Shown here: piece after piece, positions 1 through 64,000 of the stretch
Numbering within the stretch: position 1 is the stretch's first letter
Layout of the letters: every line of letters begins with the position of its first letter
Origin: an uncultured Clostridia bacterium
GTDB taxonomy: Bacteria > Bacillota > Clostridia > Christensenellales > Aristaeellaceae
Direction of reading: 5' to 3'
Length of the DNA: 64,000 nt
NCBI GenBank assembly: GCA_947166385.1
Contig: CAMVEB010000005.1
Coordinates: 62,001-126,000, forward strand
Translations under genes and position numbers: made by a program
Notes under the pieces: model-generated
What the model saw: only the letters and a program-made list of their open reading frames with translations
The model's database searches: none
What the model was told of the DNA's origin: nothing

Positions 1-1082
1 TGTGCGCGGAGTTTCCGTGCGGAAAGCTTCCGTCCCTCATCTCCTGGAATCCTGATATCACCGAGCGGATGACCGCGTTGCGGAACGAGTATCGGAGAAT
101 CATTTCGATTGTCGGGGAGAACTATCTCGGCAAATGGGAGAAAACCCGGACAGCCTGCCGGGGGATCATCATCCGGGATCAAAAGCTCCTCCTGTCCTAT
201 GAAACGGTGACCGGGCAGTGGATGCTGCCGGGCGGCGGCCTCGAGGCCGGTGAGGAGGAGCGGGACGCCTGCATCCGGGAGGTCGCGGAGGAAACGGGCT
301 TCCTGATTTCTCCGACGGAATGTGTCCTGGAAATTGATGAGTATTATGAGGATTTCAAATGGGTGAACCGGTATTTCTTCGGGGAAATCTTGGGGGAAAC
401 AGCCGTCCGCCTGACAGAGCGCGAAAAAGAAGTGGGAATGGAGCCGCGCTGGCTTCCCCTGGATGAGATCATCCGGATCTTTTCGGAGCACGCGTCCTAT
501 GCGGATACGGATGAGATGCGTCGCGGAATGTATCTTCGGGAATACACGGCCTTAAGCCGGCTGTGCGGCGGCGTCTCCTCGGGCAGGCAGGTCATCTTGC
601 TGAACGGGCCGTCCAGCAGCGGAAAATCCACCCTGGCGAAGGCCCTGCAGGCGCTGATCGGGGAGCAACGATCCGAAAGGTATGAAGTCGTTTCCATTGA
701 TGACTTCATGACGATGGATCCGATGGAAACCATTTATGAGGAGGACGTCTATGCGGTTTCAGGCGATCTGTGCCGGCGGGCGCTGGAAATCCTGGAAGCC
801 GGTTCAGGAGTCATCATCGATCATGTCATCACAAGCGAACGGATCTTCAGCCAGCTGAAAGAGATGCTGTACGCGTATCCCCTGCGCCTGGTGCACCTCA
901 CCTGCCAGCTGGAAGTTCTGCGGAAAAGGGAGCAGGCACGGGGGAACCGGTGTTCCGGATCGGCGGAAGCGTCCGCGGAGTATTTGTTCCCGAAAGAAGG
1001 GTACGACATAATCATTGATACCGGCACACTGCCGGTATCGGAGAATGCAATGACGGTTTTTGAAAAGATATTCGGGGAATAA
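1..1082 (+). CDS. NUDIX hydrolase fused to P-loop (chloramphenicol phosphotransferase-like) kinase domain, 5' partial
   Basis: The frame stays open to the window edge (in frame from base 3) and the first ATG at 69 has no good ribosome site, so the gene very likely begins upstream. Numbering from that ATG, residues ~28-150 are a NUDIX domain with a full box, GGGLEAGEEERDACIREVAE followed by ETGF. Residues ~173-337 are a P-loop kinase domain with Walker A GPSSSGKST, resembling chloramphenicol 3-O-phosphotransferase. NUDIX enzymes hydrolyse nucleoside diphosphate-X compounds; CPT-like kinases phosphorylate small alcohols. The substrates of this fusion cannot be read from sequence, and a resistance role should not be assumed. 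It ends in TAA and converges on purC. Confidence 0.8.
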   Translation, partial: CAEFPCGKLPSLISWNPDITERMTALRNEYRRIISIVGENYLGKWEKTRTACRGIIIRDQKLLLSYETVTGQWMLPGGGLEAGEEERDACIREVAEETGFLISPTECVLEIDEYYEDFKWVNRYFFGEILGETAVRLTEREKEVGMEPRWLPLDEIIRIFSEHASYADTDEMRRGMYLREYTALSRLCGGVSSGRQVILLNGPSSSGKSTLAKALQALIGEQRSERYEVVSIDDFMTMDPMETIYEEDVYAVSGDLCRRALEILEAGSGVIIDHVITSERIFSQLKEMLYAYPLRLVHLTCQLEVLRKREQARGNRCSGSAEASAEYLFPKEGYDIIIDTGTLPVSENAMTVFEKIFGE

Positions 1083-1108
1083 AGATTTGCTGTCGGGCCG
1101 GACAGCCG

Positions 1109-1825
1109 TCAGCTGACGCCCATCATCCGGTGAAGAACTTCCTGGTAAGCTTCGGCCACATTGTCCAGGTCGCGGCGGAAGCGGTCTTTATCCAGCGGCT
1201 CATGCGTGCTGCTGTCCCAGAACCGGGCGGTATCGGGTGTAATTTCATCCGCCACGATGATCCGGCCGTGATACCGGCCGAACTCCAGTTTGAAATCGAT
1301 CAGCTCAATGTTGATTTCCTTCAGGTAAGCCATCAGCAGGTCGTTGACCCGGAGACAGGTACGGTCAATCTGATCCATCTCCTCCGGCGTCGCCGCTTCC
1401 ATGGCATAGATATGCGTATGGTTGATCATGGGATCCACATCCATATCCGCGTCCCGCATGACATACTCCACGACGGGGGGGATCAGCTTCTTCCCGACCG
1501 GCAGCCCCGTTCTGGCCGCCAGCTGGCCGGCCACCCGGTTCCGGATCTTGACGGAGAAGGGCAGCATATCGCACCGCTTCACCAGGCTGTGCCGCGCGTC
1601 AATCCGCTCGATGAAATGGCTCTCGATCCCGTTATCCTCCAGCAGGGAGAAAAGGTGCTCGCACACCGCGTTATTGACTTCTCCCTTACCGAGGATCCGG
1701 CCCCGTTTCAGGCCGTGAAAAGCCATCGCCTCGTCTTTGAAGTAGACGATTGCCTTGTCCGGGTCATCCGTCGCGTATACTTTTTTCCCTTTTCCTTCGC
1801 GCAATAACATCCCGATTTCAGGCAT
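1109..1825 (-). CDS. purC: Phosphoribosylaminoimidazole-succinocarboxamide synthase
   Basis: SAICAR synthetase, the purine-pathway enzyme joining CAIR and aspartate with ATP in the cytosol. At 238 aa it is the usual bacterial length. Family landmarks seen are LREGKGKKVY near the N-terminus (nucleotide-binding strand), SLVKRCDMLPFSVKIRNRVAG in the middle (key stretch VKIRNRVAG), and LIDFKLEFGR followed by IIVADEITPDTARFWD (metal and substrate binding). ATG 1825 is preceded by AGGGAGG at 8 nt. It stands alone without other pur genes, behind its own promoter (1862-1890), divergent from the BMP-like gene. Confidence 0.95.
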   Translation of the reverse strand: MPEIGMLLREGKGKKVYATDDPDKAIVYFKDEAMAFHGLKRGRILGKGEVNNAVCEHLFSLLEDNGIESHFIERIDARHSLVKRCDMLPFSVKIRNRVAGQLAARTGLPVGKKLIPPVVEYVMRDADMDVDPMINHTHIYAMEAATPEEMDQIDRTCLRVNDLLMAYLKEINIELIDFKLEFGRYHGRIIVADEITPDTARFWDSSTHEPLDKDRFRRDLDNVAEAYQEVLHRMMGVS

Positions 1826-1861
1826 CCGGCGTTCCTCCCTTTCCCCGGTTAAAACACTTGC

Positions 1862-1890
1862 ATTTTACCATCTTCTGTTTTTTTTCTCAA
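1862..1890 (-). promoter_or_regulatory. purC promoter
   Basis: Minus-strand TTGAGA (1885-1890) and TAAAAT (1862-1867) with a 17-bp spacer, about 40 bp upstream of the purC start. Confidence 0.6.
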
Positions 1891-1940
1891 GACGTCTAAA
1901 ATGTCAAATGTATGACCCAAAAATGACATTTTCCGGACGT
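1891..1940. promoter_or_regulatory. Large inverted repeat between divergent purC and BMP-like gene
   Basis: AAAATGTCA (1898-1906) is repeated inverted as TGACATTTT (1924-1932), 17 nt apart. An outer GACGT(C) pair lies at 1891-1896 and 1936-1940. The element sits directly upstream of the purC -35 and about 50 bp upstream of the divergent promoter, as expected for a dimeric regulator's site. No regulator is assigned. Confidence 0.45.
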
Positions 1941-1993
1941 TTTTGAAACAAAGGTGCAGAATGTTCGCCTTGTCCGGTGTCAGAGGCAGGCGG

Positions 1994-2022
1994 TTGCATC
2001 CGGGTCCGGAAAAGGGTACAAT
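1994..2022 (+). promoter_or_regulatory. Promoter of the ParB-BMP gene
   Basis: TTGCAT (1994-1999) and TACAAT (2017-2022) with exactly 17 bp between them. The predicted start of transcription, near 2029, falls inside the palindrome at 2025-2046. Confidence 0.7.
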
Positions 2023-2024
2023 AG

Positions 2025-2046
2025 GCCTGTGCCATATGGCACAGGC
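2025..2046. promoter_or_regulatory. 22-bp perfect palindrome, candidate operator
   Basis: Half-site GCCTGTGCCAT is followed immediately by its exact complement, with no mismatch in 22 bp. The core TGTGCC-N4-GGCACA has the size and symmetry of a helix-turn-helix dimer site. It covers the predicted transcription start, so a bound protein would block initiation or early elongation. It could instead fold as a hairpin in the leader RNA. Confidence 0.6.
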
Positions 2047-2071
2047 ATCTATTTTGGAGGTTTGTTTTTTC

Positions 2072-3997
2072 ATGGATCATTATGGAAAGGCCCGGCGTGA
2101 CGGGCTGCGGATTTATACAGCGGCGATCCAGGCCAATGCCGATCCTTATCTTCCCGTGCTGGAGAAAAAGGTACCCGACCTGGCGCAGCTGACCCGGCTG
2201 CCCCTGGGCGTGATGAGCATTCCCCTGTCCCGGGTGGTGGGCTCCGTATCTCAGGGGCGCTCCTTTGCCTTTACGGAGAATTTCCTTCCCATTCTGGACG
2301 GCGGCAGCGAGTTCGCCGCCAAGTGGGACCGCCTGTATGAAAGTGTGGAGGCGGAAGGCGTTTCCCAGCCGATCACCGCGCTGGAATATCTCGGATACTA
2401 CTATGTCATTGAAGGGAACAAGCGGGTTTCCGTCATGAAGGCGATGGGTGCCCGGGATCTGGAAGCCGATGTCACCAGGGTTTATCCCCCGCGGAGTGAT
2501 GACCCGGTGATCACCGCTTACTATGAATATGTGGATTTTGCGAAGGAAACAGGGCTGTACAGCATCCTGTTCACCCGCCCCGGCAGCTATCAGAAGCTGC
2601 TTTCCCTGCCCGGAATGCATACCGGGGATCGATGGACTGAGGATGAAATTCTCTCCCTGCGGAAGATTTTTCACTATTTCTCCGAGGTCTATGAGACGCT
2701 GCTGAAAGACGCGAAGGTTCTGCCTGTCGGGGATGCCTTCCTGATGTACCTGACCGCTTTTGGCTATCTGGATGTGCGCGATGAGGATCTGGACAAAACC
2801 AGGGAGCGTGTTCGCCTGATGGCCCGCGAGTTTGAAGTGCACGACGGCAAGGTGAACCTGGTGATGGACCGGGCGAATCCCGCCCCGGCTGTGCCGATCA
2901 TCGGCCAGCTGTTCCGTCCCTCCCGGCTGAAAGCCGCTTTCCTGTTCAACCGGCCCATTGAGGATTCCGCCTGGAATTACTGGCACAACCTGGGGCGCCT
3001 GGAAGCTGAAGAGACCATGGGCGGAAAGCTGGAGACCGTCACCTGTATCGTTCCCTCCCGGACGGATTTTGAAAAAGAGGTGGATCGGCTGATCAGGGAA
3101 GGCTATACCGCCTTCTTCGCAACCTCCCCGGTGATGCTCAACAGCATGATTGAGCCGGCGCTGACACATCCGGAGGCCCGGTTTATGTGCTGTTCCCTGC
3201 TGTCCAGCTATACCAATATCCGGACCTATTATATCCGCTTCTACGAGGCGAAGTTCCTGCTGGGGCTTGCCGCCGGCATTCTGTCTGAAAACGGGAAGAT
3301 CGGGTATATCGCCGACTTTCCCATCTACGGTTCCCCGAGCGCGGCCAACGCTTTTGCCCTCGGTGCCCGGATGGTCAATCCGAAGGCAAAGATTTATATG
3401 AACTGGTTCTCCGCCTCCTGGTACAACGATAAGCTGCCCTTCGAGGATCCGGAGATTACAGTCATCTGCAACCGGGACATCACCGCGCCGAAGCACGATG
3501 CCCGGGACTATGGCCTGTATACCCGGGACGGTGAAAACATTGTGAACATGGCCACGCTGATTCCGCGCTGGGGCCTGTTCTATCGCCTCTGCTCAGAAAT
3601 GATCCTCAACGGGACCTTCAATCCGGCTGAGAACAGGCAGAACGCCACCAACTACTGGTGGGGGCTGGGATCCCATATTCTGGATGTTGCTTTCTCCGCG
3701 CGGTTTGACCCCTATGCCGCCCGGATCATCAATCATTTCCGGCAGGAGCTGCGGGAGGGGTCCTTCTCCCCCTTCGAGGGAGAAATCCGCGATCAGAGCG
3801 GCAAACTCCGCTGTGAGGCGGACCGGATGATGACCCCTGCCGAAATCCTCTGCATGGATTACCTGGTGGACAATATTGTCGGGAATTTCCCAACCGAAAA
3901 GGAACTGATCGAGTCCGCCCGTCCGCTGGTTCGGCTTCAGGGAATACACGGAGAACTGATGCCCGAGCTTTCCTCCTTCAGCTGGAACAGAAAGTGA
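2072..3997 (+). CDS. Cytoplasmic BMP-family ligand-binding protein with ParB-like N-terminal domain
   Basis: 641 aa from ATG 2072, preceded by TTGGAGG; the open frame extends to 1943 but has no ribosome site there. Residues ~45-135 look like a ParB/sulfiredoxin-type fold (LGVMSIPLSRVVGSV, then YVIEGNKRVSVMKAMGARD, the usual place of the GxHR element). Residues ~286-560 are a BMP/Med-type periplasmic-binding-like domain (KAAFLFNR, FYEAKFLLGLAAGIL, GKIGYIADFPIYGSPSAANA). There is no signal peptide or membrane segment, so it should act inside the cell, as a sensor or regulator rather than an importer subunit. BMP domains bind nucleosides or other small ligands; the ligand here is unknown. The next gene begins 10 nt later and is probably co-transcribed. 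Confidence 0.75.
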   Translation: MDHYGKARRDGLRIYTAAIQANADPYLPVLEKKVPDLAQLTRLPLGVMSIPLSRVVGSVSQGRSFAFTENFLPILDGGSEFAAKWDRLYESVEAEGVSQPITALEYLGYYYVIEGNKRVSVMKAMGARDLEADVTRVYPPRSDDPVITAYYEYVDFAKETGLYSILFTRPGSYQKLLSLPGMHTGDRWTEDEILSLRKIFHYFSEVYETLLKDAKVLPVGDAFLMYLTAFGYLDVRDEDLDKTRERVRLMAREFEVHDGKVNLVMDRANPAPAVPIIGQLFRPSRLKAAFLFNRPIEDSAWNYWHNLGRLEAEETMGGKLETVTCIVPSRTDFEKEVDRLIREGYTAFFATSPVMLNSMIEPALTHPEARFMCCSLLSSYTNIRTYYIRFYEAKFLLGLAAGILSENGKIGYIADFPIYGSPSAANAFALGARMVNPKAKIYMNWFSASWYNDKLPFEDPEITVICNRDITAPKHDARDYGLYTRDGENIVNMATLIPRWGLFYRLCSEMILNGTFNPAENRQNATNYWWGLGSHILDVAFSARFDPYAARIINHFRQELREGSFSPFEGEIRDQSGKLRCEADRMMTPAEILCMDYLVDNIVGNFPTEKELIESARPLVRLQGIHGELMPELSSFSWNRK

Positions 3998-4007
3998 GGG
4001 TTTCCCG

Positions 4008-4673
4008 ATGCGCATCCTGGCCTTGTCGGATGAACCGAGCAACAAACTGTGGGGAGACCGCTGCAGGGAATACCTCCGGGGGATCGACCTGATCCTCTCC
4101 GCCGGGGATCTCCCTGCCTCCTATCTGTCTTTTCTCACCTGCTTTACCAGTGCGCCGGTGATCTATGTCCACGGAAACCACGATGACCACTATGATCAGA
4201 AGCCCCCGGAAGGCTGCCTCTGCGCCGATGGGAAAATCGTGCAGATCAGGGGGGTGCGGATCCTGGGGCTCGGCGGCAGCGTCCGCTACCGGCCGGATGG
4301 CATCCATATGTATAACGAACAGGATATGGCCGCGCGGATCGCCGCTCTGCGAAGGAAGCTGCGGGCCACCGGCGGGTTTGATATCCTTCTGGCACACGCG
4401 CCGATCCGCGGTCTGGGCGACGAGGACAATCTGACCCACCGGGGGTTTGAGTGCTTCGGTCCCCTCCTGGATCAGTACCGCCCCGCGGTCATGATCCACG
4501 GGCACATGCACCAGTCCTACACGGCCTTTTTCCAGCGGGAGCGGGAATACCACGGCATCCCGGTGATCAACGCCTCGACATCCTTCGAGTTTGACCTGCC
4601 GGAGACGCCGGAGCGGAAAGAGCCCTCCCGCCGCGGCCTCCGGATCATGGAAAAAGCGAGCCGGTTCGAATGA
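4008..4673 (+). CDS. Calcineurin-like metallophosphoesterase
   Basis: 221 aa, cytosolic. Metallophosphoesterase motifs are in order: LILSAGDL (GD), VIYVHGNHDDH (GNHD), ILLAHAPIRG and VMIHGHMHQSY (GHxH). The first metal motif, normally D-x-H, reads SDEPSNKLW, so the usual histidine is missing; I believe this variant recurs in clostridial members of the family, but it may alter metal site 1. It follows the ParB-BMP gene by 10 nt, so an operon is likely. The substrate is unknown. The stop codon lies within the terminator hairpin. Confidence 0.8.
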   Translation: MRILALSDEPSNKLWGDRCREYLRGIDLILSAGDLPASYLSFLTCFTSAPVIYVHGNHDDHYDQKPPEGCLCADGKIVQIRGVRILGLGGSVRYRPDGIHMYNEQDMAARIAALRRKLRATGGFDILLAHAPIRGLGDEDNLTHRGFECFGPLLDQYRPAVMIHGHMHQSYTAFFQREREYHGIPVINASTSFEFDLPETPERKEPSRRGLRIMEKASRFE

Positions 4674-4686
4674 ACCGGCTCGCTTT
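4653..4686. terminator. Bidirectional terminator hairpin overlapping a stop codon
   Basis: AAAGCGAGCCGGTTC (4653-4667) pairs perfectly with 4672-4686 around a 4-nt loop that contains the first base of the TGA stop. A-rich and T-rich flanks on both sides allow it to serve the metallophosphoesterase (+) and the GGDEF/EAL gene (-). Confidence 0.8.
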
Positions 4687-4712
4687 GCTGTTTCGTTTGG
4701 GGCGGGAGTCCT

Positions 4713-7526
4713 TCAGCAGTATTTCTTCTGGAAATCCTCAACCTTCAGGGGCTGATCAAAGTAGTAACCCTGCAGGATCGCGGAGCCGAACCGGCGAAGG
4801 TAATCCCGCAGTTCCTGCGTTTCCACGCCTTCGAAGCAGAGCAGCATCTGGTTCTGTTCCGCGATATGGTTCAGGAGTTCCGCGAACCGGACATCGTTCT
4901 CGCTTTCCTGCATGTGCTGGGTGAAGACCATGTCCAGCTTGATTTCGTTCACCGGCAGATGCAGCAGCAGATCAATCGTCGAGAAGCCGGTTCCCATATC
5001 GTCCAGGGCCACCCGGATGCCGGCGGCGCGCAGCTGTTCCACACGCCTGCGCAGGAATTCGAAATCCATCTCCTTGCAGCGTTCCGTCAGTTCCAGGATC
5101 AGGTGCTCCGGCTGGAACTGTTCCTCCTCCAGGATCCGGCAGACCCGAGGGACAAAATCTTCCGCGTACAGCTGCATCGCGGTGATGTTCACATTGATGT
5201 TGAAGTCCGGCAGGGATTTCTGGATCCTGTGGGCATAATAGACCGCGAAGCGGATGATGTCAAATCCGAGCTCCGTATATCCCGGATCGCTTTCCAGGAA
5301 TGCGATAAACCTCGAAGGCGGAACTTCTCCCTGCTCCGGATGCTCGTAGCGGATCAGTGCTTCGGCGCCGACCACTTCTTCTGTCTGCGCGTTCACAATC
5401 GGCTGGAGCCGCAGGAAGAAGCGCTTCCGGTCCATAACGCAGTCGTGATGGATGGTGCGCAGGAGGGCCAGATCCTCTTCCCGAATATCAGTCGTATCCT
5501 GCTGATAGAACACAACACCGTCGTGCTGGGCAAAGCCTGCCTCCTCCGTGGCAAAGAGCACGGCGCTGCGCACGGTGTCGACATCCTTCAGGCTGGCCGA
5601 CGGCAGGGTAACCGCCCCGGCGTAGACATCCACCGGAATCACCAGTTCTTCCACCACCAGGCCGCCGGCGCAGTTCTCCCGGATGCTTCCGAGGATTTCC
5701 TCGGCGGTATCCTGGGTGGCATTCGGCAGATGGAACGTGTAGTACCGGCCGTCCGTGCTGAAGACTTCGCCCTTGCCCTTCACAGCTTCCCGGCAGAGGT
5801 TTGCCATTTCCCGGGTCAGGCCGACGGCGGCTTCCGTGCCGTAGAGCATCTTGGTGCGGTTGATATTCTTCTGCTCCATGCGCATGATCACGGCGTTTTC
5901 TTCCCTGCGGAGCGTTTCCCCGATCCGGTCCATCAGCACTTCCGCGTTCTGCAGTCCGGTCAGGTCGTCCCGCGTCTTTGGCAGGCCGTGGTTCACAATG
6001 TATCCGCAGAAAATATCCGGTTCGCCGTCCCGGCCATGGTAGATGCCGCCGCGGCAGGTCAGCTCCACATAGGTGCCGTCCTTTCCCCTCGCGCGGTAGC
6101 GGAAATAGTGGTAATCCTTCAGGCCCTTCATCGTCAGCCGCAGGTCCACTTCATACTCTTTCCGGTCCGCCGGGTGCAGCCGGTCCAGCCAGACCGGCAT
6201 GAAGCCCTGGATAAACTCGCTTTCCAGGCCGAAAAACTCCTTCATGGCCGGTGCGATGCGGGTCACATCCGTTTCCATGTTGGTCATGTAGGGATAGAAT
6301 TCCTCGCTTGTCAGGCACATGGCGTCGAACACCCGGTCCGTCAGCCCGTAAAGATTCAGGCGGGTGCCGTTCTCATGCATGGCGCCGACGGCGACTTCCC
6401 GCTTCAGCTCCGTCTTGTTGCGGTACATCATGTAATCGGCCACGCGCAGCACATCCCGCAGGTTGTTGTATTTCTCGTCGCTGACTGCGTAACCGATCGC
6501 CAGTTCCGGAGTGAACTCCCGCTTCTCCCCGTCCTTCCGGCAGGCGGCATGAACCCGCTGAATATCCTTGACAACCGTTTTCTCGTCCGTTTTCCGGTAG
6601 ATCGCCAGGAACTCATCTCCGCCCATGCGGTAGATATGTTCCGCGTTCCGCATGTTGGATATCAGGAGGATCGCCATTTCGCTGATATAGTTGTCCCCGG
6701 CCTGATGGCCGTACAGGCCGTTCACGGAGCGGAGGTTGTTGATATCCACAAACACGAAGGTGAAGGGAATATGCTTGTCCTGCAGGAATTCCTCGTCGTA
6801 CCCGGTCATGTCATGCTCGTAGCTGGAGCGGGAGCCAAGTCCGCTCAGCGCGTCCATCATGATCTTCCTTTCCAGGACAGCTGCCGGATTCTCCAGGGAG
6901 AAGAAGAATCCGATAGTAACGACCGTAATCGCGGCGCCGATGAAAAGGAATTCCTTCACGAAAAACTGGATGACTGCCGCCGCGATCATCAGGAAGAGCA
7001 TCGGCAGCAGCAGCTGCTGGATATGCCGTCCGATCTGCTTCCGGTTGCGGATGATCATCAGAATCGCGTTGACAAAATACAGGAAACACAGGCCAAACCC
7101 GACGGCCCGTGCAGTGCCGGCGCTGGAATAAGTCCCGTGATACGGCAGATATTCGATTTTCAGCAGCCCTGTCACCGCCAGAATCAGGTAAACCATGTTG
7201 ATGAGCTCCAGGGAGATCCGGAACCGGTTCGTCTGATTCGGCCGGCACATGTTGAGGATATAAATAATGATTTCCGTGGAAAAAAGGATAGCGGAAAGGT
7301 AAAAAGCAATGTGGGCGGCATCATTGACCGCAGGCGGAACAGCATCCAGGTGATTCACGGACCAGACCGTGAAGCCGTCCAGGATTACATGCGCCATGGC
7401 AAACGTCAGGATCAGATTGAAGATCCGGCCTTCCTTCCCCATCCGGAATGTCCGGGAAACAAATGCCATAAAAATCAGTATAATCAGACAGACGATTTCT
7501 TCCCTCAGGATCAGTAACGGGCTCAT
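4713..7526 (-). CDS. Membrane GGDEF-PAS-(degenerate GGDEF)-EAL protein
   Basis: 937 aa. Residues 1-210 hold about seven hydrophobic segments. A GGDEF domain follows at ~220-375 with an intact GGDEF at 302-306, giving predicted diguanylate cyclase activity. A PAS-like region lies at ~400-530 (YHYFRYRARGKDGTYVEL). A second GGDEF-like fold at ~535-690 has lost its signature (FSTDGRYYTFHL). An EAL domain runs from ~700 to 930 with EAL at 722-724, NVNITA, LELTE, DDMGTG at 842-847, IKLD and FEGVET, so the phosphodiesterase residues look complete. The protein may both make and break c-di-GMP in response to a membrane or PAS input. It starts 39 nt after the PHP gene and is probably in its operon. Confidence 0.9.
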   Translation of the reverse strand: MSPLLILREEIVCLIILIFMAFVSRTFRMGKEGRIFNLILTFAMAHVILDGFTVWSVNHLDAVPPAVNDAAHIAFYLSAILFSTEIIIYILNMCRPNQTNRFRISLELINMVYLILAVTGLLKIEYLPYHGTYSSAGTARAVGFGLCFLYFVNAILMIIRNRKQIGRHIQQLLLPMLFLMIAAAVIQFFVKEFLFIGAAITVVTIGFFFSLENPAAVLERKIMMDALSGLGSRSSYEHDMTGYDEEFLQDKHIPFTFVFVDINNLRSVNGLYGHQAGDNYISEMAILLISNMRNAEHIYRMGGDEFLAIYRKTDEKTVVKDIQRVHAACRKDGEKREFTPELAIGYAVSDEKYNNLRDVLRVADYMMYRNKTELKREVAVGAMHENGTRLNLYGLTDRVFDAMCLTSEEFYPYMTNMETDVTRIAPAMKEFFGLESEFIQGFMPVWLDRLHPADRKEYEVDLRLTMKGLKDYHYFRYRARGKDGTYVELTCRGGIYHGRDGEPDIFCGYIVNHGLPKTRDDLTGLQNAEVLMDRIGETLRREENAVIMRMEQKNINRTKMLYGTEAAVGLTREMANLCREAVKGKGEVFSTDGRYYTFHLPNATQDTAEEILGSIRENCAGGLVVEELVIPVDVYAGAVTLPSASLKDVDTVRSAVLFATEEAGFAQHDGVVFYQQDTTDIREEDLALLRTIHHDCVMDRKRFFLRLQPIVNAQTEEVVGAEALIRYEHPEQGEVPPSRFIAFLESDPGYTELGFDIIRFAVYYAHRIQKSLPDFNINVNITAMQLYAEDFVPRVCRILEEEQFQPEHLILELTERCKEMDFEFLRRRVEQLRAAGIRVALDDMGTGFSTIDLLLHLPVNEIKLDMVFTQHMQESENDVRFAELLNHIAEQNQMLLCFEGVETQELRDYLRRFGSAILQGYYFDQPLKVEDFQKKYC

Positions 7527-7565
7527 CGCTGTGACTCCCTCTTCCGCCGTACCGGCCGCTGTCCG

Positions 7566-8348
7566 TCAGTCGATCCATTCGGACGGTGCCGGTACAATTC
7601 TCTCGTTTTCGTCAACCAGGTAAGCCCGGTGCCGGTCGTCCAGCACGGGTTTTTCCTTCAATATAAAACGTTCTTCCGGTACATGCAGATGAATGACCCC
7701 ATGTTCCATGATTATTTTGACATAATCATGAATGCTTGTCAATCGTTTTTCCAGTGCGACCCCGTACACCGTTGAGGCCGGGGAGTGGTGGTTATCGCTC
7801 CCGGCCGTCATAATCATGCCCCGTTCGCGCCCAAGTTTCATGGCTCTGGCATCGTCCAGCGCGTCATTGCCGGCGTTCGCGGCCTCGATCCCGTCGCAGT
7901 ACAGGTAGCCCAGCTTGATATCATCCATGTAGCCGCGCATCCGGAAAGGATGGGCCTGAATGACGCATCCGCCGGCTTTGTGTACTTCCTCCAGCTGCTG
8001 CCGCCGGGTCCAGTGTTCCATCTCCGGATGTGCTTTCATATACGATTTGCTCAGACCGTAAATCAGGTACTCATCCCAGCCGAAGTTCTGCTCCAGGCCG
8101 AAAAAAACATCCAGGCCGATCCGGTCTCCCTCTTCCTTCGCGTCCTCATAGCCGCGCCAGAACAGATCAATCCGCTGTTCCCAGGGCAGTTCGCGGTCTA
8201 CCGCCGTATTGCCCCCGAAAAAGTGATCCGTCATGATGATCCCGGTGTAACCGATATCCCGGTAAAATCGCGCGTGCTCCTTCCCCGTGCTGACCCCGCA
8301 TTTGCTGGCCAGGCAGGTATGCAGATGCGTTTCGTATAAAAAAGCCAT
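7566..8348 (-). CDS. PHP-domain phosphoesterase
   Basis: 260 aa, cytosolic. PHP metal motifs are visible: YETHLHT at the N-terminus, IIMTDHFFG, GLEQNF, CVIQAHPFR and TAGSDNHH. PHP proteins are metal-dependent phosphoesterases of varied substrate. This one differs clearly from the HisK-type PHP gene at 10454-11212, so it is not assigned to histidine synthesis. ATG 8348 follows GGAGGGG at 8 nt. It is first in a likely two-gene operon with the GGDEF/EAL protein. Confidence 0.8.
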   Translation of the reverse strand: MAFLYETHLHTCLASKCGVSTGKEHARFYRDIGYTGIIMTDHFFGGNTAVDRELPWEQRIDLFWRGYEDAKEEGDRIGLDVFFGLEQNFGWDEYLIYGLSKSYMKAHPEMEHWTRRQQLEEVHKAGGCVIQAHPFRMRGYMDDIKLGYLYCDGIEAANAGNDALDDARAMKLGRERGMIMTAGSDNHHSPASTVYGVALEKRLTSIHDYVKIIMEHGVIHLHVPEERFILKEKPVLDDRHRAYLVDENERIVPAPSEWID

Positions 8349-8365
8349 GATATGCTCCCCTCCGG

Positions 8366-8381
8366 CAGTCAGTCAGTCAGT
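8366..8381. repeat. Four tandem CAGT units in the 5' leader
   Basis: Four perfect CAGT units (ACTG on the transcribed strand) lie between the -10 element and the ribosome site of the PHP gene, over the predicted transcription start. Such short repeats can change in number by slippage. Confidence 0.7.
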
Positions 8382-8383
8382 AT

Positions 8384-8412
8384 ATATTACCCCCTCTTCA
8401 GGCAGAATTCAA
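8384..8412 (-). promoter_or_regulatory. Promoter of the PHP / GGDEF-EAL operon
   Basis: Minus-strand TTGAAT (8407-8412) and TAATAT (8384-8389), 17-bp spacer. Confidence 0.6.
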
Positions 8413-8433
8413 TCCCTGCCCTGCTGAAAAGAA

Positions 8434-8455
8434 AAAAGCGGCGCCGGCTGCTTTT
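8434..8455 (-). terminator. Terminator of the VWA gene
   Basis: A 9-bp stem (AAAAGCGGC with GCTGCTTTT, one G-T pair) and 4-nt loop, followed on the minus strand by a T-rich run. It lies just upstream of the PHP promoter. Confidence 0.65.
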
Positions 8456-8490
8456 GACAGACCGGCCCGCTGGTTTACAGGGCTGGTGGC

Positions 8491-10347
8491 TTACTGGATT
8501 TCTGTTTCCCGCTGCAGAAGCGTGACCAGGTAAACGAATTCTTCCTTGTATGGATCTCCGCTGACGCTTCCGCAGGAGCGGAGCAGTTCCAGGGCTTCCC
8601 CGCAGGAGGCGGTCCCTTTCCATTCGCACCCCTGCAGCAGCATCCCGACCTCGGCCACGGCGGCGGCGAACTTCATGTTGTCGCTGAGCGTTTCCGCGGC
8701 TTCCGGCCCTACCGGATACTCATACAGCCGGCTTTCCGTGCCTTCCGGTTCTTTTGCCCGGATGCTGACGGTCAGCATTTCGCCGGTCGGGTTCCCGGGG
8801 GCCGCTTCCCGGTAGCGGCTTTCCGCGGCCCCAAAGTCGAAGTCCGAGTCCGTCGGCACGATCTCATACAGAGCGGTCATCCTGTGGCCGCTGCCGATCT
8901 CGCCGCCGTCCTTCGTATCGTCCGCGAAGTCCTCCGCCGCCATCAGCCGGTCTTCATACCCGATGAGACGGTATCCCCGGACATAGGCCGGGTTGAAATC
9001 CACCTGGATCTTGACGTCTTTCGCCACGGTGATGAAGGTTCCGCCGCCCTCGGAGACAAGCGCCTTCCGGGCTTCATGGATCGTATCGATATACCAGCAG
9101 TTTCCGTTGCCGTAATCCGCCAGGGCTTCCATCTTGTTATCCTTGTAGTTGCCCATCCCGAACCCCAGGCAGGTCAGGCTGATCCCGCTCTCGCGTTTTT
9201 CCTCAACCATCCGCACCAGCTCGCCCTCGCTGGTCACGCCGACATTCAGGTCGCCGTCCGTTGCCAGGAGAATCCGGTTCACCCCGCCCGGAACGAAGTA
9301 TTTCGCTGCGATTTCATAGGCCCGCAGAATGCCTGCCGATCCGTTGGTGGATCCGCCGGCCTCCAGTTCAGAGATTGCCTCCATGATCCGTGTCTTCTCT
9401 CCGGCCCGGACGCCTTCGAGGACGACGCGGTCCTGGCTGGCATAGGCGACGATGGAAACAGTATCCTCCGGCTTCAGTTCCTCCAGCAGCATCAGGAAGG
9501 CGCGTTTCACCAGATCCAGCCGGTCTTCTCCCCACATGCTGCCGGAAGTGTCGATCAGGAACACCAGGTTGTGTCCCGGACGGTTTTCCTCTGTCTCCGT
9601 CCGCGCCTGCAGACCGATCTGCAGCAGTTTCGTCTTTTCGTTCCATGGGCAATCCGCGTATTCCACGGTTACGCCGAAGGGATCGTTTCCTGTCGGCTGG
9701 CGGTAATCATAGCGGAAATAGTTCAGCATTTCCTCAATCCGGACGCTGTCCGCCGGAACGGTTTCCCCGTCTAGGATTCTCCGCCGCAGCTGCGCATACG
9801 AGGAGGTGTCCACATCCGCCGCGAAGGTCGACATTGGGGAAGCGGCGGTGCTTTGGAACCGGTTCGTCGCGATGTGGGTGTATTCATCCGTTTGGAAAGG
9901 CATATCATAGGATCCCGGCCAGGATTCCATGGCGTAGCCTTCCTCGCACTCCGCGTCATACGCGCCCGCCGGGGCATAGTTCTGTGCCGGCGCCGACGTG
10001 CTGTAAGCCAGTCCTTTCATCAGGTCCCGTCCGTTTTCTTCCGGGTTCCGGGCCTTTTCGGTCTCCCCTTCCAGGATGCGGCAGGTGACCCGGTCCGCCA
10101 TACCCGTTTCCAGCAGGCGATGCTGCCGCTGGAAAAGCCGGACGGCTTCCTCCGTCGCTTCATCGAAAACACCAGTGCATTCCCCGGACAGGTATTCGAG
10201 CTCGATCAGTTTCTTCTGGAGGGCCGCAACTCTCTCCCCGGAGTCTCCCCTCCTCAGGATCTCATGGGCTTCCCCCAGCGCCGCGGAAGCCGCCGTGATG
10301 GTCAGCAGAACCGCCAGAAGCATCGCTGTAATTCTTTTCATTTTCAT
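8491..10347 (-). CDS. Secreted YfbK-like von Willebrand factor A protein with peptidoglycan-binding domain
   Basis: 618 aa. A signal peptide covers residues 1-~25. Residues ~28-95 form a PG_binding_1 domain (LRRGDSGERVAALQKKLIEL, then GVFDEATEEAVRLFQ). After a short linker comes the YfbK arrangement: a vWF_A N-terminal region (STFAADVDTSSYAQLRRRIL), a VWA domain with complete MIDAS (FLIDTSGSMW, GGSTNGSAG, LLATDGDLNVG) and a C-terminal domain. VWA domains bind partner proteins through a metal; the N-terminal domain suggests cell-wall anchoring. The partner is unknown. ATG 10347 follows AGGAG. It is monocistronic, between the his terminator and its own terminator. Confidence 0.85.
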   Translation of the reverse strand: MKMKRITAMLLAVLLTITAASAALGEAHEILRRGDSGERVAALQKKLIELEYLSGECTGVFDEATEEAVRLFQRQHRLLETGMADRVTCRILEGETEKARNPEENGRDLMKGLAYSTSAPAQNYAPAGAYDAECEEGYAMESWPGSYDMPFQTDEYTHIATNRFQSTAASPMSTFAADVDTSSYAQLRRRILDGETVPADSVRIEEMLNYFRYDYRQPTGNDPFGVTVEYADCPWNEKTKLLQIGLQARTETEENRPGHNLVFLIDTSGSMWGEDRLDLVKRAFLMLLEELKPEDTVSIVAYASQDRVVLEGVRAGEKTRIMEAISELEAGGSTNGSAGILRAYEIAAKYFVPGGVNRILLATDGDLNVGVTSEGELVRMVEEKRESGISLTCLGFGMGNYKDNKMEALADYGNGNCWYIDTIHEARKALVSEGGGTFITVAKDVKIQVDFNPAYVRGYRLIGYEDRLMAAEDFADDTKDGGEIGSGHRMTALYEIVPTDSDFDFGAAESRYREAAPGNPTGEMLTVSIRAKEPEGTESRLYEYPVGPEAAETLSDNMKFAAAVAEVGMLLQGCEWKGTASCGEALELLRSCGSVSGDPYKEEFVYLVTLLQRETEIQ

Positions 10348-10410
10348 GGAAAAACGCTCCTTTCCTCGTCCGGTTTTTCCGGGCTCACCCTGTCAGACGG
10401 CGGGAAAGAA

Positions 10411-10439
10411 AAAAAGTTCCGCAAAAAGCGAAACTTTTT
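10411..10439 (-). terminator. Terminator of the histidine operon
   Basis: AAAAAGTTCCGC (10411-10422) pairs with GCGAAACTTTTT (10428-10439) apart from one mismatch. On the minus strand a long T run follows, 15 nt after the hisK stop. Confidence 0.8.
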
Positions 10440-10453
10440 CGGACGTGTTTTCC

Positions 10454-11212
10454 TCAGACAGGGCACTTTTCCATGCATCCTTCCCGGATTTCAGGATCAT
10501 CAAATCCGAAAGCGATGAATTCCCGCGCATGGGCGTCGCTGGACAGCAGCAGCTTCCCTCCGTTTGAAAGGATATACCGCCGGATTTCTGCGGCCGGATA
10601 GGGTGCTGTCCGGTACCCCCTGCTCATGGCGCCGGTGTTCACCTCGAAGGGTTTTCCCGTCTTCAGAAGCGTATCGCACGCATCCTGCCAGGCCCGGATG
10701 TACCGCGGATGGCCCGGATCAAAGCACGGATCCTTCTCCATGAACTTCGTCAGCAGGTCAAAGTGCCCGATGATATCGCATTTCGTCACCTCAGCCACAT
10801 GCGACACCGCCTCATAATAGGCTTCCGCCAGAGCGTACCAGTCCCCGCCGAAATACTTCTCAGCGCCTTCGCGCTGCTTCTCCGCCGTCCAGTCAATCGA
10901 TACATGATGCCCGTCCGGCATCGTCAGCCAGTGGACGGAGCCGATGGTGTAGTCATAGAGGCCGAAATCATCCGTCAAATAATCCCGCTCCAGCCCGCAC
11001 AGGATTCGGATCTGCCCGGCATACTTTTTCTTCAGCCGGGCGATTTCCGCCCGGTAATCATCGCTCTGTGCCAGTGTCATGCCGCAGGGGTCCCCTGAGC
11101 TGTGATCGGAAATCCCGACGGTATCCAGGCCCCGGCGGATGGCTTCCAGCACCATTTCCTCCGGCGAATGCTTCCCATCGGAAAAAGTGGTGTGCATATG
11201 AAGGTCAAACAT
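10454..11212 (-). CDS. hisK: Histidinol-phosphatase, PHP type
   Basis: 252 aa, cytosolic. Removes phosphate from L-histidinol phosphate, the step before HisD. PHP motifs: FDLHMHTTFSDGKHS, VGISDHSSGD, GLERDYL, IIGHFDLLTKF, EVNTGAMSRG and LLSSDAHA. Being the last gene of the his operon and overlapping the hisIE stop as TGATG supports the HisJ/HisK assignment over a generic PHP. The HisB in this operon is the monofunctional dehydratase, so a separate phosphatase is required, which fits. Confidence 0.9.
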   Translation of the reverse strand: MFDLHMHTTFSDGKHSPEEMVLEAIRRGLDTVGISDHSSGDPCGMTLAQSDDYRAEIARLKKKYAGQIRILCGLERDYLTDDFGLYDYTIGSVHWLTMPDGHHVSIDWTAEKQREGAEKYFGGDWYALAEAYYEAVSHVAEVTKCDIIGHFDLLTKFMEKDPCFDPGHPRYIRAWQDACDTLLKTGKPFEVNTGAMSRGYRTAPYPAAEIRRYILSNGGKLLLSSDAHAREFIAFGFDDPEIREGCMEKCPV

Positions 11213-11859
11213 CAGGTCATTTTCTCCTGCTTCACTTTATGGTCAATCACATGGCGGGAAGCCAGTTCCCGGTGAATATCCTGCAGGGAGATCCCGGCCT
11301 CAATCATCAGCACCATCACATGGTAGGTCAGATCCGCGATCTCATAGATCGTTTCCTTCCGATCCTGATCCTTCGCCGCGATAATCACCTCGGTGGATTC
11401 CTCGCCCACCTTCTTCAGGATCTTGTCCAGCCCCTTTTCAAACAGATACGTCGTATAGGAGCCTTCCTTCTTCTCCGTTTTCCGGCCCTGGATCAGCGTC
11501 ATCAGCCCCTCCAGGGAGAATTCATGCCGCTCGTCGCTCTCCCACACGGGATCGTTGAAGCAGCTCTCCGTTCCCAGGTGGCAGGCCGGTCCGTCCTTTT
11601 CCACCTTCACCAGCAGTGCGTCGCGGTCGCAGTCCGCCGTTATGGAGACAATATGCTGATAATGGCCGCTGGTCTCCCCCTTCAGCCACAGTTCCTGCCG
11701 GCTCCGGCTCCAGAAGCAGGTCAGTCCTTTTTCCATGGAAATCTTCAGGCTTTCCCGGTTCATATAGGCTAAAGTCAGCACCTTTCCGCTTTCCGCGTCT
11801 GTCACGATGGCCGGGATCAGGCCTTTTTCATCAAACTTCAGTTCATCAGGGTTCAGCAT
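11212..11859 (-). CDS. hisIE: Bifunctional phosphoribosyl-AMP cyclohydrolase / phosphoribosyl-ATP pyrophosphohydrolase
   Basis: 215 aa, cytosolic. Performs steps 3 and 2 of histidine synthesis. The N-terminal HisI half has metal motifs ([22 protein letters not shown]). The C-terminal HisE half (~112-205) carries [14 protein letters not shown] and [13 protein letters not shown]. Fused HisIE is common in enteric bacteria and many Firmicutes. The start overlaps the end of hisF by 14 nt. Confidence 0.95.
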
Positions 11860-12649
11860 GTTTTTTTCCTCCTGTTTCTGATTCAGTCTGCACGATTCTC
11901 GCCGGAATTCCCTGCCGGCGCATGGCTTCCTTCAGCTCCGGGATCCGGACTTCGCAAAAATGGAAGATGGAGGCGGCCAGCCCGGCATCCACGCCGGGAA
12001 GCGTCTGGAACAGCGTGATAAAATCCTCGATCTTTCCGGCGCCGCCGGAGGCAATCACCGGCACTTTCACCGCCGCGCAGACCTGCTCCAGCAGTTCCAG
12101 ATCGAATCCCTGCCGGACGCCGTCGGTATCCATGGAATTGACGACCACTTCCCCGGCGCCGTCGCCGACGCACCGCCGGATCCATTCGATCGCTTCCATT
12201 CCTGTGTTCTCCCGTCCGCCCTTCGCAAAGATCCGGAATACGCCGTCCACGCGTTTGACATCCACGCTCAGCACCACACACTGATCGCCGTACAGCCGGG
12301 CTGCCTTCCCGACGAGGGAGGGATCCCGGATCGCGCCGGAATTGACGGATACCTTGTCCGCGCCGCATTTCAGCACCCGGTCAAAATCATCCGTAGTGTT
12401 GATTCCGCCGCCCACCGTCAGGGGAATGAACACGGACCGTGCCGCTTCCGTCAGGATATCCGTAAACAGGGCCCGGCCTTCCGCGGAGGCGGTAATATCG
12501 TAGAACACCAGCTCATCCGCGCCGTTCGCGCTGTAAAACCGGGCCAGGTCCACCGGGGACGCCACATCACCCAGATTCAGGAAGTTCACGCCTTTCACCA
12601 CGCGGCCGTTCTTCACATCCAGGCAGGGAATAATTCGTTTCGTAATCAC
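11846..12649 (-). CDS. hisF: Imidazole glycerol phosphate synthase cyclase subunit
   Basis: 267 aa TIM barrel. It takes ammonia from HisH and turns PRFAR into imidazole glycerol phosphate and AICAR. Catalytic aspartates are visible in [18 protein letters not shown] and [26 protein letters not shown] and [11 protein letters not shown] are the phosphate-binding loops. Overlaps hisA by 4 nt. Confidence 0.96.
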
Positions 12650-13359
12650 CGGGCCACCTCAATCGCTTTCTTCAGGTCAATATCGCCTGTGTAGTATGCC
12701 TTGCCGATAATCGCGCCGTACAGGTTCAGCGCCCGCAGGCTTCGGATATCCTCCATGGAGGAAACGCCGCCGGAGGCCGTAATCTGCAGGCGGAAGCGTT
12801 CCGACAGCATTCGGTACATTTCCCGGTTGGTTCCGCGCATCGCACCGTCCCGGGATATATCCGTGCAGATCAGGGTCTTGACGCCGATGGCAACCATCCT
12901 ATCGCAGAAGTCTTCCAGCGTCAGCTGCGATTTTTCCGTCCACCCCCGGATCGCTACATAACCGTCCCGGATGTCCGCTCCCGCGGCGATCTTCTCCCCG
13001 TACGTTGCGACAGCTTCCCGGAGGAAGTCTTCATTCTCCGCCGCCGCCGTTCCGAGAATCACCCGGTCCAGGCCGGCCTGCAGATAGCGGTGAACCGTCT
13101 CCATGCTCCGGATGCCCCCGCCGATTTCGCAGAAAAGGCCGCTCTCTTCCCGGATTCTCAGCACAGTGTCCAGATTCGGTGTTTCTCCGCTCCGGGCCCC
13201 TTCCAGGTCCACCAGATGGATGTGTTTGGCGCCGCATGCCGCGAAATCCCGGGCGATCTCCTCCGGATGCTCACTGTAGACGGTCATCTGCCGGTAGTCC
13301 CCCTGGAAGAGGCGGACCGCTTTGCCTTCAAACAGGTCGATGGCCGGAAACAGGATCAT
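12646..13359 (-). CDS. hisA: Phosphoribosylformimino-AICAR-phosphate isomerase
   Basis: 237 aa from ATG 13359 (MILFPAIDLFEGKAVRLF). The frame is open further upstream to 13515, but that stretch lies inside hisH and is not HisA-like, so the internal start is chosen; it overlaps the hisH stop as ATGA. TIM barrel isomerase with catalytic aspartates in PAIDLFEG and LICTDISRDGAMRGTN. Confidence 0.95.
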   Translation of the reverse strand: MILFPAIDLFEGKAVRLFQGDYRQMTVYSEHPEEIARDFAACGAKHIHLVDLEGARSGETPNLDTVLRIREESGLFCEIGGGIRSMETVHRYLQAGLDRVILGTAAAENEDFLREAVATYGEKIAAGADIRDGYVAIRGWTEKSQLTLEDFCDRMVAIGVKTLICTDISRDGAMRGTNREMYRMLSERFRLQITASGGVSSMEDIRSLRALNLYGAIIGKAYYTGDIDLKKAIEVAR

Positions 13360-13976
13360 GCGTCCACCCCCGTTTCGCAGAACGCTTTCAGGATTTTCAG
13401 CCCGACATCCCCGCTCTTCTCCGGATGGAATTGGCAGCCGAACACGTTTCCCCTGCCGACGCAGGCGGTCAGATCCGCCCCGTATTCCGTGGAGGCCAGC
13501 AGGGAATCCTCGCATTTCACCGCGCTGTAGGAATGCACGAAGTAAACGTATTCGCCGTCCTGCGTATACTTCAGGATCGGGGACGGACGCACGATCTTCA
13601 GTGCGTTCCAGCCCATCTGGGGGATTTTCAGCCCCGCGGGGATCCGCTCCGCGATGGGCCGGATCTCACCCTTCAGAAGCCCCAGGCCCGCGTGTTCACC
13701 GTATTCAAAGCTTTTTTCAAACAGCAGCTGCATGCCCAGGCAGATTCCCATCAGCGGTTTGCCGCAGGCCGCTTCTTCCTGTACCACCCGGTCCAGCCCG
13801 GTCCGGCGCAGTTTCTCCGCCGCGTCTCCGAAAGCGCCGACGCCCGGCAGAATGATTCTTTCCGCCCGTCGGATCGTCTCCGGATCCGAGGACACTTCCG
13901 CTGCCTCGCCGATCGCGGCAAAGGACGAGCGGAGGGAAAACAGATTTCCGACGCCGTAATCAATCAGGACAACCAT
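13356..13976 (-). CDS. hisH: Imidazole glycerol phosphate synthase glutaminase subunit
   Basis: 206 aa class I glutamine amidotransferase. The catalytic Cys is in GICLGMQLLF and the His-Pro-Glu in GCQFHPEKSG. Works as a heterodimer with HisF; hisA lies between the two genes here, a common order. Its ATG shares bases with the end of hisB. Confidence 0.96.
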   Translation of the reverse strand: MVVLIDYGVGNLFSLRSSFAAIGEAAEVSSDPETIRRAERIILPGVGAFGDAAEKLRRTGLDRVVQEEAACGKPLMGICLGMQLLFEKSFEYGEHAGLGLLKGEIRPIAERIPAGLKIPQMGWNALKIVRPSPILKYTQDGEYVYFVHSYSAVKCEDSLLASTEYGADLTACVGRGNVFGCQFHPEKSGDVGLKILKAFCETGVDA

Positions 13977-14563
13977 CAGAGGACTCCTTTCGTGGAGGGG
14001 ATTTCTCCCGCGCAGTCGGGATCGGGTTTCACCGCTGCCCGGAGGGACCGCGCCACGCTCTTGAAGGCGCCCTCCAGGATGTGGTGGCTGTTGCGGCCGT
14101 CCAGCTGGCGGATATGCAGCGTCATGCGGGCGTTCATCGCCAGGGCCCGGAAGAATTCCTCTCCCAGTTCGGTGTCAAACGTGCCGACCTTTTCTGTCAT
14201 CAGGCGCAGGTCATACGCCAGGAAACCACGGCCGCTGAGATCCACGGCACTGAGGATCAGGCTCTCATCCATGGGCAGAATCATCTGGCCGTAGCGGGTG
14301 ATTCCCTTCCGGTCGCCCAGCGCCCGGTCGAAGGCCTGCCCCAGCGCGATCCCGATGTCTTCGGTCGAATGATGATCGTCCACCCGGGTGTCCCCCCGGC
14401 AGGAAACGGTCAGGTCAAAACGCCCGTGCCGCGTAAACAGTTCCAGCATATGATCCAGGAAGCCGACGCCGGTATCGATCTCCGCCTTCCCTGATCCGTC
14501 CAGATCCAGCTTTACCAGAATATCGGTTTCCCCGGTCTTCCGGCTAATCTCCGTGGTTCTCAT
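13976..14563 (-). CDS. hisB: Imidazoleglycerol-phosphate dehydratase
   Basis: 195 aa, monofunctional (no fused phosphatase). The manganese motifs are present: [13 protein letters not shown], and [18 protein letters not shown] near the C-terminus. Overlaps the end of hisC as ATGA. Confidence 0.96.
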
Positions 14564-15636
14564 GCGTTCATCCTCCCGTCTTCCTTCAGGATCTCCTCCA
14601 GTTTATTCACCAGGATCTCCATTTGTTCCTCCGTCCCGACCGAAATCCGGTTGTAATCCCGGATCCGTTCTCCGGCAAAATGCCTGACCAGCACGCCCTT
14701 CTCCTTCAGACGCCTGTAAACTTCCTCCCCGGGAATCGCCGGATGCCGTGCGAAGAGGAAATTGGCCGAGGAAGGCAGCACCTCAAACCCCAGGCCGGTC
14801 AGCGCTTTCCGGGCTGTTTCCCGGGTTCTTATGATGATCCGGCAGTTCCTCCGGTTGTAATCGTCATGCGTCAGGCAGGCAATCCCCGCCGCCAGCGTCA
14901 GCCGGTCCAGGTTATAGGGGTTGGTGGAATAGCGGATGGTGTTCAGGTCGCGGATGATTTCCGGGTTCGCGGCGCCAAATCCAAGCCGTCCTCCCGCCAG
15001 GGAGCGGGATTTCGAAAATGTCTGGACCACCAGCAGGTTATCGTATTCGCGAATCAGTGGCAGACAGCTTTCCGCCCCAAAGTCGACATAGGCCTCGTCC
15101 ACAACAACCACATTATACGGATTGGTCTCCAGAATCCGGACGATGTCGTCCAGGCTCAGAGCGATCCCGGTCGGAGCGTTTGGGTTTGCCAGAAAAATCG
15201 TGCCTGCAGCGTGCAGGTAATCCTGTACGCGGACCGTCAGATCCTCCTGCAGCGGAATTTGCCGGAACGGCACCTGATCCACCCGGGCAAACACAGGATA
15301 AAATCCGTATGTGATATCCGGGAACAGGGCCGGGATATGCTCGTCGCAGAAAGCCATGAAAGCAAAGTTCAGCACTTCGTCCGACCCGTTGGTCAGAACC
15401 AGTTCCTCCGGTTCCAGGCCCAGTTTCTCCGCCAGGCAGACCCGCAGATCCAGGCATTCCGGGTCCGGATACAGGTGCAGCTTTTCGCTCTCCGCGGCCG
15501 CCGCTTTCGCTACGGCTTGATGGGGCGGAAACGCGTTTTCATTGGTGTTCAGCTTGACATACTGCTGGTCCTTCGGCTGTTCTCCGGGGACATAGGCTTC
15601 CAGCTCCGCAAACTTTTCGGAAAAAAACCGGCTCAC
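14560..15636 (-). CDS. hisC: Histidinol-phosphate aminotransferase
   Basis: 358 aa, PLP-dependent class II aminotransferase. Landmarks: [35 protein letters not shown], and the PLP lysine in [16 protein letters not shown]. Uses glutamate to aminate imidazole acetol phosphate. The 27-nt gap after hisD is one of the few non-overlapping junctions in this operon. Confidence 0.95.
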
Positions 15637-15663
15637 TGGACTTCCCTGCCTTTCCTGCTGATT

Positions 15664-16938
15664 TTATTCTTCCGTCCGGATGACGGCGCTCCGCGCGTGG
15701 CCCGTCAGGCCCTCCTTCCGGGCGAATGCGGCAACATCCTGTGCCACCCGGGCCAGCGCTTCTTTTGTATAATAAGTATACTGCGTTTTCTTTACAAAGT
15801 CATCCACGCTCAGGGGACTGGAAAATTTCGCGGTTCCCTGCGTCGGCAGCGTGTGGTTCGGCCCTGCCAGATAATCTCCCAGCGCCTCGGGGCAGTTCCT
15901 GCCCAGGAAGACGGAACCGGCGTGGCGGATGCTGTCCAGATAATCAAAGGGGTTATCCACACAGAGCTCCAGGTGCTCGGGGGCAATCTCGTTGGCAATT
16001 TCGATCGCGGCACGCAGATCCTCTGCCACGATGATTTTCCCGTTGTTATCGACGGATTCCCGGGCAATGGCGCACCTCTCCAGCAGGGGCAGCTGCCGTT
16101 CAATCTCGTCGCGGACGCGTTCCGCCAGCTCCTGGGAGTCCGTCACCAGCACCGCGCTGGCCACCTTGTCATGCTCCGCCTGGCTCAGCAGGTCCGCTGC
16201 CAGGTAGGCGGGGTTGGATTTTCTGTCCGCCACCACGAGAATCTCGCTGGGGCCGGCAATCATATCGATGGCGACCATGCCGTAAACCTGCCGCTTGGCT
16301 TCCGCCACAAAGGCGTTCCCGGGTCCGACGATCTTATCAACTTTCGGAACAGACTCCGTTCCGTATGCCAGAGCCGCAATGGCCTGCGCCCCGCCCGCCT
16401 TCACGATCCGGTCCGCCCCGGCCGTCTTCGCCGCGGCCAGGATCACCGGGTTGATCTTTCCGTCCGCGCCGGGAGGAGTGGTCACGATGACTTCCTTCAC
16501 CCCCGCGATTTTCGCGGGGATCACATCCATCAGCACCGTGGAAGGATATGCCGCCGTGCCGCCGGGCACATAGAGTCCGGCCCGGTCCACAGGGATGACC
16601 TTCTGGCCCATCACGATGCCGTCCTCATCATTGATCAGGAAGGAATTGCGGACCTGACGGCTGTGGAACTTCCGGATATTCTCCGCTGCGCGCTCCAGAA
16701 TCCGCATGAAATCAGGATCCACGGCCTGCAGCGCTTCCTGCATCTCCGCCGGCGTCACGGTCAGGCTTTCCGGCTTCGCGTGGTCATACTTCTCCGTATA
16801 TTCCCGCAGGGCTTCGTCGCCCCGCTCCCGCACGTTGCGGAGGATCTCCGCCACCTTCTCTTCCACGTTCACGGTCGGCATATTCCGGGCAAAGATTTCC
16901 TGCCCGCTGACTTCCCCGACTTTCAGAATCCGGATCAT
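15664..16938 (-). CDS. hisD: Histidinol dehydrogenase
   Basis: 424 aa. Oxidises histidinol twice to histidine with NAD, using zinc. Signature stretches: VDRAGLYVPGGTAAYPSTVL, GPGNAFVAEAKRQVYG, DMIAGPSEILVVAD, LLSQAEHD and LAGPNHTLPTQGTAKF, which includes a catalytic/zinc histidine. Overlaps hisG by 4 nt. Confidence 0.96.
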   Translation of the reverse strand: MIRILKVGEVSGQEIFARNMPTVNVEEKVAEILRNVRERGDEALREYTEKYDHAKPESLTVTPAEMQEALQAVDPDFMRILERAAENIRKFHSRQVRNSFLINDEDGIVMGQKVIPVDRAGLYVPGGTAAYPSTVLMDVIPAKIAGVKEVIVTTPPGADGKINPVILAAAKTAGADRIVKAGGAQAIAALAYGTESVPKVDKIVGPGNAFVAEAKRQVYGMVAIDMIAGPSEILVVADRKSNPAYLAADLLSQAEHDKVASAVLVTDSQELAERVRDEIERQLPLLERCAIARESVDNNGKIIVAEDLRAAIEIANEIAPEHLELCVDNPFDYLDSIRHAGSVFLGRNCPEALGDYLAGPNHTLPTQGTAKFSSPLSVDDFVKKTQYTYYTKEALARVAQDVAAFARKEGLTGHARSAVIRTEE

Positions 16939-17561
16939 TTCTGCGCCACTTCCTTTCGCATTTCCTCCAGCAGGTGTTCTATCTGCTCTGTCTTGAACTT
17001 GAATCCCGACTTGTTGGCAATCAGCCGGGCGGAGATCGGAACGATCGTTTCGATCACTTCCAGGTGGTTTTCCCGCAGGGTTGTTCCCGTCTCAACGATA
17101 TCCACGATCACATCCGACAGTCCGAGAATCGGGGCGATCTCAATGCTCCCGTTCAGATGGATAATATCAATATCCCGGCCGCGGGTCGCATAATGGTTCC
17201 GGGCAATCCGGCTGAATTTTGTCGCGACCCGCAGCGTCCGGTTCAGGTTGTCCCGGAAACCTTCCGGTGCAGCCACCGCCATCCGGCATTTTCCGACGTC
17301 CAGGTCCAGCAGTTCGTATACTTCCGGCCGGTATTCCAGCAGGATATCCTTTCCGGCCACGCCGATATCCGCCGCCCCCCGTTCCACATAGATCGCCACA
17401 TCGGAAGGCTTCACCCAGAAATAGCGGACGCCCGCTTCCTCGTTGTCAAAAATCAGTTTCCGGCTGTTCTCCAGGAGGCTCGGACAGGGAAAACCGGCTT
17501 TTTCAAACATCGCATAGACTTTTTCCCCCAGCCGTCCTTTGGGAAGCGCTACATTAAGCAT
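16935..17561 (-). CDS. hisG: ATP phosphoribosyltransferase, short-form catalytic subunit
   Basis: 208 aa, the short HisG type that lacks the C-terminal regulatory domain and needs HisZ. Catalyses the first committed step, ATP plus PRPP to PR-ATP. Landmarks: NVALPKGRLGEKVYAMFE, ERGAADIGVAGKDIL, and the PRPP loop region DVIVDIVETGTTLRENHL. Overlaps hisZ, matching an obligate HisG-HisZ complex. Confidence 0.95.
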   Translation of the reverse strand: MLNVALPKGRLGEKVYAMFEKAGFPCPSLLENSRKLIFDNEEAGVRYFWVKPSDVAIYVERGAADIGVAGKDILLEYRPEVYELLDLDVGKCRMAVAAPEGFRDNLNRTLRVATKFSRIARNHYATRGRDIDIIHLNGSIEIAPILGLSDVIVDIVETGTTLRENHLEVIETIVPISARLIANKSGFKFKTEQIEHLLEEMRKEVAQK

Positions 17562-18501
17562 CCGTCCGTCCTCCTTCCGTCAGCCTTTCCAGCATGTTCA
17601 GGAAAACAGCGAACCCGATGGCCCGGTCCTTCCGCCCCATCCTGCGCATCAGCCGGTCATACTGCCCGCCGCTCAGCACGCTGCCGGGAATGCCGCTGAT
17701 AAACCCCTTGAAGGCAATGCCGTTGTAGTACTTTGTGTCCCCGGAGGCGGAAAAATCAATCCGGATCCGATCGGTAGCCTCACTTCCCGCCAGGGCGGCA
17801 ACGGCCTGTCCGAGCTCGGCGGCATATTCCGCGGCGCCGTTTTCCTCCGCCAGTTCCCGGATTTTTGGCATCACAGTCTTCGGCGATCCGTACAGGGCCA
17901 TCAGACGAAGCAACGGTTCCTCCGCGCCTTCTGCCATGCCGTTTTCCCGGCAGAGCAGGCGGATGCCGTGCGGATTCTTTTCGGTCACGCACTGCAGCAG
18001 TGCGTCCCGCATGGGATCTCCGGAGGCAATGGCGTCCACAAAAGCTCCCAGAATCCCCAGATGGCTGATTTCCAGCACATAATCCGGTGAGCATAGGTTC
18101 AGGCTTTCCGCCGCCAGCTTCAGCACTTCCGTCACGCAGGCGTTGTCCACATCCCCCATGCACTCCAGGCCTACCTGCGTCTGCTCCCGGAATCCGTCCT
18201 CTGCAGAGGCAACGCGGTACACATTCTCATGGTAGTACATTTTCTGCAGCGTACCGGGAAGATCCCGCCCGTTTTTAATAATGGAAAGCGTCACATCCGG
18301 CTTCAGGGCCATCAGGCGCCCGTTGATATCCGTGAAGGTGATGACCCCTTCAGAAAAAAGAAAATCCTTGTTCCTGCTGTACAGGTCATATTCTTCAAAC
18401 TTGCTCATCCGGTACCGGCTGTATCCGTACCCGGCATAAAGATCCCTGAGCAGGAACCCGATGCGCTCCTGGGAATCCATGACCCGGTCGTTGATCTGCA
18501 T
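17554..18501 (-). CDS. hisZ: ATP phosphoribosyltransferase regulatory subunit
   Basis: 315 aa, paralogue of histidyl-tRNA synthetase (class II core). Seen: FLFSEGVITFTDINGRLMAL followed by KPDVT, and YYNGIAFKGFI near the end. No anticodon-binding domain, so it is HisZ rather than HisS. Its place in front of short-form hisG confirms this. Known HisZ proteins give HisG its feedback inhibition by histidine. First gene of the operon. Confidence 0.93.
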   Translation of the reverse strand: MQINDRVMDSQERIGFLLRDLYAGYGYSRYRMSKFEEYDLYSRNKDFLFSEGVITFTDINGRLMALKPDVTLSIIKNGRDLPGTLQKMYYHENVYRVASAEDGFREQTQVGLECMGDVDNACVTEVLKLAAESLNLCSPDYVLEISHLGILGAFVDAIASGDPMRDALLQCVTEKNPHGIRLLCRENGMAEGAEEPLLRLMALYGSPKTVMPKIRELAEENGAAEYAAELGQAVAALAGSEATDRIRIDFSASGDTKYYNGIAFKGFISGIPGSVLSGGQYDRLMRRMGRKDRAIGFAVFLNMLERLTEGGRTDA

Positions 18502-18592
18502 ATTTCGTCCGCCTTTCGCTGTAATCCTGTTTATTATACATCACCCGGGCGCTGTCGTCCTGCCCTTTTTTCGTTCTTCCGGGTGCTTTATC

Positions 18593-18621
18593 ATATTATC
18601 GCTTTACCGTAATAAAGTCAA
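18593..18621 (-). promoter_or_regulatory. Promoter of the histidine operon
   Basis: Minus-strand TTGACT (18616-18621) and TAATAT (18593-18598), 17-bp spacer. The leader of about 85 nt contains a CACCCGG...CCGGGTG hairpin but no His-codon run and no T-box motif that I could see, so the mode of regulation is unclear. Confidence 0.75.
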
Positions 18622-18706
18622 GAGCGAAATTCTTTTTTTTTCGGTTTTTTCACCGTTTCCCCAATATCTGGCGTTCGGCAGTGCGCTGATCTGCATATAT
18701 CGTGGC

Positions 18707-18735
18707 TTTTCAAAAAACAACTTTTTGGCTATAAT
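18707..18735 (+). promoter_or_regulatory. Promoter of the SH3-repeat gene
   Basis: TTTTCA (18707-18712) and a consensus TATAAT (18730-18735), 17-bp spacer. An ATCTTC/GAAGAT inverted repeat follows in the leader at about 18751-18767. Confidence 0.65.
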
Positions 18736-18788
18736 ATGAACTGGTATGAAATCTTCATTACGAAGATCTTACAGAGAGGGGATTTTTT

Positions 18789-20003
18789 ATGAAGAAACGT
18801 CTGATTGCGTTCCTGCTGGTCCTGGTCCTGCTGGTGCCGACAGCCTTGGCGGCCGCGGTGACGTATTACCGGGTGAATACGTCTTCACTGAAACTGCGCC
18901 AGCTGCCGGATGAGAAATCCACGGTGTTGGACAGCTTCCGCCAGGACTTTGCCCTGACCGTACAGCGGAAGGTCGACAGCAACTGGTCTTATGTCACCTT
19001 CACCAACGGCAGCGAAGGATATGTGCTGACCCGTTACCTGGCGAAGTCGAAGACCTACAGAGCCTATATCACGACGGATTATACGCCCATCCGCACCGGC
19101 CCGGCCTATAACTTCAGCAATGTGGGCACGCTGGCCCGCGGCGCGAAGGTGACGGTCCTGACTCACGGAACCAAGTATGACTATGTCATCAGTTCCGTCG
19201 GCCGCGGTTATGTGCTGAACGCCCGCCTGAGCAAGAAGTACATCAAGCCCTCCGGCAAGCCTTCCACCCCGGCGTCCCAGGATGTGTACTACACCGCCTG
19301 GATCGTGAACCCGCAGGGTCCCGTGAAGCTGCGCACCGCTCCTTCCTCGAAGGCCAATGTAATCAACTCCTATCCTTCCGGGACACAGGTCACGGTATGG
19401 CAGCATAATCAGACCTGGGATTATATTGAAGTGGACGGGAACTTCGGATATATGCTGAATGCTTACCTGTCCAAGAACAAGCCGGCTCCCACGCCCACCG
19501 TGAAGCCGACCGATCCTCCCTTTGTAAGCTATGAAGCCTACATCACCAGCATCAACAAGGAAGGCGTGAATATGCGCCGTCATGCCGGCAAGGGATACGC
19601 GGCCATCATGGTTCTCCCCTACGGCGCCAAGGTCACCGTCCTGAAGGAAGGCGACTGGTATAAAATCCGGTACAATAACCGGGTCGGTTACGTGGAGCGC
19701 GAATATATCCAGCTGACGCCTCCCGATCCAAAGGTCACACCCAAGCCCAAGCCCACGGAAGAACCCGATCCCACGCCGGTTCCCTTCTCTCCCTACAAGG
19801 CGGAGATTACCTGCAAGGCTGGTGAAAAGGTCAATATCCGCGCCGGGGAAGGCAAGGGCTACAGGCACCTGGCCCGTCTGTCTCCCGGTGAAGTGGTCGA
19901 TGTCATCGAACCCGGTACGAAATATCCTGCCACCTGGGTAAAGGTGCGCTACGGCAAAATCGAAGGCTATGTGATGCTGAAGTATCTGAAGCGGATGAAG
20001 TAA
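18789..20003 (+). CDS. Secreted protein with five bacterial SH3 repeats
   Basis: 404 aa. Signal peptide 1-~22. Five SH3-like repeats follow, at roughly 25-85, 92-150, 168-232, 250-310 and 335-400; each ends in a GYV/GYM strand (EGYVLTRYL, RGYVLNARL, FGYMLNAYL, VGYVEREYI, EGYVMLKYL). Linkers 3-4 and 4-5 are Pro/Thr/Lys-rich (PTPTVKPTDPP, PKPKPTEEPDPTPVP). Such proteins usually bind cell wall. There is no catalytic domain, so it may be a wall-binding scaffold. Ribosome site AGAGGGG. A small membrane-protein gene follows 14 nt later. Confidence 0.85.
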   Translation: MKKRLIAFLLVLVLLVPTALAAAVTYYRVNTSSLKLRQLPDEKSTVLDSFRQDFALTVQRKVDSNWSYVTFTNGSEGYVLTRYLAKSKTYRAYITTDYTPIRTGPAYNFSNVGTLARGAKVTVLTHGTKYDYVISSVGRGYVLNARLSKKYIKPSGKPSTPASQDVYYTAWIVNPQGPVKLRTAPSSKANVINSYPSGTQVTVWQHNQTWDYIEVDGNFGYMLNAYLSKNKPAPTPTVKPTDPPFVSYEAYITSINKEGVNMRRHAGKGYAAIMVLPYGAKVTVLKEGDWYKIRYNNRVGYVEREYIQLTPPDPKVTPKPKPTEEPDPTPVPFSPYKAEITCKAGEKVNIRAGEGKGYRHLARLSPGEVVDVIEPGTKYPATWVKVRYGKIEGYVMLKYLKRMK

Positions 20004-20017
20004 ACCGGAGGGCTCCC

Positions 20018-20266
20018 ATGAAAGGCAAAAAGTCCGGCGCTGTCGCCATTTTCGTCGGTGCGCTGCTGATTGTGATCTTCGCGGTGGGATTGACCTGTGA
20101 AAAGAATCCCGGCGCTTTCATGAGCAGGTACCGCTACAACCGGTCGCTGGAACTGTTCTGCGCCTTCTGTGTTAACTGGTGGCTCCCGGCCGGGATCATC
20201 GGCATCCCGACCTTCCTGGTCTCGCTGATCCTCAGCCTGGTCAGGGAAGGAAAAGAAAAAACGTAA
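20018..20266 (+). CDS. Small two-helix membrane protein
   Basis: 82 aa with two hydrophobic segments (AVAIFVGALLIVIFAVGL, and WWLPAGIIGIPTFLVSLIL). Good ribosome site (CCGGAGGG), 14 nt after the SH3 gene and before a shared terminator, so it is likely real and co-expressed. Function unknown. Confidence 0.7.
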   Translation: MKGKKSGAVAIFVGALLIVIFAVGLTCEKNPGAFMSRYRYNRSLELFCAFCVNWWLPAGIIGIPTFLVSLILSLVREGKEKT

Positions 20267-20290
20267 ATGATTTCCCCGATACATAAATTG

Positions 20291-20315
20291 GCCGTCCGGA
20301 TCTGTTCCGGACGGC
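20291..20315 (+). terminator. Terminator of the SH3 operon
   Basis: Perfect 10-bp stem GCCGTCCGGA / TCCGGACGGC with a 5-nt loop, then a T-rich tail. Confidence 0.8.
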
Positions 20316-20332
20316 TTCATCTTTCTACATTT

Positions 20333-20587
20333 TTATCCAGCCTGCTGCCAGGACACTTCACGCAGCCTGGTATTGTACCGGCTGTCCAGGCACATCCAGA
20401 TCTGGGCATCTTCCAGCGTCTGGAATCGGGGCACCCGGACCGGCGGAACCAGCCCAACCCGCTCATACTCCATCCGCACATACTGCCACGGCCGGATTTC
20501 CGGGATTTCATAGGAATCCCGCGGTACGGAAAACATCAGGGCATCGTTGATCGCCCGAATGGTACTTTCATTCATTCTGCTGCTCAT
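20333..20587 (-). CDS. Small hypothetical protein coupled to LexA-like repressor
   Basis: 84 aa, soluble, not recognised. Its ATG overlaps the repressor stop (ATGA) and has GGGAGG at 7 nt, so it is translated from the same message. Contains a run EIPEIRPWQYVRMEYERVGL and a basic C-terminus. It could be a small partner or antirepressor of the repressor, but nothing in the sequence proves that. Confidence 0.65.
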   Translation of the reverse strand: MSSRMNESTIRAINDALMFSVPRDSYEIPEIRPWQYVRMEYERVGLVPPVRVPRFQTLEDAQIWMCLDSRYNTRLREVSWQQAG

Positions 20588-21369
20588 GGACTTACCTCCC
20601 CGGCCTCCTCGGCCTGTTCAATTTGTTTCATCTGATCCGGTGTAGGAATCTGATCCTCCCGCAGTTTTCCAATGACCCGGCCGATACAGCGAACAGCCTG
20701 ATCCTCCCGGAACGTCATGGTCCGGTATTCAGGATTATGGGAATGGAGGCCATCCTTCCGGTATTCCTTGATGTACCCTTCCTGATCAACCAGGAAGATC
20801 CCAATCTCCCCTTCCCGGATTTCCCGGGTATGCTGCACCAGAACACGGTCTCCGTCGTAGAATGTAGGCTCCATGCTGCGACCGCATACCATGATGACTT
20901 CATCTGCCCGCTCGGTATCCCGGTCGGCCAGGAGTGTCACCTTTTCGCCCTGGGCCTCCCCCAGGTCGCCGCCGAACCCTGCCGCGGCTCCCAATTCGTT
21001 CATGAACAGGGTCACCGTCTTCGGGGCAGAGGCTGCATACCGCCGCTCTTCAGCGCGTTGGGCAGCCCGTCTTTCCTTCAGCCCTTCCATCTGCCAGGTG
21101 AGGCACTCCCTGTCCCCCTCTTCCAGGGAAAAGAAAAGCTCCAGCACCCGGGCCTCTTCTTCGCTGCGCCGGCGGGCAACACCGAAGAAAGCGTTCAGCG
21201 ATATTTTCAGGGTGGCGCAAAGAACCGGAAGTGAATTCAGATCGGGACGGGAATGATTTGTCTCCCATCCGGCCACCGTATTTCGGCTGACGCCGACGCG
21301 CTGCGCCAGTTCTGCCTGGTTCATCCCAAGGGCAACCCGACGCTGCCGGATCCGATCGCCGTAAGTCAT
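20584..21369 (-). CDS. XRE-family repressor with S24 LexA/CI-like peptidase domain
   Basis: 261 aa. The N-terminal HTH (residues ~5-60; AELAQRVGVSRNTVAGWETN) binds DNA. A charged linker of ~70 residues follows, then an S24 domain with GAAAGFGGD (Ala-Gly cleavage-type site), catalytic Ser in CGRSMEPTF and Lys in GYIKEY. Such proteins cleave themselves on RecA activation and release their targets. Inverted ATACC half-sites over its own promoter point to autoregulation. No phage genes surround it, so this is a stand-alone stress switch or a prophage remnant. Confidence 0.88.
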   Translation of the reverse strand: MTYGDRIRQRRVALGMNQAELAQRVGVSRNTVAGWETNHSRPDLNSLPVLCATLKISLNAFFGVARRRSEEEARVLELFFSLEEGDRECLTWQMEGLKERRAAQRAEERRYAASAPKTVTLFMNELGAAAGFGGDLGEAQGEKVTLLADRDTERADEVIMVCGRSMEPTFYDGDRVLVQHTREIREGEIGIFLVDQEGYIKEYRKDGLHSHNPEYRTMTFREDQAVRCIGRVIGKLREDQIPTPDQMKQIEQAEEAGEVSP

Positions 21370-21401
21370 ACCGCTCGCCTCCTTGCAAGCGGTATGATAC
21401 C
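21368..21401. promoter_or_regulatory. Operator array of the LexA-like repressor
   Basis: ATACCGCT (21368-21375) and AGCGGTAT (21388-21395) form an inverted pair across the ribosome site. GGTATGATACC (21391-21401) is a second odd palindrome sharing one arm and overlapping the -10. The three ATACC-type half-sites look like a phage-repressor operator. Confidence 0.6.
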
Positions 21402-21422
21402 ACGGAGTGTTTCAATTGTCAA
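21394..21422 (-). promoter_or_regulatory. Promoter of the LexA-like repressor
   Basis: Consensus TTGACA (21417-21422) and TATCAT (21394-21399), 17-bp spacer. Very close to the start codon, with the operator palindrome on the -10. Confidence 0.75.
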
Positions 21423-21442
21423 CAGAATTTAATAATTTTGTT

Positions 21443-22660
21443 TCATTTTGTGACGTTTCCTGTTTCCTCAATCACGCATTCCTGGAGAATATATCGGAAA
21501 CTGGGGGAAGAGGACTCGCTCATTTCCTTATAGCCCAGACTCAGATCGATCGTATCGGAAGGATTGTCCGGGCTCACTCCGATATAATTGCCCTTGAATA
21601 CATTGACCTTTTCCTTTTTGAAGGCATCGATCAGCTGGTTGATTTTCTCTTCCGTCCCTTCCACGGCAACCTGCTTGTTCAGCTCCAGCAGCTCCACCCA
21701 TCCCTGCTCAAAACCGGCGCTGATATCATTGCCGTGGAGATGGCCCGGTACATATTCTTCAATCACCATGTTTTTCATCACGGCTTCGGTAGCGCCGACA
21801 ATGTAGGGCACCCAATTGGTCCGGATGCTGGCCAGCGTGGTTCCCGGAGCCACATCCACCATGCTTTGGTGGTATCCCACATAGTAAATCCGGCGGCCTT
21901 CCCGGAAGGCTTCCTCGCAGGCGATCGCGGGCGCCAGGGTATTGGTATGCTGGGAGATCAGGACGCATCCTTCGTTGATCAGTTCCCTGGCCCGTTGTTT
22001 CTCCATGGAATAGTTGCTCCAGCTGCCGGTATAGCGGACGCGCATCACCGCGTCCGGCATCACGCTTCGGATACCCAGGATGAAAGCGGTATAGCCGCTG
22101 ATAACTTCTGCGCTGTTGTTGGCCGCCACATAGCCTACCTGGGCGTCCTCCGGAAGAATGATCCCGTTGTCCACCATATGCTTCAGCTTCATCCCTGCCG
22201 CAACGCCGGCGGCGTAGCGGGCCTGGTAGATTTCGCCGTTAAAGGTATGGTAGTTTTTGCTCCGCCCCTCCATGCTGATATCCGGCATCGAGATCTGGCA
22301 GAACTGCACATCTGGGTATTCCGCGGAAATATTCGCGGCCGCCGGGGTATCCTCATTGATAAAGATGATCTTGCATCCCTTCCAGACCAGATCCCGCAGC
22401 GGGTCCTCCGCTTCCTTGGCCGGCACGTTGCTCCGGGTCAGGATTTCCACTTTGTCACCGAACTGTTCTGTCAGAGCATACTGTCCCTGGACAAAATTGT
22501 ATGTGTAAGGGGTGCTTTCATCCTCAGAGTACAGGAATCCGACCTTCAGTGTCGCGTCCTCCGGACGCTTGTTCCAGAAGCCGTAGATCAGGCTGAAGGC
22601 AGCGAGCACCGCGATACTGATGATCACCGTTGCGATGATGTAGGGCATTTTCTTTTTCAT
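21443..22660 (-). CDS. Membrane-anchored BMP-family substrate-binding protein
   Basis: 405 aa. One N-terminal hydrophobic segment (residues ~6-28) without a clear lipobox or signal cleavage site suggests a membrane-tethered extracytoplasmic protein. The rest is a BMP/Med domain (KVGFLYSEDESTPYTYNFVQG, YQARYAAGVAAGMKL, QVGYVAANNSAEVISG). No ABC permease or ATPase is nearby. Instead it is last in an operon with a solute-binding lipoprotein and an HD-GYP sensor, so it more likely feeds ligand information to that sensor than imports a nucleoside. ATG 22660 follows GGAGGAG. Confidence 0.8.
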   Translation of the reverse strand: MKKKMPYIIATVIISIAVLAAFSLIYGFWNKRPEDATLKVGFLYSEDESTPYTYNFVQGQYALTEQFGDKVEILTRSNVPAKEAEDPLRDLVWKGCKIIFINEDTPAAANISAEYPDVQFCQISMPDISMEGRSKNYHTFNGEIYQARYAAGVAAGMKLKHMVDNGIILPEDAQVGYVAANNSAEVISGYTAFILGIRSVMPDAVMRVRYTGSWSNYSMEKQRARELINEGCVLISQHTNTLAPAIACEEAFREGRRIYYVGYHQSMVDVAPGTTLASIRTNWVPYIVGATEAVMKNMVIEEYVPGHLHGNDISAGFEQGWVELLELNKQVAVEGTEEKINQLIDAFKKEKVNVFKGNYIGVSPDNPSDTIDLSLGYKEMSESSSPSFRYILQECVIEETGNVTK

Positions 22661-22680
22661 TCAGCGCTCCTCCTCTCCCG

Positions 22681-25600
22681 TCAGGCCTTGCCCGTTCCGT
22701 CTCCGGACTTCTGTTCGTCCGTTTTTTCTTCCTTCGGCGCTTCCGGAGCGGTTTCCTCGGACTTCACGCCGTACAGCTTGTTCAGATCGATCACCCCGTC
22801 CCGGATCAGTTTCAGCAGGATGTCCACAAACTGCGGGTCAAACTGGGATCCCCTGCCCTTTTCCAGTTCATTTAGCACATAGCCGAAGTCCATCTGTTTC
22901 CGGTAGACACGGTTCGCGGTCATGGCGTCGAAGGCGTCCGCCACGCCGATGATCCGGGCAAACAGCGGAATATCTTCTCCCGCCAGTCCCTTCGGATATC
23001 CGCGCCCATCATAGCGCTCATGGTGAAATTCGGCGCCTTCCACCACATGATTCAACAGGGTGAAATCATTCAGGATCTCCGCCCCCCGCGTGGTATGCGA
23101 TTTCATAACCGCGTATTCCTCGTCCGTGAGCCGGGAGTCCTTGTTCAGGATCGCGTCCGGAATACCGATCTTGCCGATATCATGCATGTTGGCAGACCAC
23201 TCGATTTCCTGGCAGGCTGCGTCGTCCAGTCCGTACTCCTTGGCCATCTGCTTGGAATACAGGGCGACACGGCGGCTGTGGCCGCCGGTTCTAGGATCCT
23301 TGGCATCCACGGCCCGGGCAATGGCGATGACCGTCTGCTTGCCCATTTCCACCATGCGGTTGGCTTCTTCCAGTTCTCTGGCCATCCGCTGCTCCCGCCG
23401 TTTCACCGACAGCCAGACGAGCCAGGTGATCGTGAACATGGGTACTGTCAGGATATACAGCACAAACCAAGAATTGTCGTACAGTTCCTTTTCCTTGATC
23501 AGGGTATAGGTCCTTTCCTCCAGGACGGTCTCCTGGTTGTTGTCAAACACCGCCAGGTGGAAGGTGTAGGTGCCTGAGGGCAGGTTGGTATAGACGATTT
23601 TGCCCAGATCGTTCTGGGAAACGACGGTCCAGTCGCTGTCAAAGCCCTCCAGTTTATAGCCGACAAAAGGCTCCTGAATCGTGTAGTTGATGACTTCCGG
23701 ATTCAGCTCCACCCGGCTCGTTCCGCGGGTGATTTTGATGGGCGTGTTCCGGTTGAGACGGCGGTACACACCGTCCATCCGGGCGGAAGGAACGCTCATC
23801 CGGTACACCTTGGCCCCGCTGGTAAAGCGGATGGTGTTGATGACAAACACGCCGGAATCGCAGGGCAGGAACAGTTCCCCGGTCTCCTGATTGTACCAGG
23901 TCCAGCTGTTGGCGGTCAGGTTGCTGTTCAGGCCCCGCCGGGTATCCAGCAGCTCGTAGTTCAGGTCTTTCTTCCCGCTCAGCAGTTCTCCCCGGTCCGT
24001 CACATAGATCCCCGCACTGCTCATCACAAACAGGTCGTCCGTGCCGCGGATCCAGATATCGTAATTGTTGAAATAAGGGAAATTGTCCAGCTTCCGGACC
24101 GTCTCATCCGGATTCATGTAGCACAGACCGTTGCTGGTGACGACAAATACGCCGCCTGTCTTCGGATCCCGCACGGTCCGCAGGATGACTTCAGAACTCA
24201 GCCCGTCCTTCCGGGTCAGCATCCGGGAAACCTGCCGGTTCTCCAGTACGGCAATCCCGTTTCCGTCCGTTCCCGCGAGGATCCGGCCGTCTCCCATCTC
24301 TGTCACGGTCAGGATCATGGAGGTGATCTGTCCGTCCTGGTACAGGATGGTGCTCTGGATTTCATGATCCTTGATGAAACTGATCCCGGTATCTCCGGCC
24401 GCCATGATGGTGCCGTCTGAAAGCTCCTTCACCACTCGGGCCCGGTTTCCGAAGGTGCCGTTGTTTTTGTTGTATTCGTGCTGGGTTCCGTCCGGATCCA
24501 CTTCCAGCAACCCCTGGCTGTAGGTACAGATCCACAGATGGTTTCCCCCGTCCACCGTCATGCAGCGGATCCGGATGCCGGCCAGTTGTCGGGTCAGATC
24601 GTTCACAACCCGTTTTTCACAGGTCAGGTCTACGGCATCCAGTCCTTTGTCCGTGCCGATATAGTAGGCTCCCTGCCATTCTGCCACGGTGTTGACCACC
24701 TGGCTGGTCATTCCCGCCGTGGCATAAACATCCCGGAAATCGGAAGGAGCCATTCGCAGCAGGCCCAGCCGGGAAGAGGTAAACCACAGGTTGCCCTGGT
24801 AGTCCACCAGCATGTTGTCGATCGAGGTGTTGAAGTCGTTGGTGTTCACCCGGCGGAAAACGCCGTCCTCCCGGAAATAGCCTACTCCGTTGTCCGCGCT
24901 GACAAAGGTTTCACCGGAATCCAGCAGCGTCAGATCCTTGATGGTATTCAGTTCGCCGCACTCAAAAACGTCGGTTTCCTCGAAATACCCCTTGTTAATC
25001 AGGAAATGGTGGATTTTGTTTCCTGTCGTTCCGACAATCAGGTGGCCTTCCTCGTCAAAGGTACAGCTTTTAAAGACTTCGCCTTCTCCCTGGTTTTGCA
25101 GGGAGCTCAGGATTCTGCCGCCCTTCAGGAGGTACAGAACGCCGCTGTTGGTCACAGCCGCCACATGGCCTTCGCTGTCCGCCGCGCTGTCCTGCGCGTA
25201 GTAAATCTCCGCCAGCGTAGTGATCTTCCGCAGGCCGTAGTTCAGAGACAGCACCTGCATGCTTCCTGTCGTGCCGATGTAATAGTATCCGTCTGTGCTG
25301 CGGACAATCGACCGGACAGAATTGGCAGGCAGGCCGTTGCTCTGGTCCAGCACATTGACTACCTGCTCGTTGATCACGATGGACAGACCGTTATCGTTCG
25401 TTCCGATCCACAGGCGCCCTTCTTCATCCACATACAGGCAGTTGACATTCCGGACAGAATCGTACTGATCCATCCAGCGGAATTCCCGTCCGTTATAGCG
25501 GTACAGTCCGGCGTAGGTACCGATCCAGAGAATGCCGTCGTTTGTCTGGGCAATATCGTTTGCCTCGCCGCAGGGCAATCCGTTCTGGCTGGAATAGACC

Positions 25601-26334
25601 GTCTGGACATAATCGTTGTAATTGGTTTCCGTTTTCTCAGCGGATTCCGCCCGGGATATCCCGGTGCTTCCCGCCGCCAGCAGTCCGCCGGCCAGCAGGA
25701 TCGCGATGGCTTTCGCCGCTCCGGTAAACGCAGCTTCCTCTTCCTCGCTCTTCTCTACCGGCTGCTCCGGTGCGTCTTTTTTCCGGATGACTTTCAGCAC
25801 CGCCCGGAGAATTTTAACAATGATAAAGACAATCACCAGGGAAACCAGTTTGTCCAGCAGCTCCACATACAGCTGGCCGATCGGCATGCAGACAAAATCC
25901 GGAACGTCCTTTTCCCTCATGAAACCGATGACCGCGTCTCCCCATACATTGCCGGTGCTGCCGCCGTTCAGCAGGTAGTTCAGCGTCAGGGAGGCGATCG
26001 TTGCCCCGACGGTCACCATCACGCAGGTGTTCAGCGTACCGAAGATCGTCTCAATGGTTTTCCGCTTCCCGGCAAGCCCGGCAATAACGCCGATCACAAT
26101 GCTCACCAGGCCGTACAGCCAGCTCGCGTTGCTGGTCATGGCAAAGAGCAGGTTGGACGTCAGGCCGACAATCGCGCCGATCACAGGACCTCCCAGATAG
26201 CCGGTCAGGATGGTGCCGGTCGCGTCCAGCCACAGCGGCAGCTGAAAGGTAGTCGTCAGCACCCGTCCGTAAAAATTCATCAGAATGCTCAGAAGTACCA
26301 TCAGGCAAAAGCCTGCCATCCTGCCTTTTTTCAT
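22681..26334 (-). CDS. ECF-S-like membrane / beta-propeller / HD-GYP sensory phosphodiesterase
   Basis: 1217 aa. Residues ~1-185 contain five or six hydrophobic helices resembling the S component of ECF vitamin transporters (LWLDATGTILTGYLGGPVIG). A further helix (~207-225) leads to an extracytoplasmic two-component-regulator propeller of about 600 residues with repeated LWIGT-type blades (GILWIGTYAGLYRYNG), then a Y_Y_Y domain (~880-945), another helix (~965-987) and a cytosolic HD-GYP domain. The metal residues are at HDIGKIG (1051) and HHERYDGRGYP (1104), predicting cyclic-di-GMP hydrolysis. An acidic low-complexity tail ends it. Joining an ECF-S-like module to a propeller HD-GYP is unusual. 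It sits between two binding-protein genes in one operon. Confidence 0.85.
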   Translation of the reverse strand: MKKGRMAGFCLMVLLSILMNFYGRVLTTTFQLPLWLDATGTILTGYLGGPVIGAIVGLTSNLLFAMTSNASWLYGLVSIVIGVIAGLAGKRKTIETIFGTLNTCVMVTVGATIASLTLNYLLNGGSTGNVWGDAVIGFMREKDVPDFVCMPIGQLYVELLDKLVSLVIVFIIVKILRAVLKVIRKKDAPEQPVEKSEEEEAAFTGAAKAIAILLAGGLLAAGSTGISRAESAEKTETNYNDYVQTVYSSQNGLPCGEANDIAQTNDGILWIGTYAGLYRYNGREFRWMDQYDSVRNVNCLYVDEEGRLWIGTNDNGLSIVINEQVVNVLDQSNGLPANSVRSIVRSTDGYYYIGTTGSMQVLSLNYGLRKITTLAEIYYAQDSAADSEGHVAAVTNSGVLYLLKGGRILSSLQNQGEGEVFKSCTFDEEGHLIVGTTGNKIHHFLINKGYFEETDVFECGELNTIKDLTLLDSGETFVSADNGVGYFREDGVFRRVNTNDFNTSIDNMLVDYQGNLWFTSSRLGLLRMAPSDFRDVYATAGMTSQVVNTVAEWQGAYYIGTDKGLDAVDLTCEKRVVNDLTRQLAGIRIRCMTVDGGNHLWICTYSQGLLEVDPDGTQHEYNKNNGTFGNRARVVKELSDGTIMAAGDTGISFIKDHEIQSTILYQDGQITSMILTVTEMGDGRILAGTDGNGIAVLENRQVSRMLTRKDGLSSEVILRTVRDPKTGGVFVVTSNGLCYMNPDETVRKLDNFPYFNNYDIWIRGTDDLFVMSSAGIYVTDRGELLSGKKDLNYELLDTRRGLNSNLTANSWTWYNQETGELFLPCDSGVFVINTIRFTSGAKVYRMSVPSARMDGVYRRLNRNTPIKITRGTSRVELNPEVINYTIQEPFVGYKLEGFDSDWTVVSQNDLGKIVYTNLPSGTYTFHLAVFDNNQETVLEERTYTLIKEKELYDNSWFVLYILTVPMFTITWLVWLSVKRREQRMARELEEANRMVEMGKQTVIAIARAVDAKDPRTGGHSRRVALYSKQMAKEYGLDDAACQEIEWSANMHDIGKIGIPDAILNKDSRLTDEEYAVMKSHTTRGAEILNDFTLLNHVVEGAEFHHERYDGRGYPKGLAGEDIPLFARIIGVADAFDAMTANRVYRKQMDFGYVLNELEKGRGSQFDPQFVDILLKLIRDGVIDLNKLYGVKSEETAPEAPKEEKTDEQKSGDGTGKA

Positions 26335-26347
26335 GAGTCATTCCTCC

Positions 26348-27280
26348 TTACAGTCCAAGCTCGTCCGCCCGTTTCTGTGCTTCCTCGTACCACTGCATGT
26401 AAAGGCCCTGGCTGAGCATTTCATCAATCACGCCGTTGACGAAATACATCAGCTCCAGTTCGCCCTTCTTCGCCGCGACCCGGTCTCCCTCGTACTGAGG
26501 CAGCAGCTTGAACTGGATGGCATCCACGATCATCAGGCCGCTCTCCGGGTTGTTCCGGATATAGCTCTCCGCGTAGCGCAGGTCTACCGTTCCTGCGTCC
26601 GCTTCCCCGCTGGTAACGGCATCGTATACATTCTGGGTGGTATTCAGGCGGCGGAACTCGCGGTAGTTATGAATGTTTTCCACCGTCAGCTGCTCCTGCA
26701 GGCTGCCCTGCTGGGCGACAATCACCCGGTCGGTCATATCGTCAATGCCCCTGATCTCCTCCGCGTCCTCGGCGCGGATGATCATCGTGCTGCTCACCGG
26801 CAGGTCCACAAAAAAGTAACCTTTGCTCAGTTCATTCGTCTGGGCCCGGCTCGGAAGGAAGGAAAGCGCCGAAATTGCCAGGTCGCATTCATCGTTCGCG
26901 GTCGCTTCCAGGACATCCGCGAAATCCTTCGGAATGATTTCCAGCGCGACGCCCATCTTCTCCGCAATCATCCTGGCAAAATTCATATCTGCGCCGACAT
27001 AGGTTTCCTGGCCTTCCAGTGCGGGATCGATAAACTCCTGCGGGGGAAAATAGGGCTCCGTCGCGACCCGCAGCACACCGCGCTCCCGGATCCTGGCCAG
27101 CACGCCGCTGGAGTTGGCCGGAATTCCCTTGCTGATGTCCATGCTTTCATCCACGAAATTCCACTGATTTTCGATGAAAACCCGATCCTCTCCCACAGCT
27201 GCGAAGCAGCCTGCCAGGCAGCATACCGCCGTCAGCAGGGCTGCAGCCTTTCTCAGGATTCCGCTGACCCTCTCCTTCAT
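26348..27280 (-). CDS. Family 3 extracellular solute-binding lipoprotein
   Basis: 310 aa from ATG 27280, chosen over GTG 27289 because GAGGGG lies 8 nt before it. Signal peptide with lipobox LAGC. The mature part is a PBPb domain (GVLRVATEPYFPPQEF, GADMNFARMIAEKMGVAL, DLAISALSFLPSRAQ, VIVAQQGSLQEQL), the fold that binds amino acids or other small polar ligands. No transporter genes adjoin. It starts the operon leading into the HD-GYP sensor (13-nt gap), so I infer a sensory role. Confidence 0.85.
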   Translation of the reverse strand: MKERVSGILRKAAALLTAVCCLAGCFAAVGEDRVFIENQWNFVDESMDISKGIPANSSGVLARIRERGVLRVATEPYFPPQEFIDPALEGQETYVGADMNFARMIAEKMGVALEIIPKDFADVLEATANDECDLAISALSFLPSRAQTNELSKGYFFVDLPVSSTMIIRAEDAEEIRGIDDMTDRVIVAQQGSLQEQLTVENIHNYREFRRLNTTQNVYDAVTSGEADAGTVDLRYAESYIRNNPESGLMIVDAIQFKLLPQYEGDRVAAKKGELELMYFVNGVIDEMLSQGLYMQWYEEAQKRADELGL

Positions 27281-27353
27281 CCTGTTCACCCCTCAAAGTA
27301 TCCTGTTCTGCTGCCGGAACGTCTCCAGTGCAGAAGCAATCTTCTAACTTTTT

Positions 27354-27359
27354 ATTATA
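27354..27359 (-). promoter_or_regulatory. -10 element of the sensory operon
   Basis: Consensus TATAAT on the minus strand, 74 bp upstream of the start. No convincing -35 at 16-18 bp. Confidence 0.4.
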
Positions 27360-27465
27360 GCAGGATACTGTCTAAAAATCCATGGCAAAAAAAGTGATGC
27401 GAAGGGAAGATTGCGAACACGCCGCGCGTTATATCTGTGAATTCCCGAAAGGAAGTGCACCGATA

Positions 27466-27924
27466 ATGAAGAAATGGTTGCTTCTCCTGTGCGCTGTGCT
27501 GCTGGGCCTGTCTTTCCCGGCCATGGCGGCAGATCAGGTTTCCTGCCCCGCCGGCGGTTTTTCCTTTGTCCTGCCGGATTCCTTTGCTCTCACCGATCTT
27601 TCCGACAGTGAGGATCCGGATCTCTGCCTGTTGCTGGAAAGCAAAAGCATGACGATTTCGGTCTTTGTCTCCTTTGTGGGTAATGTATCGCCGGACAGCG
27701 TACCCTTTGTTCTCACCGGGGATGAAACCGATATGGGCAGCCGCAAAATCAACGGCAGGACGGTACAGTATATTGCCGGATCTTCCAACGGGCTGTCCTA
27801 CTACTCCTGCTTCTGGATCAGGAAAAAAGATGGCGTCACACTGGATTTTCGCTTTACCGGCAAAACTTCCAAAGCGATGAAAACCGTGGAGAAAATCCTG
27901 GACACGCTGGAGTGGGATGATTGA
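27466..27924 (+). CDS. Small secreted protein of unknown function
   Basis: 152 aa from ATG 27466 (AAAGGAAG upstream); the open frame from 27382 lacks a ribosome site and would bury the signal peptide. Signal peptide MKKWLLLLCAVLLGLSFPAMA, then a compact domain (FSFVLPDSFALTDLS ... DFRFTGKTSKAMKTVEKIL) resembling secreted clostridial proteins that I cannot name. Ends at a terminator shared with apt. Confidence 0.7.
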   Translation: MKKWLLLLCAVLLGLSFPAMAADQVSCPAGGFSFVLPDSFALTDLSDSEDPDLCLLLESKSMTISVFVSFVGNVSPDSVPFVLTGDETDMGSRKINGRTVQYIAGSSNGLSYYSCFWIRKKDGVTLDFRFTGKTSKAMKTVEKILDTLEWDD

Positions 27925-27932
27925 GCAGGATT

Positions 27933-27966
27933 GAAAAACAGCGATGCGCTTGCATCGCTGTTTTTC
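27933..27966. terminator. Bidirectional terminator between secreted protein and apt
   Basis: Perfect 15-bp stem (27933-27947 with 27952-27966), 4-nt loop, A5/T5 flanks that serve both strands. Confidence 0.85.
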
Positions 27967-27972
27967 ATTGCC

Positions 27973-28500
27973 TTACTTCCCGGGATAGCAGATCAGAGAT
28001 TTCACATCGTATTTGCCCAATTTCCTGCGTCCGTCAAGGCCTGCGAGTTCCATCACAAAGGCCATCCGCACAACTTCTCCGCCGAGCTTTTCCACCAGGT
28101 TCGCGGCCGCTTCGGCGCTTCCGCCGGTAGCGATCAGATCGTCCACCAGCAGAACCTTCTGACCCGGCTGAATCGCATCCTTGTGAATCTCCACTTCCGC
28201 CTGCCCGTATTCCAGGTCATACTTCTGGCTCACGGTTTCCCGGGGTAGTTTCCCCTTTTTCCGCACAGGGATAAAACCTTTTCCCAGCAGATAAGCCACA
28301 GGAACGCCGAATATAAAGCCACGGGACTCCGGTCCGACCACCAGATCAAAATCCACCTCGCGGGCAATTTCAACCAGGCCGTCCACGGCCAGCTTCAGCC
28401 CGTCCGGATCCTGAATTACGGAAGTAATATCCCGAAACTGAATCCCCGGTTCCGGAAAATCCGGAATCGTAACGACATAATCTTCCAGCTTCTTTGCCAT
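27973..28500 (-). CDS. apt: Adenine phosphoribosyltransferase
   Basis: 175 aa from ATG 28500; the longer frame to 28605 adds an unrelated basic extension. Salvages adenine with PRPP to AMP in the cytosol. Seen: PGIQFRDITSVIQDP, VVGPESRGFIFG and the PRPP loop VLLVDDLIATGGSA. It is 34 nt downstream of the DUF6465-like gene and probably shares its transcript. Confidence 0.95.
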   Translation of the reverse strand: MAKKLEDYVVTIPDFPEPGIQFRDITSVIQDPDGLKLAVDGLVEIAREVDFDLVVGPESRGFIFGVPVAYLLGKGFIPVRKKGKLPRETVSQKYDLEYGQAEVEIHKDAIQPGQKVLLVDDLIATGGSAEAAANLVEKLGGEVVRMAFVMELAGLDGRRKLGKYDVKSLICYPGK

Positions 28501-28534
28501 TTCAGTTTCCTCCCTGCATGCATCAGGCTTCAGT

Positions 28535-28813
28535 TTACCACAGATCAACGCTGCCGGTTTCCTCGCCCCTGACCCAGTAGGCTTTGTTCTCGTCCACACG
28601 GACATAGACCTTGTCAGCCTTGCCGATCTTGGCCATGATCTCTTCGGGGGTGATGTTCCCGCCCATGGGGCTCTGGATAATCACTTCCGCTTTCCTGGCA
28701 GTGGCTTTGGCTGCAGGCTTTTTCACCGCGGCAGTCTTAGCGGCTGCGGGCTTCTTCGCGGCAGTCACTTTCTTTTCAGTGTTGGTTTCGGTTGCCTTTT
28801 TCGTAGCCATCAT
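28535..28813 (-). CDS. DUF6465-like protein with Lys/Ala-rich tail
   Basis: 92 aa. Residues 1-42 are almost only Lys, Ala, Thr and Pro (histone-H1-like repeats of AAKKPAAAK type). Residues ~43-92 are a small folded domain (AEVIIQSPMGGNITPEEIMAKIG ... ending KAYWVRGEETGSVDLW), which I believe corresponds to DUF6465. The basic tail suggests nucleic-acid binding; that is inference. Good GGAGG site and a clear promoter. Confidence 0.75.
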   Translation of the reverse strand: MMATKKATETNTEKKVTAAKKPAAAKTAAVKKPAAKATARKAEVIIQSPMGGNITPEEIMAKIGKADKVYVRVDENKAYWVRGEETGSVDLW

Positions 28814-28841
28814 TTCATTCCTCCTTATGATGTCGGCGCTT

Positions 28842-28870
28842 ATTGTAACATTTTCTGTGGAAATTGTCCA
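28842..28870 (-). promoter_or_regulatory. Promoter of the DUF6465-like gene and apt
   Basis: Minus-strand TGGACA (28865-28870) and TACAAT (28842-28847), 17-bp spacer. Confidence 0.65.
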
Positions 28871-28965
28871 TATCTTCCCGTGTTTGCTTTTTTCCCCCTT
28901 CCGAAAAATGTTGTTTCGTGGTATATTGACAAAGATCTATTATCGGTGTTCATGGAGGAATGGCT

Positions 28966-30066
28966 ATGAAAAATATTATCCTTACCGGGGACCGGCCTAC
29001 CGGCCGCCTGCATCTCGGTCATTATGTCGGCTCCCTGAAGCGGCGTGTCGAATTGCAGAATTCCGGCCTGTACGATGAGATCAACATCCTCATCGCCGAC
29101 GATCAGGCTCTGACCGACAATGCCGACAATCCCGACAAGATCCGGGATAACATCATCAATGTGGTGCTCGATTATCTCTCCGTCGGCATTGACCCGGAGA
29201 AGACGACAATCTGCGTGCAGTCCGCTCTCCCGGCCCTGCACGCTCTCACCTTCTACTACCTGAATCTGGTCACGACGGCCCGCCTCTCCCGCAACCCCAC
29301 TGTCAAGGCGGAGATTCAGATGCGCGGCTTTGCGGATGAGGGGCTCCCCGCTGGGTTCTTTACCTACCCGGTGTCTCAGGCCGCGGATATCACCGCTTTC
29401 GACGCGAATGTTGTCCCCGTCGGGGAGGATCAACTGCCCATGCTCGAACAGGCCCGGGAAATCGTGGAGAAATTCAATAAAATCTATGGCGAGACACTGG
29501 TACTTCCGAAGGCCATGATTCCTGAAAATGAAACGCAGCGCCGCCTTCCCGGGGTGGATGGAAAAGCCAAGATGAGCAAGTCCCTGGGGAATTGTATTTA
29601 CCTTTCTGACGATGCGAAAACTGTGAAAAAGCAGATCAACGGCAAAATGTTTACCGATCCGCAGCATCTGCAGATCTCCGATCCCGGTCATACGGAAGGG
29701 AATGTGGTCTTCACCTACCTGGATGCCTTCTGCACAAATGCGCATTTTGCTGAGTTTCTCCCGGACTACGCCAACCTGGAGGAGATGAAAGAGCATTACC
29801 GCCGCGGCGGTCTGGGGGACGGGACCTGCAAGAAGTTCCTCATCAGCATTCTGGAGGAAACGCTCAGTCCCATCCGCGCTGAGCGCGCCCGTTGGGAAAG
29901 TGACATTGATGCCGTTTATGACATCCTTCGTGCCGGCACCTCCAAAGCGGTGGAAACAACCAATGCCACCCTGGCCCGGGTTCGGAAGGCAATGCGGATC
30001 AACTACTTTGAGGATCGTTCCATTATCCGCCAGTGGGAAAATCTGCTGAAGCAGACAAATGTGTAA
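28966..30066 (+). CDS. trpS: Tryptophan--tRNA ligase
   Basis: 366 aa, class I synthetase charging tRNA-Trp. HIGH-type motif GRLHLGHYVGSL and KMSKS loop KAKMSKSLGN. ATG 28966 is preferred to 28960 because GGAGG (28954-28958) would be only 1 nt before the latter. Length is slightly above the usual ~330 aa. No T-box leader was seen in the 130 bp upstream. Confidence 0.95.
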   Translation: MKNIILTGDRPTGRLHLGHYVGSLKRRVELQNSGLYDEINILIADDQALTDNADNPDKIRDNIINVVLDYLSVGIDPEKTTICVQSALPALHALTFYYLNLVTTARLSRNPTVKAEIQMRGFADEGLPAGFFTYPVSQAADITAFDANVVPVGEDQLPMLEQAREIVEKFNKIYGETLVLPKAMIPENETQRRLPGVDGKAKMSKSLGNCIYLSDDAKTVKKQINGKMFTDPQHLQISDPGHTEGNVVFTYLDAFCTNAHFAEFLPDYANLEEMKEHYRRGGLGDGTCKKFLISILEETLSPIRAERARWESDIDAVYDILRAGTSKAVETTNATLARVRKAMRINYFEDRSIIRQWENLLKQTNV

Positions 30067-30084
30067 GAAACGGAGAGATCACTT

Positions 30085-30116
30085 CGCCGGCAGCTCGATG
30101 GCTGCCGGCGCTTTTT
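30085..30116 (+). terminator. trpS terminator
   Basis: 10-bp stem CGCCGGCAGC / GCTGCCGGCG (30085-30110) with a 6-nt loop, then CTTTTT. Confidence 0.85.
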
Positions 30117-30123
30117 GAGTACT

Positions 30124-31539
30124 TTAAGTCACTCTTCGGGTTTTTCCGGTCTCCCGGTAATGCTTCTCCTTGGCCGCGTACATTCGTTCGTCGGAAATCC
30201 GGATAATCTCCGCCAGGTTTTCCGACGGGAATTCCCGGCTTCTCGCGCAGCCGATGGAGATGGAGAGGCTTTTCACGGTGTTCCCGGACCAGGCGGCTGT
30301 TTTCCCTTCCAGTTCCCCCAACAGCGGTTCCATTTTCCCTTCCGGCACCTTCAGGATAGCGGCAAACTCGTCCCCGCCGATTCTGAATACCTTGCCATAC
30401 GGCTCAAGGCATTCCTTCAGGCATTCCGCTGCGCCGCGGATCAGTTCATCCCCTGCCATGTGGCCTTGCGTATCATTGGCTGTTTTCAGCCCGTTCAGGT
30501 CTGCTGTAATATATGTGAAATCTGGATCCAGCGGCATCCCTGCCAGCTGCTCTTTTTCCTCCTCGAAAGCCCGCCGGTTCAACAGCTGTGTGGACTGGTC
30601 CCGGAAGGAAGCATGGGTCAGTGCCCGGGTTCGTGTAATGATGATCCGGATTGCGACCACCAGGACGCCCATGACCAGCAGGCACAGCCCGCCATTCAGC
30701 AGAAGCACATGGATCAGCTGGGAAGATTCATTCCGTCCGTCCGTCTGCACCACCAGGTACCAGCCCAGTTTGTCAATATATTTGGAGATGGCATACCGGC
30801 TCTCCCCCGCTTGCTGGAAAACATACCCCCCTTCCTTCCGGAGGGCAATACCCTCCAGACAGACCTTTTCAATTCTGGTTTCATCTGTATCTACTTTTAC
30901 CAAGCCCTGCGGATCCACCAGGCAGATTTCCGCCCTATAGTCCCGCTCCAGTTCCGCAAACAGGTCCTCGCTGCCGCGCATCCGGACACCGACGCCGCAG
31001 ACTCCCAGAAATGTACCATCGTCATCCTCGATCCGGGTATCGACAAAAACAGTCCATGCATCGTGCGCAAACTCATCCCGGTCCACATCCAGGTCGTATT
31101 CCGTGCCTTTTTCCAGGAACTCCTGATACCAGGCGTCCCGGGGATCCTCTCCGGGATGGATCACCTTGCTCATGCCATCGGAAGTGTAATATCGTTTGCT
31201 GCCGGCCGAGACCACGAAGGCTGTTTCATATTTCAGGCCTTCCCGCAGTCCAGCCAAGTAGGCCTTCATCGTGCCGGACGCTTCCGCGTCCCCATACCGG
31301 TTCTCACGGCGAAGCATATCCCGCAGAAAACGGTCATGAGACATGGTTCTGGAAACAATGACCGGTTCCGAAAGCTGGCTGCTGATGCTGTCATAGATCC
31401 GGGACGCCAGGGCCTTGCTCAGTTCCTCCATGTTCTGCCTGCCCAGCATCCGAAGTGACCAGAGCGAAACAAACGTGGACATAAAGAAACAGAGGAAAAC
31501 AATGATGAAAGCCAGCCTGGTAATCTTACCCCGGTTCAT
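30124..31539 (-). CDS. Diguanylate cyclase with extracytoplasmic Cache-type sensor
   Basis: 471 aa from ATG 31539 (GGTGAG site). Transmembrane helix ~9-31, then an extracytoplasmic ~250-residue region resembling a double Cache sensor (YETAFVVSAGSKRYYTSDG, WTVFVDTRI, GWYLVVQTDGRNES), a second helix (~282-304), and a GGDEF domain with intact GGDEF at 388-392. Predicted to make c-di-GMP when a small ligand binds outside. It lies just after the pilus operon terminator with no clear promoter of its own, so read-through from the pilus genes is possible. Confidence 0.88.
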   Translation of the reverse strand: MNRGKITRLAFIIVFLCFFMSTFVSLWSLRMLGRQNMEELSKALASRIYDSISSQLSEPVIVSRTMSHDRFLRDMLRRENRYGDAEASGTMKAYLAGLREGLKYETAFVVSAGSKRYYTSDGMSKVIHPGEDPRDAWYQEFLEKGTEYDLDVDRDEFAHDAWTVFVDTRIEDDDGTFLGVCGVGVRMRGSEDLFAELERDYRAEICLVDPQGLVKVDTDETRIEKVCLEGIALRKEGGYVFQQAGESRYAISKYIDKLGWYLVVQTDGRNESSQLIHVLLLNGGLCLLVMGVLVVAIRIIITRTRALTHASFRDQSTQLLNRRAFEEEKEQLAGMPLDPDFTYITADLNGLKTANDTQGHMAGDELIRGAAECLKECLEPYGKVFRIGGDEFAAILKVPEGKMEPLLGELEGKTAAWSGNTVKSLSISIGCARSREFPSENLAEIIRISDERMYAAKEKHYRETGKTRRVT

Positions 31540-31568
31540 TTGCTCACCGCCCGTTGATTGATGAAAAA

Positions 31569-31598
31569 CGGACTGTACATTTTGCACAGTCCGCAAAA
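31569..31598 (-). terminator. Terminator of the pilus-like operon
   Basis: 8-bp stem CGGACTGT / ACAGTCCG (31569-31593) followed by T5 on the minus strand. It lies between the PilT-like stop and the GGDEF start, so it may be a partial read-through point. Confidence 0.65.
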
Positions 31599-31611
31599 AA
31601 CTGATGACATT

Positions 31612-32685
31612 TTACCTCATGAAGCGTGCCTGCCGCTCCACGGTTTCGGGATGGATAGCAAGCAGGGACGCCTGCTCCTTGTCAATCTTGTTGTCCCGCA
31701 GGAGTCTCGCCAGTTCCGTATCCATGGAAAGCATATCCGCGCCGCCGCCGAAGATGGCGTTGTCGATCTGGTGGGTCTTGCCTTCGCGGATCAGGTTCTG
31801 AATCGCCGGATTGACGCACATGACCTCAAACACCGGATGGAGTTTTCCTTCCTTGGTCAGAATCAGGCGCTGGGAAACCACCGCTCGAAGCACCATGGAC
31901 AGCTGTGCCCGGATCTGGTTCTGTTGGTTGGCCGGGAAGGCGTCGATGACACGGTCAATCGTCTTGGCCGCACCCAGCGTATGCAGCGAGGACAGCAGCA
32001 GATGCCCGGTTTCCGCCGCGGTAATTGCGGTAGAGATCGTCTCAATGTCGCGCATTTCACCCAACATGATAACGTCCGGTGCCTGTCGCAGGGCCGCGCG
32101 CAGCGCTCTGGCAAAAGTGGAGGCATCGCCGGGAACTTCGCGCTGGCTCACCAGGCACTTTTTGTGAGGATGCAGGTACTCGATCGGGTCTTCGATCGTA
32201 ATAATATGCCCGCTGCGGGTCTGGTTGATCTTGTCCACGAGGCAGGCCAGGGTGGTGCTTTTACCGTTGCCGGCAGGCCCGGTGACCAGAATCATGCCGC
32301 TGCGAAGGTCTGCCAGCCGCATCACAACATCCGGGATATTGCAGTCAGCGGGGTTTGGAATGCCAAAGGCAACTGTACGGCAGGTCATGGCCAGTGAACC
32401 GCGCTGGCGGTAAGTGTTGCAGCGGAAACGGGACAAATCACGGATAGCGAAGGAGAAGTCATCGTCGCCTTCCTCCTTCAGAGTTTCCCGTGTTCTGCCA
32501 GCCAGTTCATAGGCCCGATCCACCAGCCCGGCGATGTCGTTCGGCAATGCCCGATCCTGGGTAACGGCAATCATTTTTCCACTGGATTTTGTCATCACAG
32601 GCGAACCAGGTACAACGAAAATATCGGAGCCCTTGTATTCCAGTGCTTTTCTCAGAATCTCATCAAGTGTCTCTGTCATTCCCAT
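31612..32685 (-). CDS. pilT: PilT-type secretion/retraction ATPase
   Basis: 357 aa hexameric P-loop ATPase of type IV pili. Walker A GPAGNGKSTT, Walker B VIMLGEMRD, His box HLLLSSLHT and the PilT-signature AIQNLIREGK (consensus AIRNLIRE). PilT normally depolymerises the pilus. It is the only ATPase of this operon, so it may here power extension as well or work with a PilB encoded elsewhere. Start may be 32685 or 32679. Overlaps the upstream pilin-like gene by 10 nt. Confidence 0.9.
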   Translation of the reverse strand: MGMTETLDEILRKALEYKGSDIFVVPGSPVMTKSSGKMIAVTQDRALPNDIAGLVDRAYELAGRTRETLKEEGDDDFSFAIRDLSRFRCNTYRQRGSLAMTCRTVAFGIPNPADCNIPDVVMRLADLRSGMILVTGPAGNGKSTTLACLVDKINQTRSGHIITIEDPIEYLHPHKKCLVSQREVPGDASTFARALRAALRQAPDVIMLGEMRDIETISTAITAAETGHLLLSSLHTLGAAKTIDRVIDAFPANQQNQIRAQLSMVLRAVVSQRLILTKEGKLHPVFEVMCVNPAIQNLIREGKTHQIDNAIFGGGADMLSMDTELARLLRDNKIDKEQASLLAIHPETVERQARFMR

Positions 32686-33113
32686 TCTTCCTCCGGTTCA
32701 TCAACCTTAAGCTTGTAATTCACCCATTTGGCCCGGGGCATTTCTCCGGGATCAGCCAGTTCCACAACACAGTTCATGGTCCGGTTATCCAGCGGCTCGG
32801 TCCAGCTGATGAGCTTGTCTTCAATCTCCATGCCTTCCGGCAGGTTTTGTGCCACCAGTTCCAGATAAGCCGCCTGATCCTGTGTCTCCTGCTGACATTT
32901 GGCCAGAAGGGTGTCCAGCTCTGCCAGCTTGCGTTCGGAATTTGCAGACAGATGATAAACCCTGCTGATCATCATGGCGCTCCGGGATGCCAGGCTGAGG
33001 TCGTTCCGGGAGCCGATCTGCGCCAGCATGGCCAGCATGCACAGCGACAGCATCACAACAATCAGGATCAGGGACGCGGCGCCCGGTCCCAGAGCGATTT
33101 TTCGCTTGTTCAC
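32676..33113 (-). CDS. Pilin-like membrane-anchored protein 4 of the pilus operon
   Basis: 145 aa, GTG start with GGAGG at 7 nt. One N-terminal hydrophobic helix (~12-32) then a soluble region with heptad-like character (SANSERKLAELDTLLAKCQQ). The size and order match minor pilins or PilN/PilO-like alignment proteins, but no canonical prepilin motif is present. Family uncertain. Confidence 0.65.
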   Translation of the reverse strand: MNKRKIALGPGAASLILIVVMLSLCMLAMLAQIGSRNDLSLASRSAMMISRVYHLSANSERKLAELDTLLAKCQQETQDQAAYLELVAQNLPEGMEIEDKLISWTEPLDNRTMNCVVELADPGEMPRAKWVNYKLKVDEPEEEWE

Positions 33114-33511
33114 GGACTCACCTCCTTCGGGATATACCGCGTGGAGGGCAGGCTGAACAGATCCTGCCCGTCGCCAAAGGAAGAAATCGTGTATGTACGG
33201 AGAGTTCCGGCTTCCATTTCCTCATCCTGGCGGCTCACCGTCAGCGTATATCCGTCCTGCGTCAGCTTCCACGCTTCACCCTCCCGGGTAAATCCAAGAG
33301 CTTGAAGTGTCGCCTCCGGATCCTCCGCTCCGTACAGGTCATCCGCAATATTCTCCGCTTCCATCATGGAGTTGTTGGTTGCCCGGGCCTGCAGGCTTTT
33401 ATGCTTGGCGCCGGCAAAAAGCTCGGTCAGGGTCGTCGCCCCGAGCATGAAGAACAGGATAACCAGCAGCAACTCAACCAACAGCGCATTGGCGCGGTGT
33501 CCTTCTCTCAT
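33110..33511 (-). CDS. Minor pseudopilin-like protein
   Basis: 133 aa. N-terminus ANALLVELLLVILFFMLG strongly recalls a type IV prepilin segment (G|FTLVELLLVI), with Glu at the +5-like position but Ala in place of the Gly before the cut. After the helix comes a ~100-residue globular part. Overlaps both neighbours by 4 nt. Confidence 0.7.
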   Translation of the reverse strand: MREGHRANALLVELLLVILFFMLGATTLTELFAGAKHKSLQARATNNSMMEAENIADDLYGAEDPEATLQALGFTREGEAWKLTQDGYTLTVSRQDEEMEAGTLRTYTISSFGDGQDLFSLPSTRYIPKEVSP

Positions 33512-34008
33512 TTTCCGGCACCTCCTGCGCGCAGAGTCATCCGGACCGTGCTTTCCACATCATCCGCACTCTTCAGGCGAACCGTCAGCACATTTCCGTT
33601 GATCTCTGGTTCGAATTCTTTCAGGTTGCACAGAGGCTCCCCATATTTCGGATCAAAGCCGATCTCATCGTCTGTATAGGTTTCCAGCAGGGATCCCTCA
33701 TAGGCAAAGAGGCGCTTGTAGTCCGTCTCCTCTTCGTTTCTCTCCACCACGGTCAACGTGGTAATATCCCATTCGCTGAACTTTTCAACAATGATTTCTC
33801 CGCCGTCCTCAGCCCAGATGGCGCTGCGGACAACCGCATTCATGATCCGGCTGGTATTGTTCTTTTCAGCGTTCTCCACGGTATTCCGGTACAGTTGGGC
33901 GCCCATCGTCACCAGGAAGGTGCTCAAGCAGGCAAACAGGGCCAGCAACAACAGCACGAATACATTCTGGATTGTTTTCGGGGTATGGCCTACGACCTTT
34001 CTGCTCAC
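33508..34008 (-). CDS. DUF4860-like pseudopilin
   Basis: 166 aa, GTG start overlapping the previous gene (GTGA). One N-terminal helix (FVLLLLALFACLSTFLVTMG) after a short basic segment, then YRNTVENAEKNNTSR and a beta-rich domain. Resembles the DUF4860 proteins of clostridial type IV pilus clusters, from memory. A likely minor subunit. Confidence 0.6.
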   Translation of the reverse strand: MSRKVVGHTPKTIQNVFVLLLLALFACLSTFLVTMGAQLYRNTVENAEKNNTSRIMNAVVRSAIWAEDGGEIIVEKFSEWDITTLTVVERNEEETDYKRLFAYEGSLLETYTDDEIGFDPKYGEPLCNLKEFEPEINGNVLTVRLKSADDVESTVRMTLRAGGAGK

Positions 34009-34316
34009 AGATCCATTGCCCCCTTCTCCACGACCTTGATCGAAGGCATCAGGTTGGATGCAAGTGGTCGGTAATAGACAATATAGCGCTCCTCATTGTA
34101 GGAAAGGTTGTAATGATCCCTGAGATACTGAAGATCCCCCGGATACATACCTTCCACGGCATAGCACGTCAGGGCCGCATTCTTCACGGCGTCCCGGACG
34201 ATATCCAGCTCGCGGCCGTCACCCTTGCTGGTAATATTGTTAATCAGGAAGACAAACGCAACAATCAGAACGACGAAAATGAGAATCGCCCCGACGTCTT
34301 TTTTATTGATGCTCAT
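34005..34316 (-). CDS. Short pilin-like protein
   Basis: 103 aa. Helix GAILIFVVLIVAFVFLINNI near the N-terminus, followed by RDAVKNAALTCYAVEGMYPGDL, which recalls the alpha-1 C-terminal half and loop of major pilins (AxxxCYAxEGxYP). It is the best candidate for the main fibre subunit, though it lacks the prepilin Glu5. Good AAAGGAG site. Confidence 0.65.
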   Translation of the reverse strand: MSINKKDVGAILIFVVLIVAFVFLINNITSKGDGRELDIVRDAVKNAALTCYAVEGMYPGDLQYLRDHYNLSYNEERYIVYYRPLASNLMPSIKVVEKGAMDL

Positions 34317-34356
34317 CTCGTCTGCTCCTTTCGGTGATAATTCGGTAATAGGTTGA

Positions 34357-35424
34357 TTACATGGAACTGAGAACGCCGGCCATCGGTAGCATGACGCTCA
34401 GCAAGATCGCACCGATCACGATGCTCAGCAGGGCTACCAGCGTGGGTTCCACAATGGAGATCAGATGATCCAAGCCATCTTCCACCTGTTCCTCATAAAT
34501 CTCGGAAATCTTTTCCATGACCTGGGGTTCATGACCGGAAGCAGCGCCAACCTTCAGCATCCGATTATGGAAATCCGCGAACAGGCCGCTCTTGGCCAGT
34601 GCGTCAGAGAAGGTCTCATCCTTCTTCATCTCAGTGCGGATAAAGTTGACCTTTTCGATGGATTCCTCATCAGCTAGTGCGGCAGGTGCCATTTCCAGCG
34701 CGTTTTCCATCGGGAAACCACTCTGCATCATCAGTCCCAGAATGCCGGCCACGCGGGAAGCGGACAGTTTCTCCGTCAGTTTACGGACAGGCGGGAACAG
34801 GTTCTTCAGGAATTTCAGCGTCTTGTTCCGGGCTTTGGTCTTCAGCAGGATCATAATCACAATGGCAGCGATCACAACCAGGCCGATCAGCACCAGTACA
34901 CCCCAACCGGCATAGGTACCAACCGACATCAGGAAAGATCCGCTTCCGGAGGCGCCGACGCCCAGGGATTCCAGTACGCGGCGGAAAATAGGCAGGACGC
35001 GCCAGAGCAGAATGCCGATAATCACGACCAGCATCACGCCCAGCACCAGCGGATAGGTAATTGCGCTGACCGCGGCGGACCGGATCCGGCCTTCCCGCTG
35101 ATAGTAGGTGGACAGGCTCACCATGATATCTTCCAGGCGGCCGGTCTGTTCACCGATATCCACCATCTCAATCATGTAGGAAGGCCAGTCTTCCTCATTC
35201 TCCTTCATCGCGATATACAGAGAACCGGTTTCATCCACTACCTTATACAGGTTAGTATAAGGATGAACCTTGTTGTTGTTCTCCTTCATCTCGTCTTCTG
35301 CCAGCATCTCGATGCCGTCCCGCAGTGTCATACCGGAACTCAGCATCAATGCGATCTGATCGCAGAAACTGCTCAGCTCTTCAGAGGACATGAGTCTCTT
35401 TTTCTTTTTTCCTCCGATTGCCAT
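34357..35424 (-). CDS. pilC: Type II secretion system F / PilC-like inner membrane protein
   Basis: 355 aa from ATG 35424 (GGAGGGG at 7 nt) rather than 35448. Two T2SSF domains, the first with FCDQIALMLSSGMTLRDGIEM, the second with RVAGILGLMMQSGFPMENALEM, and three hydrophobic stretches. PilC is the platform on which pilus ATPases act. Its presence with PilT and four pilin-like proteins defines the operon as type IV pilus-like. Confidence 0.85.
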   Translation of the reverse strand: MAIGGKKKKRLMSSEELSSFCDQIALMLSSGMTLRDGIEMLAEDEMKENNNKVHPYTNLYKVVDETGSLYIAMKENEEDWPSYMIEMVDIGEQTGRLEDIMVSLSTYYQREGRIRSAAVSAITYPLVLGVMLVVIIGILLWRVLPIFRRVLESLGVGASGSGSFLMSVGTYAGWGVLVLIGLVVIAAIVIMILLKTKARNKTLKFLKNLFPPVRKLTEKLSASRVAGILGLMMQSGFPMENALEMAPAALADEESIEKVNFIRTEMKKDETFSDALAKSGLFADFHNRMLKVGAASGHEPQVMEKISEIYEEQVEDGLDHLISIVEPTLVALLSIVIGAILLSVMLPMAGVLSSM

Positions 35425-35462
35425 TCTTACTCCCCTCCAAATATGCATGATCGAATTCGATC

Positions 35463-36296
35463 TTAATACCAGCGTTCTGTGGTGTAAGTATCCGTCTTCG
35501 AGCTGGCGTTCAGTTCTGCCGTGGGATCGAAGAATTTATCTTCCCCGTCCACAACGGCCAGCACCCAGGCGTGGGGTGTCCCGCTTCCCAGTGTACCGAT
35601 CATCAGCCGGGCCGGAACTCCCTGACTGCGCAGCATCGCGCAGGTCAGCGCGGACAGATCCTGGCAGATACCCATTTTATTATCCCAGCAGTACTGGATA
35701 TCCGGCAACTGTCCTGGTTTCACCGTCACGCTCTTGATGAAATCGTAGGCAAAGTTGGTTTTAACGTAGTTGCAGACCGCCTTGTAAATCTCCGTCTGCT
35801 TTGTCATCCCGTCGCACAGCTTGATCGCTTCCTGCACCACGGGAGAATCCGCCGTGTAATTCACATACTGGTTGGGATACAGGAAGCAGCTGAGCTCATC
35901 CTTCATTCCCTTGGGAGAAACGGTCACTTTCCCTGCTGCCTTGTACTTATTCCCGCTCTGGTTCAAAAAAAGGCCGACAGAATAATTGACGCGTCCGAAC
36001 TGTAGCGGGAACACTTCATACTCGCCGTCCCCGTTCAGGTCATAATTCAGGGCTGTCCCCTGCCCGGCCTGAACCCGGACCTTAACCCGCTTGGAAACCT
36101 TTTTGCTGACCTTTACCATTACGTATCCGTCATCCGCATGGCTGCTGTCGACAACAAGACTGCCATCCTTCTGAACTTTCTTTCCGGAAGCCTCCGGCAT
36201 CAAAATATCCGCCAGAGAGAAAACGGTAACGCAGAAAACAAGGATAAACGTAATGAGCATAAAGAGCGTCCGTCTCCTGCTCATTCCTGCGAACAT
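35463..36296 (-). CDS. Secreted transglutaminase-like protease-fold protein
   Basis: 277 aa. N-terminal membrane segment (~10-30). A C-terminal transglutaminase-like domain has Cys in MGICQDLSALTCAML, His in TPHAWVLAVV and Asp in FFDPTAEL, so the triad is complete. Residues ~50-140 are beta-rich. It is first in the operon ahead of pilC; extracytoplasmic cysteine peptidase or cross-linking activity on pilus or wall proteins is a fair guess. Confidence 0.8.
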   Translation of the reverse strand: MFAGMSRRRTLFMLITFILVFCVTVFSLADILMPEASGKKVQKDGSLVVDSSHADDGYVMVKVSKKVSKRVKVRVQAGQGTALNYDLNGDGEYEVFPLQFGRVNYSVGLFLNQSGNKYKAAGKVTVSPKGMKDELSCFLYPNQYVNYTADSPVVQEAIKLCDGMTKQTEIYKAVCNYVKTNFAYDFIKSVTVKPGQLPDIQYCWDNKMGICQDLSALTCAMLRSQGVPARLMIGTLGSGTPHAWVLAVVDGEDKFFDPTAELNASSKTDTYTTERWY

Positions 36297-36334
36297 AACG
36301 TTTCCCTCCTATGATTCCGTTTACAGTTACTAGA

Positions 36335-36363
36335 ATAATATCACATGTGCCCCGGATTTGCAA
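36335..36363 (-). promoter_or_regulatory. Promoter of the transglutaminase/pilus operon
   Basis: Minus-strand TTGCAA (36358-36363) and TATTAT (36335-36340), 17-bp spacer. Confidence 0.6.
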
Positions 36364-36399
36364 TTAATTTCAAAAAAGACTTCGCCGGCAAAAAAATAC

Positions 36400-36419
36400 C
36401 CGCCGGAAACTTCCGGCGG
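36400..36419 (-). terminator. Terminator of the HU gene
   Basis: Stem CCGCCGG / CCGGCGG with a short AA-AC-TT loop, followed on the minus strand by a T7 run. Confidence 0.75.
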
Positions 36420-36432
36420 TTTTAGTGGGAAC

Positions 36433-36708
36433 TTATTTGTTCACAGCATCTTTCAGAGCTTTACCGGCTTTGAAAGCGGGAGCCTTGCAGGCGGCAATCT
36501 TCACGGAAGCGCCGGTGCGGGGATTGCGGGCTACACGGGCGGGACGGTTCTTCCCTTCGAAGGTGCCGAATCCGATCAATTGTACTTTGTCACCCTTGGC
36601 CATGCTCTCGGCGATCACATCCAGGATCCCGTTCAGAGCGGCTTCGGATTCTTTTTTCGTCAGTTCAGTCTTGGCTGCCAGGGCAGCTACCAGTTCTCCC
36701 TTATTCAT
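36433..36708 (-). CDS. hup: HU-family DNA-binding protein
   Basis: 91 aa from ATG 36708 (MNKGELVAALA). Nucleoid protein that bends DNA as a dimer. Contains the HU signature around VQLIGFGTFEGKNRPARVAR and GRNP-type arm RNPRTGASV. Own promoter and terminator. Confidence 0.95.
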   Translation of the reverse strand: MNKGELVAALAAKTELTKKESEAALNGILDVIAESMAKGDKVQLIGFGTFEGKNRPARVARNPRTGASVKIAACKAPAFKAGKALKDAVNK

Positions 36709-36742
36709 TGAGAGATACCTCCTTGCATGATTTTGCGTTACT

Positions 36743-36770
36743 AGTATAACCAACAATTGTTTTCTGTCAA
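36743..36770 (-). promoter_or_regulatory. HU promoter
   Basis: Consensus TTGACA (36765-36770) and TATACT (36743-36748), 16-bp spacer. Confidence 0.75.
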
Positions 36771-36783
36771 GCGTTTTTGTGTT

Positions 36784-37017
36784 TTACTGCGGAGGTTGAG
36801 CTGTCATAATCCCGACAACCAGTGCCGCAACCAGCAGCACGGCTGTGACTGCGATGATGATATCCACTGTCCGGAGGGATACATGGTCCTTGATTTTGTC
36901 ATAAAGTTTATACCGTCTTGGCCCGGCAGGTTTTCCGGAAAAGTCCCACTCCGATTTTTCTTTTGCGGCTTCCATGGCCGCGCGGGCCTGGCGTTCGTTT
37001 CCCTGATTCTTCATCAT
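36784..37017 (-). CDS. Small membrane protein following the sugar permease
   Basis: 77 aa. Soluble charged N-terminus, then one transmembrane helix near the C-terminus (VDIIIAVTAVLLVAALVVGIM). Starts 3 nt after the permease stop, so it is translationally coupled to the importer. Function unknown; an accessory of the ABC transporter is possible. Confidence 0.65.
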   Translation of the reverse strand: MMKNQGNERQARAAMEAAKEKSEWDFSGKPAGPRRYKLYDKIKDHVSLRTVDIIIAVTAVLLVAALVVGIMTAQPPQ

Positions 37018-37020
37018 GGC

Positions 37021-38694
37021 TTACTTCTTGACAATGTACTTGCGTACGTCGATGGAAACCGCCAGGATGATAATCAGGCCGCGGATAATGTATTGAATAT
37101 AGGGGTTCACACCCAGGAACTGCAGGGCATATACAATAGCCTGCATAATCACCGCGCCGATAACGACGCCCTGAATGGTACCGACGCCGCCGGAGAAGCT
37201 GACGCCGCCGACCACAACCGCGCTGATTGCGTCTGTTTCATAGTTCAGACCGGTGTTCGCGCCAACGGAGGTAATGCGGGCCGCTTCCAGGAAGGAGGCA
37301 ATACCGTACAGCACACCAGCCATCAGATATACCAGCATGATTGTCTTGGCAACGTTCACGCCGGAAACCGCTGCAGCTTCTGTGTTGCCGCCTACGGCGA
37401 ACATGTTCTTGCCCAGTTTCGTCTTGTTCCAGATCACCCAGACAATCAAAGCCAGCACGATGAAGTAAATAACTACCAGTGGGATTCGGACATCTCCCAG
37501 GTAAATGGCGCCTGCCGCCACATTCAGGAAATTCGGGTCGAAGGTGGACAATGCCTGTGCCGTGCCGGATGGCTGGGATTCAATATACAGACAGTTGGCG
37601 CCGTAGGCAATCAGCTGCGTGCCCAGCGTCACGATAAAGGCATGCAGGTGCAGTTTGGCAACGCCGAAACCGTTGATCATGCTGAAGGCCACTGCCACCG
37701 CGATGGAGGCAAACAGCGGCACCAGCAGGCCCAGGCCACCCAGCGGCGATACCATTGTGGGATACATCCGGCTCGCGTAGGTCGTGCTCTGCACCAGGGA
37801 GGCTGTAACAGCGGCGCTGATGCCCAGCACGCGGCCGATACTCAGGTCCGTTCCGGCCAGCACGATCAGGCCGGCGCAGCCCAGGGCCAGAATACCTTTG
37901 GTGGAAGCGTTCTGGAGGATGTTCAGGATGTTATTCATGCTCAGGAAGTCAATCCGGATGATGGAAACCACCACCAGGATCAGGCCCATGATGATGAACA
38001 GCGCATAGTTCAGCAGGAAACCGGTCACTTTGCTGATCTTCGGATTGGCCACCTTTGTCTTCGGGCGGGGCTTGATGTCCATTGCCTGGATCAGGAAGTA
38101 CGCAAGTGCCGCCACAATCAGCACGATGCCGATAAACTGAATCGTGACTGCGCTGGTCATGTGGCTGTTTTCCAGCAGTTTCGGCAGGTTTGCGCGGTAC
38201 AGGTTCAACAGGGTTTCGTTTCCGGCGATTTCGTCAAAGGCCGCTTCATCCGTAATTCCCATTTCCGCCATGGCCATCGCCTTGCGCATGGGTTCACTCT
38301 TTTCCCGGTCTTTGATCAGGTCGTTGATGTTATCCGCAGTAATGGTCTCATCAACGCTTTGGGCGTACGCCAGGAACTTGTCCCGGTCCTTGGCGTTCGC
38401 GACAGCGTCCTCGTATTTCGCCCGCTGGTCCACTGCGGCGTCCACTGCGGCGGCCTCCGCGCCGATATCCTTCAGGAACGACTTCATCTTATCGGCGCCG
38501 ATTTTGCTCACCGCGCCGAGTTCAGTCAATGAGGACGGATCCTGAATATAAGTCATGGCGGCCTTCTTGTCGCCGCCCATCATGGCCGCGGCATTTTCAT
38601 AGATGCCGGTACCCGTTGCGCCGTAGACGGCGCAGGCGATTCCGGCTGCCAGCACGACCAGCATGATGATGCTGGTTATTCTTTTCTTTGTCAT
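37021..38694 (-). CDS. mglC: Galactose-type sugar ABC permease with extra N-terminal domain
   Basis: 557 aa, against ~330-350 for ordinary MglC/RbsC. Residues ~225-555 are the BPD_transp_2 permease (GCAGLIVLAGTDLSIGRVLG, AVGGNTEAAAVSGVNV, VVVGGVSFSGGVGTIQG). Residues 1-~205 are additional: a helix (~7-25), about 150 polar, largely helical residues (KDIGAEAAAVDAAVDQRAKY) and another helix (~180-203). By topology the extra domain would face outside. Operon with the ATPase and binding protein. Confidence 0.85.
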   Translation of the reverse strand: MTKKRITSIIMLVVLAAGIACAVYGATGTGIYENAAAMMGGDKKAAMTYIQDPSSLTELGAVSKIGADKMKSFLKDIGAEAAAVDAAVDQRAKYEDAVANAKDRDKFLAYAQSVDETITADNINDLIKDREKSEPMRKAMAMAEMGITDEAAFDEIAGNETLLNLYRANLPKLLENSHMTSAVTIQFIGIVLIVAALAYFLIQAMDIKPRPKTKVANPKISKVTGFLLNYALFIIMGLILVVVSIIRIDFLSMNNILNILQNASTKGILALGCAGLIVLAGTDLSIGRVLGISAAVTASLVQSTTYASRMYPTMVSPLGGLGLLVPLFASIAVAVAFSMINGFGVAKLHLHAFIVTLGTQLIAYGANCLYIESQPSGTAQALSTFDPNFLNVAAGAIYLGDVRIPLVVIYFIVLALIVWVIWNKTKLGKNMFAVGGNTEAAAVSGVNVAKTIMLVYLMAGVLYGIASFLEAARITSVGANTGLNYETDAISAVVVGGVSFSGGVGTIQGVVIGAVIMQAIVYALQFLGVNPYIQYIIRGLIIILAVSIDVRKYIVKK

Positions 38695-38709
38695 CTGTTC
38701 TTCACCTCA

Positions 38710-40227
38710 TCACACATACTTGGCCGCCAAAGCCATAATTGTTTCCTGTTCTCCTGGAATGTCCCCGAAATCCTTTCCACGTTCCACAATCCCGGCCAGC
38801 TGTCCGTTGGACATAACCAGGATCCGGTCGCAGATACCAAGCAGCTCAGGCATTTCGCTGGAAACCATCATCACGCCCTTGCCCTGTTCAGCCAGGTTCA
38901 GAATCAGCTGATAAATTTCATACTTGGCGCCAACGTCAATACCGCGGGTCGGCTCGTCAAGCAGCAGCACATCCGGCTGGGTCAGCAGCCACCGTCCGAT
39001 AATCACCTTCTGCTGGTTTCCGCCGGACAGGCTCTTGATGTGCGTTTTTTTGCTTGGTGTCTTGACCTTGATAGAATCAATCACCCAGTCTGTATCCTTG
39101 TCCATCTTCTTGCCGTTCAGCAACGGTTTTCCGTACGTGTCCACGTTGGCAATCGTCGCATTGAAGGTGATTGTATTCTCACCGAAAATACCGGTTGCCC
39201 GGCGTTCTTCCGTGATCAGGGCGAAGCCGTTCTTCCTGGCCTCGTCGGTGGTCACATTGTTGATGGGCTTCCCGTTCATCTCCACCGAGCCACCGCCCTT
39301 GGTGAAATAGCCGAACAGCGTGTTCAGCAGCTCTGTCCGGCGAGATCCCACCAGTCCGGCCACGCCCAGTACCTCGCCCCGGTGCAGCTGGAAGTTAACA
39401 TGGTGGCAGGTAGGTTCATACATGCCAGAGAAATCTTTCACATCCAGCAGGACTTCCCCAATCTCGTTGTTCTTCGGCGGGAACTGGTTGGTCATTTCCC
39501 GGCCGACCATCAGCCTGATGATTTCTTCCTTGGTCAGTTCCGCCGCAGATTTCGTGGCAATCCACTGACCATCACGCATAATGGTCACATCATCCGAAAT
39601 TCGCAGGATTTCATCCATTTTGTGGCTGATGTAGATGATGCCGACGCCTTCTGCCGTCAGCCGGTTCATGATGCGGAACAGGTGTTCCACCTCATCCTCA
39701 GTGAGCGAGCTGGTCGGTTCATCCAGAACCAGGATCCGGGCATCATAGGAAACCGCCTTGGCGATTTCCACCATCTGCCGTTTGGACACGGACAGTTCTC
39801 CGATAATCTGTTTCGGATCCACATCAATCTCCAGTTTCTCGAAGACTGCCTTTGTATCCGCATACATCTTTCTTGTGTCCACTGTGCCGATTTTTGTCGT
39901 CGGGAACCGGCCCAGCCACATATTCTCCATCACGTTGCGGCGCAGCACCTGGTTCAGTTCCTGGTGTACCATGGCAACGCCGTTGTCCAGTGCGTCCCGG
40001 GGGCTGGTGAATGTCACCGGCTTTCCGTCCATGGTGATGGTGCCGCTGTCCCGGGTATAGATCCCGAACAGGCACTTCATCAGGGTCGACTTACCGGCTC
40101 CGTTCTCCCCCATCAGTGCGTGCACGGTACCGGAACGCAGCTGCAGCTTTGCGTGATCCAGCGCTTTTACGCCGGGGAACGTCTTTTCGATGTCCAGCAT
40201 TTCCAGCAGGTATTGATTCTCGGACAT
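38710..40227 (-). CDS. mglA: Sugar ABC transporter ATPase, duplicated type
   Basis: 505 aa with two ABC domains. The first has Walker [10 protein letters not shown], signature [13 protein letters not shown] and Walker [12 protein letters not shown]. The second has a degenerate P-loop ([14 protein letters not shown]) but an intact [15 protein letters not shown] and [19 protein letters not shown]. This is the standard MglA/RbsA layout. GAGG ribosome site. Confidence 0.92.
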
Positions 40228-40278
40228 GTCTCAACCTCACCACTTTTCAGCTTGATTGTTGTTCATAACCGGTACAGA

Positions 40279-40324
40279 CTGTTTTTTCTTAAAACAGGTT
40301 CCGGCGGCCGAAGCCGCCGGAACC
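40279..40324 (-). promoter_or_regulatory. Intercistronic hairpin between mglB and mglA
   Basis: GGTTCCGGCGGC (40297-40308) pairs perfectly with 40313-40324. In RNA the loop is UUCG closed by C-G, an exceptionally stable tetraloop. A second, weaker hairpin (CTGTTTT/AAAACAG, 40279-40297) follows. Likely protects the binding-protein message and lowers downstream expression. Confidence 0.75.
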
Positions 40325-40360
40325 CTTTGACTTCAATGGTTCTAACGATAGAAGCGGAAA

Positions 40361-41398
40361 TTACTTCAGGCTGTCAGCGGTGATCTTCGCATACGGAATG
40401 TAAGTGGAGACACCGTCGTCATTCACTTTGTAGTTCAGACCGTCGGCCCATACACCGTTCAGCAGGTAGTTCATCATGATGCGGATGTTGGCTTCGCCCA
40501 TGGCGTCGCCGTCCTGCTTCACGGACGCAGTCATTCTGCCGGCCTTGATGGCTTCGATCGCGGCTTCGGTCGCGTCGACGCCGATAACGGTGATGGAAGG
40601 ATCGCCTTCGTTGCCGGTGTTGTAGCCGGTTTCGTTCAGAGCGGCGATGACGCCCAGCGCCATGTCGTCATTGTTGGCGAAGACCAGTTCAATTTCAGGA
40701 TGAGAAGCCCAGGTGGCCTTCATTGCGTCGTTGGCTTTGCCGGTATCCCAGTCAGCCACGATGATGTCGGTAACCATTTCCAGCGGAACGCCCAGTTCCT
40801 TGGCGGTCTCTTCAGAGTACTGGGTACGGGCGATCGCTTCGGGGTTGTTGGCAACACCCTTGAATTCCACAAACTGGATCTTGCCGTCGCCGTTCTTGTC
40901 AATGGACTGATCCGCAGCCCACAGATCGGCCAGGATTTCGCCCTGCATGTCGCCGGCTTCACGCGGCAGCGTGCCGATAAAGAAGGCGCCGGAGTTCTTC
41001 ACAACGGATTCGTAGGTCTCTTCAGACGGCGGAATGTTGTAGAACAGGAAGGGGATCTTCGCCTCGGTCAGCTTGTCCACCAGAACCTGTCCGCCGGCCG
41101 GCTCCGCCAGGTTGATAATCACGAAATCGGGGTTCTTGCCGATCAGCTGGTCGCACTGCTCAACCTGCTTGGCCATGTCGTCACCGGCATCCTGCATATC
41201 GAGGTTGATCTTTACGCCCAGTTCATCGCCGACTTTTTCCGCCCAGTCCATCATGCCCTTACGGACAGTGGAGCCATAGGTGTCGTCAAATTTCCAGACG
41301 AGTACGCCAACGTTGTACTCAGTCTTTGCTTCCGCGAAAACCGCGGTGCAGCTCAGCGCCAGAACCAGCGCCAGAACCAGGGCTACGAGTTTCTTCAT
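40361..41398 (-). CDS. mglB: Galactose/glucose-type periplasmic-binding protein
   Basis: 345 aa. Signal peptide ~1-22 ending AVFA-EA; an SC sequence lies near but the lipobox is not canonical. Type I sugar-binding fold: YNVGVLVWKFDDTYGSTVRKG, DFVIINLAEP, VFANNDDMALGVIAAL, GVDATEAAIEAI. An EF-hand-like calcium loop DKNGDGKIQFVEFKG matches the calcium site of galactose-binding protein, supporting the mgl assignment over ribose or xylose. First gene of its operon, with GGAGG. Confidence 0.9.
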   Translation of the reverse strand: MKKLVALVLALVLALSCTAVFAEAKTEYNVGVLVWKFDDTYGSTVRKGMMDWAEKVGDELGVKINLDMQDAGDDMAKQVEQCDQLIGKNPDFVIINLAEPAGGQVLVDKLTEAKIPFLFYNIPPSEETYESVVKNSGAFFIGTLPREAGDMQGEILADLWAADQSIDKNGDGKIQFVEFKGVANNPEAIARTQYSEETAKELGVPLEMVTDIIVADWDTGKANDAMKATWASHPEIELVFANNDDMALGVIAALNETGYNTGNEGDPSITVIGVDATEAAIEAIKAGRMTASVKQDGDAMGEANIRIMMNYLLNGVWADGLNYKVNDDGVSTYIPYAKITADSLK

Positions 41399-41477
41399 GT
41401 GGGAATCCTCCTTGTATTGATTTATTCAAAGGGCTTCTGCCCCTGAATCCGATTGGAAAAATGTCCCATTCCGCCTG

Positions 41478-41499
41478 TTTTGAAACCAAATTGGCAAAA
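41478..41499. promoter_or_regulatory. Possible operator near the mglB transcription start
   Basis: CCAAATTGG (41486-41494) is a 9-bp palindrome with outer TTTTG (41478-41482) and CAAAA (41495-41499). It lies just downstream of the mglB -10. Asymmetric spacing makes this tentative. Confidence 0.35.
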
Positions 41500-41509
41500 T
41501 CTATAATTC

Positions 41510-41537
41510 ATTCTACTCATGATTTGCTCCCTGTCAA
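41510..41537 (-). promoter_or_regulatory. mglB promoter
   Basis: Consensus TTGACA (41532-41537) and TAGAAT (41510-41515), 16-bp spacer, minus strand. Confidence 0.7.
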
Positions 41538-41589
41538 GTTGTTTTTCATTTTCTGTTTTTTCATTTTTATTTGTTTCAGTTGCTTTCCC

Positions 41590-41619
41590 TTGCGGTATCT
41601 TCCCCGGTTATGGTATCAT
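41590..41619 (+). promoter_or_regulatory. Probable miaA promoter
   Basis: TTGCGG (41590-41595) and TATCAT (41614-41619), 18-bp spacer, directly before the GGAGG site. Confidence 0.45.
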
Positions 41620-41638
41620 CCATCCGGAGGAATTCGAA

Positions 41639-42529
41639 ATGCTGCCAAAGATGATTGTCATTGAGGGAACCAACGCTTCTGGAAAAAGCGCTATCGGGGT
41701 GGAACTGGCCCGTCGCTTCGGAGGAGAAATCATCTCCGCCGATTCCCGTCAGGTTTACTTACGCCTGGATCTCGGTTCCGGAAAAATCACGCCGGAGGAG
41801 ATGCGGGGCGTTCCCCATCATCTGCTGGATGTGCGCAAGCCGGGAGAATTCTTTTCCATGGCCGATTTCCAGCGCCTGAGCTATAAGGCGATTGACGGCA
41901 TTCTCTCCCGGGGGCATCTTCCTTTCCTCGTTGGCGGAACCGGATTGTATGTGGACGCTGTCGCTGACGGATATAATCTCAGCGACCGGGCACCTGATCA
42001 CGCTCTCCGGGAACATCTGGAAACCTTTGATACCCCTGCTCTATATGAAATGCTGAAGCAGAAACTGCCGGATACAGACATAGATCCCCGCAACCGCCAC
42101 CGCGTCATGCGCGCTCTGGAGCGTCTGGAGGCGGACGATTACCATCCTGCAGGGAAAACGCCGCGTTTCACATTGCTGAAGCTGGGCATCACCTGGCCGC
42201 GGGAAATCCTGAAACAGCGGATTGACGAGCGGCTGGAGAAGCGTCTGCAGCAGGGCATGGTGGACGAGGTCAGAGCCCTCCTGGAGGAAGGAACCTCCGA
42301 AGAGTTTCTGATTAAGCTCGGCCTGGAATACAAGTACCTGACCTGGTACCTGACCGGAAAAATCACCTATGAACAGATGGTGGAGGAGCTGGGCAACGCA
42401 ATCAAAAAGTTTGCCAAACGCCAGATGACCTGGTTTCGCCGGGATCCCCGGATCATCTGGCTGGACATGTCCGCAGACCCTGTCTCCGAAGCCACCAGGT
42501 TCATCGAATCTTTCCTGGCGCAGGGATGA
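41639..42529 (+). CDS. miaA: tRNA dimethylallyltransferase
   Basis: 296 aa from ATG 41639 with GGAGG at 8 nt; the longer frame from 41519 covers the promoter and is not used. Transfers dimethylallyl to A37 of tRNAs reading UNN codons. P-loop EGTNASGKSAIG (more usually GPTAxGKT), ISADSRQVY, VGGTGLYVDAV, DPRNRHRVMRALE and C-terminal RQMTWFRRD. Its last 29 nt overlap the end of the convergent GH31 gene. Confidence 0.92.
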   Translation: MLPKMIVIEGTNASGKSAIGVELARRFGGEIISADSRQVYLRLDLGSGKITPEEMRGVPHHLLDVRKPGEFFSMADFQRLSYKAIDGILSRGHLPFLVGGTGLYVDAVADGYNLSDRAPDHALREHLETFDTPALYEMLKQKLPDTDIDPRNRHRVMRALERLEADDYHPAGKTPRFTLLKLGITWPREILKQRIDERLEKRLQQGMVDEVRALLEEGTSEEFLIKLGLEYKYLTWYLTGKITYEQMVEELGNAIKKFAKRQMTWFRRDPRIIWLDMSADPVSEATRFIESFLAQG

Positions 42530-44684
42530 CCTTCATTTCCGTTCCGTCATACCGGACTTTCTGTGCTGTTTGCGTACCGTCCGGCTGAATCATTATCACC
42601 GTGATGGAAATCGCTTCCGGCATTTTTCCCTCTGCCGCGCGAATCGTCAGTTCTTTCCGGTCATCCCGGTATTCCAATCCAACCGTCACGCCGTTTCCAT
42701 AGCCGTCGCCCGTGTCGTCATAGCAGTCAAATGTGCCGTCCGTCCCGCCGAATATCCGGATCTTCCGGGTCAGAAACGGCAGGTCCTCCGCGCACTGTGC
42801 ACCTTCCGCCTCCGGCAGAATGCCGCCCGCGCGGATATAAACGGCCCAGCGGCAGATTGGCGTCGGAACGCTGATCCGCCGTCCGCCTTCTGTATATTTC
42901 TCTGTAAACAAGTCATACCATCCGCCGGCCGGCAGAAGCACTTCCGTCCGGTTTCCGCCGTCATTCAGCGGTCTGGTCACCGGTTTTACAAGCAGCATGT
43001 CCCCCAGCATGTACTGATCATCAACCGGAGCCAGCTCCTTTTCTTCCGGAAAAGCCGTCATCATCGCCCTGATCATCGGCAATCCGTCCCGGCAGGCCTG
43101 CGCAGCCGTCGCATACAGGTACGGCATCAGCCGGTACCTCAGTGCGATGGTATCCCGCAGGCACCTGTATTCCCAGCTGTCTTCCCCGCCAAACTGCCAG
43201 GGTTCACGCGGCGTATCCGTCCCATGCGATCGGAAAACCGGCAGCATGCTTCCGAACTGGAACCAACGGAGATACAGTTCCCGGTATCCGGGATCCTTGA
43301 CGCCTTCCTGATAATCCCCACGCCAGAACCAAGGTTCCTTCCTTCCGACAAAAAAGGCTCCGATATCCAGCGTCCACCAGCAGATCCCGCTGCATGCCGT
43401 CCGGATTGCTTCCGTCACCTGCTTTCGAAGTACATCCCAGCGAGCTGCCACATCGCCTGACCACAGGATGACTCCCAATGCGCTGGAATTCGGCCCGCCG
43501 CTGCGTGAAAGAATCACCGGCCGCTTTTCCGGAATATCCTTCCGCCAGTGATCATAAAGGCCGCGCAGGTGTGCAGCACCGTAGTCATTCAGCCTTTCCG
43601 GATCCATGCGCACCTCAGAAGCTTCCGTGATCAGGCGCATCCGTTCATCCTCACTCCGTTTTTCTGAGCCGCACCAGTCCGGATCCGTAATGGGCTCATC
43701 GCTGTCACACCACAACGCGTCCACCCCGCCGCTGATCCAGTATCGTTTGCATTGTTCCCAGTACATTTCCCGCGCTTCATCGGAAAACGCGTCATAGATC
43801 TGGCTTCCGGGCAGAAACAGCCCGGCTTTTTCAAACTCGTTGCAGTCCTGTCCGCAGACAGTATTAGGCCAAACGGATACCATCCAGTGCACCTTCATCT
43901 CGTGCAGTGTGTCTGTCAGCGCGCGGATGTCCGGAAAGCGTTCCGGGTCCGGCATTTTATCGCCCCAGCATCCCTCGCGCCAGCTGCACCAGTCGAGCAC
44001 GATACAATCAAGCCCGATCCCCAGCCGTCGGAATTCAGCTGCCGTATCTGTCAGCTCCGCAGCCGTTTTATACCTCTCTTTCGACTGGATATACCCGTAA
44101 GCCCATTTTGGCAGCAGCGCCGGCTTTCCGGTCAGCATGGCCAGTTTTTTCAATACTTCCGCACAGTTTACCGCCCGGATGACAACATAGGAGATTTCCT
44201 TCGCGGCATCCAGCGCAAACACAAAGCCATTCCCTTCTCCGCGATAACGCATGGCACAGCCCGCCTCGATCAGCAGACCCCACCCGGCACTGCACAGCAG
44301 GAAAGGAATGGCGATTTTCATATTATGCTGGTACAGTCGTTCCTCCCGCCGGCTATAGTCAAATATCCCGTCCTCATGCTGCCCAAGCCCGGTCAGAATC
44401 TCTCCATCCCGGCACGCAAAGCGCAGTTCCGCAGAATGGCTGATCCGGAGCAGCCGCCGCTCGTTCCCGTCAAACGCAATGACATCGCCGTTGGCAGTCT
44501 GTCGGAGCTTCCCTTCTCCGGCCGTGGGCGCCATGCGGTAAACCGGCCGTTCAGTGCAGTTAAAACCGGTCTGCCGCAGGAACTCGCCGCCTTCGTCAGC
44601 AAACACAATCGATTCAAAGACTGCATCCTCCGCCGGCTGCAGAATGATCCGGGTCACCCCGGCGGACAGTTCGGTTCTCTTCAT
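42501..44684 (-). CDS. Glycoside hydrolase family 31 (alpha-glucosidase/alpha-xylosidase type)
   Basis: 727 aa, no signal peptide, so intracellular. GH31 barrel: LDCIVLDWCSW, then the nucleophile region DALWCDSDEP, the acid/base region ILWSGDVAARWDVL, and FGSMLPVFRSHG. N-terminal beta-sandwich and C-terminal beta domains are present. GH31 enzymes release alpha-linked glucose, xylose or galactose; the exact specificity cannot be read here. Follows the two dehydrogenases with a 27-nt gap, fitting a sugar catabolic operon next to two importers. Confidence 0.85.
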   Translation of the reverse strand: MKRTELSAGVTRIILQPAEDAVFESIVFADEGGEFLRQTGFNCTERPVYRMAPTAGEGKLRQTANGDVIAFDGNERRLLRISHSAELRFACRDGEILTGLGQHEDGIFDYSRREERLYQHNMKIAIPFLLCSAGWGLLIEAGCAMRYRGEGNGFVFALDAAKEISYVVIRAVNCAEVLKKLAMLTGKPALLPKWAYGYIQSKERYKTAAELTDTAAEFRRLGIGLDCIVLDWCSWREGCWGDKMPDPERFPDIRALTDTLHEMKVHWMVSVWPNTVCGQDCNEFEKAGLFLPGSQIYDAFSDEAREMYWEQCKRYWISGGVDALWCDSDEPITDPDWCGSEKRSEDERMRLITEASEVRMDPERLNDYGAAHLRGLYDHWRKDIPEKRPVILSRSGGPNSSALGVILWSGDVAARWDVLRKQVTEAIRTACSGICWWTLDIGAFFVGRKEPWFWRGDYQEGVKDPGYRELYLRWFQFGSMLPVFRSHGTDTPREPWQFGGEDSWEYRCLRDTIALRYRLMPYLYATAAQACRDGLPMIRAMMTAFPEEKELAPVDDQYMLGDMLLVKPVTRPLNDGGNRTEVLLPAGGWYDLFTEKYTEGGRRISVPTPICRWAVYIRAGGILPEAEGAQCAEDLPFLTRKIRIFGGTDGTFDCYDDTGDGYGNGVTVGLEYRDDRKELTIRAAEGKMPEAISITVIMIQPDGTQTAQKVRYDGTEMKVIPAPGKIR

Positions 44685-44711
44685 CCCTGTACCTCGTTTA
44701 TTTCGTTCTGG

Positions 44712-45743
44712 TTATCCGTTCCGGTCGCCCGCAAAGCGCAGAAGCACTTTTTCCAGGCTGCCGTCGTTGTGCACGAGCGCGTCAAACGCTTTCGCGGCAT
44801 CCGGATAGTCGTATTCCGCGCTGATCATTTTTTCCAGTGGCAGCCCGCTTTCAGACACCATGGCGATCAGGCTGTCAAAGTCCCGTGTAAAGGCATTCCG
44901 GCTGCCGAAAACATTCAGTTCCTTTTTCAGCAGGATGGAATGGACGAAGGTCGTCTCCTTCTTTCCGTTCCCGATCAGGATGATGTTTGCTCCCTGACAG
45001 GCCTGGTCGATACAGTTCAGGAAAGCCTCTGGCCGTCCGCATGCCTCCACGCACACATCAAATCCCCGGCCTCCGGTAAACTGCGCCAGTTGCTCCTGCC
45101 ATCCATCCTTTCCTGTGTTCACCGTATGATCCGCGCCAAAGCTTTTTGCATTTTCCAGCCGGCCGTCCAGCAAATCGCAGATCGTGACCTCCGCGCCTTT
45201 TGCTTTTGCAGCCATCAGCGCAAAAGTGCCGATCGGTCCCGCGCCCATGATGACCAGTCTGTCACCTTCGTGGATTTCGCACCGGCTGATCGCATGTTGT
45301 CCGATGGCAAAAGGCTCAATCAGCGCCAGCCGGCGTCCGCTCATCCCATGCCCGGGAATCAGCCGTTCTACCGGCATCGTGATAAATTCCCGGTAAGCGC
45401 CGTCCCGCTGTACGCCCATGGTCTGGTTGTCTTCGCAGGCGTTCACCAGCCCCTTCCGGCACGCGTAGCATGTCCCGCAGTTGAAATAAGGATTGCAGGT
45501 AATCACATCCCCGGCTTTCAATCCTTTGTCGTTTTTCGGTACAGAGACGATCCGCGCGGAAAACTCATGCCCGGGAATCCGGGGATAGGTGGTAAATGGT
45601 TGGTTTCCCGTGAAGCTTGCCACATCCGCACCGCAGATCCCGCAGAACAGCACCTGCAGCAGTGCCTCGCCCGCCTTGGCTTCCGGCATCGGCATATCAA
45701 TGATATCAATTTTGTACGGTTCCGGGATTGCAATAGCTTTCAT
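44712..45743 (-). CDS. Zinc-dependent medium-chain alcohol/polyol dehydrogenase
   Basis: 343 aa. Catalytic zinc ligands in FCGICGADV and PGHEFSA. Structural zinc site CGTCYACRKGLVNAC with four cysteines. Rossmann GAGPIGTFAL and an acidic residue after beta-2 (ICDLLDGR) favour NAD. Resembles sorbitol/galactitol-type dehydrogenases. Lies 15 nt after another dehydrogenase; both probably oxidise sugars or polyols released or imported by neighbours. Confidence 0.85.
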   Translation of the reverse strand: MKAIAIPEPYKIDIIDMPMPEAKAGEALLQVLFCGICGADVASFTGNQPFTTYPRIPGHEFSARIVSVPKNDKGLKAGDVITCNPYFNCGTCYACRKGLVNACEDNQTMGVQRDGAYREFITMPVERLIPGHGMSGRRLALIEPFAIGQHAISRCEIHEGDRLVIMGAGPIGTFALMAAKAKGAEVTICDLLDGRLENAKSFGADHTVNTGKDGWQEQLAQFTGGRGFDVCVEACGRPEAFLNCIDQACQGANIILIGNGKKETTFVHSILLKKELNVFGSRNAFTRDFDSLIAMVSESGLPLEKMISAEYDYPDAAKAFDALVHNDGSLEKVLLRFAGDRNG

Positions 45744-45758
45744 GGATCTTCCCCCTTT

Positions 45759-46976
45759 TTACCGGTTCATGTCGATTCTAGCCGGATTCCAGATCACCGC
45801 GGTCTTCATCGGTGCATTCTTGCTGTATATTCTGTTCTCATAGGCGCTGATGGGATCCGCGGTAAACTCGTCCCGATCGATCAGTTCAACAATCTCGTTA
45901 TACCGGCTCACAGCCAGCATCTCAATGGCTTTCTCCATATGATCCTGCCTGAAGTTGATGGATCCGAAAATCAGGTGATTCTCAAATCCGAACGGCATTG
46001 TATCGAAGGTAATCCTCGGCCCCAGGGAAAAGCTGTTATAAATGCCGTTGCACCCCAGCACCTTCTGTTCGAAGGCAATCTGATGTTCCAGATTCGTTCC
46101 GCTCACGCCGATAAAGCATGTGGCTCTTCCGCCCAGCGCCTGCCGGATCGCGTCCGCCATGTCCGCCGGTTCCCCGAAGGTGTTCCGTACGTAAACCGCG
46201 TCCGTCTGTTCCAGCGCGAAGCGAACCTTCAGGCTGTCCTTCGGGCTGCGTGCCACAAATACAATCCTCGCGTCAGGATGTGCCTGGTGAATCACATCTC
46301 CGATGAACATTCCTGTCGTTCCCAGGCCGAAGATGACCGTCCGCCCGAAAATCTCATCCGCGGCAAACTTCCGTGCTTCTTCCATGCCGCATCCGCGCCG
46401 CCGGACTGTCTGCCGGAACCAGTGGGCAGATCCCAGGTCCTCCATCCGTTCCAGCTGGAACAGCATGCATCCAAAAGGATCTGGAAAAACCATCTTTTTC
46501 GCAAAGGAAAGATCCAGTTTTCCGTCCGACACATGTCCGTCCGGAATTTTCAACAGCATATCCGGATTCACATACATCCTGTCGCAGAAAAGCCCATCCG
46601 CCTGATCGCATCCGTACTCGAAGTAGGTTTCGTCCTCCGTGTACCGGGTGGGATCGACGCTGTCCCCGCCACGAATCAGAACGATCGCGAACCGGTTCTG
46701 TTCAGGAACCCATACCACACCCTCGTGGCCGTTGATCAGCCGCTGCTGTCCTGCAGGAAATTTCGCGCCCAGTCGGCCTTCCCGGCCCATTCGCATCAGT
46801 TCGTAATCCGTCCCGCAGAAGCCGATGATAACCGGGTGTACCTCGATGCCTTCTTTTTTCGGTTCACCCCGCAAACGCTGTCGCGGCGGATTGATCAGTT
46901 CCACCTCTCCGTAAACCAGTGGCTTTTTCGCGTCATTTTGGAAATATGTTCCGTAAATCTTTCCCGCAGTTGCCAT
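45759..46976 (-). CDS. Glucose-dehydrogenase-like medium-chain dehydrogenase
   Basis: 405 aa from ATG 46976 (AAGGA site); a TTG at 46997 is less likely. Catalytic zinc motif IIGFCGTDYEL and LINGHEGVV. Nucleotide loop FGLGTTGMFIGDV. The region that would hold the structural Cys4 zinc instead reads DETYFEYGCDQADGLFCDRM, so that site is missing. Overall it recalls archaeal-type glucose dehydrogenases. First gene of the GH31 operon. Substrate uncertain. Confidence 0.75.
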   Translation of the reverse strand: MATAGKIYGTYFQNDAKKPLVYGEVELINPPRQRLRGEPKKEGIEVHPVIIGFCGTDYELMRMGREGRLGAKFPAGQQRLINGHEGVVWVPEQNRFAIVLIRGGDSVDPTRYTEDETYFEYGCDQADGLFCDRMYVNPDMLLKIPDGHVSDGKLDLSFAKKMVFPDPFGCMLFQLERMEDLGSAHWFRQTVRRRGCGMEEARKFAADEIFGRTVIFGLGTTGMFIGDVIHQAHPDARIVFVARSPKDSLKVRFALEQTDAVYVRNTFGEPADMADAIRQALGGRATCFIGVSGTNLEHQIAFEQKVLGCNGIYNSFSLGPRITFDTMPFGFENHLIFGSINFRQDHMEKAIEMLAVSRYNEIVELIDRDEFTADPISAYENRIYSKNAPMKTAVIWNPARIDMNR

Positions 46977-46990
46977 GTGACAATCCTTCC

Positions 46991-47070
46991 CTTTCAAAAA
47001 AATGAAAGCCTCACAATGATGATTATTGCATGATCTGTGCCGGTTTGAATGTTTTTTGATTGTTTTTGAG
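46991..47070 (-). promoter_or_regulatory. Leader and upstream region of the GH31 operon with phased A-rich direct repeats
   Basis: On the minus strand, CAAAAACA, CAAAAAACA and CAAACC repeat at about 10-11 bp spacing (47042-47070). CTTTCA/TGAAAG (46991-47008) forms a small hairpin in the leader. No strong promoter consensus; a regulator-dependent promoter or bent DNA is possible. Confidence 0.35.
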
Positions 47071-47098
47071 TTTGCATGAAACCAGATTTCTCCGGATA

Positions 47099-47138
47099 AA
47101 AGGAACTGGCCGCCTTCAGTCCGGCAGCCAGTTCCTTT
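47099..47138 (-). terminator. Terminator of the second sugar-importer operon
   Basis: AAAGGAACTGGC (47099-47110) pairs perfectly with 47127-47138, with an inner GCC/GGC, then TTTTATCC on the minus strand. Confidence 0.8.
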
Positions 47139-47167
47139 GGTTCACCATGGTCCTGTATAAGCAGTCA

Positions 47168-48367
47168 TCAGCGCTGCTTTTTCTTGCTCAGGATATCGAA
47201 TACCACAGCAGCCAGCAGCACGAAACCTTTGACCACACGCTGGTAATTCGCGTCCAGGTTAACCTGGAACATGCCCAGGTTGATGACGCCGATCAGTGTT
47301 GCACCGATCACCATGCCCAGGACGGTTCCTGCGCCGCCGCTGGCGGATACGCCGCCCACCACGCAGGCGGAGATTGCGTCCATCTCGAAGTTCTTGCCGG
47401 CGTCCGCGTTGGCCGCGGTAAAGCGGGTCATCGTAGTCATGGCGGCAATGGTGGTCAGGATCGCCATGTTCAGATACGCGATAAACATAATCCGCTTGGT
47501 GTTTACGCCGGAAAGACGTGCCGCCTCGATATTGCCGCCCACCACATAAAAGTGGCGGCCAATGGTGGTCTTGCTGGTAATAAAGCTGTAGAAAAGCACG
47601 ACGAGCCCCACCCAGACCAGTACGGTCGGAATACCGCCTGAGAGAGCCAGCTTGTACATCATCAGCAAAATGACGGCCGCGCCGAGCACACTCTTGGCAA
47701 CATCCATCTTCAGCTCGTCCACCTCATAGCCTTTCTTCAGACGCACGGTCCGGTTCCGGAAGATCAGCAGGACGACCATTGCCGCCGCGACGATACCGAC
47801 AATCAGGCAGGGCCAGTTCATCTGGCCCTCCGGCGTCCTGAACAGCGTGCCGGAGAAGATGCTCAGAAAATCCTGGTTGTTGTTAAACGAAATGGAGTTC
47901 GTGGAGGAAACGCCCAGAATGGCCGTGCCCAGGCCGCGGAATGCCAGATAGCCGGCCAGGGTTGCGATCCACGGTGGAACGCGAACGTACGCGATAATCG
48001 CACCGAGAGCGCATCCGTAGGCAATGCCGATGGCCAGGAGAGCTACGATGGAAAGCGCGGTACCCATGCCCCAGTAGACCATCATCATACCGCCCATCGC
48101 GCCGATCAGGCAAACGAAAGCACCGCAACTCAGGTCAATGTTCCCGCCAGTTAGCATGCACATCAGCATACCGCAGCCGAGAATGTACACATAGGCGTTC
48201 TGGTTGATCAGAGCGGCGAAACTGTTCGGACGGAACATCCTCCCGCCGGTCATGGCCGTAAAGAAGATATACACCAGCACCAGAATAATGAGCATGGCGT
48301 TCTTTTTCAGCAGGGAAACAGGATCCGCTTTCCGGATATTGGACTGATTCACAACAGTTTTTTCCAT
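47168..48367 (-). CDS. Second monosaccharide ABC permease
   Basis: 399 aa from ATG 48367 (AGGAGGG). BPD_transp_2 permease with about ten helices: CMLTGGNIDLSCGAFVCLIG, YVVGGNIEAARLSGVNTKR, ACVVGGVSASGGAGTVLG. Paralogue of the preceding gene rather than a copy; they share the NIDLS and VGGN motifs but differ widely elsewhere. A heterodimeric permease, or a choice of two, is possible. Confidence 0.88.
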   Translation of the reverse strand: MEKTVVNQSNIRKADPVSLLKKNAMLIILVLVYIFFTAMTGGRMFRPNSFAALINQNAYVYILGCGMLMCMLTGGNIDLSCGAFVCLIGAMGGMMMVYWGMGTALSIVALLAIGIAYGCALGAIIAYVRVPPWIATLAGYLAFRGLGTAILGVSSTNSISFNNNQDFLSIFSGTLFRTPEGQMNWPCLIVGIVAAAMVVLLIFRNRTVRLKKGYEVDELKMDVAKSVLGAAVILLMMYKLALSGGIPTVLVWVGLVVLFYSFITSKTTIGRHFYVVGGNIEAARLSGVNTKRIMFIAYLNMAILTTIAAMTTMTRFTAANADAGKNFEMDAISACVVGGVSASGGAGTVLGMVIGATLIGVINLGMFQVNLDANYQRVVKGFVLLAAVVFDILSKKKQR

Positions 48368-48386
48368 TGCTGCCACCCTCCTTTCC

Positions 48387-49577
48387 TTACTGCTTCTGCC
48401 GCTTGGACAGCACGTCGAAGACAACGGCTCCCAGCAGCACCAGGCCTTTAACCACCTTCTGCAGGTTGGAATCAATACCGACCATGTTCATGCCCTGGTT
48501 GATAACACCCATCAGCACAGCACCGATGATCATGCCGGATACCTTACCGATGCCGCCGTAAGCGGATGCACCGCCGATGAAGCAGGACGCGATGGCGTCC
48601 ATCTCATATCCTTCCCCGTAGACCGGATCGATTCCTTTCGCGCGGGCAGCGGTCAGGATACCGGCCAGGCCGGCCATCAGGCCGATGCTGGCATAGGCGA
48701 ACCAGTAAACATTCCGGGTCTTAACGCCGGACAGTGCGGTCGCCTTTTCATTGCCGCCCACAGCATACAGATGACGGCCGATGGCAGTCTTGGTGGTGAT
48801 GTACTGATAGATTCCCAGCACCAGAGCGATCCAGATCAGAACGGTCGGGAAGCCGCGAAGATTGGCCAGCTGCCAGGTAATAAACCCGATCACCACGGAA
48901 ATCAACGCCGTTGTGATAATCTGTCCCGGAATGGACTGATGGATGTTCAGTTTCTTCTGTACATGGATTTTCCGAAGTGTCATCAGCACATAAACCAGAA
49001 TCGCGATACCGCCGATCGCCACGCAGGTCAGGTTGGGCTTTCCCGATTCCATGCCTGCCCACTGGCGGATGAAATCCGGAATATAGCAGTCCCGGCCGCC
49101 GCCGAAGAGGAAAAGGAACTGTTCATTCGTAATATCCACACGGAAACCGCCCAGAACCACGTTGGAGAATCCCCGGAAAGCATACATGCCGGACAGGGTC
49201 GCAATAAAGGCAGGAACGTGAAGTTTTGCGATCCAGAAGCCCTGGAAGGCACCGATCAGCAGGCCGATCGCCAGCATGGCAAAGACCGCGATCCACATGT
49301 TCACCTTGTTGGACATGAGCACGCAGCCGACAGCAGCCGTAAAGCAAACCACAGAGCCGACAGACAGGTCAATGTTGCCGCCGGTCAGGATACACAGCAG
49401 CATACCGGCCGCCAGGACAAACACATAGCCGTTCTGGGAGATCAGGTTGTTGATGCTGCCCGGCATCAGGGAGTTTCCACCGGTTGCGATGGCAAAGAAG
49501 ATGACCACCACGACAAGGGCAATCACCATGGTATATTTCTGGAAAAATGCGCCAACGCTCATTCTGTTCTCGTTCAT
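48387..49577 (-). CDS. gguB: Multiple-monosaccharide ABC permease
   Basis: 396 aa from ATG 49577, with GTG 49583 as alternative. Permease with CILTGGNIDLSVGSVVCFTA, AVGGNEKATALSGVKTRNV and SCFIGGASAYGGIGKVSG. Its length and neighbours (ATPase upstream, ChvE-like binding protein first) fit GguB/MmsB. Its start overlaps the ATPase stop. Confidence 0.87.
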   Translation of the reverse strand: MNENRMSVGAFFQKYTMVIALVVVVIFFAIATGGNSLMPGSINNLISQNGYVFVLAAGMLLCILTGGNIDLSVGSVVCFTAAVGCVLMSNKVNMWIAVFAMLAIGLLIGAFQGFWIAKLHVPAFIATLSGMYAFRGFSNVVLGGFRVDITNEQFLFLFGGGRDCYIPDFIRQWAGMESGKPNLTCVAIGGIAILVYVLMTLRKIHVQKKLNIHQSIPGQIITTALISVVIGFITWQLANLRGFPTVLIWIALVLGIYQYITTKTAIGRHLYAVGGNEKATALSGVKTRNVYWFAYASIGLMAGLAGILTAARAKGIDPVYGEGYEMDAIASCFIGGASAYGGIGKVSGMIIGAVLMGVINQGMNMVGIDSNLQKVVKGLVLLGAVVFDVLSKRQKQ

Positions 49578-49579
49578 TG

Positions 49580-51124
49580 TCACGCACCCCTTCCCGACTG
49601 GAGGATTAAGGCCATGATGTTTTCCTGAGTGGCGTCCTCCGCCTTCATTTCACCGACAAACTTGCCTTCGTTCATGATGTAAATCCGATCGCTCATGCCG
49701 AGCACCTCCGGCAGTTCGGAAGAAATCATGACCACCGACTTGCCTGCCGCGGCAAGGTCGTTGATGATGCAGTAGATCTCGTATTTGGCGCCGACGTCGA
49801 TACCGCGGGTCGGTTCGTCCAGCAGCATGATGTCCGGTTCCGCGAACATCCACTTGGCCAGCAGAACCTTCTGCTGGTTGCCGCCGGAAAGGTTACCCAC
49901 CAGCTGTTCGACCGTCGGGGTCTTTGTTTTCAGTTTTCTGCGGTATTCTTCCGCCACAGCGTATTCCTTATCGCCGTCAATGACCATATGGTTCGAAATG
50001 GCATCCAGATGCGCCAGGGAGGTATTGACCTTGATTGACTGGCTCAGCACCAGGCCGTTGCCCTTCCGATCCTCCGTGACATAAGCGATCTTATGCTTGA
50101 TGGCATCATCAGCGCCCTTTTTGATTTTCACCGTCTGGCCGTTGATTTTCATGTCGCCGGTGATATGGGTTCCGTAAGTCTGGCCGAAAATACTCATGGC
50201 CAGTTCCGTACGGCCGGCGCCCATCAGGCCGTATATCCCGACAACCTCGCCCTTGCGAACGTACATGGACACGTCATCTACTACTTTGCGTTCCGGATAC
50301 AGCGGATGGTGAACCGTCCAGTGGCTGACTTCCAGCATGGTACTGCCGATCTCGACGCCTTCCCGTTTCGGGAACCGGTTGGTCATCTCACGGCCGACCA
50401 TGCCCTTGATAATCCGCTCCTCGCTGACCGGCTCATCCCCGCGGTTATCGATGGTCTCAATGGTAGCGCCGTCACGGACGACCGTTATCGTATCCGCGAC
50501 GTAGGCGACCTCGTTGAGTTTATGGGAGATGATAATCATGGTCATTCCCTGTTTCTTAAACCCAAGCATCAGATCCAGCAGCGCGCGGGAATCTTCTTCG
50601 TTCAGGGAGGATGTAGGCTCATCCAGGATCAGCAGTTTCGCATTCTTGGCCAGCGCCTTGGCAATTTCAACCAGCTGCTGCTTACCGGTACCGATGTCCT
50701 TAACCTGTGTCTTGGAGCTCTCGGAAAGGCCCACCATCTTCAGGTATTTATCCGCTTCGGAATAAGTGGTGTTCCAGTCGATTGCGAACTTGTGTCCGCA
50801 TTCATTGCCCAGGTACATATTTTCACCGATCGTCATCTCGGGAACCAGCGCCAGTTCCTGGTGAATAATGACGATGCCCAGTTTTTCGGAATCTTTGATG
50901 TTGTTGAATTTGCAGACATTCCCGTTATATATGATATCCCCCTCGTAAGTGCCGTAGGGATAGATGCCGCTCAGCACGTTCATCAGGGTGGACTTACCCG
51001 CGCCGTTCTCACCGACCAGCGCATGGATTTCGCCCTCTTCAACCTTGAAGTTCACGTTGTCCAGCGCTTTGACGCCGGGGAATGTCTTGGTGATATCCTT
51101 CATTTCCAGCAAGATCTTTGCCAT
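49580..51124 (-). CDS. gguA: Multiple-monosaccharide ABC ATPase
   Basis: 514 aa, duplicated ABC. Walker [18 protein letters not shown]-loop region [35 protein letters not shown] in place of the first LSGGQ, and a second signature [15 protein letters not shown] with [13 protein letters not shown]. The second P-loop [16 protein letters not shown] is degenerate, as normal in this family. GGAGG site. Confidence 0.92.
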
Positions 51125-51163
51125 GGTATTCCTCCAGCATTTATTAGGATGGAAACCTTAAAC

Positions 51164-51192
51164 GATGCAGGCGGGCTGGGCCCGCCTGCATC
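51164..51192 (-). promoter_or_regulatory. Intercistronic hairpin between binding protein and ATPase genes
   Basis: A perfect 13-bp stem (GATGCAGGCGGGC with 51180-51192) and 3-nt loop, 25 nt after the binding-protein stop. Not followed by a T run, so it likely stabilises the 3' end of the abundant upstream message. Confidence 0.75.
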
Positions 51193-51216
51193 TGATACGG
51201 TTTATTCTGGGTTTGA

Positions 51217-52257
51217 TTACTGGAGCTGATCCTCGGTGTAGTAACCGGAGTCGATCAGCAGCTCTTTGTAGTTTTCAGCACTGGCGAAAACAGGAGCGCA
51301 CAGGAAGGAAGGAACAACCTTCACGTTGTTGTTGTAGGTCTCGGTATCGTTCACTTCGACTTCTTCGCCGGCCAGGATCTGCTTGATCATGGTCACAACG
51401 CGGGCAGCCAAGGTCCGGGTGTCTTTGAACACGGACATGGCCTGCTTGCCGGCGATCATGTTCTTGGTGTTGGCGATATCGCAGTCCTGACCAGTAATGA
51501 CGGGCCAGCCTTCGCCGGTGTAGTTGTCCAGAGCGTTGGTGACGCCCAGGGCGGTGGAGTCGTTGGAGCAGAGCCATACATCCAGCTGTTCGCCGTTGGC
51601 ATAGTAGCCGGTCAGGATGTCGTCAGCACGCTTCTGGGCAACGTCGGTCTTCCAGGTGGGGGTAGCAACCTGATCGAACTCAATCTGGCCGGAACGAACC
51701 ACGATCTTGCCAGCGTCCATGTAGGGCTTCAGGACATCGATAGCACCCTGATAGAAATAACGGGCATTGTTGTCACCGGGGTCGCCGGCAGTGATTTCCA
51801 TGTAGAAGGGGCCTTCTGCTTCGTCCAGCTTCAGAGCGTCTTTCACATAGGTGCCCTGCACGGTGCCGACCATGTAGTTATCGAAAGTGGCATAGTAGTC
51901 AACATTCGCGTTGTCCATCAGCAGACGGTCATAAGCGATGACTTTGACGCCCTTTTCGGCGGCCTTGTCCAGAGCCTGGCCCAGGGAGGAACCTTCGATC
52001 GCGGAGATGACGATGACGTTGCAGCCGTTGTCGATCATGGCGTCGATCTGGTTCAGCTGGGTCGCGATGTCGTTGGAAGCATACTGCAGTTCAACTTCGA
52101 AGCCGGCAGCTTCCAGTTCTTTCTGCATGTTTTCGCCGTCCTGCACCCATCTCTGCAGGTCTTTGGTGGGCATGGAAACGCCAACCTTGTCAGCAAACGC
52201 GGAAGCGCAGCCGATGCACAGAACCAGTGCGAGTACCAGAGCAAGGATCTTCTTCAT
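51217..52257 (-). CDS. chvE: ChvE-like multiple-monosaccharide-binding protein
   Basis: 346 aa from ATG 52257 (GGAG at 9 nt). Signal peptide ~1-22 (ends ASAFA-D). Type I sugar-binding fold: KVGVSMPTKDLQRWVQDGENM, VIVISAIEGSSLGQAL, VIAYDRLLMDN, GITAGDPGDNN-type loop (MEITAGDPGDNNARYF), WLCSNDSTALGVTNAL. These match the ChvE/XylF group. Feeds the two permeases and ATPase behind it. Confidence 0.88.
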   Translation of the reverse strand: MKKILALVLALVLCIGCASAFADKVGVSMPTKDLQRWVQDGENMQKELEAAGFEVELQYASNDIATQLNQIDAMIDNGCNVIVISAIEGSSLGQALDKAAEKGVKVIAYDRLLMDNANVDYYATFDNYMVGTVQGTYVKDALKLDEAEGPFYMEITAGDPGDNNARYFYQGAIDVLKPYMDAGKIVVRSGQIEFDQVATPTWKTDVAQKRADDILTGYYANGEQLDVWLCSNDSTALGVTNALDNYTGEGWPVITGQDCDIANTKNMIAGKQAMSVFKDTRTLAARVVTMIKQILAGEEVEVNDTETYNNNVKVVPSFLCAPVFASAENYKELLIDSGYYTEDQLQ

Positions 52258-52284
52258 ATGGGGTACACTCCTTTTTTTATTTTT

Positions 52285-52305
52285 TTCCGGATTTGCGATC
52301 CGGAA
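52285..52305. promoter_or_regulatory. Inverted repeat in the chvE leader
   Basis: TTCCGGAT (52285-52292) and ATCCGGAA (52298-52305), 5-nt loop, between the -10 and the ribosome site. Operator or leader hairpin. Confidence 0.5.
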
Positions 52306-52318
52306 ATGAACTGACCAT

Positions 52319-52347
52319 ATATTACACTTTTGCTCTCGGTTTGTAAA
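52319..52347 (-). promoter_or_regulatory. Promoter of the chvE operon
   Basis: Minus-strand TTTACA (52342-52347) and TAATAT (52319-52324), 17-bp spacer. Confidence 0.7.
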
Positions 52348-52434
52348 TACTTTTTCTGCCATTTTTCTGTTCGATTTCTGCTTTTTAATGTTCCGGAAAG
52401 CGTGGTTTTTCCTTGATGGAAATGTTTTCAGTCA

Positions 52435-52448
52435 TGCAAACGTTTACA
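52435..52448. promoter_or_regulatory. LacI/CcpA-type operator (cre-like)
   Basis: TGCAAACGTTTACA matches the catabolite-responsive-element consensus TGWAANCGNTNWCA at 13 of 14 positions, with the central CG. It lies 88 bp upstream of the chvE -35. Confidence 0.6.
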
Positions 52449-52500
52449 GCCTGTTTTCACTTCAAAAAGCAGGTACAAAAAGAATATTGCTCATCCTTTG

Positions 52501-52755
52501 CTATTTGAGGGCATTCTGGTTTTCAGGAGAATCCTCCTCCTGGTCATCTTTGTCTTTGGTCCTGTATATCTTCCAGGCATAGATCAGTACCGCGATCCCC
52601 GCGATGCCGAAAAACGCCACTGCCACAATACATAGCCACAGTGCCATGGTCGACTTTCCGTTCACCTGGTCCTTCACCATCTCATAGGCCAGGTACAGCA
52701 CATAAACTCCGGCAATGGCCAGCAGGGATGCTCTGTTTCGGTTCTGCATTTTCAC
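52501..52755 (-). CDS. Small two-helix membrane protein
   Basis: 84 aa, GTG start overlapping the zinc-ribbon stop (GTGA) with GAGAGG before it. Two hydrophobic segments (~11-25 and 38-62), then an acidic tail (DKDDQEEDSPENQ). Function unknown; coupled to the zinc-ribbon protein. Confidence 0.65.
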   Translation of the reverse strand: MKMQNRNRASLLAIAGVYVLYLAYEMVKDQVNGKSTMALWLCIVAVAFFGIAGIAVLIYAWKIYRTKDKDDQEEDSPENQNALK

Positions 52756-53450
52756 GGTTGTTCCTCTCCTTCCAGCACCAGAAATTCCGTTTTTCCGCCG
52801 GATCGGATGGTAAATGCCTGAATCATCGCCTGTTTCAGCAGAAGCTGACGTTCCGGTGCCAGCTGATCATCCAGAGCAATGCTCCGGATCATTTCCGAAA
52901 CGACACCCCCGATGATTTTCTCCTTGTTGCGGACTGTCCGGAATCCAAAGAGGCTGCCCATCAGCCGGTTGTCTTCCTCCAGAAAGATGTCGATATATTC
53001 CCTGCACAGGCGCAGCAGGTACTCCTTCATTTTCTCTTCCGGATCTTTCGCCTGCTGCAGGATGGAGATCAGCAGGGGATCTTCAAACAGTTCCGTCCGC
53101 ATCCGGTTTCGTTCCTCACCGGAAAAATCCTCCGGCATACGGTAAATCTGCAGCAGGTGGCTTTTGATAATGGAAAAATCCATTTTCCCCCGGGGCGGTT
53201 TCGGATTCTTATGGCCGATAAACAGCATTTCCCAGTCAATTTCCGGTGCGTCCGGGCAGGCATTCTTCGCCTTCTCCAGGATTTTCTTCCGCTCCGGCAG
53301 GCTGGTCACAGCCAGCGCTTTCCGCACCCATTCCGCAGCCCGGGAATCTCCGCCTGCCATGGCAGGAAGCGCCGGAAGTTTCGCACCGCAATAGGGGCAG
53401 AAAGCGATTCCTTCCCCAATGATCTCTTTACCGCACTGTCCGCATTTCAT
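52752..53450 (-). CDS. Zinc-ribbon protein of unknown function
   Basis: 232 aa. N-terminal zinc ribbon CGQCGKEI ... FCPYCGAK (four cysteines). The remaining ~200 residues are helical and charged (RKALAVTSLPERKKILEKA, EEDNRLMGSLFGFRTVRNKEK), not recognised. Cytosolic. May be co-transcribed with the esterase upstream (68-nt gap). Confidence 0.7.
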   Translation of the reverse strand: MKCGQCGKEIIGEGIAFCPYCGAKLPALPAMAGGDSRAAEWVRKALAVTSLPERKKILEKAKNACPDAPEIDWEMLFIGHKNPKPPRGKMDFSIIKSHLLQIYRMPEDFSGEERNRMRTELFEDPLLISILQQAKDPEEKMKEYLLRLCREYIDIFLEEDNRLMGSLFGFRTVRNKEKIIGGVVSEMIRSIALDDQLAPERQLLLKQAMIQAFTIRSGGKTEFLVLEGEEQP

Positions 53451-53518
53451 GATCTGTTCTCTCCGATCCGGAAGCTGGTTCCTGCCGCAGGAATTCCCGC
53501 AGACAGTCCTGTTTCCTT

Positions 53519-54577
53519 CTATGTATTCTGGATAAAAGCCTGGATTTTGATCGCCATTTTCCGCTGGGTGGCTTCGCTGGGATGATAATCGGATCCGTAC
53601 CCGTCCCGCTCCGCATCCTGTTCTGGCAGCGCCATGGAGTGGATTCGCTGATCTCCGCTTTCCGCCCGGTATTCGTTCACCGCGCTCACCATGGTTTCAT
53701 TCAGGCCGGTCCCCATGATGCCCAGCACGCAGAGAATCATCGCACCCGGGTTGTTTTTCCGAACGGTTTGCAGAAATTCCTTGTACTGCTTCCGATACAT
53801 AGTCTTCCGGGCTTCCCGGTCCGCAATCCAGCTCAGGTCGTTGGTTCCCAGGTTCACCAGAACCTTGTCCGGCTGCCAGGCATGGAAATCCCATGGGATA
53901 TCTGTTACCGTTCTTCCGGAAGGCAGACGGAATCCGTTTCTGCCCACCTGCTCATAATACGGCGGAACCAGTTCTTCGATATTTCTCTTTTCCGGATCGT
54001 CCGTATAGCCGGAAACAATCCCATGGCCGCTGAAGGCTGTCAGCATCGGCTCGATCCCCATCCATTCGGAAACCAGCCCGGCATAGGATTTTTCGGCATT
54101 TTCGGTTGCCGTGGCAAATGATTCCGTTTCGTTTTTACCTTCCACGCCGTAACCGCAGGTAATGGAATCGCCAATAAATTCCACCCGCAGTCCTTTCTCC
54201 TCCAGCGGTTCGATTTTTCCGTCTGTCAGGATTTCCTTCACCGCCAGGAGGCTCTGGCTGCATTCGCTCAGTTTCAGCAACCGGATTTCCGTGCTCCAGG
54301 GCGTTCGGGATTCAAAAACATCAAGGGTTTCCTCCGTTTCCCGCATACAGCGGTTATAGATGGTATCCCCGTCCACCTTTACGGCAAAGCGCGGCGTCAG
54401 ATGCTGCCGGTCCGGATCCGTAACCGTGTCATCCGCTTCCAGCACAATTTTCAGGAAACGGCCTCCCCGGACGCGAAAACCAATCTCGCTCAGCGAAGAT
54501 GCCATCCAGAGCCTGTCCCCGTCCATAACCGTCCTGCCCAGCACCTTCACCGGGTACCGCCCGATTGTCACATTCAT
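53519..54577 (-). CDS. SGNH carbohydrate esterase, CE2-like
   Basis: 352 aa, no signal peptide. N-terminal beta-sandwich (~1-120) followed by an SGNH hydrolase: nucleophile Ser in FIGDSITCGYGVEG, Gly/Asn in TAFSGHGI and NLGTNDLSW, and the Asp-x-x-His in SDYHPS. This order is that of CE2 deacetylases acting on acetylated sugars. Overlaps the HAD gene (ATGA), as part of the FRG-LtaS-CotH operon. Confidence 0.85.
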   Translation of the reverse strand: MNVTIGRYPVKVLGRTVMDGDRLWMASSLSEIGFRVRGGRFLKIVLEADDTVTDPDRQHLTPRFAVKVDGDTIYNRCMRETEETLDVFESRTPWSTEIRLLKLSECSQSLLAVKEILTDGKIEPLEEKGLRVEFIGDSITCGYGVEGKNETESFATATENAEKSYAGLVSEWMGIEPMLTAFSGHGIVSGYTDDPEKRNIEELVPPYYEQVGRNGFRLPSGRTVTDIPWDFHAWQPDKVLVNLGTNDLSWIADREARKTMYRKQYKEFLQTVRKNNPGAMILCVLGIMGTGLNETMVSAVNEYRAESGDQRIHSMALPEQDAERDGYGSDYHPSEATQRKMAIKIQAFIQNT

Positions 54578-55248
54578 TTCTGATCCTCCCCGAACAGATA
54601 TGCCTTCAGTTCCCGGACCGTTTTGAAATACAGTCCGCAGTTCTGCCGCATAAATCTTTCAATCTTCTCAATGTCATTGGCCCAGCCCGCCGCAGCAAAA
54701 GGAACGCCTGCCGCTGTTGCCATATCGTACCCCGGTTTCAGGTCGTCGATCACCAGCAGTTCATCCGGCCGGTATCCGAATGTCCGCATAATCTGTTCCA
54801 ACGGCCAGACCGCCGGTTTCCGCTTTTCCGGCGGATATTCCCATCCGAAAATGAGATCCGGCTCCGGAAGATGGTTCTCCCGGTAATCCCGCCGGATGTT
54901 TTCACTGAAGGAATGACTGACCACACAGATTCGGCCGCCTTCTCTCCTCTGTTCCTCCAGAATCTCCCGGATCCCATCGTAGGCTTTGGGAACATGACGC
55001 TTGACATATTCATTCCAATAGTTCTCCTCCTCCTGCAGTTCTTCCTGCGTCAGACCGCAGATCTTCGTGAACATCGGAATCACGCCCGGATCAAAATTAT
55101 ACAGGAAGTATTCCTCCAGCGTCAGCATGTTCCCGGGGTGATACTTCCCCATATATTCCGCGAAGGAGGGATAATGGACCGTCGCGGTGGAATTCACCGT
55201 TGTATCATCGTGATCCAGCACCAGACAAGGATATTTCAGCATGCGCAT
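54574..55248 (-). CDS. HAD-superfamily hydrolase
   Basis: 224 aa, cytosolic. Motif I VLDHDDTTVNS (DxDxT), motif II VVSHS, motif III Lys in PPEKRKPAVWP and motif IV LLVIDDLKPG. Phosphatase or phosphoglycomutase-like, substrate unknown. The start could be 55248 or 55242. Starts 6 nt after the CotH stop and overlaps the esterase gene. Confidence 0.85.
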   Translation of the reverse strand: MRMLKYPCLVLDHDDTTVNSTATVHYPSFAEYMGKYHPGNMLTLEEYFLYNFDPGVIPMFTKICGLTQEELQEEENYWNEYVKRHVPKAYDGIREILEEQRREGGRICVVSHSFSENIRRDYRENHLPEPDLIFGWEYPPEKRKPAVWPLEQIMRTFGYRPDELLVIDDLKPGYDMATAAGVPFAAAGWANDIEKIERFMRQNCGLYFKTVRELKAYLFGEDQK

Positions 55249-55254
55249 TCTCCC

Positions 55255-57237
55255 TCACTCCTGCTTGGGACTGTTGATTTCCTCCAGCAGTTTCATCGTT
55301 TCCCCGAAGTATTCGTCCACCTCAGCCTGTGTCAGTTTCATGGCTTTCTTCAGCAGCTCCGGAATTTTTTTCGGACGAACCCGTGCATAATACTTGGTGG
55401 CCCTGATGTTTTTCTTCCAGTTTTCCATCTTCATATTTTTCCACCGGCTGATATGCCGGGGCAGGATCGGCTCCAACTGCGCGATAACACCGTCAAACTT
55501 CGCTTCCACATTGTCCCAGCGGAAAACCGTTGCCAGCAGCTCGCTGACCCGGTTCAGGAATCTCGCTTTCATCTCCGGCACCGCCAGCAGGGCGTTCAGC
55601 GGTTCATGGCGGAATCCCTGGATCTTTGCGCTGACCGGTTTGATATAGTACTCAATCGGAGTTCTGTCCAGCCCGCGCCAGCAGGCTTCCACATCAAACA
55701 ACAGGTATTTCCATTTTCCCCCGGGTACCCGGTAAACCCGCACATTCGTAAAGTCCACATTGCCCAGGATGATTTCATAGGCAGCGTGGGTGAACATGTT
55801 GCCGATGTCCAGCCGTTCCTCCAGCCACTGCAGGTTTTCCGGTTCCGCCATGCTGTTTTTCCGGCAGAAATCGCACAGTTCCAGCCAGTCCGCGTTATCT
55901 CCGTTCTGCAGGAACTCATCCGTCCCGGTCCTGGCCAGTATGTCAATCCGGTCAATCTCCGTCTCATCTGTCACGCCTTCATAGGCAGCCACAAAATATT
56001 TGTTGATCTTCTCCCGGAGATTGTAATGACCCCAGTACCGGCCGTTGATATAAACCTGGATGACTTCATGGTCCTGGTACAGGATTCCCTGTCCCTCCGC
56101 AAGCGAACTGGCCACAATATCCCGCAGCCTGGTGGCGTAGGTGTCGCTGTTGGCCGCCCGCAGCAGCAGGCTCTTGTATCCGGCATAGTCCCGGGTCGGA
56201 AAGGGATTGAATCGAAACTGGTCATCTCCCCAGGCTTTCCTGGCATACAGGGCGATACTCTTCTGAGAGTTGATCCGTGCGCTGTGGCCGGAGCATGTCA
56301 TGGTGCCGTTCTGGCTGATCTGCTGCTTCCCCTGCCGATTGAAATATTCAATGTGCACCGGATACTCATAACCCCGGCTGTAGTTGGGGATAGAACCGGT
56401 TCCTTTCACCAGCATACCGGTCTTTTTGCTGAACAGGTACCGGTCATCCGAAATCAGGGAAACAATCGCGGTCTGCGGATCGTCGTCAATAAAATAGGTG
56501 GCGCTCACGGTTTCCGAGGATACGGCATCCTCCCGGAAGGCTTTTACCCGCAGCGGCGTGGTTTTCTTCAGGATCAGGCCGTCTTCCGGAAACTCCCTGC
56601 TCTTCTCCGTCGGAGTTTCTCCGTCGGTGGTATAGCGCAGCACCGTACCTTCCGTCGTTTCCGCCCGGACGGTCACGCTGCCGCTGTAAAACCCGCCGGC
56701 ACTGACGGCCGGCGTTTCCGTCCGCGACGCATAGGCATGTTTCTCGTTCTTTTTCCCGCGGGTCGGCGTTTCAAAGAAGCCGTATTTTCCGCCGTCCGCA
56801 GGCTTCCCCCAGCTGACGCATCCGTACTGCTGCGGAACCTTGATCCGCTGTTTTTCCGTTCCCTCGCGGTCGGAAAGAATCAGTGTTTCCCCGCCGGAGG
56901 AAATCTTGAATTCCGTATAAAAGGTACTTCCTTTCCCCGGTCTGATGCCCTCCTCGCCGGTGCAGAAAACCGTCAGGCAGGCTCCGGATTTCAGCTTTGT
57001 CCCCTCCGGAAAAGACCATTTCAGAGGATCCTTTTTGCTGTCGCTGAAATACCAGCCGCTCAGATCCTCCGTTTTCTCCCCGTCGTTGTACAGTTCCACC
57101 CAGTCATAGGCCTGCCCGTTCTCATAAAAACCATTGCTGGCCATCACTTCATTGATCACCACATCAGCCCGGGCCGCGAATCCGCACAGGAAGACGGACA
57201 GCAGCAATCCGGTCAGAAATCCTGTCTTCTTCATCAT
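55255..57237 (-). CDS. Secreted CotH kinase-like protein with lamin-tail domain
   Basis: 660 aa from ATG 57237 (GGAAGGG at 9 nt); ATG 57270, which overlaps the previous stop, is an alternative. Signal peptide, then a lamin-tail domain (VVINEVMASNG, YDWVELYND), a chitobiase/hexosaminidase-type sandwich (VLRYTTDGETPTEKS) and a CotH domain with NGRYWGHYNLREKINKY and YLLFDVEACWRG. CotH proteins are atypical kinases that phosphorylate secreted proteins in Bacillus spores. Here it is extracytoplasmic and beside an LTA-synthase-like enzyme. Confidence 0.85.
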   Translation of the reverse strand: MMKKTGFLTGLLLSVFLCGFAARADVVINEVMASNGFYENGQAYDWVELYNDGEKTEDLSGWYFSDSKKDPLKWSFPEGTKLKSGACLTVFCTGEEGIRPGKGSTFYTEFKISSGGETLILSDREGTEKQRIKVPQQYGCVSWGKPADGGKYGFFETPTRGKKNEKHAYASRTETPAVSAGGFYSGSVTVRAETTEGTVLRYTTDGETPTEKSREFPEDGLILKKTTPLRVKAFREDAVSSETVSATYFIDDDPQTAIVSLISDDRYLFSKKTGMLVKGTGSIPNYSRGYEYPVHIEYFNRQGKQQISQNGTMTCSGHSARINSQKSIALYARKAWGDDQFRFNPFPTRDYAGYKSLLLRAANSDTYATRLRDIVASSLAEGQGILYQDHEVIQVYINGRYWGHYNLREKINKYFVAAYEGVTDETEIDRIDILARTGTDEFLQNGDNADWLELCDFCRKNSMAEPENLQWLEERLDIGNMFTHAAYEIILGNVDFTNVRVYRVPGGKWKYLLFDVEACWRGLDRTPIEYYIKPVSAKIQGFRHEPLNALLAVPEMKARFLNRVSELLATVFRWDNVEAKFDGVIAQLEPILPRHISRWKNMKMENWKKNIRATKYYARVRPKKIPELLKKAMKLTQAEVDEYFGETMKLLEEINSPKQE

Positions 57238-57266
57238 CTGTCCCATCCCTTCCTGCAGTTTTTCCG

Positions 57267-58784
57267 TCATTGCTGCGTCGCGAAATGTTCCGCAAAGAAC
57301 GGCGAATACTTCTGCACTTCCTCATTCAGTGCATCGTAACCCATTTCCTCCGCCAGTGTCTTTCGACCGCTCAGCAAATCCGTTCCCAAAGCCAGCCGGT
57401 CGCCATCAATGGCAAACCCCATCGCGCTGAGCATCGTCGGAAACATATCCATCATCACGGCAGTCCGGTTGAAAGTCTCCCCCGCTGCCTCCTTCCGGCT
57501 GTTCAGGATGCAGTTGTAGACAGGGCGCTGTTCATAGGGAACCCCTTCTGTCAGGCAGGTATCCATCCGGGGATGGTCCCCGGTAATAATCAGCACCGTA
57601 TTTTCCCAGAACGGCTGTTCCCGGCACCAGGTCACAAAATCTCCCACCTGCCGGTCTGTGCACGCAATGACATTGGCCGTCCGGTCCTCAAACACCGTCC
57701 CGCATTCCGCGCAGGTATAGCCTCCCAGGTGGTGGGCATCCACTGTCAGCAGCGTCAGGTTGAAAGGCTGCTCCCCGGCCGCCAGCCGGGTCAGCTCCTC
57801 CCGCGCGATACGAAACAGCTTGCTGTCCTCAAATCCCCACCAGACATAGTAGTCGGACGGAATTTCTCCTCTCTCCCGGGCGGCAAACAGATCGTGAATT
57901 TCATATCCCCCGTGCTGGGTAAAGTACAGAGCCCGGCCGCCGTAAGATCCGTCACTGCCGCAAAGAAACACCTGCCTGTATCCTTCTCTTTCCAGAAGAT
58001 CCCCCATGGATACAACTTCCGGAGCGAACTCTGTGTATTTGTACATGCTGTTCTGCTCCACCGGAAACCCAAACGGCATCCCGCTGGTCCCCGCAAACAG
58101 TGCCGCCATGGTCCAGTTGGTATTGTTGGTGGAGAGGAAACCTCCCAGCCGGTCCGAGTTCGAAAAGGAAATGTTTTCCGCTGCCAGCCGGGTCAGGTTC
58201 GGCATATAGTTTGCCTGCTGGTATCCACCGTCTTCCCGGGAAGCATAAGTGGTTTCCATGCTTTCCAGCACCAGCCAGATCACATTGGGCTTCTTCTCCG
58301 GCGCCATGATCCGGATGCTGTCCGGCGCTATATAGTAATCTTCGTACAGCGTGGTCTTCTCGCTGCGGAAGCGCAGGTAATCGCTGACATGCAGCCGGTC
58401 CCAGGTATGCACCGCCGCAGCCGGGAGACACAGGCAGCCAAGAATCAGAAACACCCTGCCGGCCGTTTCCCGGGCTTTCCCGGCCTTTTCCGCCGAAGGA
58501 ATCCGTTTGGTCAGCGCTGTCCACAGCCGCTCCCATCGGAGCAGAACCGCGAGCAGAATGAATCCGGCAATCGCAAGGAGTACCGGCGGAAGCACCCCGC
58601 TGAGAAAATCGCTCCAGAATCCGCCGCCCACTCCCTTCATCGGGGTGGTCAGGGTAAACAGAAGCCCCGCAAAACTGGTATCATACCGCGCCGTATACCA
58701 CCCGGTCAGCACATACAGGAGCGCTGCCAGACAGAAGCATACCGCGGCAAGGATCATACCCAGGTGTTTCTTCATGTAATTCAT
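57267..58784 (-). CDS. LTA-synthase/phosphoglycerol-transferase-like membrane protein
   Basis: 505 aa. Three N-terminal helices (~9-28, 65-83, 109-126), then a ~340-residue extracytoplasmic sulfatase-fold domain. Metal/catalytic motifs: LVLESMETTYAS with the Thr nucleophile at 178/179, LCGSDGSYGGR, TVDAHHLGGY and ITGDHPRM. LtaS has five helices, so this is a shortened relative. Expected to move a phosphoglycerol-type group onto an envelope glycan. Start 58784 or 58775. Overlaps the CotH frame. Confidence 0.85.
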   Translation of the reverse strand: MNYMKKHLGMILAAVCFCLAALLYVLTGWYTARYDTSFAGLLFTLTTPMKGVGGGFWSDFLSGVLPPVLLAIAGFILLAVLLRWERLWTALTKRIPSAEKAGKARETAGRVFLILGCLCLPAAAVHTWDRLHVSDYLRFRSEKTTLYEDYYIAPDSIRIMAPEKKPNVIWLVLESMETTYASREDGGYQQANYMPNLTRLAAENISFSNSDRLGGFLSTNNTNWTMAALFAGTSGMPFGFPVEQNSMYKYTEFAPEVVSMGDLLEREGYRQVFLCGSDGSYGGRALYFTQHGGYEIHDLFAARERGEIPSDYYVWWGFEDSKLFRIAREELTRLAAGEQPFNLTLLTVDAHHLGGYTCAECGTVFEDRTANVIACTDRQVGDFVTWCREQPFWENTVLIITGDHPRMDTCLTEGVPYEQRPVYNCILNSRKEAAGETFNRTAVMMDMFPTMLSAMGFAIDGDRLALGTDLLSGRKTLAEEMGYDALNEEVQKYSPFFAEHFATQQ

Positions 58785-58797
58785 TTCCCTGTTCGTA

Positions 58798-59598
58798 TTA
58801 TTTCACATAATAGTGCCGGGCAATCCATTTGCTCAGCCCCTCCAGTCCCGGATACAGCAGCCTCTCGCTGATGTTCAGGCTGTCCAGCATGTCCCGCACC
58901 CGCCACCGGAGATTCCGGTCAATCACATATTTTACGGTGTTCTTCGTATGCGCGTCCAGAAATCCCTCGATATCCTGCATGTCGGTAGGAATCACAGCGA
59001 AGAAGGAATACTGCATGATGATGCGGTTGTTGGTACTGGGGGGTTCAATAATCACCATGGAGCGATCCTTCATATCCTCGTCATACTGATCCAGGGACAA
59101 AGCCAGCCGGCTCAGCATTTCCACGGAGAAAAGCGTCGTCTGCTCTCGGCCGACCGCCAGCCTGTATTTTTCAGGCAGGTGGTTGATCTGCTCATTCATG
59201 TCAATCCGCCAGACCATGCAGTCATGGGCATCCATATCCCCCAGGTTCTCCTCCGTCATGGCGAAATGCAGCGCTACAAGAGCGGAATGGCTCCAGTCCA
59301 GCAGGCGGGTCGGCAGTCCGTTATGCTGTCCCGTAATCATCTGATGCCAGACACTCAGGGCAATCGTCGGATCCTCGCGGACCGCGTATTTGGCGAAATT
59401 GTTCAGGATCGCAGGTTCCAGCGTCTTCTGAAGCCCTTTGCAGCAGCGCGTCAGGCTGGTCACCATCCGATACGAACTGTCCGGCATTCCCCGGTACAGA
59501 TATCCGCTGCGGTTCCGCCCCAGTTCCGGCCGGAACTCCTGCTCCGACAGCAGCGGCATAAGATCCTCCAGCGTACTGATTCTGACTTCCCGAATCAT
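58798..59598 (-). CDS. FRG-domain protein
   Basis: 266 aa, cytosolic. FRG domain: YLYRGMPDSSYRMVTSL, and HNGLPTRLLDWSHSALVALHFA, the two typical stretches. FRG domains are of unknown activity and are often seen in defence or toxin contexts. Here it leads an operon of envelope enzymes, 14 nt before the LTA-synthase-like gene. GGAGG at 6 nt supports ATG 59598. Confidence 0.85.
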   Translation of the reverse strand: MIREVRISTLEDLMPLLSEQEFRPELGRNRSGYLYRGMPDSSYRMVTSLTRCCKGLQKTLEPAILNNFAKYAVREDPTIALSVWHQMITGQHNGLPTRLLDWSHSALVALHFAMTEENLGDMDAHDCMVWRIDMNEQINHLPEKYRLAVGREQTTLFSVEMLSRLALSLDQYDEDMKDRSMVIIEPPSTNNRIIMQYSFFAVIPTDMQDIEGFLDAHTKNTVKYVIDRNLRWRVRDMLDSLNISERLLYPGLEGLSKWIARHYYVK

Positions 59599-59635
59599 AT
59601 CATGCCTCCGAATACTTTCTTTCCTGATTTTATCA

Positions 59636-59673
59636 CAAACCGGCGCCCCCTGTACAGGGAGCGCCGGTGTTTG
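59636..59673 (-). terminator. Terminator of the hydrogenase operon
   Basis: CAAACCGGCGC...GCGCCGGTGTTTG stem with an inner CCCTGTACAGGG palindrome. Only a short T-rich tail on the minus strand. Lies 22 nt after the hydA stop. Confidence 0.6.
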
Positions 59674-59694
59674 TTTTCAGGATTGATTTCGGGA

Positions 59695-61443
59695 TTACTT
59701 GGAGTACTTTTCCCGCTTGGTATAATGGGTATGGAGCAGCTCATGCGCCAGATGGCTGTTGGGCTCGCCCAGATAATCCCTGTACACGGCCATAATGGAG
59801 GCGTTCTCATGGCTCTTGCGCTCCGGCTTGTTGGCGTCCTCATTGTAGAGGGCCGCCGCGCGCAGCTGCTTGGGATCGCATTCCATCCGCTTCTGGGCGG
59901 AAACAATAGGCTGTCCGCCGCCGGTCACGCAGCCGCCGGGGCAGGCCATGACCTCGATGAAATGATAGGTCTTCTCACCGCTGCGGATGCTGTCCAGCAG
60001 TTTCGCAGCGTTGGCAGTTCCATGGGCCACCGCTACGTTCACATCCAGATCGCCGACCTTGATGGTGGCTTCCTTCACGCCCTGGATGCCGCGAACCTCA
60101 TGGAAGTCCACATTGTCCAGAATCTTGCCCGTCACTTTTTCATACACGGTACGCAGGGCCGCTTCCATCACGCCGCCGGTCGCGCCGAAGATGACAGCCG
60201 CGCCGGTGCTCTCGCCCAGGACGGGATCAAAGTCTTCGTCCGGCAGGTTCGCGAAGTCAATGCCGGCTTCCTTGATCATACGGGCCAGTTCACGGGTGGT
60301 AATAACTTCGTCCACATCCTGCATGCCGTTACGGCTCAGCTCGGGCCGCTTTGCTTCGAACTTCTTGGCGGTACAGGGCATCACGGACACCACGCGGATA
60401 TCCTTGGGATCGATGCCTTCCTTCTCCGCCCAGTAGCTCTTGATCATCGCGCCTTCCATCTCGTGGGGAGACTTGCAGCTGGACAGGTTGTCGATGAAGT
60501 CCGGATAGTAGGTTTCGCAGAACTTGATCCATCCGGGAGAGCAGCTGGTAATCATCGGCAGCACGCCCTTGTTCTGCAGGCGGCCGATGAACTCGGTGCC
60601 TTCTTCCATGATTGTCAGGTCTGCACCCCAGTCGGTATCAAATACCTTCTCGAAGCCCAGGCGGCGCAGGGCTGCCGCCATCTTGCCGGTGACAGAGGTA
60701 CCCATGGGAATACCGAACTCTTCGCCCAGCGCGGCGCGAACCGCGGGAGCGGGCTGCACGACTACGTGCTTGGTTTCATCCGCCAGCAGCTTCCAGACAG
60801 CCTTGGTGGAATCTTTCTCATACAGGGCGCCTGTCGGGCATGCTGCGATGCACTGGCCACAGTTGATGCAGGCCACTTCACCCAGCGGCTGTTCCCAGGC
60901 GCTGCCGATCTTGGTCTTGAATCCGCGTCCCATGGGGCCGATTACGCCGACAGCCTGGGTGTTGACACAGGCAGCAATGCAGCGGCGGCACAGGATGCAC
61001 TTATTGTTGTTACGGACGATGGAGGGGCTCAGGTCATCAATGTCATACTCGTTGACCTTTCCCTTGAACTTGTCCACATCCTCAACACCCAGGTCGATAC
61101 ACATCTGCTGCAGTTCACACTTCTGGTTACGGGCGCAGTCCAGGCAGCGCTTGTCATGGTTGCTCAGCAGGAGCTCCAGGTTGACCTTGCGGGCAGCCCG
61201 CAGCTTGGGGGTATTGGTCTTGACGTTCATGCCGTTGGTCACAGGCAGCACACAGGCCGCGCCGAAAGCGCGGGCTCCGGTGTCCACAATACACATCCGG
61301 CAGGCGCCGATCTGATTGATATCCTTCAGGTAACACAGCGTGGGAATGTTGATGCCGGCCTTCTTGGCGGCTTCCAGCACGGTTGTACCGGCGGGGACTT
61401 CAACACTGACGCCGTCAATCGTAAGTTTCACGAGATTTTCCAT
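59695..61443 (-). CDS. hydA: [FeFe] hydrogenase catalytic subunit, NADH-dependent group A6 type
   Basis: 582 aa from ATG 61443 (GGAGG). Order: a 2Fe-2S domain (TLCYLKDINQIGACRMC), His-Cys3 4Fe-4S (HDKRCLDCARNQKC), two 4Fe-4S sites (CILCRRCIAAC, CINCGQCIAACPTGAL), then the H-cluster domain with L1 TSCSPGWIKF, L2 MPCTAKKFEAKR and L3 EVMACPGGCVTGGGQP. L1 has Ser where many enzymes have a second Cys. Makes or uses H2 with electrons from HydB (and ferredoxin in bifurcating forms). HydB and the 2Fe-2S gene precede it. Confidence 0.95.
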   Translation of the reverse strand: MENLVKLTIDGVSVEVPAGTTVLEAAKKAGINIPTLCYLKDINQIGACRMCIVDTGARAFGAACVLPVTNGMNVKTNTPKLRAARKVNLELLLSNHDKRCLDCARNQKCELQQMCIDLGVEDVDKFKGKVNEYDIDDLSPSIVRNNNKCILCRRCIAACVNTQAVGVIGPMGRGFKTKIGSAWEQPLGEVACINCGQCIAACPTGALYEKDSTKAVWKLLADETKHVVVQPAPAVRAALGEEFGIPMGTSVTGKMAAALRRLGFEKVFDTDWGADLTIMEEGTEFIGRLQNKGVLPMITSCSPGWIKFCETYYPDFIDNLSSCKSPHEMEGAMIKSYWAEKEGIDPKDIRVVSVMPCTAKKFEAKRPELSRNGMQDVDEVITTRELARMIKEAGIDFANLPDEDFDPVLGESTGAAVIFGATGGVMEAALRTVYEKVTGKILDNVDFHEVRGIQGVKEATIKVGDLDVNVAVAHGTANAAKLLDSIRSGEKTYHFIEVMACPGGCVTGGGQPIVSAQKRMECDPKQLRAAALYNEDANKPERKSHENASIMAVYRDYLGEPNSHLAHELLHTHYTKREKYSK

Positions 61444-61466
61444 TTGTGTTGTTCCTCCTCGCACGA

Positions 61467-63263
61467 TTACTTCTTCACGATAGCGCCGAACTTACAGGTC
61501 GCTATACAGGATCCGCACTTGATGCACTTCTGCTGGTCAATCACATGCTTTTCCTTCACATTGCCGGTGATGGCACTGACCGGGCACTTGCGGGCGCACG
61601 CGGTACATCCGCGGCAGGCATCGGTGATCTCATAGTTCAGCAGAGCCTGGCAGTGATGAGCCGGGCAGCGCTTTTCCTTAATATGGGCCTCATATTCATG
61701 GCGGAAATACTTCAGCGTGGAAAGCACGGGGTTGGGAGCCGTCTGACCCAGACCGCACAGAGCGCTGTTCTTGATGCTTTCAGCCAGCTCTTCCAGCTTC
61801 TCGATATCGCCTTCTTCGCCCTTGCCCTGGGTGATCCGCTCCAGGATTTCCAGCATCCGGCGTGTACCGACCCGGCAGGGGGTGCACTTTCCGCAGCTCT
61901 CATCCACGGTGAAGTCCAGGAAGAAGCGGGCGATGTCGACCATACAGTTGTCTTCATCCATGACGATCATACCGCCGGAACCCATCATGGCGCCGATGGC
62001 AGTCAGGGTATCATACTCAACGGGGGTATCCAGCAGTTCGGCCGGAATGCAGCCGCCGGAGGGACCGCCGGTCTGCACGGCCTTGAACTTCTTGCCATTG
62101 GGGCAGCCGCCGCCGATGTCCTCAATGATGGTCCGCAGCGGAATACCCATGGGCACTTCCACCAGACCGGTGTTATTGATCTTGCCGCCCAGAGCAAACA
62201 CCTTGGTACCCGTAGAGCGCTCGGTACCGATGGACTTGAACCAGTCCGCGCCTTTCAGGATGATCTGAGCGATATTGCCCAGAGTTTCCACGTTGTTGAT
62301 ATTGGTGGGGCTGTCGAACAGACCCTTTACCGCCGGGAACGGGGGCTTCGGCTTCGGCTCGCCGCGCCTGCCTTCAATGGAGGCCATCAGGGCGGTTTCC
62401 TCACCGCACACGAACGCGCCGGCGCCCAGGCGAATATGAATGTCAAAGCTGAAGTCCGTGCCGAAGATGTTCTCGCCCAGCAGGCCGTATTCGTGGGCCT
62501 GCGCAATGGCTTTCTCCAGCCGCTTCACAGCGATGGGGTACTCTGCACGGACATAGATCCAGCCTTCATCCGCGCCGATGGCATATCCGCCGATCGCCAT
62601 GGCTTCCAGGATCGCGTGGGGATCGCCTTCCAGCAGGGAACGGTCCATAAAGGCACCGGGATCGCCTTCGTCCGCGTTGCAGACGAAATACTTGTGTTCC
62701 GCCTGGCTGGCACGGGCAAACTGCCACTTCTTGCCGGTGGGGAATCCCGCGCCGCCGCGGCCGCGCAGGCCGGAATCCAGGACTTCCTGGATCACCTGTT
62801 CGGGGGTCATCTCCGTCAGGGCTTTGGCCAGCGCTTTGTAACCGTCAAAGGCAATATACTCGTCAATATTCTCGGGATCGATCACGCCGCAGTTCCGCAG
62901 CGCCACACGCATCTGCTGCTTGTAGAAGCCGATCTCGGCAAGGCTCTTCTGGGCGCTGGATTCCTGGGTCTTGTGATCCACATAAACCAGCCGCTGCACC
63001 TTGCGGCCCTTCAGCAGGTGTTCCGAAACGATCTCATCCACGTCTTCTTCCTTAACGCGGCTGTAGAATGTCCCTTCAGGATAGACGATAACCACGGGGC
63101 CGGCTTCGCAAAGTCCGAAGCAGCCCGTACGGATGACCTTGACTTCCTTGTCAAGGCCTTTTTCCTTCAGCTGCTCCTCAAAGCGTTCAATCAGCTTCGC
63201 AGAGCCGGATGAAGTACAGCCGGTGCCGCCGCAGACCAGCACATGAGAACGATAAAGCTCCAT
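61467..63263 (-). CDS. hydB: Hydrogenase NADH-oxidising subunit, NuoF-like
   Basis: 598 aa. An N-terminal thioredoxin-like 2Fe-2S domain (~1-95; VLVCGGTGCTSSGSAKLIE), an FMN/NADH domain (GLRGRGGAGFPTGKKW, NADEGDPGAFMDR, EETALMASIEGRRGEP), a 4Fe-4S site (CGKCTPCRVGTRRM), and a C-terminal 2x4Fe-4S ferredoxin (CRGCTACARKCPV, CIKCGSCIATC). This is the layout of the bifurcating HydB subunit. Confidence 0.95.
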   Translation of the reverse strand: MELYRSHVLVCGGTGCTSSGSAKLIERFEEQLKEKGLDKEVKVIRTGCFGLCEAGPVVIVYPEGTFYSRVKEEDVDEIVSEHLLKGRKVQRLVYVDHKTQESSAQKSLAEIGFYKQQMRVALRNCGVIDPENIDEYIAFDGYKALAKALTEMTPEQVIQEVLDSGLRGRGGAGFPTGKKWQFARASQAEHKYFVCNADEGDPGAFMDRSLLEGDPHAILEAMAIGGYAIGADEGWIYVRAEYPIAVKRLEKAIAQAHEYGLLGENIFGTDFSFDIHIRLGAGAFVCGEETALMASIEGRRGEPKPKPPFPAVKGLFDSPTNINNVETLGNIAQIILKGADWFKSIGTERSTGTKVFALGGKINNTGLVEVPMGIPLRTIIEDIGGGCPNGKKFKAVQTGGPSGGCIPAELLDTPVEYDTLTAIGAMMGSGGMIVMDEDNCMVDIARFFLDFTVDESCGKCTPCRVGTRRMLEILERITQGKGEEGDIEKLEELAESIKNSALCGLGQTAPNPVLSTLKYFRHEYEAHIKEKRCPAHHCQALLNYEITDACRGCTACARKCPVSAITGNVKEKHVIDQQKCIKCGSCIATCKFGAIVKK

Positions 63264-63282
63264 CTGGGTTTTCCTCCTCTTC

Positions 63283-63651
63283 TTAGTCCTTCGCGGCGCC
63301 GATGGTGTATTCTTCCACCGGATGGCCGTTCACAATATGCTCGGAAACGATGCGCGGCACCATTTCAGGCTTCACATGAATATAGGTCACTTTTTCCTGG
63401 CCGGGCAGGATCACATCCAGCATGGGCTCATAGCGGCACATGCCGATGCAGCCGGTCTGGCTCACGGTCACATGCTGCAGATTCCGCTTCTGAATCTCTT
63501 CCATAAAAGCCAGCATCACAGGGCGAGCGCCGGCGGCGATGCCGCAGGTGGCCATGCCGATGACAACGCGGGCAGCGTTTTCATCCTTGCGCATGTTGAT
63601 GTTTTCCAGCGTTCTCGCGCGGATGGCTTCCAGATCCGCCAAAGACTTCAT
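63283..63651 (-). CDS. Thioredoxin-like 2Fe-2S protein of the hydrogenase operon
   Basis: 122 aa from ATG 63651 (GGAGG at 9 nt). 2Fe-2S thioredoxin fold with cysteines in GMATCGIAAGARP and VSQTGCIGMCRYEP. This short protein commonly lies between the HATPase gene and hydB in clostridial hyd clusters. The larger NuoE-like HydC is expected outside the window. Overlaps the upstream gene (ATGA). Confidence 0.85.
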   Translation of the reverse strand: MKSLADLEAIRARTLENINMRKDENAARVVIGMATCGIAAGARPVMLAFMEEIQKRNLQHVTVSQTGCIGMCRYEPMLDVILPGQEKVTYIHVKPEMVPRIVSEHIVNGHPVEEYTIGAAKD

Positions 63652-64000
63652 ATCAATACACCTCCAAAGATTGATTTCATTTCCTCGTCCAGCGCTTCCT
63701 TCAGCCACGCGGCGACGGAAGGCTCGTTGAATGGAATGTCGCTGCCAAGGGCCGCCCGCACTTCCCTGGTGTCGAAAGTTCCCTCCCCCTGAGGGCTTTT
63801 CCCTTCGATCAGAAAATCGGGATACAGAGGATTGGTCAGCATCAGGCTCAGCAGCGTACCGCTCAGGTCACCCATGGGCAGGCAGTCGATGTTCTTTGTA
63901 TCCATGGATGCGGTCAGTACCGTTCCCTTCCCTTCTTCGCTTTCCAGGGTGAATGTGCCGCCGGCTTTCTCGGCGTTCTCCTTCATCATGGGAATCCCCA
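63648..64000 (-). CDS. HATPase-domain protein, 5' partial
   Basis: C-terminal part only; the frame runs off the window (preceding residues GIP). GIPMMKENAEKAGGTFTLES is the G2-box end of a histidine-kinase-type ATP-binding domain. The rest ends in a ~60-residue tail. HATPase proteins are frequent in hyd clusters, with uncertain roles. No kinase dimerisation domain can be judged. Confidence 0.7.
   Translation of the reverse strand, partial: GIPMMKENAEKAGGTFTLESEEGKGTVLTASMDTKNIDCLPMGDLSGTLLSLMLTNPLYPDFLIEGKSPQGEGTFDTREVRAALGSDIPFNEPSVAAWLKEALDEEMKSIFGGVLI

Follow-up and report, generated by a model that had tools for sequence, protein, structure and literature searches.

A candidate solute-binding-protein-assisted receptor with c-di-GMP output, built on an S-component-like domain, a double propeller and HD-GYP, in Clostridia

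What do two extracellular binding proteins of different families serve when the gene between them encodes a receptor ending in a c-di-GMP enzyme domain? The question is raised by a locus within a 64,000-nucleotide stretch (as a whole referred to as the window) of an uncultured rumen bacterium of the Clostridia. The initial annotation described a three-gene operon with spacings of 13 and 20 nt and without transporter subunits, and both statements were borne out: the three successive minus-strand reading frames have gaps of 13 nt (PBPb to receptor) and 20 nt (receptor to BMP), and the operon has no permease or ATPase gene. The receptor was read in the order S-component, internal signal-peptide-like segment, double propeller, Y_Y_Y, transmembrane helix and HD-GYP (Table 1). 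Pfam E-values were 1.9e-41 for HD_5 and 9.1e-20 for Reg_prop in the receptor (Y_Y_Y in Table 1), 4.2e-24 for Bmp in gene 3 and 9e-17 for SBP_bac_3 in gene 1.

Table 1. Coordinates of the three genes and their parts in the window.
Feature	Position	Strand	Basis
Gene 1: SBP_bac_3 (PBPb) solute-binding protein, 310 aa	26348..27280	-	Pfam, alignment
Gene 1 signal peptide; LAGC lipobox of the window copy not conserved	27188..27280	-	boundary by eye
Gene 2: receptor, 1217 aa	22681..26334	-	Pfam, NCBIfam
ECF S-component-like membrane domain (residues 1-190)	25765..26334	-	
Internal signal-peptide-like segment ending SRA/E (residues 205-229, +1 = E230)	25648..25722	-	by eye
Extracellular double beta-propeller (about residues 240-885)	23680..25617	-	by eye
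Y_Y_Y domain (residues 893-944)	23503..23658	-	Pfam, E 9.5e-11
Transmembrane helix leading to cytoplasmic output (about residues 957-979)	23398..23466	-	boundaries by eye
HD-GYP domain, intact site (residues 1006-1168)	22831..23319	-	Pfam, conservation
Gene 3: BMP-family binding protein, 405 aa, AtzT/3s99-like purine-base pocket	21443..22660	-	Pfam, alignment
Probable N-terminal membrane anchor of gene 3 (about residues 8-28)	22577..22639	-	by eye

The surroundings were inspected in the same window. No riboswitch was matched in Rfam up to E 1 between positions 20000 and 29000. Between 21200 and 27480, 2 promoter-like sites (3.4 ± 2.1 expected) and 8 terminator-like sites (5.3 ± 2.6 expected) were counted, and no reading was built on either scan. 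A gene for an HTH/peptidase S24 (LexA/CI-like) regulator lies behind the BMP gene (20587-21369, minus strand), with a similar gene at the same place in 7 loci, the window counted. A GGDEF protein that matches dCache weakly (30127-32685, minus strand) is encoded some 3 kb away from the operon, next to a PilT-like ATPase gene and pilus-like genes recognized by eye. On the plus strand (2009-3994), there is a gene for a 662-aa protein whose sole Pfam match is a BMP domain (residues 308-473); it is possibly a cytoplasmic BMP-fold protein.

Relatives were collected in a family set, 150 genomes of the window's family (G000-G149), and in a named set, the best 80 of at least 536 relatives in a propeller-profile scan, selected by propeller similarity. 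Together these gave 93 distinct receptors of 101, eight loci being common to both. The S-component query matched 22 of the 150 family genomes, and 21 of these had a receptor frame of 1178-1305 aa; G120 had a shorter paralogue only, with no receptor-length frame. S-component, propeller and HD-GYP occurred together in 80/80 named loci (best 80) and 20/20 family loci. For the 20 family loci besides the window's, PBPb was upstream in all and BMP downstream in 19 (19/19 testable); the L052 contig stops before BMP, and the BMP of L056 is shortened by a contig end. Among the best 80 named loci, BMP was directly downstream in 74 of 74 testable cases, overlapping the receptor gene by 4 nt in 49 of them (the window gap is 20 nt), and in the six loci without it 144 nt or less of contig remained. 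PBPb was upstream in 54 of the 76 testable named loci of the same best 80 (L112, L127, L140 and L154, with under 900 nt upstream, were untestable). The 22 loci missing it comprised 19 labelled Lachnospiraceae or Butyrivibrio, two labelled Clostridia (L088, L151) and one Ruminococcaceae (L161). When six PBPb-less genomes were searched whole, five gave no PBPb match at E 1e-20 and L164 gave weak matches only; PBPb was present in two Chloroflexi-labelled genomes in the same search. These absences do not form one clean clade: the smallest clade to take in 20 of them spans 40 tips, of which 17 carry PBPb. The company of the three genes expected from the initial annotation was therefore upheld for BMP in all testable loci, but the full set is not universal.

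Tree distances correlated between propeller and BMP (r = 0.92, n = 83) and between propeller and PBPb (r = 0.77, n = 59), and 0/2000 permutations were as high; co-inheritance by descent could explain much of this correlation. Outside full-receptor frames, 21 propeller matches were obtained in the class search, and 17 of these unfused relatives were examined. Most start with a signal peptide followed by the propeller (signal peptides by eye; a script detected a signal-peptide-like site in 15/17), and their outputs are HD-GYP in some and kinase plus receiver in others (kinase by eye). None of the 11 unfused propeller proteins with flanks (ten relatives and the own genome's second copy) had a BMP neighbor, and L207 had a weak PBPb match upstream. 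Two full receptors fetched beside them (L213, L214) both had BMP. When the first two genes on each side were clustered within 2.5 kb, the largest cluster covered 15 loci and looked like mixed signaling proteins, and no transporter-like cluster was common to more than 5 loci.

For the receptor N-terminus, the NCBIfam profile ECF_S_CD3073 matched residues 12-178 with an E-value of 1.9e-16, at 60 bits vs. a curated cut-off of 180, and it matched 21/21 aligned receptor N-termini, the window protein included. The Pfam ECF_trnsprt score was 23.3 bits, under the cut-off of 30.7. The nearest family by sequence was the CD3073 S family, and the predicted fold matched the six-helix fold of S-components (best Foldseek E-value 4.4e-3). 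Profile match and predicted fold thus confirm the ECF-S-like N-terminus claimed earlier; by these scores the domain is a relative, not a member, of the curated S-component families. The AxxxA motif in helix 1 (EcfT docking), which the available part of PMC11109136 ties to ECF docking and transport, was absent in the window protein and present in only 9/93 distinct receptors. The S-component was the most variable receptor part (31-44% identity vs. 57-69% for the propeller). Because residues such as W35, D37 and K162 were invariant in 21/21 sequences, together with G40, T41, P50, N119 and D161, a conserved site is suggested.

The predicted ectodomain fold matched the double propeller and Y_Y_Y of HTCS, the propeller matching the heparan-sulphate sensor BT4663. 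In the output domain, H1019, H1051, D1052, H1080, H1104, H1105, G1112, Y1113, P1114 and D1133 were each kept in 93/93 distinct receptors, in agreement with the complete HD-GYP site reported earlier. The HD and GYP motifs, with conserved positions that we take to be the metal ligands, predict a c-di-GMP phosphodiesterase. The window genome had 12 HD_5 matches and 54 GGDEF matches (53 over cut-off), so c-di-GMP signaling is plentiful in it.

Other propeller and S-component-like proteins were seen along the way. A second propeller protein of the own genome (L212 3943-7188, contig C19; 1081 aa, signal peptide by eye) did not match the HD-GYP profile built here. A second class, of 705-867 aa in 14 loci (L059 4959-7103 on own-genome contig C3, and L060-L072), combines an S-component-like N-terminus with another middle region and HD-GYP (Pfam on 5/14), and no BMP or PBPb neighbor was found in the examined stretches of the 14 loci. 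An S-component-like protein is fused to an ion-channel-like protein in L077 (745-2058) and stands directly behind one in L078 (702-2058) and L079 (708-2061); the channel was recognized as Ion_trans by Pfam in L077 and L078, and by eye in L079.

For gene 3, a BMP profile scan of the 150 family genomes was performed, with scores of >600 bits taken as operon-type. Operon-type BMP (607-691 bits) was found in 19/21 receptor-bearing genomes and in 0/129 others, where the best score was 316 bits. In the two receptor genomes lacking a full copy (G103, partial at 277 bits, and G125), the operon meets a contig end. Some BMP match at E 1e-60 was present in 93/150 family genomes, mostly a lower-scoring paralogue. 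Two paralogues (L228, L229) share their operons with genes for an ATPase and two permeases (roles read by eye), and the operon BMP therefore looks recruited from transport to sensing. The AtzT pocket residues Tyr45, Glu165, Trp194 and Asn220, taken from the available part of PMC6834077, were mapped by hand from the alignment to BMP Y52, E185, W214 and N240. These were kept in 78/83, 78/83, 77/83 and 74/83 (N or D) orthologues and jointly (Y/F, E/D, W, N/D) in 73/83, whereas the Ser97 position was variable among the 83. In the same genome, the BMP-type proteins L196, L199 and L200 were without most pocket residues, and the ABC-linked L197 has them. This pocket points to a purine base as the putative ligand. 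Purine gene neighborhood was rejected as support, since an apt-like gene lies close to the operon in no more than 5 loci, counting the window; in L214 only, an adenosine-deaminase-family frame (8160-9116) overlaps the BMP stop codon. From 88 rows came 68 distinct orthologues containing the motif used; all 68 have a hydrophobic 17-residue N-terminal segment, and 7 have a lipobox-like motif. Membrane anchoring is taken as probable because 23/88 rows also carry a signal-peptidase-I-like site.

Gene 1 was closest to amino-acid-binding proteins. Its R145 (59/59 aligned orthologues) and D228 (58/59) are presumably the equivalents of GlnH R75 and D157, the Arg and Asp gripping the alpha-amino acid, and the predicted ligand is an amino acid. 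The initial annotation called this protein a lipoprotein; the window copy has the lipobox LAGC, but this is no family trait: of 58 distinct orthologues containing the anchor motif used, obtained from 73 rows, 52 are signal-peptidase-I-like and 8 lipobox-like at the N-terminus.

Where the S-component gives way to the propeller, a linker that varies is followed by a hydrophobic stretch and then by the conserved motif A/V/S/T-x-A/E-or-D, whose last slash marks the putative cut. Across the 93 distinct receptors, position 229 was Ala in 84, position 227 was A in 46, V in 20, S in 7 and T in 7, position 228 was Arg in 54, and position 230 was E in 61 and D in 12. A signal-peptidase site was called there in 93/93 by a loose rule and in 91/93 by a stricter one. 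With the strict rule, control helices scored 3 (pre-HD-GYP), 7 (last S-component helix), 13 (H5) and 10 (H1) of 93, but H3/H4 scored 67/93, and 200 shuffles of the residues behind the hydrophobic core gave a mean of 52 and a maximum of 62 positives of 93, which leaves the motif by itself weakly specific. The linker had no net positive charge (mean K+R 2.1, D+E 2.4), and the region was of low confidence in the structure model (pLDDT about 40-70). Unfused relatives bear their N-terminal signal peptide at the place matching the internal segment; the first propeller motif follows the -1 residue at a median distance of 20 (13-40) in the fused proteins (n = 92) and of 31 (12-37) in the unfused ones (n = 15). 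This is as expected from an S-component gene joined before a complete signal-peptide-bearing sensor. The internal signal peptide is thus read from column conservation and from the unfused relatives. Tentatively, and at somewhat below even chances, it can be proposed that the receptor divides itself as a polyprotein: a cut by signal peptidase I would fall between 229 and 230 (AxA/E), yielding S-component and propeller/HD-GYP receptor 1:1, and the pieces would reassemble with the membrane-anchored purine-binding BMP, and often the amino-acid-binding PBPb, into a multi-nutrient sensor for c-di-GMP breakdown.

The operon, its domains and predicted folds, the conserved catalytic and pocket residues, the constant BMP company and the lack of the docking motif were obtained by computation. 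From them we infer ligand identity, docking, direction of effect and physiological outcome, and consider it probable that the operon is a solute-binding-protein-assisted receptor with c-di-GMP phosphodiesterase output. Outside the cell, the probably membrane-anchored BMP would bind a ligand resembling a purine base, and the secreted PBPb that many species have would bind an amino acid. Once loaded, these proteins would dock on the receptor, either at its HTCS-like double propeller/Y_Y_Y ectodomain or at the S-component; the latter may bind its own small ligand or tune the receptor while feeding no ECF transporter. By way of the Y_Y_Y domain and a single helix, the signal would then reach HD-GYP and alter c-di-GMP hydrolysis. 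Speaking against this reading are the loci without PBPb, the variable Ser97 position in BMP, and S-component scores under the curated cut-offs together with the best Foldseek E-value of 4.4e-3. The earlier idea of a nutrient sensor reporting to c-di-GMP fits the conserved HD-GYP site, the operon without transporter subunits and the missing AxxxA; what did not hold was the lipoprotein as a conserved feature, and PBPb is missing in 22 of the 76 testable relatives. Beyond that annotation go the internal signal-peptide-like junction, the propeller's resemblance to HTCS and the hint at a purine base from the BMP pocket.

Other readings of the same parts were weighed. The propeller could be the real (glycan) sensor as in HTCS, with the binding proteins as co-transcribed nutrient scavengers, and the BT4663 fold match, a propeller conserved far above the S-component and the 11 inspected unfused proteins without BMP neighbor speak for this. 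Yet operon-type BMP was not found apart from the S-component-bearing receptor and accompanies it in every testable case, the operon has no permease or ATPase gene, and BMP is probably anchored, so that we hold scavenging to be rather unlikely. Nor is it likely, by a similar if slightly lower estimate, that the S-component binds no ligand and serves passively for membrane anchoring or dimerization: its variability would suit that role, but the residues invariant in 21/21 sequences suggest a conserved site. Least probable, and in our view quite improbable, is an aid to uptake in which the S-component docks on a shared ECF module and imports the captured solutes while HD-GYP reports transport flux. 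The S-component fold and two CbiQ/EcfT-type genes elsewhere in the genome would allow it; against it stand the docking motif's rarity among the receptors, the lack, among the first two genes on each side within 2.5 kb, of a transporter-like cluster common to more than 5 loci, and an S-component tethered at both ends in a 1217-residue chain unless cut.

The receptor was patchily distributed, in 21/150 genomes of the window's family and 3/391 genomes drawn from its class. No full-length receptor was found outside the family in an order search of 248 genomes. In the class search (391 genomes), a propeller relative at E 1e-30 was found in 21 genomes and the three full receptors include the own genome's; the phylum search gave 7/398 genomes at E 1e-60. 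All three genes were present in two MAGs labelled Chloroflexi and Flexilinea (L139, L163), and among 81 genomes searched of the family of L139's genome the receptor was in that genome only; lateral transfer or misbinning may account for the operon in both. The remaining named loci (best 80) are labelled Clostridia or subgroups. Where titles name a source, most are MAGs from rumen and gut, and isolates among them include Butyrivibrio sp. NC2007 and XPD2006 and Lachnospiraceae AB2028.

Several known systems share parts of this design. HTCS of Bacteroides (e.g. BT4663, BT3049) have the double propeller and Y_Y_Y ectodomain fold with one helix inward, and their output is a histidine kinase, receiver and AraC, whereas here the output is HD-GYP, an S-component precedes and binding proteins are encoded alongside. 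XylFII-LytS pairs the transporter-free sugar-binding XylFII with a kinase sensor whose membrane part has an S-component-like fold; a transporter-free binding protein is likewise partnered with such a sensor here, but with BMP/PBPb, propeller and HD-GYP. In NspS-MbaA, a periplasmic binding protein controls a c-di-GMP enzyme. Like it, CdgH (PMC5431781) and RmcA (PMC8846402), as far as the available sections describe them, have binding proteins or PBPb domains controlling c-di-GMP enzymes, within the enzyme itself in CdgH and by SBP_bac_3 sensing in RmcA; no S-component or propeller appears in the descriptions of the three. A review notes that binding-protein domains are prevalent in c-di-GMP enzymes, although SBP_bac_3 is the only one of them to have been studied in such enzymes (PMC8846402, available part). 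The 5TMR-LYT/S-component-fold receptors, in the accessible text of PMC11109136, also use the S-component fold as a receptor with modular outputs including GGDEF and EAL; neither HD-GYP nor propeller occurs in that main text, and the window receptor adds a second extracellular sensor via the internal signal-peptide-like segment. ReeS of Clostridium perfringens, another Clostridia sensor, has Y_Y_Y and related repeats between two transmembrane helices but a histidine kinase output, with no S-component or binding-protein partner named in the excerpt of PMC3762733. The aromatic sandwich of Tyr and Trp with Glu and Asn/Asp in AtzT/3s99 is shared by the operon BMP, but AtzT is thought to serve uptake (PMC6834077, available part), whereas the BMP of this operon is probably tethered to the membrane next to a receptor, and Ser97 is not conserved in it. 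In open-access papers, no description of the S-component/propeller/HD-GYP and binding-protein combination was recognized.

If the proposal is true, binding-protein-assisted receptors, HTCS propellers and S-component-fold receptors, described apart in the literature examined, would be joined with a c-di-GMP output in a receptor type of many, not all, rumen and gut Clostridia, with a concrete ligand guess (purine base) and a putative processing site that are both testable. Should the polyprotein reading also hold, an internal signal peptide would have been the route by which an S-component left transport and joined a receptor complex. The finding would bear on how transporter parts turn receptor and on which external signals drive c-di-GMP in gut bacteria.
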